Assembly: GCF_024205745.1 (NCBI RefSeq)
Contig: NZ_CP073117.1
Location: forward strand, 186,001 to 250,000
Length of the DNA stretch: 64,000 nucleotides
Origin: Neisseria subflava
GTDB taxonomy: Bacteria; Pseudomonadota; Gammaproteobacteria; Burkholderiales; Neisseriaceae
Reading direction: 5' to 3'
This document shows, in pieces, positions 1 to 64,000 of the stretch. Position 1 is the first letter of the stretch. Every line of letters starts with the position of its first letter. Position numbers and translations under genes: made by a program. The notes under the pieces were generated by a model. That model had not been told where the DNA came from. It did no database searches and saw nothing but the letters and a program-made list of their open reading frames with translations.

Positions 1-2
1 CG

Positions 3-83
3 GAATTGAGCTACGAAGACAGCCCGCACACCGACCTCTTCCATGACGTAACCTACGCATTTTTCCGAGAAAAAGACCACTAA
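3..83 (+). CDS. C-terminal fragment of an unidentified protein (runs in from the left edge)
   Basis: An open frame enters from the left edge and stops at TAA 81-83. Only the last 26 residues are visible, ending in the aromatic-rich tail AFFREKDH. I do not recognise the family from so short a piece. The next gene starts 76 bases downstream with no terminator hairpin visible between them. Confidence 0.5.
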   Translation, partial: ELSYEDSPHTDLFHDVTYAFFREKDH

Positions 84-159
84 TTTCAGCTAGTTTGTTC
101 ACAAAATTATGCTAAACTAAGATTTTATCCGTTAACATTTTATTAAGAAAGCACATATC

Positions 160-963
160 ATGAACATGAAAAAATGGCTGGCCACTGCCCTCGCTTGTTC
201 TGCCCTTGCCCTGACTGCCTGTGGCGGTCAAAGCAACAATGCCTCTGCTCCTGCCGATAAAGTGTACCGTGTCGGCTCCAACGCCGAGTTTGCCCCATTT
301 GAATCTTTGGATTCTGCCGGCAAAGTAGAAGGTTTTGACGTTGACTTGATGGACGCCATGGCTAAAGCCGGCAACTTCAAAGTCGAATTCAAACACCAGC
401 CATGGGAAAGCCTCTTCCCTTCTCTGAACAACGGCGACGTGGACATCGTTATGTCCGGCGTAACCATCACTGACGACCGCAAACAAAGCATGCTCTTCAG
501 CGATCCATACTTTGAAATCACCCAAGTCGTCCTCGTTCCAAAAGGCAAAAAAGTGGCCTCTTCCGAAGACCTGAAAAACATGGCCAAAGTCGGCGTGGTA
601 ACCGGCTACACCGGCGACTTCTCCGTTTCCAAACTCTTGGGCAACGACAATCCGAAAATTGCCCGCTTTGAAAGCGTTCCCCTGATTATTAAAGAATTGG
701 AAAACGGCGGTCTGGATTCAGTAGTCAGCGACAGCGCGGTTATTGCCAACTATGTGAAAAACAACCCGACCAAAGGCTTGGATTTCATCTCCCTGCCTGA
801 CTTCACCATCGAAAACTACGGTATCGCTGCACGCAAAGGCGACGAAGCAACCATCAAAATGTTGAACGATGCGCTGAAAAAAGTACGCGAAAGTGGCGAA
901 TACGACAAAATTTACGCCAAATACTTTGCTAAAGAAGGCGAAAAAGCCGAAGCAGCCAAATAA
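160..963 (+). CDS. Amino-acid ABC transporter substrate-binding lipoprotein (polar amino acid / cystine type)
   Basis: A 267-residue periplasmic binding protein of the SBP_bac_3 family, which captures an amino acid and delivers it to an ABC permease. The N-terminus is a lipoprotein signal with lipobox L18-T-A-C21, so it should be anchored to a membrane by a lipidated cysteine. The family pattern is clear: the 'FAPFESLD' entry, 'GFDVDLMDAMAK' near residue 60 and 'MSGVTITDDRK' near 105. Neisserial homologues of this group bind cystine or cysteine, but ligand specificity cannot be read from sequence here. An alternative ATG lies two codons downstream. No permease or ATPase gene follows; a DUS-pair terminator closes it as a single gene. 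Confidence 0.85.
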   Translation: MNMKKWLATALACSALALTACGGQSNNASAPADKVYRVGSNAEFAPFESLDSAGKVEGFDVDLMDAMAKAGNFKVEFKHQPWESLFPSLNNGDVDIVMSGVTITDDRKQSMLFSDPYFEITQVVLVPKGKKVASSEDLKNMAKVGVVTGYTGDFSVSKLLGNDNPKIARFESVPLIIKELENGGLDSVVSDSAVIANYVKNNPTKGLDFISLPDFTIENYGIAARKGDEATIKMLNDALKKVRESGEYDKIYAKYFAKEGEKAEAAK

Positions 964-985
964 TTCTGGTATGACTTCTTAAACT

Positions 986-1020
986 AAAGGCCGTCTGAAC
1001 CCAAGTTTCAGACGGCCTTT
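986..1020 (+). terminator. DUS-pair hairpin terminator
   Basis: Inverted AG-DUS copies with a short loop, flanked by A and T runs, 22 bases after the binding-protein stop codon. Confidence 0.8.
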
Positions 1021-1095
1021 AATCTGTTTAACTCAATTAAACGCAAGCGTCCCCTATAATCCGCTTGTTTTTACCCTTCAAATGAAAGACACGCC

Positions 1096-1335
1096 ATGAT
1101 CAAACCCGTTATCCTCAGCCTTGCTGCCGCAACTGCTTTGGCCGCCTGCTCCGCTTCTGAAAAACAAGAATCTCCTAACGTCGGCGTGGCCAATCCTGCT
1201 TCCGAATTCTGCCTCAAACAAGGCGGCAAATCCGAAATCAAAAAAGACAAAGACGGTGGCGAATACGGCGTATGCCACTTGCCTGACGGTACCGTTGTTG
1301 AAGAATGGGAATATTTCCGTCAACACAACAAATAA
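1096..1335 (+). CDS. DUF333-domain small lipoprotein
   Basis: A 79-residue protein with a lipoprotein signal ending in lipobox LAAC (cysteine 18). The mature part has the DUF333 pattern: 'NPASEFCLKQGG', then 'YGVCHLPDGT' and 'EEWEYFR', with two conserved cysteines that could form a disulfide. DUF333 proteins are small envelope proteins, sometimes annotated as putative hemolysins, without an established function. It is a single gene convergent with serS and shares a bidirectional terminator with it. Confidence 0.85.
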   Translation: MIKPVILSLAAATALAACSASEKQESPNVGVANPASEFCLKQGGKSEIKKDKDGGEYGVCHLPDGTVVEEWEYFRQHNK

Positions 1336-1350
1336 TTGCTCAATCATATA

Positions 1351-1384
1351 AAAGGCCGTCTGAAACCAAGTTTCAGACGGCCTT
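1351..1384. terminator. Bidirectional DUS-pair terminator
   Basis: Inverted AG-DUS pair with A run before and T run after, between the convergent DUF333 gene and serS. Confidence 0.8.
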
Positions 1385-1400
1385 ATCTTTTAAACCACGA

Positions 1401-2708
<1,308 letters not shown>

Positions 2709-2778
2709 TTAAGATTCAGAATGGCATTATTGTAAACCAATTTAAAGATATTTTCACAACGACAGGCCGTCTGAAAAC

Positions 2779-2812
2779 AAAAAACGCCCCTGCAAAAAGC
2801 AGGAGCGTTTTT
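2779..2812 (-). terminator. Rho-independent terminator downstream of tRNA-Glu
   Basis: On the minus strand a stem built from AACGCTCCTGC and GCAGGGGCGTT with a short T-rich loop is followed by a T run. It lies 10 bases after the tRNA-Glu 3' end and upstream of serS. A lone DUS lies just beyond it. Confidence 0.8.
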
Positions 2813-2821
2813 TAAGAATTT

Positions 2822-2897
2822 TGGCACGCCCACGGGGATTCGAACCCCGGTTGCCGCCGTGAAAGGGCAGTGTCCTAGGCCTCTAGACGATGGGCGC
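2822..2897 (-). tRNA. tRNA-Glu (anticodon TTC)
   Basis: A 76-nt cloverleaf on the minus strand with encoded CCA. The anticodon stem-loop reads CCCTTTCACGG, giving TTC. The acceptor stem pairs GCGCCCA with TGGGCGT (one G-U pair). The T-arm GGTTCGAATCC is canonical. Confidence 0.97.
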
Positions 2898-3030
2898 GTA
2901 ACCGAAGCGCGAACTATACAGAAACCCTTTTCTTCTGTCAACGCCTTTACTGCATTTTTAAAGATACTGCCGATTTCCGTATGTTATTTTCCCTGTATAA
3001 TGCCGGTTTTAATAAAAAGGAAAACTCGCC

Positions 3031-3930
3031 ATGTGGTTTAAGCAAATCAGTTTTTATCCGCTCAACAAAGACAAGTTGCCCGAATTGGAAGTCCTTGCCG
3101 ACAAATTGGCGCAATCCGAATTTGCCCATTGTCAGGGTTTGGACTGGTTTAGCGAAGGCTTTGTCACGCCGGTTTCCTTTTCGCCCGAGCTGGTTTTTCC
3201 TGCCGATTACACTTGGCGCGTTGCTTTGAAAAAAGAAGAAAAAGTCCTGCCTGCCGGCGTGATCCGCGATATTTTGGATGAAAAGGTTTTGGAAATCCAA
3301 AACAACGAAGCGCGCAATGTCGGCCGCAAGGAAAAACAAGAGCTGAAAGAACAGATTACTGACGACCTGCTGCCCCGTGCCTTTACGCGCAGCAGCCGCA
3401 CACAGGCGATTTTCGACACGCGCCATGGTTATCTTTTGGTCAACAATGCCGCATCTGCCAAAGCGGAAAATATCCTGACCAAACTGCGCGAAGCCTTGGG
3501 CGGTCTTGAAGCAGCCCTGCCCAACACCAAACAATCGCCCTCTTCCCTGATGACCAGCTGGCTACTGCAAGGCCACTGTGAGGGCGGTTTTGAATTGGAC
3601 AGTGATTGCGAACTCAAAGGCGTCGGCGATGTTGTTCCGGTCGTCAAAGTTTCCAAACAAGACCTGACCGCCGACGAAGTGGTACAACACGTTAAAAACG
3701 GCAAAACCGTTACCCAACTCGGCTTAGTATGGCGCGAACAAATTGCGTTCATCCTCACTCAAGACTTTACACTCAAACGCATCCAGTATCTGGACGTTTT
3801 GCAAGAAGAAGCCGAAAGCAACGGCGATGATGCCGCCAGCCTCGCCTTTGCCTCGCAAATCCTGATGACCGAAGCCATCAGCACCATGTTGGAAGAACTG
3901 GTTTCTTATTTGGGCGGCTGGCAAGAATAA
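3031..3930 (+). CDS. rdgC: Recombination-associated protein RdgC
   Basis: A 299-residue member of the RdgC family, a ring-shaped DNA-binding protein that restrains RecA-dependent recombination. In gonococcus it is known to influence pilin antigenic variation. The sequence begins with the family start 'MWFKQISFYPL' and is collinear with the family over its whole length, including 'RTQAIFDTRHGYLLVNN' in the middle and the conserved 'TLKRIQYLD' segment toward the C-terminus. An A/G-rich ribosome site (AAAAGGAAAA) precedes the ATG. It is a single gene closed by a DUS-pair hairpin. Confidence 0.95.
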   Translation: MWFKQISFYPLNKDKLPELEVLADKLAQSEFAHCQGLDWFSEGFVTPVSFSPELVFPADYTWRVALKKEEKVLPAGVIRDILDEKVLEIQNNEARNVGRKEKQELKEQITDDLLPRAFTRSSRTQAIFDTRHGYLLVNNAASAKAENILTKLREALGGLEAALPNTKQSPSSLMTSWLLQGHCEGGFELDSDCELKGVGDVVPVVKVSKQDLTADEVVQHVKNGKTVTQLGLVWREQIAFILTQDFTLKRIQYLDVLQEEAESNGDDAASLAFASQILMTEAISTMLEELVSYLGGWQE

Positions 3931-3932
3931 TT

Positions 3933-3977
3933 TTTCAGACGGCCTTTTGATTGGGAAATATCAAAGGCCGTCTGAAA
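3933..3977 (+). terminator. DUS-pair hairpin terminator after rdgC
   Basis: A 17-bp inverted repeat containing two opposed AG-DUS copies starts just after the rdgC stop codon. Confidence 0.75.
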
Positions 3978-4005
3978 TATAAATAGAAGTATCAGAAAGG
4001 ATGTC

Positions 4006-4790
4006 ATGATGTTGGGCGCAGTCATTGGCGATATCGCCGGATCACGATTCGAGTTTGACAACTGCCGTCATACCGATTTCGATATTTTCAGCCCCGACAG
4101 CGACTTTACCGATGACACGATTTGCACTGTTGCCATTGCCGACTGGGTTTTACAAGGCTGTAACGATAATTTAGCCTCTATTTTACAAGGCTGGTGTAGG
4201 GCATATCCCTGCCCTAAAGGCGCATATGGCGGCCGCTTTTCACAATGGATAGAATGGAAAGATCCAGAACCTTATAATAGCTGGGGCAACGGCTCGGCCA
4301 TGCGTGTTTCTGCCGTTGGCTGGGCATTTGCCACATTGAAAGAAACCCTGCATTTTGCCGAACAATCCGCCGCCGTAACGCACAACCATCCGGAAGGCAT
4401 TAAAGGTGCACAAGCTGTAGCTGCCGCCATCTTTTGGGCGCGTACCGGTATAGGCAAAGCGCAAATCAAAGAAAACATTACACGACAATTCGGCTACGAC
4501 TTAAGCCAAAGTTGCGACCAAATCCGCCCGCATTATCATTTCAACGAAAGTTGTCAGGAAACCGTACCTCAAGCGATTACCGCCTTTCTTGAAAGTGATG
4601 ATTTTGAACACGCCATCCGACTGGCAGTTTCCCTGGGGGAGACAGCGATACCTTGGCGGCCATTACCGGCAGTATTGCCGAAGCCTACTACGGTATCCCT
4701 ACCCCCATGCGCGAACACGCTTTAGCCATATTGCCACGCCGTATTGCTGAAACCCTGCTGACTTTTGAATCCCAATATCAGGCCGTCTGA
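4006..4790 (+). pseudogene. ADP-ribosylglycohydrolase family protein, interrupted by a one-base frameshift
   Basis: The family (DraG/ARH3-like) removes ADP-ribose from proteins or related substrates using a binuclear metal site. The N-terminus has 'GAVIGDIAGSRFE' and the metal-site segment 'FTDDTICTVA' near residue 40, and 'WGNGSAMRVSAVGW' follows. The second metal motif 'GGDSDT' should come after 'LAVSL' near residue 210, but the frame slips in a run of five Gs at 4635-4639 and ends at 4725. Adding one G restores GGDSDTLAAITGSIAEAYYG and about 50 more residues, ending at TGA 4788-4790, where the stop is supplied by a DUS. As read, the second metal motif is lost. Sequencing error is the likeliest cause. 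Confidence 0.75.
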
Positions 4791-4814
4791 AACTGCCTAC
4801 CAAAAGGAATAATA

Positions 4815-5246
4815 ATGATGAAATACCTCGCCCTACTCCCTATCGCCTTCATGCTGGGTACGCCTGCCATTGCCGAAACCATCAATCCTTATCAGGAAAA
4901 AGGTTGCGCTTATGATGGCGATGTCGGCAAAGACGGCAAACCGTCCGGCAAAGGCACATGGAAATGCCAAGACGGCCGCAGCTATGTCGGCTCATTTAAA
5001 AACGGCAAATTTGACGGCAAAGGCGCATATACCGTTTCAGGCAACCGCGAAACCTTTATCGAACCTTTCTCCTCCAATAGCGCCAAATTACGCAATATGA
5101 CGCTGGAAGGCATGTTCAAAAAAGGCAAGGCACACGGAAACTTTACCGCCTCTCAAAACGGCACGCCCGTCTTCATCATGAAATGCGAAGACGGTATGAT
5201 TAAAGAAGTCAAACTGCCTAAAAAATCTGCTTCCAAAACCAAATAA
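4815..5246 (+). CDS. Secreted MORN-repeat-like protein of unknown function
   Basis: A 143-residue protein with a Sec signal peptide (cleavage likely after 'AIAET', about residue 21). The mature part has MORN-like motifs: '[20 protein letters not shown]' and '[11 protein letters not shown]', then a weaker '[14 protein letters not shown]'. Three cysteines are present, so a periplasmic disulfide is possible. MORN repeats form beta-hairpin stacks that bind lipids or proteins, but the role here is unknown. A good ribosome site (AAAGGAATAAT) precedes the tandem ATGATG start, and the gene begins 24 bases after the restored stop of the upstream gene, so it could be co-transcribed. Confidence 0.75.
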
Positions 5247-5252
5247 ACAGCC

Positions 5253-5290
5253 TTTCAGACGGCCTTATCCATATTTCAGGCCGTCTGAAA
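5253..5290. terminator. DUS-pair hairpin
   Basis: Opposed AG-DUS copies just after the MORN-like gene. Confidence 0.7.
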
Positions 5291-5371
5291 CATCAATTAA
5301 CAAGCCTGCCTAAAGGCTGTTGTGTTGATTTCAAAAAATTTCCAAACAACCCTTACCCCAGGACAACCACC

Positions 5372-5937
5372 ATGAGCATTAAATCCGACAAATGGATACG
5401 CCGCATGGCCGAAGAACACGGCATGATTGAGCCGTTCGAGCCCAACCAAATCAAAGAGGCCAACGGCCAACGCATCATTTCCTACGGCACATCCAGCTAC
5501 GGCTACGACATCCGTTGCGCCAATGAATTTAAAATCTTCACCAATATCAACAGCACCATCGTCGACCCGAAAAACTTCGACCCGAAAAACTTCGTTACCG
5601 TCGAAGACGACTGCTGCATCATTCCGCCCAACTCCTTTGCACTGGCGCGCACAGTCGAATATTTCCGCATCCCGCGCAACGTCCTGACCGTCTGCCTGGG
5701 CAAATCCACTTACGCACGCTGCGGCATCATCGTCAACGTTACCCCGTTCGAGCCTGAGTGGGAAGGCTACGTTACGCTTGAGTTTTCCAATACCACCCCC
5801 TGCCTGCCAAAATTTATGCAGGCGAAGGCGTGGCTCAAGTTTTATTCTTTGAAAGCGATGAAGTCTGCGAAACTTCATACAAAGACCGCAACGGCAAATA
5901 CATGGGGCAAACCGGTGTCACCCTGCCTAAGACTTAA
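5372..5937 (+). pseudogene. dcd: dCTP deaminase, interrupted by a one-base frameshift
   Basis: Dcd converts dCTP to dUTP for thymidylate synthesis. Residues up to 'LEFSNTTP' match the family, including the signature '[10 protein letters not shown]' with the conserved Ser/Arg region and '[18 protein letters not shown]' holding the catalytic Glu. In the C run at 5796-5800 the frame slips and the open frame then continues as unrelated sequence to 6256. Adding one C gives '[20 protein letters not shown]' and on to '[11 protein letters not shown]' with TAA at 5935-5937, a complete 188-residue protein. Because the restored tail is fully family-like and the gene is important for dTTP supply, a base-call error is more likely than real loss. 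Confidence 0.85.
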
Positions 5938-5950
5938 TATACAAAATAAA

Positions 5951-5982
5951 AAAAGGCCGTCTGAAGTTTCAGACGGCCTTTT
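5951..5982. terminator. Bidirectional DUS-pair terminator between dcd and ppsR
   Basis: Tight inverted AG-DUS pair with a 2-base loop and flanking A and T runs, 13 bases after the restored dcd stop. Confidence 0.8.
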
Positions 5983-5992
5983 ATCATTTCAT

Positions 5993-6814
5993 TTAGAAAC
6001 GGCGTTTCAGCTTGCAAGCCTGCAAGATATGAACGGCGAGTTCTTCCACAGATTTATCCGTTGTATTGGTAAACGGCACTCCGTGGCGTTTGAACATATT
6101 TTGCGCATCGGCAATCTCGCTGCGGCAAGTATCGATTTTGGCATAGGTCGAATTAGGACGGCGTTCCTGACGGATAGCCTGCAGACGCTCGGGCTGAATG
6201 GTCAAGCCGAACAGCTTGTCTTTATAAGGTTTGACCATACGCGGCAAATCGGTTGATTCCAAATCATCGGGAATCAATGGATAGTTTGCGGCGCGGATAC
6301 CGTATTGCAGAGCCAGATAGAGACAGGTTGGCGTTTTGCCCGAACGGGATACGCCCATCAAAATCACATCCGCTTCCTGCAGGTTTTTATCGCTGACACC
6401 GTCATCATGGTTGAGCGAGAAATTCACTGCTTCCATACGCGCATCGTAACGCTTGGTATTGCCGATACTATGATGGCCTCGCTCGGCAATCGTTGCTTCA
6501 ACATTCAATTCTTTTTCCAGCAAACCCAAGAACGTTTCAAAGAAATCAATATGGAATGCATTGGATTTTTTGATGATTTCACGGATTGCATCATTTACCA
6601 CGCTGACAAAAGCAATCGGACGATCGCCAAACTGTTCGGCTGTCTTATTGACCTCATCCACTACAGCCAACGCTTTTTCAGACGTATCGATAAATGGATA
6701 AACATGGCGCTTGAACTCGACATTGCCGAATTGGTTCAACAGGGCTTCACCGATATTTTCGGCGGTCAGACCGGTGCGGTCGGAAATATAGAAGACTTGG
6801 CGTGGAGCAGTCAT
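5993..6814 (-). CDS. ppsR: PEP synthase regulatory protein (bifunctional kinase/pyrophosphorylase)
   Basis: A 273-residue DUF299 protein that phosphorylates and dephosphorylates PEP synthase and so switches it off and on. The P-loop-like motif GVSRSGKT lies at residues 154-161, preceded by 'EADVILM'. The N-terminus '[17 protein letters not shown]' is typical. I chose the ATG at 6814 because GAAGGA sits 7 bases upstream and the protein then starts as usual for the family; a longer frame begins at 6850. It is divergent from its target gene ppsA across 416 bases. Confidence 0.95.
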
Positions 6815-7230
6815 AATGAATCCTTCAGAGGGTAACGTTTTAGACGGCAATCATAGCAGTTACAGCCTTTGCAATAAAGCAATTCCCAGTAGATTACACA
6901 GGATTACAACAAATTTGAACAAATTTTAAATTGGCGCAAAATTTTATTTTTTTATATTTATTAGAATTTTATTCTAAGTTTGCAAAATAAATTTCGATTC
7001 TTAAATTTATTAACTTATTTTGTTTTCCATATTTAACAAGAAGATAACACGTGAAAACATGAATCTGATATTCATATTTCAGAAGGCTACACGTCTGAAA
7101 AGCACAATATCACAGACGAATTTGTGATTTTTAAAAAGATAAAACACATGACAGCCATCAAACGAATGGCTACAATAAGCAGGCGGATTTGTTTCTTTTT
7201 TAACATTTTTGGATTGGATTGGACACACAA
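6815..7230. promoter_or_regulatory. AT-rich divergent promoter region of ppsR and ppsA
   Basis: This 416-base gap holds no gene. It is strongly AT-rich (A/T runs around 6900-7060) and must carry the start signals for both ppsR and ppsA. A one-mismatch DUS-like site (ACGTCTGAA) lies near 7090. I cannot single out promoters or an operator with confidence. Confidence 0.4.
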
Positions 7231-9615
7231 ATGGCCGAAAACTACGTTATTTGGTTTGAAAACCTGCGTATGACTGACGTTGAGCGAGTGGGCGGTAAAA
7301 ATGCCTCTTTGGGCGAAATGATCAGCCAACTGACTGAAAAAGGCGTGCGCGTTCCCGGCGGTTTTGCAACCACAGCCGAAGCTTATCGTGCTTTCCTGGC
7401 TCACAATGGTCTGAGCGAGCGTATTTCCGAAGCCCTGAAACAACTGGATGTTGAAGACGTTGCCGAATTGGCACGCGTGGGTAAAGAAATCCGTCAATGG
7501 ATTTTGGATACCCCGTTCCCTGAACAGCTGGATGCTGAAATCGAAACAGCTTGGAACAAAATGGTTGCCGATGCCGGCGGTGCGGACATCTCCGTTGCCG
7601 TACGTTCTTCCGCAACAGCAGAAGACTTGCCGGACGCTTCTTTCGCCGGCCAACAAGAAACCTTCCTGAACATCAACGGCTTGGATAACGTTAAAGAAGC
7701 AATGCGCCATGTATTCGCTTCCCTGTACAACGACCGTGCCATTTCTTACCGTGTCCACAAAGGCTTCGAACACGACATCGTTGCCCTTTCTGCCGGCGTA
7801 CAACGCATGGTGCGTTCTGACAGCGGTGCTTCCGGTGTGATGTTTACCATCGATACCGAATCCGGTTACGACCAAGTCGTTTTCGTTACCTCTTCTTACG
7901 GTCTGGGTGAAAACGTCGTACAAGGCGCGGTAAACCCTGACGAATTCTATGTATTCAAACCTACTTTGAAAGCAGGCAAACCGGCTATCCTGCGCAAAAC
8001 CATGGGTTCGAAACAAATCAAAATGATCTTTACCGACAAAGCCGAAGCCGGTAAATCTGTAACCAACGTTGATGTACCTGCAGAAGACCGTCAACGCTTC
8101 TCCATTACCGACGCCGAAGTAACCGAGTTGGCTCATTACGCGCTGACCATCGAAAAACACTACGGCCGCCCAATGGACATCGAATGGGGCCGCGACGGCT
8201 TGGATGGCAAACTCTACATCCTGCAAGCACGCCCTGAAACCGTGAAATCCCAAGAAGACGGCAGCCGCAACCTGCGCCGCTTCTCTATCAACGGCGAAAA
8301 AGTGGTCTTGTGCGAAGGCCGAGCCATCGGTCAAAAAGTTGGCCAAGGTAAAGTTCGCTTGGTGAAAGATGCTTCCGAAATGGATTCCGTTGAAGCAGGC
8401 GACGTACTCGTTACCGACATGACCGACCCGGATTGGGAACCGGTAATGAAACGTGCTTCTGCCATCGTGACCAACCGTGGCGGCCGTACCTGCCACGCAG
8501 CGATTATCGCGCGTGAATTGGGTATTCCGGCTGTTGTAGGTTGTGGCGACGCTACCGATCTGCTGTCTGAAGGTCAAGAAGTTACCGTATCTTGTGCCGA
8601 AGGCGATACCGGCTTCATCTACTCCGGCTTGCTGGACGTACAAATTACCGATGTTGCTTTGGACAATATGCCTAAAGCGCCTGTAAAAGTAATGATGAAC
8701 GTTGGTAACCCTGAATTGGCATTCAGCTTCACCAACCTGCCTAGCGAAGGTATCGGCTTGGCGCGTATGGAATTCATCATCAACCGTCAAATCGGTATCC
8801 ACCCTAAAGCCTTGTTGGAATTTGACAAACAAGACGACGAGTTGAAAGCTGAAATTACCCGCCGCATCGCCGGCTACGCCTCTCCTGTTGACTTCTATGT
8901 CGATAAAATCGCAGAAGGTGTGGCAACTTTGGCTGCTTCGGTTTATCCACGCAAAACCATCGTCCGTATGTCTGACTTCAAATCCAACGAGTACGCTAAC
9001 TTGGTGGGTGGCAGCATCTACGAACCACACGAAGAAAACCCAATGTTGGGCTTCCGTGGTGCAGCACGTTATGTGGCTGATAACTTCAAAGACTGCTTCG
9101 CACTCGAGTGCAAAGCCTTGAAACGCGTTCGCGATGAAATGGGTTTGACCAACGTCGAAATCATGATTCCATTCGTTCGTACTTTGGGTGAAGCAGAAGC
9201 TGTTGTTAAAGCCCTGAAAGAAAACGGTTTGGAACGCGGCAAAAACGGCCTGCGCCTGATCATGATGTGCGAGTTGCCAAGCAACGCTGTATTGGCAGAA
9301 CAATTCCTGCAATACTTCGACGGCTTCTCCATCGGCTCCAACGACATGACCCAGCTGACCCTCGGCCTCGACCGTGACAGCGGTTTGGTATCCGACTCCT
9401 TCGACGAGCGCAACCCTGCCGTTAAAGTGATGTTGCACTTGGCAATCTCTGCCTGCCTAAAACAAAACAAATACATCGGTATTTGCGGTCAAGGACCATC
9501 AGACCATCCGGACTTTGCCAAATGGCTGGTTGAAGAAGGTATCGAGAGCGTATCGCTCAACCCTGATACCGTCATTGAAACCTGGCTGTATCTGGCTAAC
9601 GAATTGAACAAATAA
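7231..9615 (+). CDS. ppsA: Phosphoenolpyruvate synthase
   Basis: Makes PEP from pyruvate and ATP, the entry to gluconeogenesis from lactate or pyruvate, substrates typical for Neisseria. The 794-residue protein has the N-terminal ATP-grasp domain ('[11 protein letters not shown]' at the start, '[20 protein letters not shown]' near 125), the phospho-histidine domain with 'GGRTCHAAI' (His422) and the C-terminal PEP/pyruvate-binding barrel with '[17 protein letters not shown]' near 702. I use ATG 7231; an in-frame TTG at 7219 is less likely. The regulator ppsR is divergent upstream. A strong non-DUS terminator follows. Confidence 0.97.
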
Positions 9616-9627
9616 GTTCAATGAGAC

Positions 9628-9666
9628 AAAAATCCCCTGCCCGTTTATCCCGGCAGGGGATTTTTA
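9628..9666 (+). terminator. Rho-independent terminator after ppsA
   Basis: Stem AATCCCCTGCC / GGCAGGGGATT with a loop and trailing T run, 12 bases after the ppsA stop. Unlike most terminators here it does not use DUS. Confidence 0.9.
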
Positions 9667-9678
9667 TTGCCTTATTCA

Positions 9679-9690
9679 ATGCCGTCTGAA
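9679..9690 (+). other. AT-form DNA uptake sequence
   Basis: A lone ATGCCGTCTGAA, the 12-mer dialect of N. meningitidis and N. gonorrhoeae, in a window where AG-form copies dominate. Confidence 0.85.
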
Positions 9691-9885
9691 AAAACTTTCA
9701 CTTTCTTTTACCTTAATAAAAAAATCCTTTATCATCAAAATGATAAAAAAATATACCGCCATATCCACAAATTTTCAATGTTAATATACTGCCTTTCTGC
9801 ATTTTACCCCATGCCTTTTGAGTGAACCTTTTTTCACTCTTCCTATCTATCATACACAGCATAACGATACATTTTGAAATATCCC

Positions 9886-10590
9886 ATGAATACAAACTTT
9901 ATTTCCACCTTTCAGACAGCCTTAAAACGTCTGGCACTCATCAGCGTCATTGCCATCTTGGCAGCCTGCGCCGGCAACAATACCTCTTCCAACCGTGCCG
10001 TACCTGACGGCTACTACAAAGTCCGCCCTGGCGATACCCTGACCCAAATCGCCAAACGCTACGGACAAAATGTCAACACGCTGGTTGCCTGGAATAATCT
10101 TCCTAACTCCTCACAAATCGAAGTCGGCCAAGTATTGCGCGTCCGCCGTCATGTTGCCCCACGCAGCACTGCAACGCAGCAACGCCAAACTACTGCCGTT
10201 ACCCCGATCAACCGATTGAACCTGCAATGGCCGACCGATAACGCTTCATCCTCCATTATCCAACGCTACAACGGCACAACCAGCAAAGGCATAGATATTG
10301 CAGGCACACAAGGCCAACAAATCCGTTCCGCCGCAGCCGGTACCGTTATCTACGTTGGCGAAGAAGTCCGCGGCTACGGCAAGCTGATTTTGATCAGCCA
10401 CAATGACTACACCATTACCGCCTACGCCCACAACGACACGCTTTTGGTACAAAAAGATCAAAAAGTCCAAGCAGGCCAAGTTATCGCCACCATGGGCAAC
10501 AGCGATTCAGACAGCGTCAAACTGCATTTTGAAGTACGTCTAAACGGCAAAGCAGTCGATCCCCTGCCTTATTTGACCAGAACAAATTAA
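9886..10590 (+). CDS. nlpD: NlpD-like lipoprotein with LysM and degenerate LytM (M23) domains
   Basis: A 234-residue envelope lipoprotein. The signal segment ends in a lipobox 'LAAC' near residue 29. A LysM peptidoglycan-binding domain follows at about 45-90 ('YKVRPGDTLTQIAKRYG'), then a C-terminal M23 domain at about 125-230. The M23 site is degenerate: 'SKGIDIAG' replaces the metal-binding HxGxD, while 'YAHND' and 'LHFEVR' remain. This is the pattern of E. coli NlpD, which activates amidase AmiC during cell separation rather than cutting peptidoglycan itself. No rpoS follows, as expected for Neisseria. The start is ATG 9886; an upstream TTG is in frame. Confidence 0.88.
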   Translation: MNTNFISTFQTALKRLALISVIAILAACAGNNTSSNRAVPDGYYKVRPGDTLTQIAKRYGQNVNTLVAWNNLPNSSQIEVGQVLRVRRHVAPRSTATQQRQTTAVTPINRLNLQWPTDNASSSIIQRYNGTTSKGIDIAGTQGQQIRSAAAGTVIYVGEEVRGYGKLILISHNDYTITAYAHNDTLLVQKDQKVQAGQVIATMGNSDSDSVKLHFEVRLNGKAVDPLPYLTRTN

Positions 10591-10600
10591 TACCTCAATC

Positions 10601-10640
10601 AAAAGGCCGTCTGAAATAACTTTATTTCAGACGGCCTTTT
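10601..10640 (+). terminator. DUS-pair hairpin terminator after nlpD
   Basis: Opposed AG-DUS copies extended by A and T runs, 11 bases after the stop. Confidence 0.75.
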
Positions 10641-10762
10641 GATTTGTCTTACCATAACACCCATCTCAACAAAGCATTGACCAAATTAACTTATGTTGAT
10701 TGAGTGAAAACGCCATTATACAATGACAACTCTTTTTAACATTCTATTTTAGGTGCCCTACT

Positions 10763-11245
10763 ATGTCTCCTAACCGCATCCTTGCAACCGCACTCTTGTT
10801 TGCATCTGCATTTGCCAGTGCAGATGTCCATATTGATGAAAGTATTCCTTACCGTCATGCAGAAGAAATCGATACCCGTATCGTTTCCGAGTGTTTACAA
10901 ATTGGCAACGTCATGTCCAAATCTTTGCAAGAAACTGCAGCCAAAAGCAATGTAACTATTGTCCGTGACGGTAAAAAACAAGGAACATACGCAAATATCT
11001 CCATCACTTCCGCCATGAGCGCAGGCGTAGCCTTTGTCGGCCATGCCAAAAGTATTACAGCCGTTGCCACTTTGTATGTTGACGGCGAAGAAGTCAATAA
11101 AAAAACCTTCACCCGCAATTCTTCCGGTGGCATGCTTGGTGTTTATAAAAGCTCTTGTGCAGTCTTGAACCGCACTTCTAAAGTCTTAGGTTCAGATATT
11201 GCCCAATGGATTGTTAACGAACAAAAAAACGCTCAAGACAAATAA
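10763..11245 (+). CDS. Secreted protein of unknown function
   Basis: A 160-residue protein with a clear Sec signal peptide (hydrophobic 'ILATALLFASAFASA', cleavage after about residue 20). The mature part has two cysteines (near residues 43 and 131) that may pair in the periplasm, and a Ser/Gly-rich stretch 'TRNSSGGMLGVY' near 118. I do not recognise a domain. It stands alone between nlpD and cbpA, each gap closed by a DUS hairpin. Confidence 0.7.
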   Translation: MSPNRILATALLFASAFASADVHIDESIPYRHAEEIDTRIVSECLQIGNVMSKSLQETAAKSNVTIVRDGKKQGTYANISITSAMSAGVAFVGHAKSITAVATLYVDGEEVNKKTFTRNSSGGMLGVYKSSCAVLNRTSKVLGSDIAQWIVNEQKNAQDK

Positions 11246-11258
11246 AACCCCAATTTGA

Positions 11259-11297
11259 TAAAGGCCGTCTGAAAAACCGTATTTCAGACGGCCTTTA
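11259..11297 (+). terminator. DUS-pair hairpin terminator
   Basis: Inverted AG-DUS pair 13 bases after the stop of the secreted protein. Confidence 0.75.
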
Positions 11298-11377
11298 TAT
11301 TTTCTATTTCTCTAGAAACAAAGAAATAAATTATCCATTAATCATTGTCAAAAATAGAGAATTTTATTTCTAACGCC

Positions 11378-11404
11378 CTTGATTTTAGAATATCTACCCT
11401 CAAT
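11378..11404 (+). promoter_or_regulatory. Possible heat-shock (sigma-32-like) promoter of cbpA
   Basis: CTTGATT, a 12-base spacer and CCCTCAAT resemble the RpoH consensus (CTTGAAA ... CCCCATnT). The match is imperfect, but the downstream gene is a DnaJ-family chaperone, which fits. Confidence 0.35.
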
Positions 11405-11450
11405 TATTAAAACCATAAGAATTTTGTATATGAGCAGTCAAAGGAATAAC

Positions 11451-12410
11451 ATGGCAGAAAAAAACTATTATGAAATACTGGGCGTTGCCAAAGATGCGGA
11501 TGAGGCCGAAATCAAAAAAGCCTACCGAAAACTGGTGCGCAAATACCACCCCGATGTCAGCAAAGAACCTGACGCAGCCGAACGTACGGTAGAAATCAAC
11601 CGTGCCTACGAAACGCTTTCCGACAAAGAAAAGCGGGCTGAATACGATGAAATGTTGGCTAATCCTTACGGACGCAGCGCCGGAGGAAATCCGTTCGGTC
11701 AAGGCGGCAATCCGTTTGGCAATGGATTTAACGGTGGCGGCTTCCACTATGAACGTCATGAAGGCGAACCGTTCGGAGCGGGAGACTTCAATTTTGAAGA
11801 TCTGTTTTCATCATTCCGCCAATCCCACACTCGTTCCGAGCAACCCCGCGGCCCAATAAAAGGCGAGGATCAACATGCTGAATTGAGTATTGATATTTAC
11901 GCAGCGTATGTTGGCGCAGAACGTAGCATGACTTTGAATGTGCCGACTCTAGACGAATACGGACGTGCGGTTTATCAAAATAAAACCCTCAACGTCAAAA
12001 TCCCCAAAGGCATTGCAGAAGGCCAACAAATCCGTTTGGCCGGTCAAGGTTTGCCGGGATACAACGGCGGGGAAAACGGTGACTTGTACTTAAAAATCAA
12101 GTTCCACGACCAACCTGATTTATATGTCAAAAACAGGAAAGACGTATATCAAACAATAGATGTCAAACCTTGGGAAGCCGTATTGGGCGGCAAAATCATC
12201 GTCCCTACCGCTTCAGGCCGCTTACAGGTCAATCTGCCTGCCAACAGCCAAAGCGGTAAAAGCATCCGCCTTAAAGGCAAAGGTATTCCTGCAAAAGAAG
12301 CCGGAGACCTTTATCTTAATATCCGCATTAATGTTCCGCCAGTAGAGAGCGAAGCCGACCGTGCCGCATGGGAAAAATTGGCCGAACACTTTGCCGCAAA
12401 ACAAGCATAA
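11451..12410 (+). CDS. cbpA: DnaJ-family curved-DNA-binding co-chaperone
   Basis: A 319-residue type-II J-domain protein. The J domain covers residues 1-70 with HPD at 33-35, which stimulates DnaK ATPase. A Gly/Phe-rich linker follows at about 75-115 ('GGNPFGQGGNPFGNG'), then the two CTD beta domains to the end. There is no zinc-finger, which separates it from DnaJ itself. I chose ATG 11451 because AAGGAA lies just upstream and the protein then starts right at the J domain; the longer frame from 11379 has no support. cbpM follows 15 bases later, which supports the CbpA assignment. Confidence 0.92.
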   Translation: MAEKNYYEILGVAKDADEAEIKKAYRKLVRKYHPDVSKEPDAAERTVEINRAYETLSDKEKRAEYDEMLANPYGRSAGGNPFGQGGNPFGNGFNGGGFHYERHEGEPFGAGDFNFEDLFSSFRQSHTRSEQPRGPIKGEDQHAELSIDIYAAYVGAERSMTLNVPTLDEYGRAVYQNKTLNVKIPKGIAEGQQIRLAGQGLPGYNGGENGDLYLKIKFHDQPDLYVKNRKDVYQTIDVKPWEAVLGGKIIVPTASGRLQVNLPANSQSGKSIRLKGKGIPAKEAGDLYLNIRINVPPVESEADRAAWEKLAEHFAAKQA

Positions 12411-12425
12411 GAGAAAGGATAAATT

Positions 12426-12716
12426 ATGATTCAGTCCTCCGATATTACCCTTACTTTTGAAGAAATCGTTGCCGCCAGCCGCTGCCGTCGCGATTGGCTG
12501 TTGGAACTTATAGCAGAAGACATCATCAGCATCGATGGTGTGCCCGAAAAAAGCACCTTCAGTGGTTTTCATCTTGCCCGCATCCGTCGCGCACAACGCT
12601 TAAGCCGTGATTTTGAGGCCGGCATTCCCGCATTGGGACTGATTATGCGGCTGTTAGACGAGGTGGAAGAACTCAGAAAAATACAGCGTCCGCTGGTACT
12701 ACTCGAAGAAGAGTAA
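12426..12716 (+). CDS. cbpM: Chaperone modulator CbpM
   Basis: A 96-residue MerR-like small protein. In E. coli CbpM binds the J domain of CbpA and blocks its co-chaperone and DNA-binding activities. Family features include 'SRCRRDWLLELIAEDII' near the N-terminus, 'ARIRRAQRLSRDFEAGIPAL' in the middle and an acidic coiled-coil C-terminus with 'LLDEVEEL'. It directly follows cbpA with a GAGAAAGGA ribosome site, so the two form an operon. Confidence 0.9.
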   Translation: MIQSSDITLTFEEIVAASRCRRDWLLELIAEDIISIDGVPEKSTFSGFHLARIRRAQRLSRDFEAGIPALGLIMRLLDEVEELRKIQRPLVLLEEE

Positions 12717-12788
12717 ATATCGACAAGTTGTTCGATTAAGTATTGATGACAAGAAAAAGTTTTTGATGTTTATTGATATTCTATAATG

Positions 12789-12823
12789 AAAGGCCGTCTG
12801 AAAATATTTTCAGACGGCCTTTT
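12789..12823. terminator. Bidirectional DUS-pair terminator
   Basis: Inverted AG-DUS pair with flanking A and T runs between the convergent cbpM and ybdD-like genes. Confidence 0.8.
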
Positions 12824-12833
12824 TATGCCTTAA

Positions 12834-13028
12834 TTAACAACAGCGTCCGCCGTTGCCTCCGCAACGGCGTTTGCGGCAGTAGTCTTGAAATTGCAGCTCA
12901 GTCATGACCGGCGCGTTGGGATTATGTCTGCGCTGGCGGGCAACGTAGTTTTCATAATCTGGGACACCGGCCATCAAGTTTGCTGTCAGCTTGATGGTTT
13001 TCCACCAAGATGCGAGCTTATGCTTCAC
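12834..13028 (-). CDS. YbdD/YjiX-family small protein (CstA partner)
   Basis: A 64-residue basic protein of the YbdD/YjiX (DUF466) family, with the usual 'GVPDYENYVARQRRHNP' core and a cysteine-rich tail ('RRCGGNGGRCC'). The start is GTG 13026-13028, inside the last codons of the upstream transporter gene, an 11-base overlap that points to translational coupling. Members of this family nearly always sit directly after cstA/btsT-type transporter genes, as here; they are thought to work with the transporter, but the mechanism is not settled. Confidence 0.88.
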   Translation of the reverse strand: MKHKLASWWKTIKLTANLMAGVPDYENYVARQRRHNPNAPVMTELQFQDYCRKRRCGGNGGRCC

Positions 13029-15099
13029 TCTGAGCCTCCGGCTGTTTACCGTCGCGGTACACTGCTGGAATTTCTTTAGCAGTTGGCCAGCCGACTTTAC
13101 GGGCTTTCATGGCAGTACGGAAACCGTACACGGCGACAATCACGACAACTGCCAGGAACAAAGCGGTCAGACCGGCATTGATTTGGTCGTTGAAGATGAT
13201 TTGTGACATTTCGCCAATGTCTTTAGCTGGGGCAAGGACTTCGCCTGAGGCCAAGGCATCGCGGTATTTGCCTGCATGAGCCAAGAAGCTGACGCGTGGG
13301 TCGCTGTGGAACAGTTTTTGCAAACCGGCATAGCAGGTTACAAACAATACGCCGACAGCAGGAACCAAAGTTACCCAAACATAGCGGTCGCGTTTCATTT
13401 TCACCAATACGACGGTACACATAATCAACGCTACGCCTGCAAGCATTTGGTTGGCGATACCGAACAACGGCCAGAGCGAATTGATACCACCCAGAGGGTC
13501 GGTTACGCCGGTATAGAGGAAGTAACCCCACAATGCCACGGCCAAGAATGTTGCAACCAAGTTGGCAGGGATAGAGTCGGTGTTACCGAATGGTTTGTAG
13601 AAGATACTGCCCAAGTCTTGAATCATGAAACGGGCAACACGTGTACCGGCATCAACCGCAGTCAAGATGAACAAGGCTTCAAATAGCAAGGCAAAGTGAT
13701 ACCAGAACGCCATCATGGCTTCACCCGGAATCAGACGGCTCATGATGTGTGCCATACCGACTGCAAGGGTTGGTGCGCCACCTGCACGAGACAGAATGGT
13801 GTTTTCGCCCACTTCTTTAGCAGTGTGCAACAAGGTTGCGGCATCAACAGGGAAGTTCAGTTTAGTGGTGATGACTTCGGCAGCAGTATTGGCATCCGTA
13901 CCAATCAGCGCGGCCGGGCTGTTCATCGCGAAGTACACGCCTGGATCAAGCGAAGCGGCGGCAGCCAGAGCCATAATGGCCACAAAGCTTTCCATAATCA
14001 TGCCACCATAACCGATCATGCGGACGTGGGTTTCGTTTTCCAGCATTTTGGGGGTGGTACCGGAAGAAATCAGCGCATGGAAGCCTGAAACCGCACCACA
14101 AGCAATGGTAATGAACAAGAATGGGAACAATGCACCGGAGAATACCGGGCCTGAACCATCGATAAAGTGGGTAACTGCAGGCATTTGCAGAGTCGGGTTA
14201 ACAATAACGATACCCAAAGCCAAAGCTGCAATCGTACCAATTTTCAGGAAGGTAGACAGATAGTCGCGCGGAGTCAGCAAGAGCCAAACCGGCAATACGG
14301 AAGCCACGAAACCGTAAATCATAATCGCCCAAGTCAGCTGAATGCCGTCAAGGTCGAACCAGTGACCAAAGGAGCTATTGGCAACATCTTCACCATAAAT
14401 CACAGCCAACATCAGCAAAATAAAACCGACGATGGAAATCTCACCAATTTTGCCCGGACGGATATAACGGGTGTAGATACCCATAAACAGGGCAATCGGC
14501 ATGGTTGCTGCGATGGTGAACGTACCCCAAGGGCTGTGAACCAATGCTTTCACAACAATCAGCGCCAACACCGCCATGATGATGACCATAATCATCAAAA
14601 TACCGATGGATGCAATCACGCCTGGGAAGGTACCGAGTTCTTGTTTCACGATATCGCCCAAAGACTTACCGTCACGGCGCATAGAAACAAACAGTACCAT
14701 CATGTCCTGTACGGCACCGGCAAACACCACGCCGAAGATAATCCACAAAGTACCGGGCAAATAACCCATTTGCGCTGCCAATACCGGACCAACCAAAGGG
14801 CCTGCGCCGGCAATAGCGGCAAAGTGGTGGCCGAACAGTACGCCTTTATGTGTCGGCACATAGTCCAAGCCGTCATTGTGGCGTTCTGCCGGAGTCAGAC
14901 GGTTAGGATCAAGCTGCATCACACGGTTGGCAATGTAAAGACTGTAAAAACGGTAGGCAATGCAGTATACCGAAATGGCGGCCGTAACCATCCAAATCGC
15001 ACTGACCTGCTCTCCACGGCTGAGAGCTAAAGTAGTAAAGGAGGCCAAGCCTACCAAAACCACGATGCCCCAGATCAAAAATGATTTGAGCGATTTCAT
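13018..15099 (-). CDS. cstA: Carbon starvation protein A / pyruvate-type transporter
   Basis: A 693-residue inner-membrane protein of the CstA/BtsT family, with about 16-18 hydrophobic segments. E. coli relatives import pyruvate or peptides. The family core 'DYVPTHKGVLFGHHFAAIAGAGPLVGP' lies near residue 78 and 'GFHALISSGTTPKMLENE' near 340. A GGATAA ribosome site precedes the ATG. It is followed by its YbdD-like partner in an overlapping operon. Whether the substrate is pyruvate is inference. Confidence 0.93.
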   Translation of the reverse strand: MKSLKSFLIWGIVVLVGLASFTTLALSRGEQVSAIWMVTAAISVYCIAYRFYSLYIANRVMQLDPNRLTPAERHNDGLDYVPTHKGVLFGHHFAAIAGAGPLVGPVLAAQMGYLPGTLWIIFGVVFAGAVQDMMVLFVSMRRDGKSLGDIVKQELGTFPGVIASIGILMIMVIIMAVLALIVVKALVHSPWGTFTIAATMPIALFMGIYTRYIRPGKIGEISIVGFILLMLAVIYGEDVANSSFGHWFDLDGIQLTWAIMIYGFVASVLPVWLLLTPRDYLSTFLKIGTIAALALGIVIVNPTLQMPAVTHFIDGSGPVFSGALFPFLFITIACGAVSGFHALISSGTTPKMLENETHVRMIGYGGMIMESFVAIMALAAAASLDPGVYFAMNSPAALIGTDANTAAEVITTKLNFPVDAATLLHTAKEVGENTILSRAGGAPTLAVGMAHIMSRLIPGEAMMAFWYHFALLFEALFILTAVDAGTRVARFMIQDLGSIFYKPFGNTDSIPANLVATFLAVALWGYFLYTGVTDPLGGINSLWPLFGIANQMLAGVALIMCTVVLVKMKRDRYVWVTLVPAVGVLFVTCYAGLQKLFHSDPRVSFLAHAGKYRDALASGEVLAPAKDIGEMSQIIFNDQINAGLTALFLAVVVIVAVYGFRTAMKARKVGWPTAKEIPAVYRDGKQPEAQSEA

Positions 15100-15429
15100 T
15101 AATTTATCCTTAAAACGTGATGCACAAAGGCTTGCTTTAGCGACAAACTGCCTTAATGCGCTTCAGAAAGACCAGTCATTATAGTCTTCATGATTTAATG
15201 AGTGAAATGTCATTTCAACTCAAATTCGACTGAAAACAAAATGATTAGTTCGTCCGTAAGGTTAACACAAACAGACAATACACCCTTTAGTTTTTACTTT
15301 AAAACTAAAAATTTCTTAGCATATCGCAAATGAAAGGCCGTCTGAAAACCCAAATCTTCAGTTTTCAGACGGCCTAACAAACGGTCAATGCTATAATCCG
15401 ACATTCCCATTTCTCTATATTGCCATACC
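15100..15429. promoter_or_regulatory. Divergent intergenic region cstA / pseudouridine synthase
   Basis: A 330-base gap with no gene. It holds the cstA upstream region (AT-rich, 15180-15320) and an inverted AG-DUS pair at 15335-15375. Because both flanking genes point away, that pair is not a terminator for either and is probably kept for DNA uptake or as a leader hairpin. I see no convincing promoter or operator. Confidence 0.4.
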
Positions 15430-16173
15430 ATGCAAAACAACGATTCCGAAACCATGCGCCTCTCCAAACGCATGGCACAATTGGGCTTATGCTCGCGCCG
15501 CGAGGCAGACAGCTACATTGAGCAAGGCTGGGTCAAAGTCAACGGCCAAACCGCCGTACTCGGTCAAAAAGTCACCGAGCGCGACCGCATCGACCTCAAC
15601 AAACAAGCCCATGAAAAACAAGCAGCGCGCGTAACCATCCTGCTGAACAAACCCGTCGGCTACGTCAGCGCGCAAGCAGAAAAAGGCTATAAGTCCGCCG
15701 CCGAACTCATTACCGCCGAAAACCATTGGGAAGGCGACGATAGCCGTATCCCTTTCAGTGAAAAACACAAATTCGGCTTGGCCCCTGCCGGCCGCCTGGA
15801 TATCGACTCCGTCGGATTGTTGGTACTCACTCAAGACGGCCGCATTGCCAAACAACTGATTGGCGAAAACAGCAGCAGCGAAAAAGAATACCTCGTCCGC
15901 GTCCGCGGCAAACTGGACGACAAAGGCCTCGCCCTGCTCAACCACGGCTTGAGTTTGGACGGAGAAAAGTTGCGCCCCGCCAAAGTCGAATGGCAAAACG
16001 AAGACCAGTTGCGCTTTATTTTGCGACAAGGCAAAAAACGCCAAATCCGCCGCATGTGCGAACTGGTCGGCCTGCGCGTCGTCGGTTTGAAACGCATCCG
16101 TATGGGCAAGGTTAAACTCGGCCGACTGCCGCCGGGCAAATGGCGTTATTTACGCGCTGACGAATCGTTTTAA
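15430..16173 (+). CDS. rRNA large-subunit pseudouridine synthase (RluF-like)
   Basis: A 247-residue RsuA-family enzyme that isomerises a specific uridine in rRNA. An S4 RNA-binding domain covers about residues 10-60 ('[22 protein letters not shown]'). The catalytic core has 'NKPVGYVSA' and the active-site motif '[18 protein letters not shown]' near 120. The C-terminal '[14 protein letters not shown]' motif is typical. The family also contains RluB, RluE and RsuA; RluF is the best guess from the general pattern. The start could be ATG 15430 or the ATG nine codons later. Confidence 0.88.
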
Positions 16174-16187
16174 TTGCAGATAAAAAA

Positions 16188-16378
16188 AGGCCGAGACCTT
16201 TGCAATAACATAGGTTACTAAAATTTTATGCTCAATCTCATTTTCAAAATGCAAAACCTTTCTGATTTTTCCTACTTTTTGCTCAATATTAGGAGGGTTT
16301 TAGTCAATTGAAAATTTTTTGGCGCATTTTTATGCGTCAAATTTCGTTAATAGACTATTTTTGCAAAGGTCTCAGGCC
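16188..16378. mobile_element. ATR-like non-autonomous AT-rich element inserted in a DUS, with 5-bp target duplication
   Basis: A 181-bp AT-rich element (16193-16373) bounded by perfect 12-bp terminal inverted repeats, GAGACCTTTGCA and TGCAAAGGTCTC. It has no coding capacity. It is flanked by AGGCC at 16188-16192 and again at 16374-16378, a 5-bp target-site duplication. Removing the element and one copy restores an intact DUS and its terminator pair. Size and composition match the AT-rich repeat (ATR) reported in Neisseria genomes, and the ends resemble those of neisserial IS5-type elements such as IS1106, so it may be a MITE moved by such a transposase. Confidence 0.8.
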
Positions 16379-16404
16379 GTCTGAAAACACATTTCAGACG
16401 GCCT
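16374..16404. terminator. DUS-pair terminator between the pseudouridine synthase gene and alr
   Basis: Inverted AG-DUS pair, abutting the right end of the AT-rich element. It serves the convergent alr and, before the insertion, the pseudouridine synthase gene. Confidence 0.75.
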
Positions 16405-16417
16405 GATCTTTGACTAC

Positions 16418-17476
16418 TTACTCGATATAAGTAAACTTCGCACGTTTAATATTGCAGAGGATTTCGTACGGAATCATACCGGCAACTTCGGAAACTTCAT
16501 TAATATTAATCACATCGCCCCAAAGCTCGACTTCCGCACCCAAGCCCTCTTTCGAGGCTTCCAGCTCAACCGTAATCATATCCATAGACACCCTGCCGAT
16601 AATGCGGCTACGTTTGCCATCGATGGCGACCGGAGAATTAGTGGAAGCGCGACGCGGATAACCGTCGGCATAGCCGCAGGCAATCAAACCGACACGGGTG
16701 GATTTGCTGGTGTAGAACGTTGCGCCGTAACCAATCGGAGAATGCGGCTGCAACACACGCTCGCCGAAAACGCGGGAAGTCAGACGCATAACAGGTTTCA
16801 AACGCTCATCCACGCCGCCGAAAGGCGAAATACCATACAAGGCCAGACCGGCACGACCCCAATCGCGGCGCGCTTCAGGCACGTTCAAAATCGCAGCGGA
16901 ATTGGCCAAGCTCTCTTCGCCTTCCAAACCCTCGCAAGCCAAATCAAATGCTTCAAGCTGCATTTCGGTCATGCCGTTTTCCGGTTCGTCCGCGCAGGCA
17001 AAATGGCTGAATTTCACAATGTTTTCAACCGATTCGGATTGTTTCAATGCCGTATAGGCGGCGGCATAGTTATGCGGAAAGAAACCGGCACGGTGCATAC
17101 CAGAGTCCATTTTCAGCCATACGGTTGTCGGACGTTGCCACTCATGATGTGCAAACGCCTCCAGCTGCCATTGGCTGCCGATTGCCGGCCACAAATCATA
17201 ACGGTCAACATCCGCATACTCTGCAGCCTCAAACACGCCTTCCAATAAAACAATCGGATTTTTAATGCCGTTTTGACGCAATTCCACGCCTTCATCTACC
17301 GTTGCCACCGCAAAACCGTCGGCAATATCCGCCAACGCATGTGCACATCTGACCGCACCATGCCCGTAAGCATCGGCCTTAATCACAGCCAACAATTTAT
17401 TGCCGTGCAACTCTTTGAGAAAACGATAATTTTGACGTAAATTATCCAAACGGATTTGCGCATTGAGCGGACGCAT
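16418..17476 (-). CDS. alr: Alanine racemase
   Basis: A PLP enzyme making D-alanine for peptidoglycan. The 352-residue protein has the PLP lysine in 'AVIKADAYGHG' (Lys33) near the N-terminus and the catalytic tyrosine region 'GYGATFYTS' in the C-terminal beta domain. 'MDSGMHRAGF' and 'ISMDM'-type 'RVSMDMITV' are conserved. It is divergent from an Lrp-type regulator; some Lrp proteins regulate alanine metabolism, but no link is shown here. Confidence 0.95.
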   Translation of the reverse strand: MRPLNAQIRLDNLRQNYRFLKELHGNKLLAVIKADAYGHGAVRCAHALADIADGFAVATVDEGVELRQNGIKNPIVLLEGVFEAAEYADVDRYDLWPAIGSQWQLEAFAHHEWQRPTTVWLKMDSGMHRAGFFPHNYAAAYTALKQSESVENIVKFSHFACADEPENGMTEMQLEAFDLACEGLEGEESLANSAAILNVPEARRDWGRAGLALYGISPFGGVDERLKPVMRLTSRVFGERVLQPHSPIGYGATFYTSKSTRVGLIACGYADGYPRRASTNSPVAIDGKRSRIIGRVSMDMITVELEASKEGLGAEVELWGDVININEVSEVAGMIPYEILCNIKRAKFTYIE

Positions 17477-17643
17477 AATGTATTCCTCTTATCGGCATCC
17501 GTTTCAGACGGCCTGCCCTATTACTTTGAAGCGAATATTATAGGTCAAAAACCATACAGGATTCCATGAAATACACAAGATTAATATCTTCCTTTCGCCT
17601 TACCTTTAAGGATTTATGCTTCTTCTGAGCCTGTTTTAAGGTT

Positions 17644-18144
17644 ATGATGTCATCCAAATTGAAAACGACAAGCATCAAAGCCATGAAAGAACTCGACAAA
17701 ACCGACTTAAAAATTCTCAAGCTCCTGCAACAAAACGCACGCATCCCCATGACCGAATTGGCTGAAAAAGTCGGCCTATCTACCACGCCGGTAACCGAAC
17801 GCGTCCGCCGCTTGGAACGCGACAACCTCATCACCGGCTATCACGCCCATCTGAATCCTCATGCCTTAGGTCAAAGCCTCTTGGTCTTTGTCGAACTGAA
17901 ACTGCGTTCCAAATCCGGCAATATTTTTGAAGACTTCAAACGCGAAGTGCTGAAGATTCCGCAAATTTTGGAATGCCACTTGGTCTCCGGCGAATACGAC
18001 TACCTCATCAAAGTCCGCCTGCCCAATATGTCCGCCTATCGCGATATGCTCGGCAATATCCTGCTGCAACTGCCGGCAGCAGCCGAAAGCCGCAGCTATG
18101 TTGTTATGGAAGAAGTCAAAGAAGAAGTAGTATTAGACATCTAA
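17644..18144 (+). CDS. lrp: Lrp/AsnC-family transcriptional regulator
   Basis: A 166-residue regulator with an N-terminal winged HTH ('LDKTDLKILKLLQQNARIPMTELAEKVGLSTTPVTERVRRLE') and a C-terminal RAM/ligand-sensing domain ('HLVSGEYDYLIKVRLP'). Such proteins sense amino acids and control their metabolism, often globally. ATG 17686 ('MKELDKTD') is an alternative, more usual start that would remove 14 residues. It lies just before two sibling sRNA genes on the opposite strand, the order reported around the sibling sRNAs of pathogenic Neisseria. Confidence 0.9.
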   Translation: MMSSKLKTTSIKAMKELDKTDLKILKLLQQNARIPMTELAEKVGLSTTPVTERVRRLERDNLITGYHAHLNPHALGQSLLVFVELKLRSKSGNIFEDFKREVLKIPQILECHLVSGEYDYLIKVRLPNMSAYRDMLGNILLQLPAAAESRSYVVMEEVKEEVVLDI

Positions 18145-18159
18145 TTCCATTTAACCAAC

Positions 18160-18198
18160 AAAGGCCGTCTGAAAGATTACAACATTCAGACGGCCTTT
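18160..18198. terminator. DUS-pair terminator after the Lrp-type regulator
   Basis: Inverted AG-DUS pair with flanking A and T runs, 15 bases after the stop. Confidence 0.75.
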
Positions 18199-18211
18199 AT
18201 TTTAAATAGGC

Positions 18212-18305
18212 AAAAAAAAATGCACACATCCGACAGAATGTGTGCCAAGTCTACAAAGGAGAAATAGAGGAGAAACTATTAACTGACTACTCGAACCAGC
18301 TAACG
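18212..18305 (-). ncRNA. Sibling small RNA, distal copy (NmsR/NgncR_162-163/RcoF type)
   Basis: A minus-strand sRNA of about 94 nt. The sigma-70 promoter is visible: -35 TTGCAC (18335-18340), 17-base spacer, -10 CATAAT (18312-18317), placing the start near 18305. The middle carries a CU-rich single-stranded stretch (TTTCTCCTCTATTTCTCC) able to pair with Shine-Dalgarno sites. It ends in a terminator stem GCACACAT/ATGTGTGC plus nine Ts. A second copy lies 200 bases upstream. Position beside an Lrp gene and the structure match the neisserial sibling sRNAs, which repress TCA and propionate-pathway mRNAs. Ends are inferred from sequence. Confidence 0.85.
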
Positions 18306-18311
18306 AAACGA

Positions 18312-18340
18312 ATTATGCAACAAGAGCTTCAACCGTGCAA
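18312..18340 (-). promoter_or_regulatory. Sigma-70 promoter of the distal sibling sRNA
   Basis: TTGCAC - 17 bases - CATAAT on the minus strand. Confidence 0.75.
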
Positions 18341-18411
18341 GTATTTTTCTTGTAAAGTTTCTTAATTATCCAATTTACAGAACTTAAATGTAATCATGTT
18401 TCAACATAGAC

Positions 18412-18499
18412 AAAAAAATGCGCATACCGTTTCGATATGCGCCAAGTCTACAAAGGAGAAATAGAGGAGAAAAATCAAGCTGCATCAAGCAACTCAACG
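18412..18499 (-). ncRNA. Sibling small RNA, proximal copy (NmsR/NgncR_162-163/RcoF type)
   Basis: A minus-strand sRNA of about 88 nt, paralogous to the one ending at 18212. Promoter TTGACA (18529-18534), 17-base spacer, GATAAT (18506-18511). Near the 5' end AGTTGC and GCAGCT form a stem-loop, the same CU-rich anti-Shine-Dalgarno stretch follows, and the RNA ends in a stem GCGCATA/TATGCGC plus seven Ts. About 30 bases covering the CU-rich region and the entry to the terminator are identical between the copies, while the terminator stems differ in sequence but keep pairing, which shows selection on structure. Confidence 0.87.
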
Positions 18500-18505
18500 G
18501 CGCGA

Positions 18506-18534
18506 ATTATCCTAGCCTTCTACCCGTCTGTCAA
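18506..18534 (-). promoter_or_regulatory. Sigma-70 promoter of the proximal sibling sRNA
   Basis: TTGACA - 17 bases - GATAAT on the minus strand, close to consensus. Confidence 0.8.
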
Positions 18535-18717
18535 CTGTTTTCCTATCTATTTTCAAGTATTTTGCTAAAAAACAACAAATCCGCCATTCCCCTCTTTTTC
18601 TGGCTATTTTCGCCCATATATAAAAAATTTAAGGCCGTCTGGAACACATATTGCCACTGCAGGCAAACAGCCCCATACTCACACATTCATAGCCCATATC
18701 CGTCCCAACCCACGACC

Positions 18718-20055
18718 ATGACCACCCCACTTTCCCTTGCCGTCGTCGGCCATACCAACACAGGCAAAACCTCACTCTTACGCACGCTTTTGCGCGACAG
18801 TACCTTCGGCGAAGTAAAAAATGCGCCATCGACCACGCGCCATGTCGAAGAAGCCCTCATCAACGACGGTGACGACAGCCTAGTTTATCTCTACGACACA
18901 CCTGGCCTTGAAGATGCCGGTGGCGTATTGGACTGGCTGGAAACCCACACATCCGCACGCGATGACGGCATCGAGCGCATTCAGCAATTCCTCAACAACC
19001 ATGAAGCGCATCACGAATTCAACCAAGAGGCCAAAGTGCTGCGCCAAGTCATGCAAAGCGACATGGCCATGTATGTCATCGATGCGCGGGAGCCCGTCCT
19101 TAACAAATACAAAGACGAGCTGACCATTTTGTCTTGGTGCGCCAAGCCCATCATGCCCGTGTTCAACTTCACTCAAAATCAAGACCTGACCGCTTGGACC
19201 AATATGCTCGCCCGCCGTGCCCTGCATGTTTACGCCGGTTTCGATACCGTTGCGTTTGACTTTGAAGGCGAAATCCGATTGTGGGACAACCTCGCCACCA
19301 TGTTACCGAAACGCGACATCCTCGACCGCCTTATCAATATGCGCCGTCGCGAGTGGCAACGGCTGGATACGGAAGCGCGCCGTGAAATTGCCGATTTTCT
19401 ACTGGATGCTGCCGCATTCACCCAAGAAATTGCCGAAAACGATGACCCTGCCCCGACTCTGGAAGTCATGCAATCGGAAATCCGCCAACTTGAGCGGCAA
19501 ATGCAACAACGTCTGTTCACACTTTACCGCTTCTATCATGACGAAGTCGGCAGCGACAGCACATGGATGCCCAAAGCCTTCAAACAAGATCCGTTTGACA
19601 GCGAATTGCTCAAACATTACGGCATCCGTACCGGTACCGGCGCAACCGCAGGCGCACTCATCGGCCTAGGCTTGGACATTGCCACGCTTGGCGGCTCGCT
19701 TGGTTTGGGTACGGCCATCGGCGGCCTGTTGGGCGGCATTTTGCCCAACGCCCAAGACATCACCGACAAAATCAACGGCCGACAAACCCTGCATACCGAT
19801 CCGGAAACCCTTACCCTGCTCGCCGCACGCGCGCTGGATTTGTTGCACGTCTTGCAAACGCGCGGCCATGCTGCCCAATCGCATATCGAGCTAAACGAAC
19901 GCAAAGCGCCATGGAATGCGGCCAAATTGCCAAGCGAACTCAACAAAGCGCGCAGCAACCGCAAATGGTCTTCGCTCAACACACACCAGCCCGAACTCAG
20001 CCGTAACGAACGCTCAGCCTATGTCGGTTCTTTAAGCGAGAAATTAAAAGTTTGA
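18718..20055 (+). CDS. GTP-binding protein with DUF3482 domain
   Basis: A 445-residue Era/TrmE-like GTPase. G1 is GHTNTGKT (11-18), a switch threonine lies in 'APSTTRH', G3 is DTPG near 60, and 'NFTQNQD' may serve as G4. The C-terminal half is DUF3482, with a glycine-rich, membrane-active-looking stretch near 305-345 ('GATAGALIGLGLD', 'GTAIGGLLGGILP'). In other bacteria it is paired with a DUF2868 membrane protein; here that partner is about 28 kb away at 47.9 kb. Function is unknown. The start is ATG 18718; a longer frame from 18418 would run through the sRNA gene and is rejected. Confidence 0.85.
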   Translation: MTTPLSLAVVGHTNTGKTSLLRTLLRDSTFGEVKNAPSTTRHVEEALINDGDDSLVYLYDTPGLEDAGGVLDWLETHTSARDDGIERIQQFLNNHEAHHEFNQEAKVLRQVMQSDMAMYVIDAREPVLNKYKDELTILSWCAKPIMPVFNFTQNQDLTAWTNMLARRALHVYAGFDTVAFDFEGEIRLWDNLATMLPKRDILDRLINMRRREWQRLDTEARREIADFLLDAAAFTQEIAENDDPAPTLEVMQSEIRQLERQMQQRLFTLYRFYHDEVGSDSTWMPKAFKQDPFDSELLKHYGIRTGTGATAGALIGLGLDIATLGGSLGLGTAIGGLLGGILPNAQDITDKINGRQTLHTDPETLTLLAARALDLLHVLQTRGHAAQSHIELNERKAPWNAAKLPSELNKARSNRKWSSLNTHQPELSRNERSAYVGSLSEKLKV

Positions 20056-20072
20056 AATCGCTGTTTAACAAA

Positions 20073-20107
20073 AAGGCCGTCTGAAACCCAAATGTTTCAG
20101 ACGGCCT
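20073..20107. terminator. Bidirectional DUS-pair terminator (GTPase gene / mtrE)
   Basis: Inverted AG-DUS pair between convergent genes. Confidence 0.75.
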
Positions 20108-20128
20108 CTTGATTTTAGCCGGCAAAAC

Positions 20129-21535
20129 TTATTCGGCAGCTTTGGTTTCGCGTTTCAAACCGCCGCCAAGTGCTTTATACAAGTCGGCAAGGTTTTCCAA
20201 ACGGGTCAGCTGATTGGCCAAAAGAGCAGTTTCTGCGCCGTAACTGCTGCGTTCGGCATCCAGCAAATCCAATGCGCTGGACACACCATGTTTGTAACGC
20301 AGGCTGATGAGACGCAGGCTGTCGTTGTAGGCACGGCTTTGCTTGCTCAACGCTTCATAGCTTTTATCCAGCTGTTCGCGCGCAACCAACGCATTGGAAA
20401 CGTCTTTGAATGCAGATTGAACAGCGGCTTCATAAGCAACGATTTGTGCCTGTTGGCGCAGCTTGGCTACGTCAAGATTGGCTTTGTTTGTGCCCCAATC
20501 AAAGATAGGCAGGGTGATGGACGGTGCAAAAGCCCAAATACCTGTGCCGCTCTTAAACAGGCCGCTCAACTCGCCGGAAGCGGTACCGACAGAACCGGTC
20601 AGGCTGATGCGCGGGAAGAAGGCCGCACGTGCCGCACCGATATTGGCATTCGCTTGTTTGAGCGCGTGTTCGGCCGCACGGATATCCGGACGGTTGAGTA
20701 ATACATCCGAACTCAAACCGGCAGGCAGTTTGGTCAATTTGAACTGCTTGCTCAAAGGCAAACCGGCAGGCAAATCTTCGGGCAAAGGTTGATTAATCAG
20801 CATAGCCAAGGAATTGCGCGCTTGCTCGCGGTTTTTTACCGCGGATGCGTAATCGGCTTTGGCTGATTCAATCAGCGCTTCCTGTTGGCGCAAATCAACG
20901 GCGGAAATCACGCCGGCCTTATGGCGTAATTGTGAAAGCTTGTAAGTCGCTTCACGGGTTTGCAATACGCGTTGTGCCAATGCCATGGTTTCTTCAGCGT
21001 AGCGTTCATTAAAGTAGGCTTTGGCAACGGTAGAAATCAGGGTCAGATGCGCGGCATCGCGGTTGGCGGCCACATTGAAATAACCTTGCAACGCGGCTTC
21101 GCTGGTGCTGCGGACACGGCCGAAAAGGTCAAGTTCATAAGAGGCTGCGCCCAAACCCACGCTGTATTGGCTGCTGACGCTGCCGCCGCTCAAGCTGCCT
21201 TGACGCGAACCTGTACCGCTGGCATTGACGGTTGGCAACAAGTTATTACGCGCAATCATGTACTGTTTGCGGTAGATTTCCGCATTCAGCGCGGCTGTAC
21301 GCAAATCGGTATTGCGTTCCAATGCGATGTCGATCAGGCGGTGAAGGCGAGGATCGGCAAAGTAATCTTGCCAACCCAATTCAGCGGCACGGATACCGTC
21401 GTCAACGGTGTCGTATTTAAACGTATCGGCCACAGCAACTTGAGGCTGCTCATATTTCGGCATCATGGTACAGGCCGACAAAGCCACAGCGGCGGCAACG
21501 GCAGTCAGTACAGGTTTGAATGTAATCTTCTTCAT
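20129..21535 (-). CDS. mtrE: Outer-membrane channel of the MtrCDE efflux pump
   Basis: A 468-residue TolC-like lipoprotein trimer that carries drugs, fatty acids, bile salts and host peptides out through the outer membrane. The signal ends in lipobox LSAC (Cys22). The two outer-membrane efflux (OEP) repeats are visible, with 'YELDLFGRVRS' near 130 and 'PIFDWGTNKANLDVAKLRQQ' near 355. Start ATG 21535 puts the lipobox correctly; the frame opens at 21553. It is the last gene of mtrCDE. An inverted DUS pair lies between it and mtrD. Confidence 0.96.
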   Translation of the reverse strand: MKKITFKPVLTAVAAAVALSACTMMPKYEQPQVAVADTFKYDTVDDGIRAAELGWQDYFADPRLHRLIDIALERNTDLRTAALNAEIYRKQYMIARNNLLPTVNASGTGSRQGSLSGGSVSSQYSVGLGAASYELDLFGRVRSTSEAALQGYFNVAANRDAAHLTLISTVAKAYFNERYAEETMALAQRVLQTREATYKLSQLRHKAGVISAVDLRQQEALIESAKADYASAVKNREQARNSLAMLINQPLPEDLPAGLPLSKQFKLTKLPAGLSSDVLLNRPDIRAAEHALKQANANIGAARAAFFPRISLTGSVGTASGELSGLFKSGTGIWAFAPSITLPIFDWGTNKANLDVAKLRQQAQIVAYEAAVQSAFKDVSNALVAREQLDKSYEALSKQSRAYNDSLRLISLRYKHGVSSALDLLDAERSSYGAETALLANQLTRLENLADLYKALGGGLKRETKAAE

Positions 21536-21557
21536 TTTAGAATCCTTTAGCATTTTG

Positions 21558-21587
21558 AGGCCGTCTGAAAAGTTTTCAGACGGCCTT
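21558..21587 (-). terminator. DUS-pair hairpin inside the mtr operon (mtrD-mtrE gap)
   Basis: A tight inverted AG-DUS pair with a 2-base loop fills most of the 56-base gap between the mtrD stop and the mtrE start. It could cause partial termination or protect the mRNA. Confidence 0.55.
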
Positions 21588-21591
21588 TGCT

Positions 21592-24500
21592 TTAGTGCTT
21601 GTCTGAATCGTGTTTACCGTCTTCAATCATGCCGGCTTCAGCAGCGTGTTTGGCGGCCATCTCATGCTCGTGTGCAGTTTCTTTAAAGAATTTGCGCACA
21701 ACCACATAGAACAAAGGCACAAGGAACACAGACAGAATCGTACCAATCAACATACCCCAGAACACAGTCGTACCAATCGCACGTTGGCTGGCGGAGCTGG
21801 CACCGCTGGCAACATAGAGCGGTACCTCGCCCAAGATGAAGGCGAACGAAGTCATGATAATCGGACGGAAACGCAGGTGTGCAGCGGCAAGCGCAGCTTC
21901 AAGCGCGCTCTTACCTTGCGCTTGCAGGTCTTTGGCAAACTCGATAATCAAAATCGCATTTTTCGCACTCAAACCCATTACCGTAACGAAACCGACTTGG
22001 AAGTAGATATCGTTGGCGTATGCCGGAATACTGCCCAGCAGCGCTTCAAACATATTGCGACCCGTAACGCCCAATGCCGCGCCAATCAAGCCCAACGGAA
22101 TCACAAGGATAACCGCCAACGGGATAGACCAGCTTTCGTACAAAGCAGCCAATACCAAGAATACAGCGGCAGCGGCCAATGCATACAACACAACAGTTTG
22201 CGAGCCGCCTTTGGCCTCTTCACGAGACTGACCGCCCCATTCCAGACTGTAACCGCCGCCCATGTCATCAACCATTTGCTGTACCGCAGCCATGGCTTGA
22301 CCGGAAGACACGCCATTAACAGGCGAGCCGGAAAGCTCCATTGCAGGATAACCATTGAAGCGGACGCTTTGTTCCATACCGTTTACCCAAGAAACAGTAG
22401 CAATGGTAGAAAGCGGTACGGCAACGCCGGATTTGTTCGGTACAGTCAGGTTCAGAATATCGGCAGGCTGCATACGGGCACTCGCATCAGCTTGTACCAT
22501 CACGCGTTGCAGACGGCCTTGATTCGGGAAGTCGTTTACATAAGACGAACCCAAAGAAGAAGCCAAAGCAGTACGGATGTCAGAGAACGAAATACCTTGT
22601 GCGGCTGCGGCAGAGCGGTTGATGTCGATTTTCAACTGCGGCGCATCTTCCAAACCGCTCGCACGAACGGTACTTGGGTTAAACAAACCGCTTTTGCGCA
22701 TTTTGTCAATCAACTCATTGCGCTTGGCCAACAATGCAGCATGGCCGCTGTTGTTACGGTCTTGCAGGTAAATCGTCAAGCCGGAGCCTGTACCCAACTC
22801 CATAATGGCTGGAGGCACAATCGCCAAACCGAAACCGTCTTTCAGCGTACCCATCATCATGCCGGTCAACTTACCGGAAATAGAAGTTGCATCGCTGCCC
22901 GGAGCAGTACGTTCGCTCCAGTCTTTCAGAATGACAAAGCCCAAAGCCATGTTTTGACCGGAGCCTGAAAAACTGAAGCCGGAAACGGTAATAATGTTCT
23001 CAATCTCAGGTATAGATTTTGCCAGTTGAGTGATTTGAGCCAAAGTTGCATCGGTACGTTCTTTGGTTGCACCGGCAGGCAACTGCACGCTCAACATCAA
23101 GTTACCTTGGTCTTCAGACGGCAAGAAGGAAGTCGGCAGACGCATAAACAGGAATACGCCCACAACAGTCAAACCAATATAGACAACCATCATGCGCAAA
23201 GTCTTACGCAAGATTTTGGCAACCCAGCCTTCGTAGCCGTGTGTCCAGTTGTCGAATTTTTTGTTAAACCAACCAAAGAAACCTTTTTTCTCTTCGTGAT
23301 GACCCTTCTGAATCGGCTTGAGCATGGTGGCACACAATGCCGGAGTCAGCGTCAAGGCAAGAAATGCGGAGAAGCCGATCGATGCCGCCATAGTCAAGGC
23401 AAACTGTTTGTAAATGTTACCGGTTGCACCGCTAAACATTGCCAGCGGCACAAATACGGACATCAACACGGCAGTAATGCCGATCACCGCGCCGGAAATC
23501 TGACCCATCGCTTTTTTGGTTGCAGCCTTAGGCGACAGACCTTCGCTCGCCATGATACGCTCAACGTTTTCAACGACCACAATCGCGTCATCGACCACAA
23601 TACCAATCACCAATACCATCGCAAACATGGTCAATACGTTAATCGACATACCCATGTATGAGATAAAGGCAAAACCGCCCAACAAGGAAATCGGCACAAC
23701 AATGGTCGGAATCAGCGTATAGCGGATATTTTGCAGGAAGAGATACATCACCAAGAATACCAATACGATGGCTTCCAGAAGCGTATGGGTCACTTTCTCA
23801 ATCGAAATATCCACGAATTTGGAAGTATCGTAAGGAATTTTCCAGCTCATGCCGTCTGGAAAATACTTCTGCAAAACCGCCATTTTTTCTTTCACGGCAG
23901 TCGCCGTTGCCAAAGCGTTACCGCTGTTAGACAGCATCACTGCCATACCAGTGGTGTTGACGCCGTTCAGACGAGTAGAGAAAGAATAGTCCTGCATACC
24001 CAAGCTGACTTTGGCAACGTCTTTCAGATAGACGTTCGAGCCGTCAGTATTGGATACCAAAATGATGTTGCCGAACTCTTCAGCAGTGCTCAGTTGACCT
24101 TGCGCCGTCACAGTTGCTGAAATAGTCTGACCTGCAGCCGCCGGCAAAGAACCGATGGAGCCTGCTGAGATTTGAATGTTTTGTGTCGCAAGCGCATTGG
24201 TTACCGTTGCAAAAGACAGGTTGTAGTTTTGCAGTTTTTTCGGGTCAACCCAAATACGCATGGCGCGTTGCGCACCAAACAATTGTACCTGCCCTACCCC
24301 GTCGATACGCTGCAGTTCAGGAATGATATTGCGCTGGGCGTAATCGTTCATTTCCTCAATGGATTGCTTTTCAGAAGAAAGCATGACCACTTGCAAGAAG
24401 TTGGAACGCGCTTTAGATACGGTTACACCATATTGCTGTACGGTAGACGGCAATGTGGACAACACTTCCGACAATTTGTTCTGCACGTCCACCTGCGCCA

Positions 24501-24804
24501 AATCTTCATTGGTTTCCGGTGTAAACGTCAGACTGACGCTGCCGCTGCCGCTGGAATTGGCAGAAGTCGTCATATAGTCCAAACCTTCCACACCGTACAT
24601 ATTACGTTCGATAACGGCCAGTACGCTGTCTTCCATTACCTGAGCAGAAGCGCCCGGATAAGTAGCGCGCAAAGTAATGGTCGGTGCAGCAACGGACGGA
24701 TATTGGGAAATCGGCAGTTTTTGAATGCCGAAAATACCCGCTGCGATGATAAAAATCGCAATCACCCATGCAAAAATGGGGCGGTCAATAAAAAACTTAG
24801 ACAT
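21592..24804 (-). CDS. mtrD: RND inner-membrane pump of the MtrCDE efflux system
   Basis: A 1070-residue proton-driven RND (HAE-1, AcrB-like) transporter. Twelve membrane segments flank two large periplasmic loops. The start 'MSKFFIDRPIFAWVIAIFI' and the segment 'GIVVDDAIVVVENVERIM' (TM4, with the paired Asp residues of the proton relay) are typical. 'GEVPLYVASGASSASQRAIG' near residue 990 is a late RND family signature. It lies 11 bases after mtrC and is co-transcribed. Length equals the usual MtrD length within a few residues. Confidence 0.97.
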   Translation of the reverse strand: MSKFFIDRPIFAWVIAIFIIAAGIFGIQKLPISQYPSVAAPTITLRATYPGASAQVMEDSVLAVIERNMYGVEGLDYMTTSANSSGSGSVSLTFTPETNEDLAQVDVQNKLSEVLSTLPSTVQQYGVTVSKARSNFLQVVMLSSEKQSIEEMNDYAQRNIIPELQRIDGVGQVQLFGAQRAMRIWVDPKKLQNYNLSFATVTNALATQNIQISAGSIGSLPAAAGQTISATVTAQGQLSTAEEFGNIILVSNTDGSNVYLKDVAKVSLGMQDYSFSTRLNGVNTTGMAVMLSNSGNALATATAVKEKMAVLQKYFPDGMSWKIPYDTSKFVDISIEKVTHTLLEAIVLVFLVMYLFLQNIRYTLIPTIVVPISLLGGFAFISYMGMSINVLTMFAMVLVIGIVVDDAIVVVENVERIMASEGLSPKAATKKAMGQISGAVIGITAVLMSVFVPLAMFSGATGNIYKQFALTMAASIGFSAFLALTLTPALCATMLKPIQKGHHEEKKGFFGWFNKKFDNWTHGYEGWVAKILRKTLRMMVVYIGLTVVGVFLFMRLPTSFLPSEDQGNLMLSVQLPAGATKERTDATLAQITQLAKSIPEIENIITVSGFSFSGSGQNMALGFVILKDWSERTAPGSDATSISGKLTGMMMGTLKDGFGLAIVPPAIMELGTGSGLTIYLQDRNNSGHAALLAKRNELIDKMRKSGLFNPSTVRASGLEDAPQLKIDINRSAAAAQGISFSDIRTALASSLGSSYVNDFPNQGRLQRVMVQADASARMQPADILNLTVPNKSGVAVPLSTIATVSWVNGMEQSVRFNGYPAMELSGSPVNGVSSGQAMAAVQQMVDDMGGGYSLEWGGQSREEAKGGSQTVVLYALAAAAVFLVLAALYESWSIPLAVILVIPLGLIGAALGVTGRNMFEALLGSIPAYANDIYFQVGFVTVMGLSAKNAILIIEFAKDLQAQGKSALEAALAAAHLRFRPIIMTSFAFILGEVPLYVASGASSASQRAIGTTVFWGMLIGTILSVFLVPLFYVVVRKFFKETAHEHEMAAKHAAEAGMIEDGKHDSDKH

Positions 24805-24815
24805 TCACGCGTTCC

Positions 24816-26084
24816 TTATTTGGCTTCAGATGCAGCTTTAGCTTCAGGCTTGGTCTCGGATGCAGCCTTGCCGTCTGAAACTGCCGATGTTGCTGCCGCA
24901 GCGTTTGCAGGCGGCGTCCATTCTTTCGGCGTTACCTTTTTAGCACCCGACATACCGGCAATGCTGATGCCTTCAACAATCACTTTGTCGCCGTCTTTCA
25001 GGCCGTCTGTAATGATCCAGTTGGTACCTTGCTGTTGGGCAACGGTTACGACACGCGCTTCCATTTCGCTCTTGTCATTCACCACCATCACCGTATCTTG
25101 CGAACCACGGGTAACTGCTTGCTGCGGCACTACAAATGCATTATCCACTGCCACTTGTTCCATCAACACGCGTACATACAAGCCCGGCATCAAGATATTT
25201 CTGTCGTTAGGAATGGCGGCGCGCAAGGTAATTTGACCGGTCGTTTCGTTGACAGTCGGATCTGCAAACAGCAGACGGCCTTTTTCAGGGTAAACCGTAC
25301 CGTCGTCAAATTTGATGTCCACTGCAATCGCGCCGTTTGCCGCCAACAATTTGCCTTCGGCAACCTGTTGACGCAGTTTCATGACCTCACTCGCAGACTG
25401 GGTAACGTTGACATACATCGGATTGGTTTGTTGGATGGTGGCCAAAACAGTGGTATCGCCGGAATTCAGCAACGTACCTTCAGAAACTTTAGATTGACCG
25501 ATAAAGCCGGAAATCGGCGCGGTAATGCGGGAGCGGCTCAGGCTGATACCGGCAGATTTGATGGCTGCTTGAGCGGATTTGACGCTTGCCTCTGCCGAAC
25601 GCTTGGCCGTTACGGCCGCATCATATTCTTGTTGGCTGATGGCATCGGCGGCAACCAGCGGTTTATAGCGGGCTAAGTCGGCATTCGCTTTGGCCAAAGT
25701 AGCTTGCGCACTCGCCAACTGGGCGCGTGCGCTTTCTAAGTTTGCTTCATAAGATGAGCTGTCGATTTGGTACAAAGGCTGACCGGCTTTAACATAGCTG
25801 CCCTCTTGGAACAGGCGCTTTTGCAGAATACCGCCGACTTGGGCGCGAACTTCGGCAGTACGCAATGATTCCAGACGGCCCGGCAACTCGGTTGTCAATG
25901 CAACGGTTTCCGGATGCACAGTGACCACGCGCACTTCAGGCGCAGGTTGTTTTTGCTGTTGCTGACTGCCTTGTGCCTGTTGGCTGGCTGCTTTTTCATC
26001 GCCTTTGCCGCAAGCGGAAAGTGCCAACGCAGTAGCTGCTGCGATTGCTGCGACACGCATCATTTTAGAAGCATAAAGAGCCAT
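24816..26084 (-). CDS. mtrC: Periplasmic membrane-fusion protein of MtrCDE
   Basis: A 422-residue lipoprotein adaptor linking MtrD to MtrE. The lipobox LSAC ends at Cys25. Barrel, lipoyl and alpha-hairpin domains follow in order, with 'ELPGRLESLRTAEVRAQVGGILQKRLFQEGSYVKAGQPLYQID' as the first lipoyl half. A Gln-rich stretch ('GSQQQQKQPAPE') follows the lipobox and an Ala/Glu/Lys-rich tail ends the protein. AGGAAA precedes the ATG. First gene of the operon, divergent from its repressor mtrR. Confidence 0.97.
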   Translation of the reverse strand: MALYASKMMRVAAIAAATALALSACGKGDEKAASQQAQGSQQQQKQPAPEVRVVTVHPETVALTTELPGRLESLRTAEVRAQVGGILQKRLFQEGSYVKAGQPLYQIDSSSYEANLESARAQLASAQATLAKANADLARYKPLVAADAISQQEYDAAVTAKRSAEASVKSAQAAIKSAGISLSRSRITAPISGFIGQSKVSEGTLLNSGDTTVLATIQQTNPMYVNVTQSASEVMKLRQQVAEGKLLAANGAIAVDIKFDDGTVYPEKGRLLFADPTVNETTGQITLRAAIPNDRNILMPGLYVRVLMEQVAVDNAFVVPQQAVTRGSQDTVMVVNDKSEMEARVVTVAQQQGTNWIITDGLKDGDKVIVEGISIAGMSGAKKVTPKEWTPPANAAAATSAVSDGKAASETKPEAKAASEAK

Positions 26085-26191
26085 AATTTTCCTATCTCTA
26101 TGATAAATAAGGGTTTGACTAATTAAAAATTGATTACTTTAATCTCATATTTCACAAACAGAAATTGCTTGTTTTTATAAAAAACAGGCCG

Positions 26192-26220
26192 ATTATATAG
26201 TGTTGAAAAACACTATTCAA
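26192..26220 (-). promoter_or_regulatory. mtrCDE promoter with palindromic spacer
   Basis: On the minus strand TTGAAT (26215-26220), 17 bases, TATAAT (26192-26197). The spacer holds a perfect 7-bp inverted repeat, TAGTGTT-GAAA-AACACTA (26198-26215), ideally placed for a dimeric repressor. MtrR binding there is inference. Confidence 0.7.
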
Positions 26221-26247
26221 GTACTAAATTGAATTATACATACATTC

Positions 26248-26276
26248 TTGCATGTTCAGAAGTAATTTTTTATAAT
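26248..26276 (+). promoter_or_regulatory. mtrR promoter
   Basis: TTGCAT (26248-26253), 17-base spacer, TATAAT (26271-26276), 36 bases before the mtrR ATG. The spacer lacks the 13-bp inverted repeat (AAAAAGTCTTTTT) known from the gonococcal mtrR promoter. Confidence 0.7.
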
Positions 26277-26287
26277 CCGAACCATAA

Positions 26288-26947
<660 letters not shown>

Positions 26948-26959
26948 ACATCAAAAATA

Positions 26960-26998
26960 AAAGGCCGTCTGAAACATTAAAAGTTTCAGACGGCCTTT
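26960..26998. terminator. Bidirectional DUS-pair terminator (mtrR / ettA)
   Basis: Inverted AG-DUS pair with A and T runs between convergent genes. Confidence 0.8.
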
Positions 26999-27012
26999 TG
27001 GTTTAAACCTAA

Positions 27013-28689
27013 TTAACGTGTTACCGGTTTGTAACGGATACGTTTCGGTTTTGCACCCTCTTCACCCAAACGGCGTTTCTTGTCGGCTTCGTATTCCTGA
27101 TAGTTGCCGTCAAAGAACACCCATTTAGAGTCGCCTTCACAAGCCAAGATATGCGTAGCAATACGGTCGAGGAACCAGCGGTCGTGCGAAATCACCATCA
27201 CGCTGCCGGCAAATTCCAGCAACGCGTCTTCCAACGCGCGCAGGGTTTCCACGTCGAGGTCGTTGGACGGTTCGTCCAGCAGCAACACATTGCCGCCGCT
27301 CAACAAGGTTTTTGCCAAGTGCAGACGGCCGCGTTCGCCGCCAGACAATTGACCGGCGATTTTGCTTTGGTCGCTGCCTTTGAAGTTAAAGCGTCCCAAA
27401 TATTGGCGGGCGGGAATTTCAAACTGACCGACCTGCAAAATGTCGCGGCCTTCGGCAATGTTGTCGAACACGGTTTTATCGTTTTGCAAACCTTCGCGGC
27501 TTTGGTCAATCAGGCTCATTTTCACGGTTTGGCCGATTTTCACTTCGCCGGAATCAGGCTGCTCTTTGCCCGAAATCATTTTGAACAGCGTCGATTTACC
27601 CGCGCCGTTCGGACCGATGATGCCAACAATCGCGCCCGCAGGCACTTTGAAGCTCAAATCGTCAATCAGCACTTTATCGCCAAACGATTTAGAAACATTC
27701 ACAAACTCAATCACTTCGTTACCCAAACGCTCGGCAACAGGGATAAAGATTTCCTGCGTTTCATTGCGTTTTTGGTATTCGTAGTTGCTCATTTCTTCAA
27801 AACGAGCCAAACGCGCTTTAGACTTGGCTTGGCGGCCTTTGGCATTTTGGCGCACCCATTCCAATTCCTGCTTCATCGCTTTCACGCGCGCAGCTTCAGA
27901 CTTCGCCTCGTTTTCCAAGCGTTTTTCTTTCTGCTCCAGCCAAGACGAGTAATTGCCTTTCCACGGAATACCGTGTCCGCGGTCAAGTTCCAAAATCCAT
28001 TCGGCGGCATTATCCAAGAAGTAGCGGTCGTGTGTTACCGCGACGACTGTACCAGGGAAGCGTACCAAGAATTGCTCCAACCATTCGACCGATTCCGCGT
28101 CCAAGTGGTTGGTCGGCTCGTCAAGCAAAAGCATATCGGGCTTGCTCAACAAGAGTTTGCACAAAGCCACACGGCGTTTTTCACCGCCGGACAAATTGCC
28201 GATTTTGGCATCCCAATCAGGCAGGCGCAGCGCGTCGGCAGCGATTTCCAATTCGTGCTCCGCACCGCCGCCGGTAGATGAACCAGCCGCAATAATCGCT
28301 TCCAAGCGACCTTGTTCTTCCGCCAATGCGTCAAAATCTGCATCAGGATTGGCGTACTCGGCATATACTTCTTCCAAGCGTTTCTGCGCCGCGGCCACTT
28401 CGCCCAAACCGCTTTCCACTTCCTCGCGTACGGTTTTCTCAGGATCAAGCTCAGGCTCTTGCGGCAAATAGCCGATTTTAATGCCGCCCATCGGCACGGC
28501 TTCGCCCTCAAATTCTTTATCCACGCCCGCCATAATCCGCAATACAGTAGATTTACCCGCACCGTTTAAACCGAGCAAACCGATTTTTGCACCAGGAAAG
28601 AATGAAAGGGAAATGTCTTTAATAATGGTTTTTTGCGGCGGCACAACCTTGCTCACGCGCAGCATAGAATAGACGTATTGTTGGGACAT
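27013..28689 (-). CDS. ettA: Energy-dependent translational throttle protein EttA (ABC-F ATPase)
   Basis: A 558-residue ABC-F protein that binds the ribosomal E site and gates elongation according to the ATP/ADP ratio. Two ATPase domains have Walker A motifs 'GLNGAGKST' and 'GPNGAGKST', signature motifs 'LSGGEKRRVAL' and 'LSGGERGRLHL', and Walker B 'LLLDEPTNHLD' and 'LLLDEPSNDLD'. The charged P-site tRNA interaction motif lies between them ('LVRQ'-type 'LEWVRQNAKGRQAKSKARL'). Start ATG 28689 matches the usual N-terminus; the frame opens eight codons earlier. Confidence 0.95.
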   Translation of the reverse strand: MSQQYVYSMLRVSKVVPPQKTIIKDISLSFFPGAKIGLLGLNGAGKSTVLRIMAGVDKEFEGEAVPMGGIKIGYLPQEPELDPEKTVREEVESGLGEVAAAQKRLEEVYAEYANPDADFDALAEEQGRLEAIIAAGSSTGGGAEHELEIAADALRLPDWDAKIGNLSGGEKRRVALCKLLLSKPDMLLLDEPTNHLDAESVEWLEQFLVRFPGTVVAVTHDRYFLDNAAEWILELDRGHGIPWKGNYSSWLEQKEKRLENEAKSEAARVKAMKQELEWVRQNAKGRQAKSKARLARFEEMSNYEYQKRNETQEIFIPVAERLGNEVIEFVNVSKSFGDKVLIDDLSFKVPAGAIVGIIGPNGAGKSTLFKMISGKEQPDSGEVKIGQTVKMSLIDQSREGLQNDKTVFDNIAEGRDILQVGQFEIPARQYLGRFNFKGSDQSKIAGQLSGGERGRLHLAKTLLSGGNVLLLDEPSNDLDVETLRALEDALLEFAGSVMVISHDRWFLDRIATHILACEGDSKWVFFDGNYQEYEADKKRRLGEEGAKPKRIRYKPVTR

Positions 28690-29028
28690 AGTTTTCTCGT
28701 TTTCATCAAACAAATTTCAGACGGCCCATTTTAACCTATTGCCCAAATACTTGCTTGTTCAAATGCCGTCTGAAAATAGAAATAAGCATCAAAATATACA
28801 CCGCACCGAACCGATACCCTCATTGCCCGACGGTATCAATGCCAAACCGCAAAAAATTTGATTTAAGCCAGTTTATCCTTGAACTGGCATTGCCAATATC
28901 CGGCGCTCTTCATAAAATGCACCTATATCCTTGAAAGTACGCACACAAACAATAACGACAGAGAACACCACACCAAGGAACCTTTCAGATTTCTCAATAA
29001 AAATACTTTTTAAAAAAGGATTTACCTC
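28690..29028. other. Intergenic region between divergent ettA and the maltose transporter gene
   Basis: A 339-base gap with a lone AT-form DUS at 28763-28774 (ATGCCGTCTGAA), a degraded DUS half near 28717 and otherwise AT-rich sequence. A purine-rich ribosome site (AAAAAAGGA) precedes the transporter ATG. I see no clear promoter. Confidence 0.4.
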
Positions 29029-30380
29029 ATGTCGGAAAATACGCAAAAAACAGCAAAACAAGGTTTGCCGTCACTGGCAAAAAGTACGATTTGGATGCTG
29101 AGCTTCGGCTATCTCGGCGTTCAGACGGCCTTTACCCTGCAAAGCTCACAAATGAGCCGAATTTTTCAAACTTTAGGCGCCGACCCGCACAATTTGGGCT
29201 GGTTTTTCATTCTGCCCCATTGGCCGGTATGTTGGTTCAGCCAATTGTGGGCTACTACTCAGACCGCACTTGGATGCCGCGCTTGGGCGGCCGCCGTCTG
29301 CCCTATCTGCTTTATGGCACACTGATTGCGGTTATCGTCATGATTCTGATGCCGAACTCAGGCAGCTTCGGTTTTGGCTACGCTTCTTTGGCGGCTTTGT
29401 CGTTTGGCGCGTTGATGATTGCGCTGTTGGACGTATCCTCCAATATGGCAATGCAGCCGTTTAAGATGATGGTCGGCGACATGGTCAACGAAGAGCAGAA
29501 AAGCTACGCCTACGGGATTCAGAGCTTTTTGGCGAATACGGGTGCGGTTGTGGCGGCGATTCTGCCGTTTGTGTTCGCGTATATCGGTTTAGCGAACACT
29601 GCCGAGAAAGGCGTCGTGCCGCAGACCGTGGTCGTAGCATTCTATGTGGGTGCAGCCTTACTGATTATTACCAGTGCATTCACCATCTTCAAAGTCAAAG
29701 AATATGATCCGGAAACCTACGCCCGCTACCACGGCATCGACGTAGCAGCAAATCAGGAAAAAGCCAACTGGTTCGAACTCTTAAAAACCGCACCTAAAGC
29801 GTTTTGGACGGTCACTTTGGTGCAATTCTTCTGCTGGTTCGCCTTCCAATATATGTGGACTTACTCGGCAGGCGCGATTGCAGAAAACGTTTGGCAGACA
29901 ACTGATGCTTCTTCCGTAGGCTATCAGGAAGCGGGCAACTGGTACGGCGTTTTGGCGGCGGTACAATCCATTGCTGCCGTTATCTGCTCGTTTATTCTGG
30001 CAAAAGTACCGAATCAATACCATAAAGTCGGTTATTTCGGTTGCTTGGCTTTAGGCGCGCTCGGTTTCTTCTCTATCTTCTTCATCCACAATCAATACGC
30101 ATTGATCCTGTCTTATACCTTAATCGGCATCGCGTGGGCAGGTATCATTACCTATCCTTTGACGATTGTAACCAATGCCCTCTCCGGCAAGCACATGGGT
30201 ACTTATTTGGGTCTGTTTAATGGCTCTATCTGTATGCCTCAAATCGTCGCCTCCCTGCTGAGCTTTATCCTCTTCCCTATGCTGGGCAGCCATCAGGCAA
30301 CCATGTTCTTGGTTGCAGGCGCAGTCTTGCTGCTGGGAGCCTTCTCAGTATGTCTGATTAAAGAGACCCACGGCGAATAA
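29029..30380 (+). pseudogene. MFS maltose/sugar permease, interrupted by a one-base frameshift
   Basis: A sugar-cation symporter-like MFS protein, probably importing maltose for the phosphorylase encoded next. The first frame gives 'STIWMLSFGYLGVQTAFTLQ' and reaches 'GWFFILP', then the frame slips in the C run at 29215-29218. Adding one C continues as 'PPLAGMLVQPIVGYYSDRTW' in the frame that runs uninterrupted to 30380, a 450-residue protein with about 12 membrane segments. Codon use and hydrophobicity are normal on both sides, so the gene looks young or falsely broken. Sequencing error is the simplest cause. Confidence 0.85.
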
Positions 30381-30454
30381 TCCATCCATACCATCGGCAA
30401 AGGCCGTCTGAAACCTTTGCCGAACTTACAATTTTAATAACAGGAGCTTCATAA

Positions 30455-32713
30455 ATGTACACAAGAATCATGGAAATCAGCCCTTGGACGCTGCGTTCGG
30501 CAAAACTGGAAAAAGAACACAAACGGCTGCAAGAGAGCCTGACCAGTTTGGGCAACGGCTATATGGGCATGCGTGGCAACTTTGAAGAAACCTACTCCGC
30601 CGACAGCCACTTGGGCACCTACATCGCCGGCGTGTGGTTCCCCGACAAAACCCGCGTCGGCTGGTGGAAAAACGGCTATCCTAAATATTTCGGCAAAGCC
30701 ATCAATGCGCTTAATTTTAGCAAAGTGAAAATCTTTGTCGACGGGCAGGAAGTGGATTTGGCGAAAAACGACGTTGCCGACTTCTCCGTCGAACTCGATA
30801 TGCAGCACGGCGTATTGCGCCGCTCGTTCACCGTATTTGGCGTGCGTTTCGATGTGTGCAAATTCCTGTCCGTCGCGCAAAAAGAGCTGGCGGTTATCCG
30901 CTGGGAAGCCGTATCCGTTGACGGCAAAACCCACCAAGTCCGCATCGATTCCATCATCGATGCCGACGTGAAAAACGAAGACTCCAACTACGAAGAAAAA
31001 TTCTGGCAAGTATTAGACAAAGGCGTTTCAGACGGCCTCTCCTACATTGCCACCCAAACCGTCGCCAATCCCTTCTGCGTGGAACAATTCATCGTCAACG
31101 CCGAGCAAACCTTCGCCGGCAGCTTTAAAGCCCTCGGCGGCAGCCAAACCGACTGGCAGGTCTCCAATTCTTTTGAAGCCGAAGTCGGCAGCACGCCCGA
31201 AACCTTTGAAAAACGCGTGATTGTTACCACCAGCCGCGATTATCAGGGCTTGGACGCAGTGAAAGCCGCAGGCCGCGCCTTGTCGGAAAAAATCGCAGGC
31301 GTTGCGTTTGAAACCTTGCTGGACGCGCACAAAGCGGGCTGGCTGCACCGTTGGGAAATCGCCGACGTGGTCATCGAAGGCAGCGACGAAGCGCAGCAAG
31401 GCATCCGCTTCAACCTGTTCCAACTGTTCTCCACCTACTACGGCGAAGACGCGCGCCTGAACATCGGCCCCAAAGGCTTTACCGGCGAAAAATACGGCGG
31501 CGCGACCTATTGGGACACCGAAGCCTATGCCGTACCGCTTTACCTCGCACTGGCTGAACCCGAAGTTACCCGCAACCTGCTGCAATACCGCCGCAACCAA
31601 CTGCCGCAGGCGCAACACAACGCGCGCGAACAGGGCTTGGCGGGCGCACTCTATCCGATGGTGACGTTTACAGGCATCGAGTGCCACAACGAATGGGAAA
31701 TTACCTTCGAGGAAATCCACCGCAACGGCGCGATTCCTTACGCCATCTACAACTACACCAACTACACCGGCGACGAAAGCTATCTTGCCAAAGAAGGCTT
31801 GGAAGTCTTGGTCGAAGTGTCCCGCTTCTGGGCAGACCGTGTCCACTTCTCCAAACGCAACGGCAAATACATGATTCACGGCGTAACCGGCCCGAACGAA
31901 TACGAAAACAACATCAACAACAACTGGTACACCAACACCCTCGCCGCATGGGTACTGGACTACACCCGCGAAGCCTTGGCGAAATACCCGCGTCCGGATT
32001 TGAACGTGAGTGCCGCCGAGTTGGAAAAATGGGCAGACATCAGCGCGAATATGTACCGTCCGCATGACGAAGAACTCGGCGTATTCGTGCAGCACGACGG
32101 CTTCCTCGACAAAGACATCCGCCCCGTGTCCGCGCTTTCGCCCGACGATTTGCCGCTCAACCAGAAATGGTCGTGGGACAAAATCCTGCGTTCGCCTTTC
32201 ATCAAACAGGCGGACGTATTGCAAGGCATCTACTTCTTCGGCGATCGTTTCAACATGGACGAAAAACGCCGCAACTTCGACTTCTACGAACCGATGACCG
32301 TGCACGAAAGCTCGCTGTCGCCTTGTATCCACGCCATCCTTGCCGCCGAACTGGGCAAAGAAGAAAAAGCCGTGGAAATGTACCAGCGTACCGCCCGCCT
32401 AGACTTGGACAACTACAACAACGACACCGAAGACGGCCTGCACATCACCTCCATGACCGGCTCATGGCTCGCCATCGTCCAAGGTTTCGCCCAAATGAAA
32501 ACTTGGGGCGGCAAACTCAGCTTCGCACCGTTCCTGCCGAGCGCATGGACAGGCTACGCCTTCCATATCAACTACCGAGGCCGTCTGATTAAAGTCGCCG
32601 TCGGCAAAGAAAACGTCGTCTTCACCCTGCTCAAAGGCGATCCGCTCGAATTGCAGGTGTACGGCAAAGACATCACGCTCAACGGCAGCCACACCGTTGC
32701 ATTGGAAAAATAA
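30455..32713 (+). CDS. mapA: Maltose phosphorylase (glycoside hydrolase family 65)
   Basis: Splits maltose with phosphate into glucose and beta-glucose 1-phosphate in the cytoplasm. The 752-residue protein has the GH65 layout: N-terminal beta-sandwich (to about 270), linker, (alpha/alpha)6 barrel (about 320-690) and a small C-terminal beta domain. '[18 protein letters not shown]' and 'MYPRKG'-type '[19 protein letters not shown]' lead into the catalytic-acid region near residue 480 ('[20 protein letters not shown]'). AGGAGC precedes the ATG. It sits between the sugar permease and beta-phosphoglucomutase genes, forming a complete maltose route. Confidence 0.95.
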
Positions 32714-32725
32714 GGAGGGCGCAAA

Positions 32726-33391
32726 ATGACTTTTACCGCAGTGCTCTTTGACCTCGACGGCGTCATCACCGACACCGCCGAATACCACTACCGCGCATGG
32801 AAAAAGCTCGCCGCAGAACTGGGCATCAGCATCGACCGCAAGTTTAACGAGCAGCTCAAAGGCGTGTCGCGCGACGATTCGCTCAAACGCATCCTCGCGC
32901 ACGGCGGCAAAACCGTCGGCGAAGCCGAGTTCGCCGAACTGACCCGCCGCAAAAACGACAACTACGTCGAGATGATTCAGGCAGTCAAACCCGAAGACGT
33001 GTACCCCGGCATTTTGCCCCTGCTGGAAGCATTGAGGGCAAACGGCAAAAAAATCGCCCTCGCGTCCGCCAGTAAAAACGGTCCGTTCCTGCTGGAACGC
33101 ATGGGGCTGACCCACTTCTTCGACGCCGTCGCCGACCCTGCCGCCGTCGCACATTCCAAACCCGCCCCCGACATCTTCCTCGCAGCAGCCGAGGGCGTGG
33201 GCGCGGATATCCGCCAATGCATCGGCATCGAAGACGCCGCAGCAGGAGTAGCCGCCATCAAAGCCTCCGGCGCCTTGCCTATCGGAGTGGGCAAAGCCGA
33301 AGACTTAGGCAGCGACATCGCGCTGGTGTCCGGCACCGCTGAGCTGACCTACGCCTACCTGCAAAACGTGTGGGCACAGTCGGGCAGGTAA
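32726..33391 (+). CDS. pgmB: Beta-phosphoglucomutase
   Basis: A HAD-superfamily enzyme converting beta-glucose 1-phosphate, the maltose phosphorylase product, to glucose 6-phosphate. The 221-residue protein starts with HAD motif I '[19 protein letters not shown]' (nucleophile Asp and acid/base Asp two residues later), a helical cap follows, motif II is in 'ALASASKNG', and motif III/IV is '[15 protein letters not shown]' and '[12 protein letters not shown]'. It starts 12 bases after mapA with a strong AAGGAGGG ribosome site, so it is the last gene of the maltose operon. Confidence 0.95.
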
Positions 33392-33406
33392 AATACTAAG
33401 GAAGTA

Positions 33407-33444
33407 AAAAGGCCGTCTGAAAACTGGATTCCAGACGGCCTTTA
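33407..33444 (+). terminator. DUS-pair terminator closing the maltose operon
   Basis: Inverted AG-DUS pair with A and T runs, 16 bases after the pgmB stop. One arm has a C mismatch (TCCAGACGGCC). Confidence 0.75.
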
Positions 33445-33744
33445 TTCTAAAAGTTTCCAGACGACGTTTGAGGTCTTCTGAAAGTTTGAAACAGTGGTGA
33501 GAACGACAGACAACGCGTGCGTGCGTACCGCACACACCCTACACCTCGGTTTTAAAGTTTGTGCCATCCGCAGGTAGTGTGTATGGCATGGCCACGCACG
33601 CGGTTGGTGGAGATGCAGGCTACGGCTTGCTTGTGGATAGGTCATGATGGGAGGGTTCTTTTTAAAATGGATTTCGTTGGGTCTTGAACCAACAGGAAGA
33701 AAACAGCCTTTAAGCTATTATATTTGTTGTTTGGAATGAAACAA

Positions 33745-33783
33745 AGGTCGTCTGAAAATGGATTCACGGTTTTCAGACGACCT
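33745..33783. terminator. Inverted pair of mucosa-type DUS (AGGTCGTCTGAA)
   Basis: Both arms carry GTCGTCTGAA rather than GCCGTCTGAA, and the T is matched by an A in the opposite arm so the stem stays paired. Flanking A and T runs make it terminator-like. Confidence 0.8.
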
Positions 33784-33810
33784 TTTTATTATGTGCCACT
33801 TGAGCAAAAT

Positions 33811-33878
33811 GTAGGTTGGGTTGAAAATCCAACACTCTGTGAAATTTAACAGTTTTGTTGGGTCTTGACCCAACCTAC
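33811..33878. repeat. Inverted repeat with nested hairpin
   Basis: Outer arms GTAGGTTGGGT (33811-33821) and ACCCAACCTAC (33868-33878). The right arm overlaps a perfect smaller hairpin, GTTGGGTC-TT-GACCCAAC (33857-33874). No coding content; a REP-like intergenic repeat is likely. Confidence 0.7.
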
Positions 33879-33901
33879 GCTTGCTTGTTACGGCTTGTTA
33901 A

Positions 33902-34039
33902 TCAGCACATACATCTGCACGGCGGCATACCGCAAGTATCACAATATTCGCTATCGTAATGCATATCACCGCAGTATTCGCAAGAGCCTTGATAACCACG
34001 CCAGTTTAAGAGTTTCGGATTGAATACACGATATTTCAT
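33902..34039 (-). CDS. Cysteine-rich zinc-ribbon-like microprotein (45 aa)
   Basis: A 45-residue frame on the minus strand with an excellent ribosome site (GGAGG, 7 bases upstream of ATG 34039). It ends in a dense cysteine pattern: CxxC ('CEYC'), then 'CDTC', then 'CRCMC', seven cysteines in 26 residues, two of the pairs spaced as in zinc ribbons. It begins 2 bases after the stop of the upstream small gene, so the two are coupled. No family recognised. A metal-binding regulatory, toxin or antitoxin-like role is possible but unproven. Confidence 0.65.
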   Translation of the reverse strand: MKYRVFNPKLLNWRGYQGSCEYCGDMHYDSEYCDTCGMPPCRCMC

Positions 34040-34041
34040 GA

Positions 34042-34206
34042 TTATTTCCTCCGTTTCTTATCACCTGATTGTTGGGCAGGTGTTCTATCACTGCCTATAT
34101 TGTAGCGGTGGTCATGGCTACCATCAGCTTTGTTTTTACCATAACTAATTACGCCATTAACAACCCCCTTAGTGGCGGAACCAAGTAGTTTCTTTAAAAA
34201 ACTCAT
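34042..34206 (-). CDS. Small cationic protein (54 aa), unknown function
   Basis: A 54-residue protein starting 'MSFLKKLLGSATKG' with an amphipathic N-terminus and ending in a strongly basic tail ('SGDKKRRK'). An AAAGG site lies about 11 bases before ATG 34206. A longer frame opens at 34260 inside the end of the upstream gene, but its extra residues have no support. Middle gene of a three-gene microprotein operon. No family recognised; the N-terminal helix followed by a polar, charged tail could be membrane-peripheral. Confidence 0.55.
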   Translation of the reverse strand: MSFLKKLLGSATKGVVNGVISYGKNKADGSHDHRYNIGSDRTPAQQSGDKKRRK

Positions 34207-34231
34207 TTGTAATTTTACCTTTATTGTTTCT

Positions 34232-34450
34232 TCAATCATCAAATAGCGAATATAATCCATAAGTTATTGCTCCAACTGCCAATGGAGCAGCGGCAACAAT
34301 ACCGATACCAACTGCCATACTTCCGCCACCGATAGTTGCCAATGTACCTGTTATGGCTGATGCACTCATTGTTGAAGCGGCAGCCCCTATGCCCGCAGCG
34401 GTACCTACACCTGAGACACTACCCGCAACTTTTGCATTTTCTTCAGACAT
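34232..34450 (-). CDS. Small glycine-rich hydrophobic protein (72 aa), bacteriocin-like
   Basis: A 72-residue protein with a short polar start ('MSEENAKVAG') and then two hydrophobic, Gly/Ala-rich segments with glycine-zipper spacing ('GVGTAAGIGAAAS' and 'GGGSMAVGIGIVAAAPLAVG'), ending in 'LYSLFDD'. This composition is seen in pore-forming peptides, unmodified bacteriocins and small membrane toxins, but also in harmless glycine-zipper proteins. ATG 34450 has an AAGG site; a longer frame starts at 34546. First gene of the microprotein operon behind an XRE-type operator region. No family recognised. Confidence 0.6.
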   Translation of the reverse strand: MSEENAKVAGSVSGVGTAAGIGAAASTMSASAITGTLATIGGGSMAVGIGIVAAAPLAVGAITYGLYSLFDD

Positions 34451-34520
34451 AATAACCTTCCAAAACTTGTTATTTTTAACTAAACCGTCATGGCAATAAT
34501 TCAACCATGATGTAGTTATC

Positions 34521-34556
34521 TTATACAATTTTTTTAAAAATATCAACTATAGTTGA
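34521..34556 (-). promoter_or_regulatory. Promoter and operator-like palindrome of the microprotein operon
   Basis: On the minus strand TTGATA, 17 bases, TAAGAT, then about 70 bases to the first gene. A perfect 14-bp palindrome TCAACTATAGTTGA (34543-34556) overlaps the -35 box. It resembles the GACT-type operator boxes of small XRE controller proteins, and an XRE gene is divergent. Confidence 0.55.
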
Positions 34557-34586
34557 CTAATTTCTTCCTATCGTGAATTGTTTAAA

Positions 34587-34610
34587 ATTCAGTATCTTTC
34601 CATACTGAAT
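34587..34610 (+). promoter_or_regulatory. Inverted repeat just before the XRE regulator start
   Basis: ATTCAGTAT-CTTTCC-ATACTGAAT, perfect 9-bp arms, ends two bases before the XRE ATG. No Shine-Dalgarno fits between, so the mRNA may be leaderless and the repeat may be an autoregulatory operator. Confidence 0.55.
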
Positions 34611-34612
34611 AA

Positions 34613-34864
34613 ATGGACATAAACAATGAAATACATCCGTACCGTCTGATTTTTGCCCAAAATATGCGGAAGATACGTCGCTTGAAAGAAATTTCCCAAG
34701 AGGCTCTCGCTTTTGAAGCTCAAGTTAGCCGTGCATACATCTGCGAGGTTGAACGTGGAAACAGAGCTGTTTCTATTGATGTTATGGGGCGGATTGCAGA
34801 CGCTTTGGAATTACCCTTAGAGCATCTCTTATCCAAGAATGCGATAAGCCATGTCGAAGAATAA
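34613..34864 (+). CDS. XRE-family small transcriptional regulator
   Basis: An 83-residue single-domain HTH_3 (Cro/C1, XRE) protein. The HTH runs about residues 17-70: 'NMRKIRRLKEISQEALAFEAQVSRAYICEVERGNRAVSIDVMGRIADAL'. The size and layout match R-M controller (C) proteins and small regulators, but no restriction or methylase gene is nearby. It is divergent from the microprotein operon and is likely to control it and itself through the palindromes between. It is followed by a terminator unrelated to DUS. Confidence 0.85.
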   Translation: MDINNEIHPYRLIFAQNMRKIRRLKEISQEALAFEAQVSRAYICEVERGNRAVSIDVMGRIADALELPLEHLLSKNAISHVEE

Positions 34865-34897
34865 AATATTTTAAACACAGTGCTTTTAATCATAAAA

Positions 34898-34929
34898 AAT
34901 GACCAGTCGCACAAATGGCTGGTCGTTTT
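34898..34929 (+). terminator. Rho-independent terminator of the XRE gene
   Basis: GACCAG-TCGCACAAATGG-CTGGTC stem with a TTTTA tail, 33 bases after the stop. Confidence 0.75.
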
Positions 34930-34935
34930 ATTGTT

Positions 34936-35118
34936 TCATTCACTCCCAAACAACAACCCTTCCTTAATCCCCCTAATCCTATCCCTCAACACAGCCGCCT
35001 CTTCAAACTGCAAATCTCTAGCAGCCTGCTGCATGGCTCTTTCCAATTTCGCAATTTATTCCAAGGCATCTTCTTCATTGTGAATTTCGCCGACTTTAAC
35101 CTTGTTCTTACCTTTCAG
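34936..35118 (-). pseudogene. uvrB: Decayed 3' end of uvrB (UVR domain remnant)
   Basis: A minus-strand frame encodes the C-terminal UVR motif of the nucleotide-excision-repair protein UvrB: 'AKLERAMQQAARDLQFEEAA', then 'VLRDRIRGIKEGLLFGSE' and TGA at 34936-34938. Upstream 'VKVGEIHNEEDALE' runs into an in-frame TAA where Gln would be expected, and homology ends near a DUS. The other ~600 residues are absent, so this is a leftover, probably from a recombination that moved or replaced DNA here. A functional uvrB is expected elsewhere. Confidence 0.75.
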
Positions 35119-35138
35119 ACGGCCTTTAATATTTCTAA

Positions 35139-35948
35139 TCAACCCAACGTTACCATCTCAATCTGCTCCATACTTCTACCCAAGAAGCGTTCGCCGATAG
35201 TGCGGAAGCGCAGTGGGATATCGCTGACGTAGAAGCGGTAATCCGGATTATCGTTTTCTGTATTCAGCAAACCTTCTTGTGCTAAGGCTTTGGCGGTGGC
35301 TTCGGCGGTAGTGATGGCGGAATCGACCAAGGTAACGTTTTGTGCTTCGCGGCCGATAAGCGGTTTGAGCAGTGGGAAGTGGGTACAACCCAACACCAGC
35401 GTGTCGATGTCGTCGGCCAAGAGCGGCTTCAGGTATTCGCGTACGGTCAGGCGGGTGACTTCGTGATCGAGCCAGCCCTCTTCTACCAATGGCACAAGCA
35501 GGGGCGCGGCTTGTGTGCGTACCAGCGTGTCGTTGTTTTTTGAATGGATGGCGCGCGCGTAGGCATTGCTGTTGACGGTGGTATTGGTCGCGATAATGCC
35601 GATTCGGTTGTTTTTGGTGGTTTGCAAAGCGGCTTCCGCACCGGCGGAGATGACGTCCAATACGGGCATATTGCCTGCTTTTTGGCGGATTTTTTGTCCG
35701 GCAACGGCGGCGATGGTATTGCACGCGATAACCAGTGCTTTGACATCGTTTTCCAGCAGGAAATCGACAATCTGCATGGCAAAGGTTTCAATGGTGGCGC
35801 GGGATTTGGTGCCGTAAGGAACGCGTGCGGTATCGCCGAAATAGATGATGTTTTCCATCGGCAGGCGTTCCATCAGGGCGCGGACGTTGGTCAAGCCGCC
35901 GACGCCGGAATCGAATACGCCGATGGGGCGTTGTTTGCTGGTACTCAT
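35139..35948 (-). CDS. murI: Glutamate racemase
   Basis: A cofactor-independent racemase making D-glutamate for peptidoglycan. The 269-residue protein has 'PIGVFDSGVGGL' near the start, the first catalytic cysteine in 'ALVIACNTIAA' near 72 and the second in 'VLGCTHFPLL' near 180. Start ATG 35948 gives the normal N-terminus; the frame opens five codons earlier. It borders the accessory island on its downstream side and is otherwise conserved. Confidence 0.95.
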   Translation of the reverse strand: MSTSKQRPIGVFDSGVGGLTNVRALMERLPMENIIYFGDTARVPYGTKSRATIETFAMQIVDFLLENDVKALVIACNTIAAVAGQKIRQKAGNMPVLDVISAGAEAALQTTKNNRIGIIATNTTVNSNAYARAIHSKNNDTLVRTQAAPLLVPLVEEGWLDHEVTRLTVREYLKPLLADDIDTLVLGCTHFPLLKPLIGREAQNVTLVDSAITTAEATAKALAQEGLLNTENDNPDYRFYVSDIPLRFRTIGERFLGRSMEQIEMVTLG

Positions 35949-35973
35949 GGTTAATTTCTTCAATATAATGTTG

Positions 35974-36004
35974 AGGCCGTCTGAAACCGTTTTTCAGACG
36001 GCCT
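35974..36004 (-). terminator. DUS-pair hairpin downstream of the Bcr/CflA gene
   Basis: Inverted AG-DUS pair between the multidrug transporter stop and the murI start, both on the minus strand. Confidence 0.7.
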
Positions 36005-36009
36005 GAAGG

Positions 36010-37239
36010 TTAAACATATTCTTTTTTATCGTTTTCCATCCAAGCCTGATGCGAGCAAATCCACAACAGCACGATACCGCATATGGTCGAGCTCAACATC
36101 ATACCGGCCATCACCAAGGCGGAACCATTGTGCAGCCAAGTCGTTGCCATACCGACCGATGCGCCGATAAGGGATTGGAATACGCCTAAAACGGCATTTG
36201 CACTGCCGCCCTCTGCGCTGAAATAGCTCATAAAACAGGCTTGAGTGTTCGCACCAACCAAGCCTTGCGTACCGACTGAAAACATCACGCACAGCACCAA
36301 AGCCCACAAAGGCGGCAAAGACAGCGACAACACCAAAACCGTCATCAGCAGATTAGCGGTAAATTGGACGATAATGCCCCATTTGAGGATATTTTGCGGA
36401 TGCGTACCGGTTTTCAAACGCCATGCGGTAACGCGGTTAAACGACATCATGGTAATGATATTGAGCGCAAATATCCAAGCATATTGGTTTGGTGAAACAT
36501 GATACAGGTGTTGGTACACAAACGACGATTCGGTCAAAAAGGCAAACATCGAACCAAAACTGAAAGCTTGGAAAAACAAATAGCCCATCGCGGCACGCGT
36601 TCTCAAAACGCGTTTAAACCTGCCTGCCACCACGCCGAACACGTCCATGCTGATTTTGCCTTTTTGGTGCGGCTTAGGCAGGAAATACCACATCAAACCC
36701 CAAAGCAGCAGCGAATAGCAGGCCAGAAAGCCGAAAATCATGCGCCAGCCGCCCAAATTCTGCAAGCCTGCACCAATCATCGGAGCCATCAATGGCACAA
36801 TCATCAGAATGATGCCGATTAAGGCAAACATCTGCGCGGCTTTGCGTCCGGAATAATAATCACGCACCATCGCACCGGAAATCACCACGGTCATCCCCGC
36901 GCCAAACGCCTGCACGGCACGCAAGTTCAACAGCTGCTCGACATTATTCACCATCGTCAAACCGACAACGGCGGCAAAGTAAATGCTCAAACCCACCAAG
37001 GCGACAGGTTTGCGGCCTTTAATATCCGAAATCGAACCGCCGACCACCTGACCAAACGCCACGCCAAACATAAAAAAGCTCAGGCTTTGCTCAATGCGGT
37101 GGATGTCCGAACCCAGCGACTTCGCCATTTCGGGAATCGCAGGCAGATAAGCATCGACAGAAAACGGCATCAGCGCGACCAACATCGCCATCAGCACGGC
37201 CATGGTTTTTTCGCCCAAAGGGGCTTGTTGTGCAGTCAT
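36010..37239 (-). CDS. Bcr/CflA-family multidrug efflux MFS transporter
   Basis: A 409-residue, 12-helix drug:H+ antiporter (DHA1). Family signatures include 'PFSVDAYLPAIPEMAKSLG' in TM1, 'GQVVGGSISDIKGRKPVALVG' in the loop 2-3 motif A and 'LRAVQAFGAGMTVVISGAMVRDY' in TM4. Relatives export bicyclomycin, chloramphenicol or sulfonamides, or polyamines, but the substrate cannot be called. The gene stands alone between murI and the HerA-like gene. Confidence 0.88.
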   Translation of the reverse strand: MTAQQAPLGEKTMAVLMAMLVALMPFSVDAYLPAIPEMAKSLGSDIHRIEQSLSFFMFGVAFGQVVGGSISDIKGRKPVALVGLSIYFAAVVGLTMVNNVEQLLNLRAVQAFGAGMTVVISGAMVRDYYSGRKAAQMFALIGIILMIVPLMAPMIGAGLQNLGGWRMIFGFLACYSLLLWGLMWYFLPKPHQKGKISMDVFGVVAGRFKRVLRTRAAMGYLFFQAFSFGSMFAFLTESSFVYQHLYHVSPNQYAWIFALNIITMMSFNRVTAWRLKTGTHPQNILKWGIIVQFTANLLMTVLVLSLSLPPLWALVLCVMFSVGTQGLVGANTQACFMSYFSAEGGSANAVLGVFQSLIGASVGMATTWLHNGSALVMAGMMLSSTICGIVLLWICSHQAWMENDKKEYV

Positions 37240-37480
37240 TCCGACTTTCGCTTTCGTAAAAAATATTCAAAAAACAAAGAAAACAACCGCCTTGTCAGAC
37301 GGTTGCGAATTGGATGGAATTATAGCAGATTTCAACCTTGTCCAATCACTGCAAAAAAACCTTTGCAAAACTTAAGGCCGTCTGAAACTTTGCTTGGTTG
37401 AATCCCCTCGCCGCAAACGTTAAAATGCTTGTTTTTTAAGACAACAAATTGTTTCACATCACGGATTCTAAGGAATAATC

Positions 37481-39010
37481 ATGACTACATTTCAAATTGC
37501 GCGTGCCGACGGGAAAACGCTCGAAATCCAAGGCAAAATGGCCAACCGCCACGGCTTGATCGCCGGTGCGACCGGTACGGGTAAAACCGTTACCCTGCGC
37601 CGCATGGCGGAAGCCTTCAGCAGCGAAGGCGTCCCTGTATTCTTGGTCGATGTCAAAGGCGATTTGTCGGGCATCGCGCAAGCCGGTGCCAACAGCGGCA
37701 AAGTGGGCGAACGCATTGCCGAGTTTGATTTGGGCGAGCAATGGCTGCAAAATTTCCCCGTGCGCTTTTGGGATGTTTACGGCGAAACCGGTATTCCCGT
37801 ACGCGTCACCGTTTCGGAAATGGGCCCTATGCTTTTGGCACGCCTGATGAATCTGAACGACACGCAAGAAGGCCTGCTCAACCTCGTGTTTAAAGTTGCC
37901 GACGACAGAGGCTGGCACATTCTGGACTTAAAAGACCTGCGCAGCATGTTAAAACACGTTTCCGACCACGCTTCGGAATACCGCACGCAATACGGCAACG
38001 TTTCTGCCGCCAGTATCGGCGCGATTCAACGCCAACTGCTGACTTTGGAAAACGAAGGCGCAGAAAAATTCTTCGGCGAACCTTCCCTCAACCTGCAAGA
38101 CTGGATGCAAACCGACAACGGCAAAGGCATCATCAACATCCTTAACTCCGAAAAACTGATGCGCTCGCCGCGTATGTACAGCGCGTTTTTGCTGTGGATG
38201 CTGGCAGAATTGTTTGAAACCCTGCCCGAAGTCGGCGATTTGGATAAACCAAAATTCGTGATGTTCTTCGACGAAGCGCATTTGATGTTCGACAATGCCG
38301 CCAATGCGTTGGTCGAACAAATCGAACAAGTCGTGCGCCTGATTCGTTCCAAAGGCGTGGGCGTATATTTCGTCACCCAAAATCCGCTCGACTTGCCCGA
38401 TACCATCCTCGGCCAACTGGGTAACCGCGTACAACACGCCCTGCGTGCCTTTACACCGCGCGACCAGAAAGCGGTTAAAGCCGCTGCTGAAACCTTCCGC
38501 AGCAATCCGAATATCAAAGTTGCCGAAGCGATTGCCGAACTCGGCGTCGGGGAAGCCCTCGTTTCCTTCCTTGATGAAAAAGGTATGCCCGAGCCTGTAG
38601 AACGCGCCCTCATCCTGCCGCCGCAATCTTCCTTGACCCCGCTTGCCGCAGAAGAGCGCAACCGTTTGTTCCAAAACGACGATTTGTATCCGACCTATAA
38701 AGACATGGTGGACAACTACTCCGCTTTTGAAGCATTGGCCGAAGCAGACAGCCAGGCTGCCGCTGAAAAAGAAGCCACAAATGCCGCTAAAGAGCAGGAA
38801 AAAGCACAAAAAGCCGCAGAAAAAGAAGCTGCCAATGCCGATCCCGGCATCCTCGGTGGACTGATCGGCGGCTTGAGCGGCGGACGTAAAAAATCCGGCC
38901 AAGGTTTGGGCTACAACGTTGCCGACGCCATCGGCAGCCAAATCAACCGCCAAGTAACCAACGCCATTTCCCGCAGCGTAATGGGCATTATTAAAAATAT
39001 GTTCAAATAA
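37481..39010 (+). CDS. HerA/YjgR-like ATPase (DUF853)
   Basis: A 509-residue AAA-type ATPase. Walker A GATGTGKT is at 29-36 and Walker B 'FVMFFDEAHLMFD' near 263. 'GVYFVTQNPLDLPDTILGQLGNRVQHALRAFTPRDQKAV' carries the sensor and arginine region. A long Ala/Glu/Lys-rich coiled segment follows at about 420-455, then a glycine-rich stretch and 'RSVMGIIKNMFK' at the end. YjgR/DUF853 proteins resemble the HerA DNA translocase but their role is unsettled. Confidence 0.85.
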   Translation: MTTFQIARADGKTLEIQGKMANRHGLIAGATGTGKTVTLRRMAEAFSSEGVPVFLVDVKGDLSGIAQAGANSGKVGERIAEFDLGEQWLQNFPVRFWDVYGETGIPVRVTVSEMGPMLLARLMNLNDTQEGLLNLVFKVADDRGWHILDLKDLRSMLKHVSDHASEYRTQYGNVSAASIGAIQRQLLTLENEGAEKFFGEPSLNLQDWMQTDNGKGIINILNSEKLMRSPRMYSAFLLWMLAELFETLPEVGDLDKPKFVMFFDEAHLMFDNAANALVEQIEQVVRLIRSKGVGVYFVTQNPLDLPDTILGQLGNRVQHALRAFTPRDQKAVKAAAETFRSNPNIKVAEAIAELGVGEALVSFLDEKGMPEPVERALILPPQSSLTPLAAEERNRLFQNDDLYPTYKDMVDNYSAFEALAEADSQAAAEKEATNAAKEQEKAQKAAEKEAANADPGILGGLIGGLSGGRKKSGQGLGYNVADAIGSQINRQVTNAISRSVMGIIKNMFK

Positions 39011-39025
39011 TTACCCTGCAAATAT

Positions 39026-39058
39026 AAAAGGCCGTCTGAAATTTCAGACGGCCTTTTT
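39026..39058. terminator. Bidirectional DUS-pair terminator
   Basis: Inverted AG-DUS pair between the HerA-like gene and the convergent UPF0210 gene. Confidence 0.8.
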
Positions 39059-39074
39059 TTATGCATCAATCCAA

Positions 39075-40433
39075 TCAGTTTTTCATTGATTGAACCGGAG
39101 CCGGGATTCTGCCGCCTCGGTTGACAAACACTTCGCACGAACCTTCTTTAACCGGCATCACAGGAGCGTAGCCCAACAGGCCGCCGAACTCGACGCTGTC
39201 GCCGACGGTTTTGCCGGTTACCGGAATAATGCGCACGGCAGTGGTTTTACTGTTGATCATGCCGATGGCGGCTTCGTCAGCAATGATGCCGGAAATGGTA
39301 TGAGCAGGCGTATCACCGGGAACGGCAATCATGTCCAATCCGACCGAGCAGACGGCGGTCATCGCTTCGAGTTTATCCAGCGTCAACACGCCTGCTTCGG
39401 CTGCGGCAATCATGCCCTCGTCTTCGGAAACAGGAATAAACGCGCCGCTCAAACCGCCGACCGCGCTGGAAGCCATCATGCCGCCTTTTTTCACGGCATC
39501 GTTCAGCAATGCCAAGGCAGCCGTCGTGCCGTGCGTACCGCAGACGCTCAAGCCCATCTCTTCAAGAATTCGTGCCACCGAGTCGCCGACAGCGGGGGTT
39601 GGAGCCAACGATAAATCAAGAATACCAAACGGGATATTCAGCATTTTTGAAGCTTCGCGGCCGATAAGTTCGCCCACGCGGGTAATTTTGAAAGCGGTTT
39701 TCTTCACAACTTCCGCAACTTCGGTCAATGTCGTTGCATCTGAATTTTCCAACGCGGCTTTTACGACACCCGGGCCGGATACGCCGACATTGATAACGGC
39801 ATCCGCTTCGCCCGAACCATGAAACGCGCCCGCCATAAACGGATTGTCTTCCACCGCGTTGCAGAACACGACAATTTTGGCGCAGCCGAAACCTTCGGGC
39901 GTGATTTCGGCCGTGCGTTTGATGGTTTCGCCTGCCAGCTTGACCGCATCCATATTGATACCGGCGCGCGTGCTGCCGATATTGATGGAGCTGCACACGA
40001 TATCAGTAGTCTTCATCGCTTCGGGAATAGAACGGATCAACACTTCGTCTGAAGGCGACATGCCTTTTTGCACCAGCGCGGAAAAGCCGCCGATAAAGGA
40101 CACGCCGATGGCTTTGGCTGCCTTGTCCAAAGTTTGCGCCACGCTGACGTAAGAATCGGCTTTGGTTGCCGCCGCGATTTGGGCAATCGGCGTGACGGAA
40201 ATACGCTGATTCACAATCGGCACGCCGTATTTGGCAGACAGATATTTTGCCGTTGCGACCAAATCTTTGCCGACCGTAGTGATTTTGTTGTAAATATTTT
40301 GGTTCAATACATCGATGTCGGTGCTGATGCAGTCGTGCAAATCAATGCCGATGGTAATGGTGCGCACGTCAAAATTCTGGTCGGCCACCATTTTGACGGT
40401 TTCAAGTATCTCATTACTGTGGAAGTTGTTCAT
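39075..40433 (-). CDS. UPF0210 / DUF711 (PFL family) protein
   Basis: A 452-residue protein of UPF0210. The family is distantly related to pyruvate formate-lyase folds but has no proven activity. Conserved pieces include '[15 protein letters not shown]' at the start, '[19 protein letters not shown]' and '[12 protein letters not shown]'. In many bacteria the gene directly follows a small ACT-domain gene, and the two are predicted to work together. Here that ACT gene lies 900 bases upstream with a NYN-domain gene wedged between. Confidence 0.9.
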
Positions 40434-40452
40434 GGGGTTCTGCCTTTCTTGC

Positions 40453-40483
40453 AGGTCGTCTGAAAAATATTTTCAGACGACCT
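40453..40483 (-). terminator. Inverted pair of mucosa-type DUS after the NYN gene
   Basis: AGGTCGTCTGAA and TTCAGACGACCT form the stem, with the T/A change in both arms. It follows the NYN gene stop by four bases and precedes the UPF0210 gene. Confidence 0.8.
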
Positions 40484-40487
40484 TCGA

Positions 40488-41306
40488 TTAGACTTTAAGC
40501 TTGACATACATATGCTCTTGCGTGCCTTCAGCAGTTTTTCGCATTTCGTAATCAAACACATCAGAATATTTTTTTACTAAATCGGTAAATTTCTTACACC
40601 CGTAATTACGTGGGTCAAAATCTACCTGCAAGCGTTTCCAAGTGGCACCGAATGCAGTCATAGCCATCCATTCACTTTCCGCATGTTCGAAAATTTTATG
40701 TATAGTCTCTAATGGTAATTTGTTCTCAAGTTGTTCGGCAATTTTCGGTTGAGCTTGAGCATTTTCGGGAGAGGCTGTTTGAATCTGTTTCTCTGTTGGT
40801 TTCTGTGGTTTATCAGTTACTGTTTCTTTTTGTGTGGGTTCAGGCATCAAGTTTTCTACATAGATAAATTGGCTGCACGCATTACGGAAAGCTTCAGGTG
40901 TTTGCTTTTTGCCGAAACCGTAAACTGTTACACCTTGTTCTTTCAACCGAATAGCTAATGCAGTAAAGTCACTATCACTAGATACCAAACAAAAACCATC
41001 AAAACGGCCAGTATAAAGTAAATCCATCGCATCAATAATCATAAAACCGTCAGTGGCATTTTTACCTGTGGTGTAGGCGAATTGCTGCATAGGTTTGATA
41101 GCATGCTCATTAATGACGGCTTTCCATTTGCCGTTGTCACCAACAAAGTTGCCATAGATGCGTTTTGCCATTGCTTCACCGAATTTAGTTGTTTCTTCTA
41201 AAATCGCATCAATGGTTTGCGCTGACGCATTATCAGCATCAATTAAAACTGCCAACCGTGCAGATTTCTCTTCAGCTACATTAAAACTAATTTTATTTTT
41301 TGACAT
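40488..41306 (-). CDS. NYN-domain protein with C-terminal OST-HTH/LOTUS domain
   Basis: A 272-residue protein. The N-terminal NYN (PIN-like RNase) domain covers about residues 15-155, with acidic positions in 'LAVLIDADNASAQ', 'TDGFMIIDAMDLLY' and 'LVSSDSDFTALAIRL', the usual metal-binding set. A low-complexity linker (Thr/Glu/Pro/Gln) runs about 160-200. The C-terminus ('WKRLQVDFDPRNYGCKKFTDLVKKYSDVFD') is an OST-HTH/LOTUS domain, a predicted RNA binder. Codon use is visibly more AT-rich than neighbours. Start ATG 41306 follows AGGAAC; the frame opens at 41405. It interrupts a usually adjacent ACT-UPF0210 pair. Confidence 0.87.
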   Translation of the reverse strand: MSKNKISFNVAEEKSARLAVLIDADNASAQTIDAILEETTKFGEAMAKRIYGNFVGDNGKWKAVINEHAIKPMQQFAYTTGKNATDGFMIIDAMDLLYTGRFDGFCLVSSDSDFTALAIRLKEQGVTVYGFGKKQTPEAFRNACSQFIYVENLMPEPTQKETVTDKPQKPTEKQIQTASPENAQAQPKIAEQLENKLPLETIHKIFEHAESEWMAMTAFGATWKRLQVDFDPRNYGCKKFTDLVKKYSDVFDYEMRKTAEGTQEHMYVKLKV

Positions 41307-41325
41307 AATTTTAGAGTTCCTAAAA

Positions 41326-41598
41326 TCAAATACGGTGCATGGCTTGGAAAATTTCTTCGTTTTGCATACGGATATCAAGCGCGAGTTTTTTGCTTTCTTC
41401 CGCAAACAAATCCAAAACCTCTTGACGCGATTTGGTGCATTTTGAAGTGTCCACCAAAATAATCATGGTAAAAAAATCGTCCATCAGCTGTTGGCTGATG
41501 TTGAGAATATTGATTTGGTTTTCCGCTAAAATTTTGGAAACGTCGTACACAATGCCCACACGGTCTTTACCGATGACGGTGATGACTGAATTGTTCAT
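41326..41598 (-). CDS. ACT-domain protein (UPF0237)
   Basis: A 90-residue single ACT domain, GcvR-like, expected to bind a small molecule such as an amino acid. The core is 'SVITVIGKDRVGIVYDVSKILAENQINILNISQQ' with 'FTMIILVD' as a later strand. GGAGAAA precedes ATG 41598. It is the conserved partner of the UPF0210 protein encoded downstream. Confidence 0.9.
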   Translation of the reverse strand: MNNSVITVIGKDRVGIVYDVSKILAENQINILNISQQLMDDFFTMIILVDTSKCTKSRQEVLDLFAEESKKLALDIRMQNEEIFQAMHRI

Positions 41599-41649
41599 AA
41601 CGCTGTTTCTCCTGATAGGATATTTGAAAAGTGTTGACAATTATAACAC

Positions 41650-41684
41650 TCAGGCCGTCTGAAAAACTGTTTCAGACGGCCTGA
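41650..41684 (-). terminator. DUS-pair hairpin terminator downstream of the polyamine-binding gene region
   Basis: Inverted AG-DUS pair extended to CTCAGG/CCTGAG, between the binding-protein stop and the ACT gene. Confidence 0.75.
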
Positions 41685-41705
41685 GTATTCAAATTTCAAT
41701 TTTGA

Positions 41706-42851
41706 TTATCGCCCTGCTTTCAAAGCCTGCCACAAGCGAACGCTGAGTTTGCTCGCATCGGTTGACTTAGGGGAGACGATGAAGCTTTTTTCCATCAATT
41801 CTTTATTCGGGAAAATCGATGCATCGGATGTGTACTTTTCATCCATCAAATCACGCGCTGGACGGCTGGCCGGAGCATAAGTCACATAGTTGCCGTTTTT
41901 GGCCGCCGTTTCCGGATTGAGCGTGTGATTGATGTATTTGTGGGCATTGGCCACATTTTGCGCATCACGCGGAATCATCAGCGAATCCACCCAGATACCA
42001 ACGCCGCTTTTCGGCGACAATACTTCGACTTCGACGCCGTTTCCAGCCTCTTTAGCACGGGTTTTGGCAATATTGAGGTCGCCGCCATAGCCTACCGATA
42101 CGCAAAGATTACCGGCCGCCATATCGTCGATATAGCCCGACGAGGTAAAGCGTTTGATGTCGGGACGCACTTTTTTCATCATTTCAACAGCAGCTTTGAT
42201 GTCGTCAGGGTTTTCGCTGTTCGGATCTTTGCCCAAATAATGCAAAGCCAAAGGAATCTGCTCGATGGCGCTGTCGAAATAGCTGATGCCGCAGGATTTC
42301 AGCTTTTTCGTGTATTCAGGATTAAACACCAAATCCCATTCGTTTTCAGGCAACTTGTCCGTACCCAAAGCCTTTTGAACCTGCTGTTTGTTAATCGCCA
42401 GCGTATTGATGCCCCAGAAATAAGGCACGGCATATTCGTTGCCCGGATCGACGGTTTCCATCATTTTCAACAAATCAGGATCAATATTGGCGTAATCGGG
42501 AATTTTCGATTTGTCGATTTTTTGATACGCACCGGCTTTAATCTGACGGCCGACATTGGCAATAGAAGGCGCAACCAGGTCATAACCCGACTTGCCGGTC
42601 AGCAGCTTGGCTTCCAGCGCTTCGTTGCTGTCGTAATAATCGTAGCGGACATTGATATTCGTATTTTTTTCAAACGCAGACAGCGTGGCCGGATCGACAT
42701 AATCCGACCAGTTGTAGATATTGAGTTTATCCGTTTGAGAGGAAGAAGTTTGAGTTTGAGATGCGGAAGATTCTGCGGCGGTTTCTTTTCCGCCGCCGCA
42801 CGCAGTCAAGACGAGGCTCACGATTGCCGCCGCCATCAAAGATTTTTTCAT
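41706..42851 (-). CDS. Polyamine ABC transporter substrate-binding lipoprotein (PotD/PotF type)
   Basis: A 381-residue periplasmic binding protein for spermidine or putrescine. The signal ends in lipobox LTAC (Cys18). Family features include 'LNIYNWSDYVDPATLSAFEK' after a Ser/Thr/Gln-rich linker, 'NEYAVPYFWGINTLAINK' near 145, and 'GYGGDLNIAKTRAKEA' near 255. The frame opens far upstream at 43070, but only ATG 42851 gives a signal peptide. No pot permease or ATPase gene is adjacent; Neisseria often keeps several binding-protein genes apart from the transporter. Confidence 0.9.
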   Translation of the reverse strand: MKKSLMAAAIVSLVLTACGGGKETAAESSASQTQTSSSQTDKLNIYNWSDYVDPATLSAFEKNTNINVRYDYYDSNEALEAKLLTGKSGYDLVAPSIANVGRQIKAGAYQKIDKSKIPDYANIDPDLLKMMETVDPGNEYAVPYFWGINTLAINKQQVQKALGTDKLPENEWDLVFNPEYTKKLKSCGISYFDSAIEQIPLALHYLGKDPNSENPDDIKAAVEMMKKVRPDIKRFTSSGYIDDMAAGNLCVSVGYGGDLNIAKTRAKEAGNGVEVEVLSPKSGVGIWVDSLMIPRDAQNVANAHKYINHTLNPETAAKNGNYVTYAPASRPARDLMDEKYTSDASIFPNKELMEKSFIVSPKSTDASKLSVRLWQALKAGR

Positions 42852-43195
42852 GGTTTCAGACCTTTTGTTCGGGGGGGTAAAAATATTGCAGCGGTGGCGG
42901 ATGCCACTTACAAAAGGGAAACTGTGGGGGCGGCCGGCATGTGTCCTTTGCCCTTGATTCAGCAAGGTTTGCATTAAACGGCAAAAAGCTTTTGAATGCA
43001 AGACCTTAAAGCGGAAAAAAATTTCATTTTTCAGACGGCCTGAAGCTATGGTTTTATTCATAAACAACATTTTTTCAGAAACGGTTCCATGTCGTCTGGA
43101 AAAAACTGTGGGCTTATTCAGTCGGCCTCAAGATTTGTCAAAACCGCCCAATTTGTGGGAAAATTGCACGATTGAATTTAATGAAGGGCGACACC
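42852..43195. other. Intergenic region with several degraded DUS
   Basis: A 344-base divergent gap between the polyamine-binding gene and rppH. It holds one intact 10-bp DUS core (near 43031) and two decayed ones ('GTCGTCTGGAA' near 43090, 'TTCAGTCGGCCT' near 43118), plus a GGGGGGG run at 42873-42879. No clear gene or promoter. Confidence 0.4.
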
Positions 43196-43717
43196 GTGTT
43201 AGACAGAGAAGGCTATCGCCCCAATGTCGGTATTATCCTGATTAACGAACGTAACGAAGTCTTTTGGGGCAAACGCGTACGCGAACATTCATGGCAGTTT
43301 CCGCAAGGCGGCATCAAGCCGGGCGAAAGTCCTGAGACCGCTATGTACCGCGAATTGTACGAAGAAGTCGGCCTGTTGCCGCAACATGTCAAAATTATCG
43401 GCCGCACGCGCGACTGGTTGCGTTATGACGTGCCCAGCCACTGGGTGCGCCGCGAATGGCGCGGTTCGTATCGCGGACAAAAACAGATTTGGTATCTTTT
43501 GCGCTTGGTCGGCCGCGACAGCGACGTCAACCTCCGCGCCTGCCATCATCCTGAATTCGACGGCTGGCGCTGGCACCAATACTGGGCGCCGGTTGACGAA
43601 GTCATCGACTTCAAGCGCGGCGTGTATTTGGGCGCATTGACCGAACTCTCCCGTTTCCTGCGCGGCATAGAAAGCTATGAAGACTTTATCCGTCGCAATC
43701 CAATAGAAAACCTATAA
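43196..43717 (+). CDS. rppH: RNA pyrophosphohydrolase (Nudix)
   Basis: Removes pyrophosphate from the 5' end of mRNAs, which starts their decay by RNase E. The 173-residue protein has the full Nudix box, '[20 protein letters not shown]' followed by VGL, at about 34-56. The flanking 'SWQFPQ' is family-specific. I use GTG 43196, preceded by GAAGGG, because it gives the normal '[14 protein letters not shown]' N-terminus; a longer frame begins at ATG 43172. Confidence 0.93.
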
Positions 43718-43731
43718 CCCAAACGCTTTCA

Positions 43732-43772
43732 GGCCGTCTGAAAGCGTTGTTTTTCATCCTTTCAGACGGCCT
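43732..43772 (+). terminator. DUS-pair hairpin between rppH and parE
   Basis: Opposed AG-DUS copies with a longer loop, 14 bases after the rppH stop and before the parE start. Confidence 0.65.
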
Positions 43773-43785
43773 TTACATTATTCCT

Positions 43786-45771
43786 ATGGCTAAAAACAAT
43801 CAATACAGCGAATCCAGCATTACCGTCCTCAAAGGCTTGGAGCCGGTCAAAGAACGTCCCGGCATGTACACCCGTACCGACAGCCCAACCCATATCTGTC
43901 AAGAAGTGATTGATAACGCGGCGGACGAGGCGTTGGGTGGTTTCGCGACTGCAATCGACGTGCAAATTCATGAAGACGGTTCGCTTTCCGTCCGTGATAA
44001 CGGTCGCGGTATTCCCGTCGGCCTGCACCCTGAAGAAGGCGTACCCGTAGTCGAACTCGTGTTCACCCGTCTGCACGCAGGCGGCAAGTTCAACAAAAAA
44101 GACGGCGGCAGCGCCTATGCCTTTTCAGGCGGTCTGCATGGTGTCGGCGTATCTGTTACCAACGCCCTTTCCACCCGCCTTGAAGTAACGGTCAAACGCG
44201 AAGGCAAAGTCCACCGTATCGTCTTTTCCGGTGGCGACGTCATCGAGCCTTTGACTGAAGTGGGCAAATGCGCGGTCAAAGACAGTGGTACTGAAGTGCG
44301 TGTGTGGCCGGACGGCAAATATTTTGAAAGCCCGAATTACAGCATCCCCGAACTCGAACGCCTGCTGCGCGCCAAGGCCGTGCTGCTGCCCGGCGTGCGC
44401 GTTTCCCTGACCCGTCCGGTCAAAGGCGAAAACGAAGCGCACACCCAAACCTGGCACTACCCGGACGGCCTGAAAAGCTATCTGACCGACCTCATTGCCG
44501 ACGCTCAGGAAGCCGTGCCTATCTTCTCCTGTGAAAACTACATTTCAGACGGCCACAACGGCGATTTCAGCATTGGCGAAGGCGCAGCATTTGCCCTGAC
44601 TTGGCTGGAAGAAGGTTCGTGCGCCAACGAAAGCTACGTCAACCTCATCCCCACCCCTTTGGGCGGCACGCACGAAGCAGGCTTGAAACAAGCTGTGTTC
44701 AATGCTGTCAACAACTTTATCAATCTGCACAATCTCTTGCCGCGAGGCGTGAAAGTGCAAAGCGACGACGTGTTCAGTAAAACCGCCTTCGTCCTCTCCG
44801 CCCGCGTCCTCGACCCGCAGTTCCAAGGTCAGACCAAAGACAAACTGACCAACCGCGACGCGTTGAAACTCGTTGCCGCCGTATCGGGCGACCCTTTGGA
44901 ATTGTGGCTGAACCAAAACGTGGACTTCGGCAAAAAAATCGCCGAACTCGCCATTCGTCAGGCACAAGCGCGGATGCGTTCGGTTAAAAAGATTGAAAAG
45001 AAAAAAGGCAGCGGCGTCGCCGTCCTGCCCGGCAAACTGACCGACTGCGAAAGCGAAGACATCCGCGAAAACGAACTCTTCCTCGTTGAAGGCGATTCCG
45101 CCGGCGGCTCAGCCAAACTTGCCCGCGACAAAGCCACCCAGGCCATCCTGCCCCTGCGCGGCAAAGTGCTCAACAGCTTTGAAGTCCACCCCGACCAACT
45201 CTTCGGCAACGCCGAAATCCACGACATTTCCGTTGCCATCGGCGTTGATCCGCACGGCATCAACGACCATCCCGACTTAAGCGGCCTGCGTTACGGCAAA
45301 ATCGCCATTCTGTCCGATGCCGACGTGGACGGCTCGCATATTCAAGTTTTGTTGTTGACCCTGTTCTACCGTCACTTCCCGAAACTGATTGCCGACGGAC
45401 ACATCTACGTCGCCCAACCGCCGCTGTTCCGCGTCGATGTCAACGCACAAGGCAAGAGCAAACCCGCCCGCAAATTCTACGCCCTCGACCAAAACGAACT
45501 CGACAGCATTTTGGAGCGACTGCAAAAAGAAGGCGTTAAAGAAACTGCTTATTCCATCAGCCGTTTCAAAGGCTTGGGCGAGATGAACCCCGACCAGCTC
45601 AAAGACACCACCATGCACCCCGACACCCGCCGCCTGTTGCAGGTACAAATCCCCGAAGGTGCGGATGACGAAACACGCGACATCTTCGTCAAACTGATGG
45701 GCAAAGGCGAAGCCGCCGCCCGCCGCGCATGGATGGAAAAAGAAGGTGATACGGCAGAATTGGATATTTAA
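43786..45771 (+). CDS. parE: DNA topoisomerase IV subunit B
   Basis: The ATPase subunit of topoisomerase IV, which decatenates chromosomes; target region for quinolones with ParC. The 661-residue protein has the GHKL ATPase ('EVIDNAADEAL', 'DNGRGIPVG', 'GGLHGVGVSVTNALS'), transducer domain and the TOPRIM domain ('EGDSAGGSAKLARD' near 435 and 'DADVDGSHIQ' near 510). Start ATG 43786; the frame opens 13 codons upstream. The next gene cluster is separated by a terminator. Confidence 0.96.
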   Translation: MAKNNQYSESSITVLKGLEPVKERPGMYTRTDSPTHICQEVIDNAADEALGGFATAIDVQIHEDGSLSVRDNGRGIPVGLHPEEGVPVVELVFTRLHAGGKFNKKDGGSAYAFSGGLHGVGVSVTNALSTRLEVTVKREGKVHRIVFSGGDVIEPLTEVGKCAVKDSGTEVRVWPDGKYFESPNYSIPELERLLRAKAVLLPGVRVSLTRPVKGENEAHTQTWHYPDGLKSYLTDLIADAQEAVPIFSCENYISDGHNGDFSIGEGAAFALTWLEEGSCANESYVNLIPTPLGGTHEAGLKQAVFNAVNNFINLHNLLPRGVKVQSDDVFSKTAFVLSARVLDPQFQGQTKDKLTNRDALKLVAAVSGDPLELWLNQNVDFGKKIAELAIRQAQARMRSVKKIEKKKGSGVAVLPGKLTDCESEDIRENELFLVEGDSAGGSAKLARDKATQAILPLRGKVLNSFEVHPDQLFGNAEIHDISVAIGVDPHGINDHPDLSGLRYGKIAILSDADVDGSHIQVLLLTLFYRHFPKLIADGHIYVAQPPLFRVDVNAQGKSKPARKFYALDQNELDSILERLQKEGVKETAYSISRFKGLGEMNPDQLKDTTMHPDTRRLLQVQIPEGADDETRDIFVKLMGKGEAAARRAWMEKEGDTAELDI

Positions 45772-45790
45772 TCTATTGTTTCAATAGACT

Positions 45791-45830
45791 AAAGGCCGTC
45801 TGAAACTTTAAAAGTTTCAGACGGCCTTTT
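45791..45830 (+). terminator. DUS-pair terminator after parE
   Basis: AAAGGCCGTCTGAAACTTT paired with AAAGTTTCAGACGGCCTTT, then Ts, 19 bases after the stop. Confidence 0.85.
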
Positions 45831-45932
45831 TTTAAAATCATCAGAAATTAAGGTTAAACAGTATTTAACTTTCAATATCCTGTTACTTACCTGTTTCTAT
45901 TTTTGCCACTTAATTGTATCTTTAAGACAAAT

Positions 45933-45963
45933 AAAAAAGCACTGATATAATCAGTGCTTTTTA
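45933..45963 (-). terminator. Rho-independent terminator of the tRNA-Val/tRNA-Asp unit
   Basis: AAAAGCACTGA-TATAA-TCAGTGCTTTT with T run on the minus strand, just after tRNA-Asp. Confidence 0.85.
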
Positions 45964-45968
45964 AATAA

Positions 45969-46045
45969 TGGCGCGGCGGACGGGGCTCGAACCCGCGACC
46001 CCCGGCGTGACAGGCCGGTACTCTAACCAACTGAGCTACCACCGC
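45969..46045 (-). tRNA. tRNA-Asp (anticodon GTC)
   Basis: 77-nt cloverleaf with encoded CCA. Anticodon arm CGGCCTGTCACGCCG gives GTC. Acceptor GCGGTGG pairs with CCGCCGC. Co-oriented with tRNA-Val 32 bases upstream. Confidence 0.96.
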
Positions 46046-46077
46046 GCATCCACTGTCAAAGACAATGAAAGGAAACT

Positions 46078-46153
46078 TGGTGGGTGATGACGGAGTCGAA
46101 CCGCCGACATTCTGCTTGTAAGGCAGACGCTCTACCAACTGAGCTAATCACCC
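46078..46153 (-). tRNA. tRNA-Val (anticodon TAC)
   Basis: 76-nt cloverleaf with encoded CCA. Anticodon arm CTGCCTTACAAGCAG gives TAC. Acceptor GGGTGAT pairs with ATCACCC. Confidence 0.96.
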
Positions 46154-46278
46154 GATAAGCTGACATTAAATCAAAAAATCAGACCATGCGCAAGGTTTTT
46201 ATTCAAATAAAAATATATCCCATTGAAAGAATATAGAATATTTTATTTAGTCACAAAAATTACCGTTATGCCTATCTA

Positions 46279-46872
46279 TCAATCGAAAATCAAATGTCCC
46301 AATTTATCCGCTTTAGTATGCAGATAACGTTCATTTTCCACATTTTCGCCGACATGTAATGCAATCCGTTCGACCACATTAATGCCGGAATCTTTCAACG
46401 TTTGGATTTTTTCAGGATTATTGGTCAACAATCTGACTTCACGAATATGCAGATAATCATAAATCTGCTTAGCCAAAGTGAAGTCGCGCGCATCAACAGG
46501 AAGGCCGAGTGCAACATTGGCCTCAACCGTATCCAAGCCCTGATCTTGCAAACGATAAGCACGGATTTTGTTTATCAAACCAATGCCCCTGCCTTCTTGG
46601 CGCAAATATACGATAACGCCACGCCCTTCTTTCTGAACGGCCTGCATCGCTGCTTGAAGTTGAGGGCCGCAATCACATTTCACCGAAAATAAAGCATCGC
46701 CGGTCAAACACTCTGAATGGATACGCGACAACACAGGCAGGCCGTCTGAAACATCGCCCATCGTCAATGCGACATGTTCCTGACCGCCCTCTTCTTCAAA
46801 GCCGTGCATGGTAAATTCGCCCCATTCCGTAGGCAAACGGCATGACGCAACAAACTTCAAGGCGTTACTCAT
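46279..46872 (-). CDS. ribA: GTP cyclohydrolase II
   Basis: First step of riboflavin synthesis from GTP. The 197-residue protein has the zinc cysteines in '[20 protein letters not shown]' at about 51-70 and '[20 protein letters not shown]' near 92, with the catalytic 'LLTNNPEKI' later. Its ATG lies inside the last codons of the upstream GAF-like gene (8-base overlap), so the two are translationally coupled. Confidence 0.96.
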
Positions 46873-47530
46873 TTTCCGCTTCCTCGTTTTCAGCCACGCC
46901 CAACAGATTTTTCAAAGAATCCGACAGGGCCAAGGCAAGGGCAATCCAAGCCACCAATACTTCGTCAGGCGCGCCGTCCTTGACATCAAACTCGGCATGC
47001 ACCACACCTAAAACCGCACCGCTGGGCATACAGACAGGAACAGAAATCTGACTCAAGCCGGGATGATTGCGCTCGACCGACAATTCACCAATTTCCTGCC
47101 AATACGCCACATTCTGACAAACATTCATCCAACCGCTTTGCGCCGTACGCACAGCCAAAAAAGCCTGTCCGGCCTGCTCGTCGATTGGAATCACATTTTC
47201 CAACGGCACGCCCCAACGGCTCAGTCGAACCAGCGACAACGCACCATCTTTCGGAAACGCTGTATAAACCGCTGCGCTTTTCAAATGCTTGGTGCGCCCG
47301 GCAACCGAATCCAAAGCCATAAAAATCTGTTTCAGCAACAATTCATGTTCGGCATCAACATAATCCGCCAACTGCCAACCGTCTTCAGACGGCCACAAAA
47401 TCGAACGCTCAACCGAAGCATTGCCCATTTTAATCACAGCCTGGGCAGTCAAATAAGCCACATGTATCTCATCCGCAGGCAACTTCAAACCTTGCGTCTG
47501 CAAAAAATCTTTAATCAATAAAGCAGGCAT
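46865..47530 (-). CDS. GAF-domain-like protein of unknown function
   Basis: A 221-residue protein. Residues ~90-200 look like a GAF sensory domain ('[28 protein letters not shown]', '[22 protein letters not shown]'). The N-terminal part is unassigned. Start ATG 47530 is preferred; the frame opens at 47575 within a DUS. It is coupled to ribA by an 8-base overlap, but any link to riboflavin synthesis is only suggested by position. Confidence 0.7.
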
Positions 47531-47558
47531 CTGCCCTTCCTCACCAATAGTAAAGTTG

Positions 47559-47594
47559 AGGCCGTCTGAAAACAAACCCTGCTTTCAGACGGCC
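47559..47594 (-). terminator. DUS-pair hairpin upstream of the GAF-like gene
   Basis: Opposed AG-DUS copies between the GAF-like gene start and tRNA-Leu. The genes point away from it, so it is not an obvious terminator for either. Confidence 0.5.
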
Positions 47595-47645
47595 GGAATA
47601 AACCATTATATAAGGGATAAACCGAAAAATTCAAGCAAACAAGAC

Positions 47646-47673
47646 TTTGCGCCCCCATTAATCTTGTGTATAA
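47646..47673 (+). promoter_or_regulatory. Sigma-70 promoter of tRNA-Leu
   Basis: TTGCGC, 16 bases, TATAAT, about 20 bases before the mature tRNA 5' end. Confidence 0.6.
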
Positions 47674-47691
47674 TCCACGGTTCAAATTAGT

Positions 47692-47776
47692 GCGGACGTG
47701 GCGAAATTGGTAGACGCACCAGATTTAGGTTCTGGCGCCGCGAGGTGTGAGAGTTCGAGTCTCTCCGTCCGCACCA
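47692..47776 (+). tRNA. tRNA-Leu (anticodon TAG)
   Basis: An 85-nt class II tRNA with a long variable arm and encoded CCA. Anticodon arm CCAGATTTAGGTTCTGG gives TAG. Acceptor GCGGACG pairs with CGTCCGC. Confidence 0.96.
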
Positions 47777-47780
47777 CACA

Positions 47781-47804
47781 CCCCCTTTTAGGGGCTTTTT
47801 TTTC
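47781..47804 (+). terminator. Terminator of tRNA-Leu
   Basis: CCCC-TTTTA-GGGG stem followed by a long T run, directly after the tRNA. Confidence 0.7.
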
Positions 47805-47887
47805 GTCTATTCCACTATACACCCCATTCGAAATCGAAACTGCTTTTACAGCTGTTTCCATTGTATCTTTCAGACGGCCTATCATTT

Positions 47888-49228
47888 ATGTTGAATCCAT
47901 CGCAAAAACTTGTCGAGTTGGTCCGTATCCTTGAAGAACGTGCCTATATTTTTCCGGGAGATCCTGTGCAGGCGACGGAAGCGTTGCGACATATTGATGG
48001 CGGTAACGAGGAAAAACTGATACGCCGTGCTCAAATTATTGACCGCGACCAGCATTTGAAATATGTGTTGCAACAGGTGGAGACTGGCTCGTTTTGGCTT
48101 TGGATTGTTGCGGCAACGTTGTTGTTTACGGTCGGTTTTTCCAGTACTTATCTGCTGATGGACAATCAGGGGCTGAACTTTTTTCTGGTATTGGCCGGGA
48201 TTTTGGGCATGAATACGGTCATGCTGCTGGTGTGGCTGGCGACTTTATTCTTGCGTTTGAAAAATGTGCACTTTATCAGCAGTCCGACAACTTGGTTCCG
48301 AGGTAAAGACCCGGTCAATCAAGCAATTTTGCGACTTTATGTGGACGAATGGCGCAAACCGCAAACGCGTTGGTTGATTGGTGCAACTTCACACGGCCTG
48401 TGGCTATGCACGCTGTCGGGAATGTTGGTTTCTGTTTTGCTGCTGCTTTTGGTGCGTCAATATACGTTCAACTGGGAAAGTACGCTTTTAAGCAATACGG
48501 CATTGGTAAAAACGGTTGAGGCTTTGTCATGGCTGCCGGAACGTTTGGGCTTTCCTGTTCCCGACAGTCAGGCAGTAATTGCAGGCCGTCTGAACAATCA
48601 TATCGAAGATGCACGCGCTTGGGCGGGCTTACTCATCGGCAGCATCATCTGCTATGGTATTCTGCCGCGCTTGATTGCCTGGCTGGCTTGCAAGATTACT
48701 TTAAAAACCCTTCGCGAACGTTTGGATTTGAATCAGCCCTACTATCAAAAAATCCTCCGCACATGGCAAACGAAGATTGTTGATGCCGATGATTTTCAGG
48801 AAAACATCGTTCCCGTTTCATCTAAAATTACGCTGAATAATGCGCCCAAATGGGCAGTTACACTGGAAACAGAATGGCCTGAGCCGCTTTGGTTTTCCGG
48901 CGTTTTGGCGCAAGAATGGATAGACAAAGGCGTGGCGGCCGGCAGAAAAGATTTGGAACAATTAGAAGCCGAATTGAAACAAACTCCGGCGCAACTTCTC
49001 ATCGGCGTACGCACGCAAACTGTTCCCGACCGCGGCATTTTGCGCCAAATCAGCCGCTTGGCCGAAGCTACGGACGGCGGCGTTATCATTCAGCTTTTGA
49101 ATCAAGACAGTTTCTCTGAAGATTTGGATACCAAACTGGATTATTGGCGCGATGCGCTGGCAGAAAGAAACATTGCCTGGCTGGAGCCGACCCGTTTGGC
49201 ACAAGAAAAACGGCAAAGCTCTATTTGA
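47888..49228 (+). CDS. DUF2868 membrane protein
   Basis: A 446-residue inner-membrane protein with four likely membrane segments ('WLWIVAATLLFTVGFS' near 70, the next near 105, 'LCTLSGMLVSVLLLLLV' near 180, and 'GLLIGSIICYGILPRLIAWL' near 245) and a cytosolic C-terminal half. In other bacteria the partner is the DUF3482 GTPase, present here at 18.7 kb but not adjacent. Function unknown. Start ATG 47888; the frame opens at 47861 inside a DUS. Confidence 0.85.
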   Translation: MLNPSQKLVELVRILEERAYIFPGDPVQATEALRHIDGGNEEKLIRRAQIIDRDQHLKYVLQQVETGSFWLWIVAATLLFTVGFSSTYLLMDNQGLNFFLVLAGILGMNTVMLLVWLATLFLRLKNVHFISSPTTWFRGKDPVNQAILRLYVDEWRKPQTRWLIGATSHGLWLCTLSGMLVSVLLLLLVRQYTFNWESTLLSNTALVKTVEALSWLPERLGFPVPDSQAVIAGRLNNHIEDARAWAGLLIGSIICYGILPRLIAWLACKITLKTLRERLDLNQPYYQKILRTWQTKIVDADDFQENIVPVSSKITLNNAPKWAVTLETEWPEPLWFSGVLAQEWIDKGVAAGRKDLEQLEAELKQTPAQLLIGVRTQTVPDRGILRQISRLAEATDGGVIIQLLNQDSFSEDLDTKLDYWRDALAERNIAWLEPTRLAQEKRQSSI

Positions 49229-49239
49229 CAGATAAACCG

Positions 49240-49280
49240 AAGGCCGTCTGAAACCTGATGTTTGGGTTTCAGACGGCCTT
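49240..49280. terminator. Bidirectional DUS-pair terminator
   Basis: Opposed AG-DUS copies between the DUF2868 gene and the convergent His-rich protein gene. Confidence 0.75.
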
Positions 49281-49301
49281 ATTTATTGTTGAGGATTCAT
49301 C

Positions 49302-49520
49302 TTAATGATGTTCGTGGCTATACTCTTGATGATGTTTAGGCTTGGCTGCGTGGTGTTTGGCTTCAGGTGCAGGTTTTTTCATTTTTTGCGGTTTGGCTTT
49401 TTTGTAGATACGCTCTTGTTTCGGATGCATTTCGTGTTTGCCGTGTGCAGAAGCGACTGGAGCCAATACCAAGCCGGCAGCCGCAACCATCAAAGAGGTC
49501 ATTTGAATCAGTTTTTTCAT
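49302..49520 (-). CDS. Small secreted histidine/lysine-rich protein
   Basis: A 72-residue protein with a Sec signal peptide (cleavage after 'ASA', about residue 25). The mature 47 residues are dominated by His, Lys and Pro ('AHGKHEMHPKQERIY', 'EAKHHAAKPKHHQEYSHEHH'). The ten or so histidines suggest binding of zinc, copper or nickel in the periplasm. No conserved domain recognised. A regulated metal-buffer role is inference. Confidence 0.7.
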   Translation of the reverse strand: MKKLIQMTSLMVAAAGLVLAPVASAHGKHEMHPKQERIYKKAKPQKMKKPAPEAKHHAAKPKHHQEYSHEHH

Positions 49521-49789
49521 ATTTATCTTCTTTCAAGAGGTTGATTTGAGGTAAAAATAAGAATTTATTCGCACTCAAGCGATGGACAAAATATTAATGG
49601 CTATGACTGTCAGCTGCTGTCAGCATTCGGCGAAATCTGTTCAAAATTCGGCAATAGAAGTATGGCAACACGATAATGTAGCAAGGTTTTGAAAGTTTCC
49701 CGTCAATTTTGACAAAGCGTCTTTACACATTTCCCAAACGACAAAAAGCGCGAACCTTTCGATTCGCGCTTTTTTTCAGACGGCATCAA
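49521..49789. other. Gap between the His-rich gene and dnaK
   Basis: 269 bases. Contains TTTTTTTCAGACGGCAT near the dnaK end, with a GCGAATC/GATTCGC hairpin (49750-49770) that is the likely dnaK terminator. Nothing else recognised. Confidence 0.4.
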
Positions 49790-51718
49790 TTATTTTTTGT
49801 CGTCTTTTACTTCTTCAAAGTCGGCATCTACGATGTCGTCGTCTTTCTTAGCAGAAGACTCGGTTTGTGCGCTCTCGCCTGCTTGTGCTTCGGCTTGCGC
49901 TTGAGCGTAAACCATTTCGCCCAATTTTTGGCTGGCTGCACCCAAAGCTTCGGCTTTGGCATCGATAGCGGCTTTGTCGTCGCCTTTAACTGCTTCTTCA
50001 GCTTCTTTCAACGCAGCTTCGATTTTTTCTTTCTCGGCAGCGTCGAGTTTGTCGCCGTAATCAGCCAGAGATTTTTTCACAGAGTGAATCAGGGCTTCAG
50101 CTTGGTTGCGGGAAGCGACCAATTCAGTCAGTTTTTTATCTTCTTCAGCGTTGGCTTCGGCATCTTTCACCATGCGTTCGATTTCTTCTTCGCTCAAACC
50201 TGAAGAACCTTGGATGGTGATGTTGGCCGCTTTGCCTGTACCTTTGTCTTTAGCAGAAACGTGCAAGATACCGTTGGCGTCAATGTCGAAAGTAACTTCA
50301 ATTTGTGGCATACCGCGTGGTGCAGGTGCGATGTCGGTCAAGTTGAACTGACCCAAAGATTTGTTGGCAGAAGCGCGTTCGCGTTCACCTTGCAGTACAT
50401 GGATGGTTACTGCGCTTTGGTTGTCTTCGGCTGTAGAGAACACTTGAGACGCTTTAGTCGGAATAGTAGTGTTCTTTTGAATCAGCTTGGTCATCACGCC
50501 GCCCATGGTTTCGATACCCAAAGACAGAGGAGTTACGTCCAGCAGCAATACGTCGCTACGGCCGCCGCTCAATACTTCGCCTTGAATCGCTGCACCTACT
50601 GCAACAGCTTCGTCAGGGTTCACATCTTTACGAGGCTCTTTACCGAAGAAGGCTTTAACGGCTTCTTGTACTTTCGGCATACGGCTTTGACCACCGACCA
50701 AAATTACGTCGTCGATGTCGCTGGTGCTCAAGCCGGCATCTTTCAATGCGACTTTACAAGGCTCGATAGAACGTTGGATCAAATCTTCAACCAGGCTTTC
50801 AAATTTGGCACGGGTAATTTTCATGGCCAAGTGTTTAGGACCGGTTGCATCCATAGTGATGTATGGCAGGTTGATTTCAGTTTGCTGACCGCTGGACAAT
50901 TCGATTTTGGCTTTCTCAGCAGCTTCTTTCAGACGTTGCAGAGCCATTACGTCTTTTTTCAAATCAATGCCTTGTTCTTTTTTGAACTCATCAATGATGT
51001 AGTCGATCAAGCGTTGGTCGAAGTCTTCACCGCCCAAGAAAGTATCGCCGTTGGTAGCCAATACTTCGAATTGTTTGTCGCCGTCGAGGTTGGCGATTTC
51101 GATGATGGAAATATCGAAGGTACCGCCGCCCAAGTCATATACGGCTACTTTGCGGTCTTTGTTGTCGCCTTTGTCCATACCGAATGCCAAAGCGGCTGCG
51201 GTCGGCTCGTTGATGATGCGTTTTACGTCCAAACCGGCGATGCGGCCTGCGTCTTTAGTGGCTTGACGTTGGCTGTCGTTGAAGTAGGCCGGAACGGTAA
51301 TCACGGCTTCGGTTACTTTTTCGCCCAAGTAAGATTCGGCGGCTTCTTTCATTTTACGCAGGACTTCTGCGGAAACTTGCGGCGGGGACAGCTCTTTGCC
51401 TTGCGCTTTCACCCATGCGTCGCCGTTGTTGGCTTTGATGATTTCGAAAGGCATTGATTCGATGTCGCGTTGAACTTCTTTGTCTTCAAATTTATGACCG
51501 ATCAAACGTTTTACAGCGTAGATGGTGTTTTTAGCGTTGGTTACCGCTTGGCGTTTTGCAGGCGCACCGACGAGGACTTCGCCGCCGTCCAGATAAGCGA
51601 TAACGGAAGGAGTGGTGCGTGCACCTTCTGCATTTTCGATCACTTTGGTTTGACCGTTTTCAGAAATGGCCAAACAAGAGTTGGTTGTACCTAAGTCAAT
51701 ACCGATTACTTTTGCCAT
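49790..51718 (-). CDS. dnaK: Chaperone DnaK (Hsp70)
   Basis: The 642-residue ATP-dependent chaperone. Nucleotide-binding domain starts '[13 protein letters not shown]'; '[12 protein letters not shown]' near 195 and '[13 protein letters not shown]' near 340 are Hsp70 signatures. The linker '[15 protein letters not shown]' precedes the substrate domain, and the C-terminus ends in acidic '[13 protein letters not shown]'. A ribosome site (AGGAGCA) and a heat-shock promoter lie upstream. grpE lies 300 bases further upstream on the same strand. Confidence 0.98.
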
Positions 51719-52022
51719 ATTATGTTGCTCCTAAATAAATAAACTTTTCTAAATTAATAATCCTGTGGAACATTTCGTTCCGATGGCTTATAAATAAGGT
51801 TGCTTCATTTTTTTTCAAGGCTTAATTTAAATTTTTTTTAAATTAAATTCAAGTACTTGATTTATTTATCCACAAGCCGTTTATTCTTTTTTCAGACGGT
51901 CGGTTTTAATTTTCCGATTCCGGTTTATCGGAATGATTTTCCAATAGCAGAACATCGGACTTTGAAACCGGATAAGGCCGTCTGAAGATTTTATGCTTGA
52001 TAAACTTTATCAAGCGGTGCCT
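51719..52022. other. grpE-dnaK intergenic region
   Basis: A 304-base AT-rich gap. It carries the dnaK heat-shock promoter (51792-51819), a GGAAC-ATTTC-GTTCC inverted repeat (51767-51781), long A/T runs near 51830-51850 and DUS cores near 51890 and 51977. The downstream repeat lies in the dnaK leader. Confidence 0.5.
51792..51819 (-). promoter_or_regulatory. Heat-shock (RpoH-type) promoter of dnaK
   Basis: CTTGAAA (51813-51819), 13 bases, CCTTATTT (51792-51799) on the minus strand, close to the sigma-32 consensus, 73 bases before the ATG. Confidence 0.65.
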
Positions 52023-52595
52023 TCAATCTTCTTTTTTCGCCACGACAACCATCGCAGGACGCAATACGCGGTCGGATAATGTGTAGCCTTTTTTCATCAC
52101 GCTGACGATGGTGTTCGGCTCTTGCTCGCTGACCACTGCCTGCATGGCTTGGTGGTAATGCGGGTCAAGTTTCTCGCCTGCCTGAGGATTGATTTCTTTA
52201 ATATGGGTGACATCAAACGCTTTTTGCAATTCGTTCAAAGTCATTTGCACACCCATTTTCAAGGCATCGAAATTACCGCTTTGGTCGAGCAGCGCCATTT
52301 CAAGATAGTCTTTGACAGGCAGCATTTCTGCCGCAAATTTTTGTCCGGCGAATTTATGGGTATCGGCAATTTCTTGCTGATGGCGGCGGCGCAGGTTTTG
52401 CTCGTTTGCCAAACCGCGCAGCTCGCTGTCTTTGAGCTGGCCTTCCAACTCGGCAATACGCGCCTGCAGATCTTCGTAAGTCGGCTCGGCTTGTACTTCG
52501 GCTTGTTCGGTTTCAACTGCTTCAGCAGTTTCTACGGCTGCCGCTTCTTCGGCTTCGTTTTGGTGTTGTTCGTTACGATCCGTCATTTCTGACAT
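52023..52595 (-). CDS. grpE: Nucleotide-exchange factor GrpE
   Basis: Releases ADP from DnaK. The 190-residue protein has an acidic, Glu/Ala-rich N-terminus, a long coiled coil (about 45-110) and the C-terminal beta domain with 'INPQAGEKLDPHYHQAM' and 'LSDRVLRPAMVVVA'. It lies upstream of dnaK with its own heat-shock promoter. Confidence 0.96.
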   Translation of the reverse strand: MSEMTDRNEQHQNEAEEAAAVETAEAVETEQAEVQAEPTYEDLQARIAELEGQLKDSELRGLANEQNLRRRHQQEIADTHKFAGQKFAAEMLPVKDYLEMALLDQSGNFDALKMGVQMTLNELQKAFDVTHIKEINPQAGEKLDPHYHQAMQAVVSEQEPNTIVSVMKKGYTLSDRVLRPAMVVVAKKED

Positions 52596-52626
52596 CCTTT
52601 TAGAGTGTTAGCATTCAATAACCCAT

Positions 52627-52654
52627 ATATAAGGCCGTCTGAAAAAACTTCAAG
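52627..52654 (-). promoter_or_regulatory. Heat-shock promoter of grpE containing a DUS
   Basis: CTTGAAG (52648-52654), 13 bases, CCTTATAT (52627-52634) on the minus strand. The AG-DUS at 52632-52643 supplies most of the spacer and the CCT of the -10 box. Confidence 0.6.
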
Positions 52655-52745
52655 CATTTGAACGTCGATTATCAAATGCCTTGTTAAAAGACGTTGGAAA
52701 ACGGTAAGATAGCCATCTGATTTTATTCTTCAGACGGCCTCGAAT

Positions 52746-53564
52746 ATGAAAAAAGACCATTTGAATTCAACCGATTTTAATCTGTGGCACACCATCCGTG
52801 AAGAAACCGAAGCGGCCGCCGCGACCGAACCGATGCTGGCGAGCTTCCTGCATCAAACCGTGTTGCGCCACGATTCGCTCGATTCGGTACTTGCCTACCA
52901 TCTTTCCAGCAAGCTCGGCAGCCCGATTATGGATGTGCGCGCGCTGTTTGAAATCTATCAGCAGGCTTTGAGCGTGGACACCCGTATCAGCAAATGTGTC
53001 GAGGCCGACTTGAAAGCCATTTACGAGCGCGACCCGGCTTGTGATGAATATTCGCTGCCGCTATTGTATTTCAAAGGTTTCCACGCCGTACAGGCACACC
53101 GTATCAACCACTGGCTCTATCAAAACGGCCGTAAAACGCTGGCGTATTTCCTGCAAAACCGCATGTCGGAAGTCTTCGGTGTCGATATCCACCCGGCCGC
53201 CCGTTTCGGTCACGGCCTGATGCTCGACCATGCCACCGGTTTTGTAGCCGGCGAAACCGCCGTCTTGGGCAACAATATTTCTATCCTCCACGGCGTAACG
53301 CTGGGTGGTTCGGGCAAAGAAAGCGGCGACCGCCACCCGAAAATCGGCGACGGCGTGATGATTGGTGCGAACGCTTCGATTTTGGGCAACATCCGCATCG
53401 GCGTAAATGCCAAAATCGGCGCAGGCAGCGTGGTGGTTGCCGATGTACCGTCTTCGATTACCGTTGTCGGCGTACCGGCCAAACCGGTTGGCCGATCATC
53501 CAAAACCCCGTCTGCCGATATGGATCAAAGCATTCAATTATCGACTACGGATTTTGTGATTTAA
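52746..53564 (+). CDS. cysE: Serine O-acetyltransferase
   Basis: Makes O-acetylserine, the cysteine precursor. The 272-residue protein has the helical N-terminal SATase domain and a left-handed hexapeptide beta-helix ('VDIHPAARFGHGLMLDHATG', 'ILHGVTLGGSGKESGDRHP', 'IGDGVMIGANASILG'). Catalytic His lies in 'DHATG' with another in 'LHGVTLGG'. Its C-terminal tail ends 'DFVI', the Ile being typical for binding into CysK. The gene is single, divergent from grpE. Confidence 0.95.
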   Translation: MKKDHLNSTDFNLWHTIREETEAAAATEPMLASFLHQTVLRHDSLDSVLAYHLSSKLGSPIMDVRALFEIYQQALSVDTRISKCVEADLKAIYERDPACDEYSLPLLYFKGFHAVQAHRINHWLYQNGRKTLAYFLQNRMSEVFGVDIHPAARFGHGLMLDHATGFVAGETAVLGNNISILHGVTLGGSGKESGDRHPKIGDGVMIGANASILGNIRIGVNAKIGAGSVVVADVPSSITVVGVPAKPVGRSSKTPSADMDQSIQLSTTDFVI

Positions 53565-53578
53565 GCAATCTGCCATTT

Positions 53579-53617
53579 AAAAGGCCGTCTGAAAACAAAT
53601 CTTTCAGACGGCCTTTT
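53579..53617. terminator. Bidirectional DUS-pair terminator
   Basis: Inverted AG-DUS pair between convergent cysE and the phosphatase gene. Confidence 0.8.
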
Positions 53618-53635
53618 ATGATTTAAATCTTGGTG

Positions 53636-54226
53636 TTAACCGCGTTTGCGCAAGGCTTCCAAATGCATTTTAACCTGCTTGACTTTCTCTTCGGTAAACA
53701 GGTTGGCAATGTTTTTCCAAATGCTGTGATAACCGTAAGGCCCGTGCTGCATTTCGGCTTTCGCCTCTGCCACCGACCAGCCTTGATAAATGATGCGGTA
53801 CATTCCGGCAATCAAACCGGTACGGTCTGCGCCGTGATAGCAATGGATAAGCACTGCGCCGTTTTGCTGTTGTTTTTCAATTAAATATAGGATTTCTGCA
53901 ATCTCTTTCGGCTTAATGCTCCATGACAGCAACGGTCGGTTTAGCAAGGTCAAACCATACGCTTTCAAATGGTCGTCATCATTGCGGTCGAAAAAGCGCA
54001 GGTTGATCACGCTTTGAATGCCCAGTTTGACGATGGCTTCGCCATCTTCGGCAACAGGCTGCTCGCTGCGGTAAAGCTTGTCGTCAATGCGATAAAGGTT
54101 TGCATCGTGTTTGACGGGCGTTGCCCAACGCTCGGACTGAACGGCTTTGCTGCCGCTATCCGGCGGAGCGGCCGAACAAGCAATGGGCAAGCCGGAAGCG
54201 AGAAGGCACAATAAAAGACGACGCAT
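53636..54226 (-). CDS. Secreted dual-specificity/tyrosine phosphatase-like protein
   Basis: A 196-residue protein with an N-terminal signal peptide ('LLLCLLASGLPIACSA'; possible lipoprotein with a non-ideal lipobox ending at Cys17). The phosphatase P-loop 'HCYHGADRTG' (HCx5R) is near residue 128 and the general-acid loop region near 'FFDRNDDDH' (78-86). Related to bacterial PTP-like lipid or protein phosphatases of the envelope. Substrate unknown. Confidence 0.8.
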   Translation of the reverse strand: MRRLLLCLLASGLPIACSAAPPDSGSKAVQSERWATPVKHDANLYRIDDKLYRSEQPVAEDGEAIVKLGIQSVINLRFFDRNDDDHLKAYGLTLLNRPLLSWSIKPKEIAEILYLIEKQQQNGAVLIHCYHGADRTGLIAGMYRIIYQGWSVAEAKAEMQHGPYGYHSIWKNIANLFTEEKVKQVKMHLEALRKRG

Positions 54227-54351
54227 AAAATTCCTGTATGAAAATCAATTGGAAATCAAAATATCATGCAATTCTATCAAAACCCGTTCGGATATTCTAT
54301 CCGCGCAAACCGCGTTACAATAAAGCCTCTTTTTTCAGACGGCCTTTCATC

Positions 54352-55961
54352 ATGACCTGCCTTGCTTGGAACACCACGCCTTCCCTTGCTACCCTTTGCC
54401 GCGCAATCGAACAACATACCGCGCCGCTTTATTTGATTGTCTGCCTGCCTGAAAACCGTATTCCCGATTTTCCACTGTCGAATCATCCCTCCGAGCTTGA
54501 AGGCCGTCTGAACAACCGTCTCGCTCAAGCCATGAAATGTCTTCAGTTCAACAGCGTCAATATTTTGGAAAACCTATTGCCTGATGTGCATCTCTGGCTG
54601 GTGCCGCCACACCGCGCCGACCGCTTACACGAACATTTCCATCATATCGAATGGCAAACCGAAGCCATACCCCAATCCGCCCTATTCCTCTAAAACCTTG
54701 GTTCAGACGGCCTGAACATCAAGCCGCGCCCGAACACGTCCTGATTATCGGCGCAGGCATTGCCGGCGCAGCGACTGCGCGCAAACTGGCTGAACACGGC
54801 GTACGCGTTACGGTTTTGGAGGCAGGCAAAGCGGCGCAGGCAGGCAGCGGCAACCGCCAAGGCTTGCTCTACGCCAAAATCTCGCCACACAATACCGAAC
54901 AAACCGAACTACTGCTGACAGGCTACGGCTACACGCGCCGATTGTTGGAAGACTTGCTGCCTGATTCCGACGTATGGGGCGGCGACGGCGTATTGCATTT
55001 GAATTTTGACGACGGCGAACGAAAACGCAATCAAGCCTTGGGTTTGCAACACCAGCATAAGCACCTCTACCGCAGCGTATCTGCCGAAGAGGCTGTACAC
55101 ATCGCAGGCATAGACGTATTTTCAGACGGCCTTTACTGGCCGCAAGGCGTATGGCTGAATCCGCCCGCCGTCGTGCATACCTTATTGAATCATCCGCTGA
55201 TTGAGTTGCACGAACACTCGCCGCTGACCGCCGTATCGCATGACGGTACACAATGGACGGCACACACGCCGGACGCGCATTTCAACGCCAGCCATATTGT
55301 TTACTGTATGGGCGCACACAGCCCAACCGCCGCCGACATCAACGTCTCCGCCCTGCCTTTCCGCCAAATCCGCGGACAAACCGGCGTTGTGTCCGCCAGC
55401 TCGTTTTCACAAAAACTGCGTTGCGCCATTTCCGGCGAAAGCTACATCAGTCCGAGCTGGCAAGGCCGCCACTGCTATGGCGCGACATTTATCCTCAACA
55501 GCAACGATGAAACTTGGTATCCAAACGAAGAAGCCGAAAACCGAGCCTCCCTGCAACAGCTCAATCCGCCATTGGCACAATCCTTGTTTGAGCAAGATTC
55601 GTTTTCAGACGGCCTTCAAGACACACAAGGCCATGCCGCCCTGCGTTGCGACAGCCTCGACCACTTGCCCGTTGTCGGCGCACTCGGCGACATCGCCACC
55701 ATGCAGTCCGCCTACGCCAAGCTGGCATTGGACAAAAACTACCGCCTCGACGAAATCCCCTGCCCTTACCTGCCCAATGCCTACATCAATACGGCACATG
55801 GCACGCGCGGCCTGGCGACAGCCCCCATCTGCGCAGCCGCCATTGTGGCCGAAATACTCGGCTTGCCCCATCCGCTATCGCAAAGGCTGAGAACCGCACT
55901 ACACCCCAACCGCGCCATCATCCGCGCGATTGTTCGGCAGCAGCCGTTGTTATCCGTTTAA
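54352..55961 (+). pseudogene. mnmC: MnmC-like tRNA-modification FAD oxidoreductase, probably one gene split by a frameshift
   Basis: Two frames overlap. The first (ATG 54352 to 54693) encodes about 113 unassigned residues. The second, from 54651, is the C-terminal FAD-dependent oxidase of MnmC, which processes the cmnm5(s2)U34 of tRNA. It has 'VLIIGAGIAGAATARKLAEHG' (FAD site), 'GSGNRQGLLYAKIS' and 'ALRCDSLDHLPVVGAL'. The frames join if one C is added to the run at 54670-54673, giving 'EAIPPIRPIPLKPWFRRPE', where PWF matches the inter-domain linker of E. coli MnmC. The restored protein has 536 residues and lacks a recognisable methyltransferase domain. Alternatively these are two overlapping genes, the second from ATG 54651. 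Four DUS copies lie inside. Confidence 0.65.
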
Positions 55962-55979
55962 AGATTTCGTTTTAAATAA

Positions 55980-56021
55980 AAAAGGCCGTCTGAAAGTCAT
56001 CAAAACTTTCAGACGGCCTTT
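55980..56021. terminator. Bidirectional DUS-pair terminator
   Basis: AAAGGCCGTCTGAAAGT and ACTTTCAGACGGCCTTT stem between the MnmC-like gene and convergent hmbR. Confidence 0.85.
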
Positions 56022-56038
56022 AGCTATCCGTTAACTGC

Positions 56039-58411
56039 TTAGAATTTCCATTCCAGCGATACAGCGTAATTGCGGCCTGGGGCGCGGTAGCGGTCTAAGC
56101 CTTTGCCATCGCGGTCAACGCCGTTGGTAGTGCTGTAACTATACAGGCCGCGCAGGGAATCCCAAGTGGTGTATTTGCGGTTGAACACATTATACACGCC
56201 TGCACGCAGGGTCAGGTTTTTCACCGGTTTGTAGAAACCGTACATATCGAACACGTAAGCCGATTTGTTCAGCCATGGATAATCCACTACTTTTTCTTGC
56301 AAAGGCGTACCCCAACCAGTGTTTTCAAACACGGTATATTGAGCTTCTTTGGCTTTTTTCGCACCCAAATAAGTCAGGCGGGAGAACACACCCCATTTTT
56401 CGCTCGGGCTTTCGTAATCGACACCGGCAATCACTTTCAGAGGCTGAGTGGACAGCAGGCTGTTGTTGCCTGACAGTTTGCTCTTCGCGTAACCGACAGA
56501 ACCAAACAATTTCCAGCCTTCAGGTACAAAAGAAACCACTTGACCTAAATTCAGACGGCCTGTCAGCTCAAGACCACGGATTCGGGCCTTGTCGATGTTT
56601 TGCATCTGCCATTCCAGTTTTTCGGAATAAGGATTGCTACAAATACCATAATAGTAATTCATCTGAGTACAGCCGACATCGCCACTGGTGGTCAGCTTCT
56701 GCTCTTCAGACAAGAAGTTGCGGTAATTGCTTTGATACAGGTTGGCATCCAAAGTACCTTTTTCGCTGCGGCCTTGCAGAGAAAGGGTATGGGTAGTGCT
56801 GCGCTCGGCTTTCAGGTTCGGATTAGGCAACCAGGTACCTGAGCCGTGGTTGTAAGTGAAATACACTTCAGACGCATTCGGCACGCGGAAACCGGAAGTT
56901 ACATCGTAACCCAAACGCCATGTCTGACTCAGCTGTGCAGCCAAGCCGACAAAACCGCTCCAGCCTTTATAAGTGTTGGCTGCAGGTGGTGTTTTGTCAC
57001 AAGCATGACACTCGGCATTCAGTTGCTGCGGCGTCATTTTGGTGTAGTCGTAACGGATGCCCGCACGGCTTGAAAACACATTGTTCCATTGGATTTGGTC
57101 GGACAGCGAGAAACCGTAGTTGGTGGTTTTCACCGGATGCTGGATGGTGCTGGCTGTTCGGACGATGCGGCCGCTGAAGTAGTAATCGTCGCGGTTTAAG
57201 TTTTCAAACTCACGCTGGCTGGCAAACGTTTTGAAGGACAAACGATGTTGGCCGCCGAATTGGAACGGCTGGCTGTCCATACGCAGGGTAATGCGTTTGA
57301 AGGTTGTATCCATGCTGCGGTTATAGATTTCGTCCAAGTCCTTCTGATTGTAGTTGCGCGTCCAGGTGGAATAATCCATCGGGAACGAGCCTTTGTTGTT
57401 AACCGCCGCTACTTTAGTTTTCTGATAATCGAAGTCCGCTTTCAACAACGACAACCAATTCGAATCGGGCGTCCACTCGTAAAACAGGTTGGCATTGCGC
57501 CGTCTGTTTACGTCATCGGCTTCGCGCCAAGAAGAAGCGGTCAAGTTATAAGACTCTTCGATCGTGTAATTGTGGCCCTGCTGACCGTTGAGCGACGCGC
57601 CGATACGGTGGTTATCGTTGATTTGATAAGCAACCTTACCCAAGAAGCTGTGGTATTTGTGTTGGGACGGATCAGGAATACCGCGAGCAGAACCACGGAT
57701 ATTCGCTCCGCTGCCGGCACCCTCTACCGGATAACCACGCTCGCCCGCGCTTTCAGTCTCATGACCGCGACGTTGTGAATACAGCAAAGCGGCATCCACG
57801 CGATCGTTGCTCAAGCCGAAGCCGAGTGTATTTGTCCACTCGCGGTTGCGGCTGCTGTAACCGTTTTTCATCATCACGCCGAACTGACGCTCAGGCAACA
57901 GCAAATCATGACCTTGCAATGTTTGGTAATTCACGCCGCCACCCAATGCACCGCTGCCGGTATTGAAAGAGTCTGCGCCCTTCACGATTTCGATGTTGCG
58001 CACGAGTTCGGGGTCAATGGACAGGCGCGAGCTGTTGAAGTTGCCATAACGGGCGTACAGCGAGTTTTCTTCAGAATCAGGCAGGTTTACGCCGTCAATG
58101 CTGACGCCGACACGGTTGCCTTCCACGCCTCGCACGGCAAAGCCTTTCTGATGGCGGCCGCTGTCGCTCAAGCCGACGTCGGTGGAATAACGTACCAAGT
58201 CTTTGTTGTCGCGCACCATTTCTTGTTGGATACGGCCGAGGTTGACACGTTCCACGGTTGCAGGCGCATTGCGCTGGCCTTTAACGCGGACTTCTTTTAT
58301 CTCTGCTTTAACGGGTGTGGTTTCAGTCGCAGCTTCATCTGCTGCCAAGACTGGAGTGCCGAAAATACTGCCGACCAGCGCGGCAATAGGGAGCATTTGT
58401 AATGGTTTCAT
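56039..58411 (-). CDS. hmbR: TonB-dependent hemoglobin receptor HmbR
   Basis: An outer-membrane receptor that takes heme from hemoglobin. The 790-residue protein has a signal peptide (cleavage after 'VLA', residue ~23), a TonB box region near 'EIKEVRVKGQ', a plug ('FAVRGVEGNRVGVSIDGVNLPDSE') and a 22-strand barrel ending in 'NYAVSLEWKF' with terminal Phe. It is highly similar to meningococcal HmbR as I recall that sequence. The site of the meningococcal poly-G tract reads 'QPFQFGGQHRLSF' with codons that do not form a G run, so expression is not phase-variable by that route. hemO lies upstream. Confidence 0.95.
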   Translation of the reverse strand: MKPLQMLPIAALVGSIFGTPVLAADEAATETTPVKAEIKEVRVKGQRNAPATVERVNLGRIQQEMVRDNKDLVRYSTDVGLSDSGRHQKGFAVRGVEGNRVGVSIDGVNLPDSEENSLYARYGNFNSSRLSIDPELVRNIEIVKGADSFNTGSGALGGGVNYQTLQGHDLLLPERQFGVMMKNGYSSRNREWTNTLGFGLSNDRVDAALLYSQRRGHETESAGERGYPVEGAGSGANIRGSARGIPDPSQHKYHSFLGKVAYQINDNHRIGASLNGQQGHNYTIEESYNLTASSWREADDVNRRRNANLFYEWTPDSNWLSLLKADFDYQKTKVAAVNNKGSFPMDYSTWTRNYNQKDLDEIYNRSMDTTFKRITLRMDSQPFQFGGQHRLSFKTFASQREFENLNRDDYYFSGRIVRTASTIQHPVKTTNYGFSLSDQIQWNNVFSSRAGIRYDYTKMTPQQLNAECHACDKTPPAANTYKGWSGFVGLAAQLSQTWRLGYDVTSGFRVPNASEVYFTYNHGSGTWLPNPNLKAERSTTHTLSLQGRSEKGTLDANLYQSNYRNFLSEEQKLTTSGDVGCTQMNYYYGICSNPYSEKLEWQMQNIDKARIRGLELTGRLNLGQVVSFVPEGWKLFGSVGYAKSKLSGNNSLLSTQPLKVIAGVDYESPSEKWGVFSRLTYLGAKKAKEAQYTVFENTGWGTPLQEKVVDYPWLNKSAYVFDMYGFYKPVKNLTLRAGVYNVFNRKYTTWDSLRGLYSYSTTNGVDRDGKGLDRYRAPGRNYAVSLEWKF

Positions 58412-58470
58412 ATTATCAACTCAAGATGTAATGGATTGTTCATCCATCAGTTAATACATAATAAATTTTC

Positions 58471-58489
58471 TGATAATCATTAATGATTA
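58471..58489 (-). promoter_or_regulatory. Possible Fur box upstream of hmbR
   Basis: TGATAATCATTAATGATTA, an imperfect Fur-type inverted motif 60 bases before the hmbR start. Iron repression of hmbR is known in Neisseria; binding here is inference. Confidence 0.5.
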
Positions 58490-58586
58490 ATAAGACAGCA
58501 ACCCGTTCAAACAAAACTTTGTAGTGTAATTAAAGGCCCCTGCAAACATCTACGCCGAGACCTTGTCTGTTTGATTGAATTATTTT

Positions 58587-59210
58587 TTAGAGTCTGTGCG
58601 GCTTCATACCTTCAGGCGCTTCCGCACCTTCCGGCAAACCGAAGGTTTCACGCAAGACAACTTTATAGAATTCAAAAGCTTCTTGTGCGCCTTGAATGGC
58701 TTCCGCTTCAGCTTCCGGAGTCAAGTTCAAAGCGTTCAGATGCTCGACAAAAGCGCGCCAGTGTTTGCCGCGGCCGTTTGGATGCGGAGCTAGGTGGCGT
58801 GCGCCGAATTCGCCGTTGTATTCAAGTTTTTGAGCGTGTTTGAACAAGAATGCCGCGCCCAAATTAGAACCTTCGGCGCAATACAGCCAGCCGATGGCTT
58901 TATTGCCGGTTTCGTGTGGCAATTCTTTGTCAAATTTGTAAGGCTCTTCACCCAAGTCTTTCAAGTCTTGAGTCACGGCATCGTAACGCGCCATGTATTC
59001 AAGCTCTGGAATGGCTTTGTTCAATTCGGCATCTTTATAGATATGGTCAACAGCCTTGTGGAAAACAGATTGAAGTTTCAAGAATTTGATGTAGTTTTCT
59101 TTGCTGGAAAAAGGTTGAACGGACATAACCAAGTTATCAACGCTGTCGTGCGTTGTCGTGGTTTGCTCTTTCAAGCGTTTGGCGAAAGTAAGCTCTTGGG
59201 TTTCACTCAT
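58587..59210 (-). CDS. hemO: Heme oxygenase HemO
   Basis: Opens heme to biliverdin and releases iron in the cytoplasm. The 207-residue protein starts 'LTFAKRLKEQTTTTHDSVDNLVM', with the proximal heme histidine in 'TTHDSV' (about residue 20), and has 'IGWLYCAEGSNLGAAFLFKHA' in the distal helix (Gly-rich kink). Closely similar to neisserial HemO. It lies upstream of hmbR on the same strand, the standard arrangement, with a 175-base gap. Confidence 0.95.
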   Translation of the reverse strand: MSETQELTFAKRLKEQTTTTHDSVDNLVMSVQPFSSKENYIKFLKLQSVFHKAVDHIYKDAELNKAIPELEYMARYDAVTQDLKDLGEEPYKFDKELPHETGNKAIGWLYCAEGSNLGAAFLFKHAQKLEYNGEFGARHLAPHPNGRGKHWRAFVEHLNALNLTPEAEAEAIQGAQEAFEFYKVVLRETFGLPEGAEAPEGMKPHRL

Positions 59211-59614
59211 GATGTTTCCTTTGAATTAAGAGACTAATAGTTTCAGACGGCCTTTATGGTTAAAAATACCGTCCGATTTGAAAAGAATCGTTTTAAAAAC
59301 AAAGAAGATAACTTTTAATTTGCTTCAGGTTCATTGATCGCACACCTTCCACAAATCTACAAGTCTCATCGTGTTTTTCAGGAATAAGAATATATATTAT
59401 TTTCATAATAATGACAATAAACAAAACCAAGACCTATTAATAAAATTTAACAGCCCATAGCAATAATCTTTTGAAGTCTTTTCAAACTTTTCAGACGGCC
59501 CAAACCTTATTAAACAGCCGCCATTCAATCAAATATCAACCTAAATTTGGGCTATCCTGCTGTTTTCCTTTATAATGCGATACTCTTTGCACCTTCTTTA
59601 TCCCCTGCCGAACC
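59211..59614. promoter_or_regulatory. Divergent hemO / pqiA promoter region
   Basis: A 404-base AT-rich gap. On the plus strand TTGGGC (59547-59552), 18 bases, TATAAT (59571-59576) is a likely pqiA promoter. An AT-rich stretch at 59384-59415 with ATAATAATGA-like units may include a hemO promoter and Fur site, but the match is weak. DUS cores lie near 59242 and 59490. Confidence 0.45.
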
Positions 59615-60925
59615 ATGAAACGGATTCCTGCCTACCATCGCTGGTGGCGCTACAAGTCTTATCTTCCTGATGCGACGCTGCCTGCACATACGGTGGAATG
59701 CCCGGATTGCGGCTGCCGTATGGATATTCCGCGCCTGCGTCAGGGGCAGGAAGCGCATTGTCCGGTGTGCAACCATGAAATTGTGGAGGTGGAAAACAAT
59801 CCGTATATCGCGCCGATTGCCTATGCACTGACAACCTTGATTCTGATGGCGTTCGCGTACAATATGGTGTATATCCGCGTCGATTTGTTCGGCGTGACAT
59901 CGATTTTGTCGTTGCCGCAAATGATGCGGCTTTTGATTTCGCTGGATTATGGTTTTCTGGCGGAAGTGATGTTTATCCTTACCTTCGGCGCGCCTTTACT
60001 GTTTTTGCTGCTCTGCCTTTATGTTTATACGGCTTTGATACGTGAAAAAGCCTACCCTGCGCTGCGCTTTGCAACGCGTGTATTGGTGCGGCTGCGTCAT
60101 TGGATTATGGTGGATGTGTTTTTTATTTCCACTTTGGTGGCGTATATTAAGCTCTCGTCCGTTGCCACAGTAGAGTTCGGTTCGGCGTTTTATCTGATGT
60201 TTCCGTTGTCGGTCATGCTGATTCGGACTTCGGTATCAATTCCGCAGCATTGGGTTTATTATAAGATTCACCGTTTAACCGGCGGCCATGCGGTTCAGGC
60301 GGCCACTGAAGACAAAATCTGTTGCAGCCGTTGCCTGTATTTCCGCGATAAAGACGAGCAACCTTGCGGCGTATGCGGTGCGGACTTATACCGTCGCCGC
60401 CCGAAAAGCCTGAGCATTTCGCTGGCGTTTTTAGTCGCGGCGTTTATCCTGTATTTCCCTGCCAACATCCTGCCGATCATGATTTCGTCCAACCCGACGG
60501 CTTTGGAGATCAACACAATTTTCAACGGCATTGTTTATATGTGGGACGACGGCGACCGATTGATTGCCGTGATTATCTTTAGTGCCAGTATTATGCTGCC
60601 GGTTTTGAAGATTATTGCGATGGCGGTTTTGATTTATTCCGCATACTTCAAACCCGTAATGAGCGCGGACAAGATGTCGGTTTTGTATCGGATTACCGAA
60701 TCCATCGGCCGCTGGTCGATGATTGATATTTTTGTGATTATTATTTTGATGAGTTCGTTCCACACCAATATGGCGCGCGTCGTGCCGGGTGGTGCGGCGA
60801 TTTACTTCTGCCTGGTCGTTATTTTGACCATGCTTTCGGCCTATTACTTCGATCCCCGTCTGATTTGGGACAAGCAACAGCAGCTTTCAGACGGCCTTGA
60901 TTCTGACCAGACCTTAACACAATGA
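59615..60925 (+). CDS. pqiA: Paraquat-inducible protein A (membrane subunit of the PqiABC lipid transporter)
   Basis: A 436-residue inner-membrane protein of the PqiA/LetA family. Two homologous halves, each starting with a zinc-ribbon CxxC pair ('CPDCGC...CPVC' near 29-50 and 'CSRC...CGVC' near 230-252), are followed by four membrane helices. It pairs with the MCE protein PqiB to move lipids across the periplasm. It overlaps pqiB by 4 bases (ATGA). A DUS near the 3' end encodes 'SDGL'. Confidence 0.92.
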   Translation: MKRIPAYHRWWRYKSYLPDATLPAHTVECPDCGCRMDIPRLRQGQEAHCPVCNHEIVEVENNPYIAPIAYALTTLILMAFAYNMVYIRVDLFGVTSILSLPQMMRLLISLDYGFLAEVMFILTFGAPLLFLLLCLYVYTALIREKAYPALRFATRVLVRLRHWIMVDVFFISTLVAYIKLSSVATVEFGSAFYLMFPLSVMLIRTSVSIPQHWVYYKIHRLTGGHAVQAATEDKICCSRCLYFRDKDEQPCGVCGADLYRRRPKSLSISLAFLVAAFILYFPANILPIMISSNPTALEINTIFNGIVYMWDDGDRLIAVIIFSASIMLPVLKIIAMAVLIYSAYFKPVMSADKMSVLYRITESIGRWSMIDIFVIIILMSSFHTNMARVVPGGAAIYFCLVVILTMLSAYYFDPRLIWDKQQQLSDGLDSDQTLTQ

Positions 60926-62583
60926 AAAAACACGATTCTTCACCCAATTATCACGCCCCGGCGCGTGTCAAGAAAACCAATGTCTTCACGTCCATCGTGT
61001 GGCTGATTCCGCTGATTGCGCTGATTGCCGGCGGCTGGCTTTTGGTTAAAGACATCCGCAACCGCGGCCCTGTCGTTACACTGTTGATGGACAGCGCCGA
61101 AGGCATCGAGGTCAACAACACCGTTATTAAAGTGTTGAACGTCGATGTTGGACACGTTACCCGTATCAAATTGCGCGACGACCAAAAAGGCGTGGAAGTC
61201 ACTGCGCAGCTCAGCGCGGATGCCAAAGACCTTATCCGCAGCGATACCCAATTTTGGGTGGTCAAACCGCGTATCGACCAAAGCGGCGTTACCGGCTTGG
61301 GGACCTTGCTTTCCGGCTCATATATTGCATTTACACCGGGTAAAAGCCAAGAAACCAAAGATGTATTTGTCGTCCAAGACATTCCGCCGATTGCCGCCAT
61401 CGGTCAAAGCGGCCTGCGCCTGAATTTGATCGGCAAAAACGACCGCATCCTCAACGTCAGCAGCCCGGTTTTATATGAAAACTTTATGGTCGGCCAAGTA
61501 GAAAGCGCGCATTTTGACCCGTCCGACCAAAGCGTGCATTACACTATCTTCATCCAAAGCCCTAACGACAAACTGATTAATTCCGCCAGCCGTTTCTGGC
61601 TGGAGAGTGGCATCAATATCGAAACCACAGGCAGCGGTGTCAAACTCAACTCCGCCCCTCTGCCTGCCCTGCTGTCCGGCGCGATTTCCTTTGACTCGCC
61701 TAAAACAAGCGACAGCAAAAACGTTAAAAGCGAGGATAGCTTCACGCTTTACGACAGCCGCAGCGAAGTTGCCAACCTGCCTGACGACCGCTCGCTGTAC
61801 TACACCGCGTTTTTCAAACAATCCGTACGCGGCCTGTCTGCCGGTTCGCCTGTCGAATACAAAGGCCTGAATGTCGGCGTGGTTTCCGATGTCCCCTATT
61901 TCGACCGCAACGACAGCCTGCACTTGTTTGAAAACGGTTGGATTCCCGTACGCATCCGCATCGAGCCTTCTCGTTTGGAAATCAATGCCGACGAGCAAAG
62001 CAAAGAGCATTGGAAACAACAATTTCAGACGGCCTTAAACAAAGGCCTGACCGCCACCATCTCCAGCAACAACCTGCTGACCGGCAGCAAAATGATTGAG
62101 TTGAACGATCAGCCTTCTGCCTCGCCTAAGCTGCGACCGCATACCGTTTATGCAGGCGATACCGTTATCGCGACCCAAGGCGGCGGTTTGGACGATTTGC
62201 AGGCAAAAGTAGCCGATTTGTTAGACAAGTTCAACAACCTGCCATTGGATAAAACCGTTGCCGGCTTGAACGGCTCGCTTGCCGAACTCAAGTCCACACT
62301 CAAATCTGCCAATGCCGCCCTAAGCTCCATCGATAAACTGGTTGGCAAACCGCAGACACAAAACATTCCGAACGAGTTGAACCAAACCCTGAAAGAATTG
62401 CGTCAAACCCTGCAAGGCGTATCGCCTCAATCGCCTATCTACGGCGACGTACAAAATACGCTGCAAAGTTTGGACAAAACCTTAAAAGATGTTCAACCCG
62501 TGATTAATACTTTGAAAGAAAAACCCAACGCGCTGATTTTTAACAGCAGCAGCAAAGACCCTATCCCGAAAGGAAGCCGATAA
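60922..62583 (+). CDS. pqiB: MCE-domain lipid transport protein PqiB
   Basis: A 553-residue protein with one N-terminal membrane anchor ('IVWLIPLIALIAGGWLLV', about 26-43), three MCE domains (about 50-145, 165-250, 285-390) and a C-terminal coiled coil (about 430-540). In E. coli PqiB forms a needle-like tunnel through the periplasm. The operon partners and domain order match this. It overlaps pqiC by one base (TAATG). Confidence 0.93.
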   Translation: MKKHDSSPNYHAPARVKKTNVFTSIVWLIPLIALIAGGWLLVKDIRNRGPVVTLLMDSAEGIEVNNTVIKVLNVDVGHVTRIKLRDDQKGVEVTAQLSADAKDLIRSDTQFWVVKPRIDQSGVTGLGTLLSGSYIAFTPGKSQETKDVFVVQDIPPIAAIGQSGLRLNLIGKNDRILNVSSPVLYENFMVGQVESAHFDPSDQSVHYTIFIQSPNDKLINSASRFWLESGINIETTGSGVKLNSAPLPALLSGAISFDSPKTSDSKNVKSEDSFTLYDSRSEVANLPDDRSLYYTAFFKQSVRGLSAGSPVEYKGLNVGVVSDVPYFDRNDSLHLFENGWIPVRIRIEPSRLEINADEQSKEHWKQQFQTALNKGLTATISSNNLLTGSKMIELNDQPSASPKLRPHTVYAGDTVIATQGGGLDDLQAKVADLLDKFNNLPLDKTVAGLNGSLAELKSTLKSANAALSSIDKLVGKPQTQNIPNELNQTLKELRQTLQGVSPQSPIYGDVQNTLQSLDKTLKDVQPVINTLKEKPNALIFNSSSKDPIPKGSR

Positions 62584-63101
62584 TGCGCCTCTTCCCGATT
62601 GCCGCCGCCCTGACGCTTGCCGCCTGCGGTACTGCACAAAGCACACAATATTTCGTTCTACCCGACAGCCAGTACATCCGACCTGCTGCACAAGGCAACG
62701 AAATCGCGGTCAAAGTCAACCTTGCCGAACCGCTTGCCAACGGCGGCCTCGTTTACCAAACCGATGCCTATCATGTGAATCTGGCGAAAAACCACCTTTG
62801 GGCGGCACCGCTCGATGGCGCGTTGGCAGCCAACCTCAGCAACAAGCTCAACCGCCTCAATCCGCATCGCACCTTCGTGCCTGCTTCACGCAGCCAAAGC
62901 AGCCAAACCCTGAAAGTCTATATCGAAGCCTTCCAAGGCAGCTATCAAGGGCAGACTACCATCAGTGGTTATGCACAATGGCCGGACGGACGCAGTAAAC
63001 CGTTTAACGCCGTCACGCCCCAACAAGGCGACGGCTATACCGCCATGCTTGAATCGTTGGAAAACGGTTTGTCACAGGTTGCCGATACGATTGCCTATTA
63101 A
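62583..63101 (+). CDS. pqiC: Outer-membrane lipoprotein PqiC (ABC-type transport auxiliary, DUF330)
   Basis: A 172-residue lipoprotein with lipobox LAAC (Cys15). 'YFVLPDSQYIRP' and 'KNHLWAAPLDGALAANLSNKLN' follow the DUF330/PqiC pattern. In E. coli PqiC anchors the PqiB tunnel in the outer membrane. It is the last gene of pqiABC and is closed by a DUS hairpin. Confidence 0.9.
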   Translation: MRLFPIAAALTLAACGTAQSTQYFVLPDSQYIRPAAQGNEIAVKVNLAEPLANGGLVYQTDAYHVNLAKNHLWAAPLDGALAANLSNKLNRLNPHRTFVPASRSQSSQTLKVYIEAFQGSYQGQTTISGYAQWPDGRSKPFNAVTPQQGDGYTAMLESLENGLSQVADTIAY

Positions 63102-63106
63102 ACCCA

Positions 63107-63140
63107 AAGGCCGTCTGAAAGATGTTCAGACGGCCTTTTT
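63107..63140. terminator. Bidirectional DUS-pair terminator
   Basis: Inverted AG-DUS pair between convergent pqiC and grxB. Confidence 0.8.
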
Positions 63141-63157
63141 CATGTTTCAAACATTCA

Positions 63158-63793
63158 TTACAACGCGCGGTCAAAATACAAAGCCACGCCGGAACGCTCA
63201 CTCATCGCCAACAAATAATCCATCAATTTTTGCGGCCATTGAATACCGCGCACAACGGTCAGGTTGCGCAAAATAGGGAAAGTCAGGATATCTTCCAAAC
63301 TAATCTCACCGCCCAAGCCCTCGCCTTCGCAAACCAGCGCTTCCAGTTCGGCCAAGTCTTGATGCAGACGCTCCAGATATTGTGCCGTTTTGTTCAGGTT
63401 AGTCTCGAAATTGCCGATACTTTTCTCTTTTTTGTCGATAAAGTATTTTTTCGCTTCATCGGTCTCAAATTCGGGCAGGCCGATTTTAACCATGCGCGGC
63501 TGTACCAATTTGTTATTGTATTCGCCCACTTTGTCCAACCAAGCCTGCACTTCTGGACGAACTTCTTCTTTCAGACGGCCTTGATCGATGTAACGGACAA
63601 TATCCAAACTCTCTCCCATAAACGAACCGTCTTCTTTTTGCAGAATCGGCACTTGTTTTGAGCCAATCATGCCGATCGGCGTAGCTTCGTCATCGTTTGC
63701 CAAGACAACTTCTTCCACCGCCACATCGCGCAAGCCGAAAATCATCCGCGCACGGACGCAAAACGGGCAATGGTCATAAATATACAGTTTCAT
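63158..63793 (-). CDS. grxB: Glutaredoxin 2
   Basis: A 211-residue Grx2-type protein with a glutathione S-transferase fold. The redox motif CPFC (residues 9-12) follows 'MKLYIYDH'. The thioredoxin-like domain (1-75, with cis-Pro in 'QVPILQKEDG') is followed by an all-helical C-terminal domain. Start ATG 63793 is preceded by AAGGAGAATT; a longer frame opens at 63868 but would bury the active site away from the N-terminus. Confidence 0.94.
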   Translation of the reverse strand: MKLYIYDHCPFCVRARMIFGLRDVAVEEVVLANDDEATPIGMIGSKQVPILQKEDGSFMGESLDIVRYIDQGRLKEEVRPEVQAWLDKVGEYNNKLVQPRMVKIGLPEFETDEAKKYFIDKKEKSIGNFETNLNKTAQYLERLHQDLAELEALVCEGEGLGGEISLEDILTFPILRNLTVVRGIQWPQKLMDYLLAMSERSGVALYFDRAL

Positions 63794-63956
63794 CGAAATT
63801 CTCCTTAAAATTTCAAAACGGTTAACCATAACACCCAAGGCCGTCTGAAACAAGGCTTCCTGAAACATAGTGCGGCATTCGCATACAAATCTAGGGCTGT
63901 CGGCAATAAACTGTTACAATGGCAACGTTTTTATCAAAAAGAAAAAAACGCACGCC

Positions 63957-64000
63957 ATGACCACTATTCGCCAAACGCCCCAAACATCGAGTGCAACGCT
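63957..64000 (+). CDS. N-terminal fragment of an unidentified protein (runs off the right edge)
   Basis: ATG 63957 opens a frame (MTTIRQTPQTSSAT...) that is still open at the window end. Only 14 residues are visible, so no function can be assigned. A plausible -10 (CAATGG/TACAAT region near 63915) lies upstream. Confidence 0.45.
   Translation, partial: MTTIRQTPQTSSAT

Follow-up and report, generated by a model that had tools for sequence, protein, structure and literature searches.

A controller protein homologue without restriction genes in a variable, probably defence-linked cassette of Neisseria subflava

Introduction

Controller (C) proteins are known as timers that allow restriction enzymes safe entry into a cell. 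In restriction-modification (R-M) systems, C genes are usually leaderless and have paired (two-site) operators, as stated in passages of two reports (PMC4824078, PMC3115060). In the Rac prophage, according to the relevant part of PMC11014345, two small genes, ydaS and ydaT, are shut off by the repressor RacR, whose binding site is intergenic. Passages of PMC2649163 describe the exchange of gene cassettes in Neisseria as minimal mobile elements. The locus analysed here shares traits with each of these systems. We found no description of it or of its cassette family in our searches of the open-access literature, which is not a claim that none is in print.

The window is a 64,000-nucleotide stretch of Neisseria subflava (186001-250000 of one 2.21-Mb contig). 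An earlier, sequence-only reading of it had described an accessory island in which an XRE-family regulator diverges from three microproteins. The accessory nature of the island, the divergent XRE gene and its likeness to controllers all stand, but that reading was mis-centred on the microproteins. Its suggestion of a small toxin or bacteriocin, or of a membrane-stress system, is a possible reading that our results neither bear out nor contradict. The finding turns instead on the switch, a controller of the restriction type that has no restriction genes beside it and persists in loci with different cargo. We read the block best as an exchangeable cassette, probably linked to defence.

Results and Discussion

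Layout of the block

All four frames described at 33902-34864 exist. The XRE regulator (83 aa, 34613-34864, plus strand) is divergent from three tiny minus-strand frames: a GA-rich, glycine-zipper-like hydrophobic protein (72 aa, 34232-34450), a cationic protein (54 aa, 34042-34206) and a seven-cysteine frame (45 aa, 33902-34039) with a zinc-ribbon-like CxxC-x9-CxxC pattern. The GA-rich frame is nested in a longer TTG-started frame (34232-34546), and the start of the cationic protein is not settled because its 54-aa frame sits within a 72-aa ATG frame (34042-34260). A terminator-like hairpin follows the XRE gene (34896-34929, plus strand), from a scan whose count of 2 was not above that of shuffles (1.9).

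The three small proteins had no Pfam match and, more widely, no match below E 0.05 in Pfam, NCBIfam, PHROGs or PADLOC (best sub-threshold families MamG at 0.08 and phrog_30313 at 0.092), nor did any PADLOC defence model match them at E 0.1. By eye, no signal peptide, leader, transporter or exporter, or immunity gene was seen in the cassette. The flanking genes encode, by Pfam, a major facilitator, a GH65 enzyme, a HAD hydrolase, a glutamate-racemase-type protein, a second facilitator and a HerA-like ATPase. The 10-mer GCCGTCTGAA, which we take to be the neisserial uptake sequence, has 38 copies on one strand of the window and 46 on the other.

A variable chromosomal site

The whole variable segment spans 33445-35112, with a pgmB-like HAD hydrolase gene on one side and the glutamate racemase gene on the other. 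Its interior (33632-34960) has 39% G+C against 49% for the whole window. We compared 15 same-genus genomes at the racemase gene; the racemase side aligned in 15 of 15 and the hydrolase side in 3, so the other 12 are uninformative on the block. In two of the three (G037 and G035), the hydrolase and racemase ends are joined via a single uptake-sequence hairpin, without 33445-35112. In the third (G036), the outer parts match window positions 33300-33631 and 34961-35300 and enclose DNA of 34% G+C that holds one different 133-aa frame. These results, two genomes without the block and one with another gene, together with the low G+C, bear out the claim of an accessory island with a divergent XRE gene.

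At the right edge of the block lies a 36-aa frame with a UVR motif (34936-35046; Pfam UVR, 2.9e-11), and G036 also holds DNA matching this edge; the frame is likely a recombination scar. A different cassette or none between the same flanks, with no mobility gene, is the pattern of minimal mobile elements, here in a comparison across species rather than strains of one species and with 3 of 15 genomes comparable. As far as these alignments go, the segment fits an exchangeable block of that kind.

The same four-gene order, which the sequence-only reading had proposed to look for in other Neisseria, has so far not been found: the GA-rich and cysteine proteins each occur in 1 of 46 same-genus genomes, their own. 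Partial sets do occur elsewhere, namely a decayed XRE gene with the cationic protein in G016, where a GA-rich remnant was recognised by eye only, and a pair of XRE and GA-rich genes in G066.

The XRE regulator is a controller protein homologue

The XRE protein matched Pfam HTH_3 (5.8e-11) and the PADLOC model Control_protein (1.1e-20). Its nearest solved structures by sequence are C.BclI (4.5e-9) and C.AhdI (3.9e-8), and these two were also the best Foldseek matches to an AlphaFold2 model built from 12 related XREs (pLDDT 87.7). Further fold neighbours of the model are other small XRE regulators: ClgR, SinR and the Neisseria factor NHTF. Like known C proteins, it has a small, single HTH domain with the C-protein fold (sequence and model), and two putative operator sites lie 5' of its own gene, the second being in the window a degenerate half-site. 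No restriction endonuclease or methyltransferase gene is linked to it among the six flanking genes and the UVR fragment (Pfam, 29.1-39.0 kb). By sequence and modelled fold, the XRE protein is a controller (C) protein homologue, which lends substance to an earlier aside that XRE controller proteins use such layouts.

Operator and predicted promoters

Operator site 1 is a 14-bp palindrome, TCAACTATAGTTGA (34543-34556). As had been noted before, it is perfect and overlaps the predicted cargo -35 box TTGATA (34546-34541). No palindrome as good arose in 1000 shuffles of the 130-bp upstream region. The exact sequence occurs once in the 2.21-Mb genome, which argues that it is probably a local switch; the Y/R form with one mismatch has one more genomic place, a number that a reversed control pattern equals, and the window as a whole shows no excess of the 14-mer when up to 3 mismatches are allowed (2 found, 1.74 expected).

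Site 1 recurs in related loci (the relatives themselves are described below). Nine of the 13 other intact loci (G012, G041, G065, G008, G005, G039, G022, G004 and G066a) have it with no more than 2 mismatches, or 7 of 11 when near-identical copies are collapsed; for none of the nine did more than 2 of 1000 shuffles match equally well. Its centre lies 63-64 bp from the XRE ATG, or 67-70 bp in G004, depending on the start codon chosen. The loci G034, G046, G066b and G043 have at least 4 mismatches, equalled by 62, 433, 569 and 560 of 1000 shuffles, respectively, and the broken loci G016 and G002 have 6 and 4.

The putative site 2, TATCGTGAA (34569-34577, plus strand), is a degenerate half-site whose counterpart within site 1 lies 21 bp away; it agrees with the half-site at 6 of 9 positions. 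Over the 14 intact loci the half-site TATAGTTGA scored a mean of 6.64 of 9 at this +21 offset; the other 19 offsets, against which it was ranked rather than against shuffles, gave 2.0-5.4 (next-best 5.36).

The predicted XRE promoter, TTGTTT-17-CATACT (34578-34606, plus strand), ends 6 nt before the ATG, a leaderless layout. A promoter of the form TTGTT(N)-17-(N)ATACT or AACAAT, with a gap of 6-7 nt to the ATG, was found in 11 of the 14 intact loci including the window (9 of 12 with near-identical copies collapsed). The predicted cargo promoter, TTGATA-17-TAAGAT (34518-34546, minus strand), has its -35 box inside site 1; in 11 of the 14 loci this box starts at a distance of 67-68 bp from the ATG of the XRE gene and the spacer is 17 bp long (in G004 the box starts at 71 bp). 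Both promoter counts come from a search at constrained positions and are conditional on it; an unconstrained picker took other hexamers in several loci. Under the constraint, 7.6% of letter-shuffled regions reached a cargo score of 9, against 10 of 14 observed; a general promoter scan of 33300-35200 returned 3 sites, fewer than in shuffles (mean 4.2). The positions thus place the cargo -35 box within site 1 and the XRE -35 box next to site 2, and suggest a leaderless XRE mRNA and a cargo promoter that an operator-bound protein could cover.

A 9-bp inverted repeat reported at the XRE start does exist (arms 34587-34595 and 34602-34610, read by eye), but in the related loci the right arm alone is conserved, and the predicted -10 box CATACT lies within it; the left arm is taken as probable chance. 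Elsewhere (L002, ~1379-1396), the sequence TTCAAAATAGTTGATT stands 5' of the GA-rich paralogue and looks like the XRE operator with one base missing.

Related XRE genes and their differing cargo

Using a profile of two XREs (E <= 1e-16) on 83 Neisseriaceae genomes, we found 16 matches in 15 genomes, own included. Three contain a stop codon: G016 and G002, which we counted as broken, and G043, whose stop is near the C-terminus and which we counted as intact, giving 14 intact loci. All 16 neighbourhoods were examined and represent about 13 different places (flanking genes, by eye), one site being common to G005, G039 and G022 and another to G041 and G002.

Divergent cargo was present in 10 of the 14 intact loci and was of six kinds, named by inspection of frames plus family searches. 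The GA-rich protein is the cargo in the window and in G066a and, decayed, in G016 (by eye). A Pro/Gly-rich peptide, 'NPNWPSKTGNPSGGGRGNNPP', was found in G012, G041, G065 and G008, and in about four repeats in G002; a small lipoprotein-like frame accompanies it in G012, G041 and G008. The remaining kinds are a 42-aa zinc ribbon with an 80-aa protein (G004, best Pfam matches below cut-off), a 49-aa protein with a Fic protein (G043, Fic Pfam 4e-20), a 345-aa GTPase (G046) and two small proteins with signal-like N-termini (G034, by eye). The divergent neighbours of G066b are transposase-like frames, and the three near-identical loci G005, G039 and G022 have no evident divergent cargo. An all-against-all BLASTP of 17 cargo proteins from the 10 loci returned only the expected pairs at E <= 0.01 (GA-rich with GA-rich, and peptide or lipoprotein with peptide or lipoprotein), so the six kinds are mutually unrelated at that sensitivity. 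The exchange of cargo cannot be dated from the XRE tree because its support is weak (1 of 12 inner branches well supported). Across the order, 14 of 399 genomes contain an XRE relative (E <= 1e-17). Eleven of these fall outside the family, and three of the eleven (L054, L055 and L059) carry related TATAGTT/CAACTATAG-like sites (by eye).

Two observations concern the Pro/Gly-rich peptide itself. In G002 (L043, ~4425-4817, XRE orientation), the NPNWPSKTGNPSG peptide stands in about four tandem copies beside the broken XRE gene, and in G008 (L034) an A7 tract lies where the NPNWPS peptide and the lipoprotein continue in one frame, which may be phase-variable. One NPNWPS peptide gave no match in a tblastn search against plasmids.

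These neighbourhoods bear on a type II-like toxin-antitoxin reading, in which the XRE protein is an antitoxin that binds and neutralises one of the small proteins. Many antitoxins are XRE proteins, ours matched couple_hipB (2.8e-9) and HipB (0.022), both below curated cut-offs, its divergent partner is small, and XRE and cargo decayed together in G016 (partly by eye). But related XREs stand beside mutually unrelated cargo, which makes a specific protein-protein grip unlikely, and three near-identical loci hold an XRE gene without evident divergent cargo. The genes are also divergent rather than co-operonic, and neither the single operon nor the specific antitoxin of such a system was found here. 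We consider this reading unlikely.

The cationic and cysteine proteins

The cationic protein carries a C-terminal DGSHDHRYNxGxDRTPAQxxGDK-like motif and has two relatives. The first is the G016 remnant (E 2.2e-11, 67% identity over 33 residues), about 1.4 kb from the broken XRE gene with a glycosyltransferase-like frame between; the second, in G426 (E 3.6e-8, 65% over 34 residues), lies about 130 bp after a GmrSD gene. The island around this frame (L087) also holds an NYN/LabA-like frame (by eye). Differences from the G016 remnant at codon positions 1/2/3 number 7/7/16 over 31 codons. Four weak matches in order genomes (G235, G215, G094 and G181, E 0.0019-0.0084) were dropped, as were two (E 0.065-0.081) in the search that found the G016 remnant.

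The cysteine frame has seven Cys and a strong ribosome site, GGAGG (by eye). It had no relative in the 46 same-genus genomes besides its own or in plasmids, and no accepted relative in the 399 order genomes, and is thus supported as an open frame only. Neither protein accompanies every XRE or GA-rich gene.

The GA-rich protein family

As judged by sequence comparison, the GA-rich protein is a real, scattered accessory family. Relatives were found in its own genome (a paralogue 68% identical over the matched part), G066, G344, Polaromonas, G525 (two) and three plasmids. Counted with its own genome, it occurs in 1 of 46 same-genus, 2 of 83 family, 3 of 399 order and 2 of 369 class genomes, the order count including one rejected match. 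A match in G412 was dropped as chance because it sits in a 1154-aa frame. In a scan of genome contigs, 2 of 184 candidate stretches were confirmed, one of them frame-broken. The family is thereby known from twelve places in all, with an XRE gene beside it in the window, in G066a and, as a remnant seen by eye, in G016.

Its other neighbours are varied. In L014 the gene is beside an XRE-dynamin protein (a dynamin-like GTPase) with LeoA/LeoBC PADLOC matches; in L091 a XamI endonuclease and methylase lie ~0.7 kb away; in L092 (G525) a type III-B CRISPR locus contains it, with cmr6 on one side and cas2/cas1 on the other; and the own-genome paralogue adjoins an NYN-domain protein with a hydrophobic tail, a weak case in PADLOC (5.9e-4). 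By eye, L009 has a response-regulator-like gene beside it, and L013 has PIN/RHH-like frames beside a frame-broken copy. A Photobacterium plasmid carries a cytosine methyltransferase ~4 kb away. No clear defence gene adjoins the GA-rich gene on the three plasmids, in G344 or in L013. Four of the twelve places thus adjoin a defence-type gene, a raw count with no background rate to compare.

Two of these places have features of their own. At L008 9096-10342 (own genome, ~C1:1464095-1465340), the paralogue is followed by the NYN-domain protein, whose hydrophobic segment is C-terminal. A fumarate-hydratase-like gene lies on one side of this pair and an argH-like gene on the other (by eye), and the two may form a system by themselves. 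L092 5256-6296 holds two GA-rich frames, the gene itself and another of 60 aa, flanked by cmr6 and by radical SAM/cas2/cas1; this is possibly a hitherto unrecognised CRISPR accessory.

The glycine-zipper composition of the GA-rich protein resembles pore-forming bacteriocins. One paper (PMC11090510) calls such a motif bacteriocin-like. A bacteriocin or contact-competition system, in which the GA-rich or cationic peptide is exported and kills neighbours, would account for this composition, but the leader, exporter or immunity gene that it calls for was not seen in the cassette (by eye). Nor does one appear, as far as the stretches and their incomplete annotation show, around the relatives of the GA-rich protein, which lie in defence loci and on small plasmids. 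We regard it as quite unlikely; the neighbours of the GA-rich gene appear to point to defence instead.

A neutral codon pattern in the small frames, named beforehand as an outcome that could overturn the sequence-only reading, was not seen for the GA-rich gene: it differs from its own-genome paralogue mainly at third positions (10/11/36 differences at codon positions 1/2/3 over 56 codons), and more weakly so from its G066 relative (28/18/41 over 71 codons). This excess indicates selection on the protein sequence and shows the GA-rich frame to be coding; the cationic frame is shown to be so less firmly. It also bears on a selfish or neutral cassette, moved by transformation, whose small proteins have minor housekeeping or stress roles. 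Patchy spread, decay (a stop in 3 of 16 XRE matches) and exchange at the same site would all be expected of one, but selection on the GA-rich protein and the conservation of operator and promoter positions across loci would not, and we hold such a cassette to be improbable.

The structural model of the GA-rich protein is all-helical and of low confidence (pLDDT 57); because it is poor, the predicted membrane insertion rests on composition and hydropathy.

Phage and plasmid searches

The window DNA had no match in phage records or plasmids, and the GA-rich and cationic proteins had none in phage records. Searches of plasmids with the window proteins (the cysteine protein being searched in plasmids only) also gave none; in these phage and plasmid searches a low-complexity filter may hide GA-rich proteins. 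Scans of viral contigs confirmed no GA-rich match and gave none with the two-sequence XRE set; the 12-sequence XRE set found 23 loci with 27-58% identity over the matched segment.

The presence in viral contigs of XRE regulators broadly of this class could speak for a remnant of a phage immunity region, with a cI/cro-like regulator and early small genes. However, the viral relatives are 27-58% identical over the matched segment, none of the cargo kinds was seen in the 4 of 23 viral neighbourhoods examined (by eye), the searches above found no phage trace of window DNA or cargo, and the flanks are metabolic or housekeeping genes. A phage remnant is very unlikely.

Proposed mechanism and meaning

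We propose that a dimer of the C-protein-type XRE binds the divergent promoter region at two points, the 14-bp palindrome and the second site at a distance of 21 bp. There it would cover the cargo -35 box and so hold the three-gene operon low, and, bound beside its own -35 box, would control its own leaderless gene. When the XRE protein is scarce (e.g., just after entry by transformation), lost or inactivated, the cargo promoter would open. The lead product would be the GA-rich helical protein, probably located in the membrane; our best guess is a membrane-perturbing, abortive-infection-type defence effector, potentially toxic to its cell, with the cationic and zinc-ribbon-like proteins as its partners.

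The likeness of the XRE protein to C proteins, the operator kept across loci with unrelated cargo, the leaderless layout in 11 of 14 loci, the defence-type neighbours of the GA-rich protein and the cationic motif, and the variable site count for this proposal. Against it count the mismatched site 1 of four intact loci, the results of the unconstrained and general promoter scans, the GA-rich genes with no clear defence neighbour, the poor GA-rich model, and the cationic and cysteine proteins' absence beside many XRE or GA-rich genes. The three near-identical loci with no evident divergent cargo also count against it, since there restraining a toxin is not the sole reason for keeping the XRE gene. 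Taken whole, an exchangeable, C-protein-switched cassette with a membrane-perturbing defence effector is evenly balanced between right and wrong in our judgement. On present evidence the likeliest purpose is defence, with the GA-rich protein as a membrane-active effector, at roughly even chances or below.

A wider reading, which we offer tentatively as possible but the less probable side of the question, is that a family of plug-in defence cassettes is found among Neisseriaceae and related Burkholderiales, with the controller switch kept and the effector swapped, so that toxic cargo enters safely by transformation. The switch would consist of the C-protein gene, tandem operators and back-to-back promoters, and the swapped effectors would be GA-rich membrane proteins, zinc-ribbon or Pro/Gly-rich peptides, Fic and GTPase. 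The same switch, its operator and promoter spacing conserved, before several unrelated genes suggests a general 'safe delivery' module for potentially harmful cargo in naturally transformable bacteria. The operator, whose distance from the apparently leaderless XRE gene is nearly constant, would also be a simple handle for finding unannotated small effectors, and a connection between the GA-rich family and defence loci can now be put to the test.

Comparison with known systems

Among described systems, the C proteins of R-M systems (C.BclI, C.AhdI, C.Esp1396I) are alike in size and HTH fold and are the best sequence and structure matches of the XRE protein, which likewise has two putative operator sites 5' of its own, predicted leaderless, gene. 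It differs from them in having no adjoining R or M gene, in being divergent from an operon of tiny proteins, and in its operator core, AACTATAGTT rather than the usual GACTtatAGTC. RacR with ydaS/ydaT of the Rac prophage is, by its description, alike in the layout of repressor and small genes; that system is a prophage module. The Polaromonas relative of the GA-rich protein matches positions 294-375 of Bunzi BnzA (2.7e-8), a match that may be driven by composition, and the window protein itself has no PADLOC match. The minimal mobile elements of Neisseria are alike in that a different gene or none lies between conserved flanks, with no mobility gene seen.
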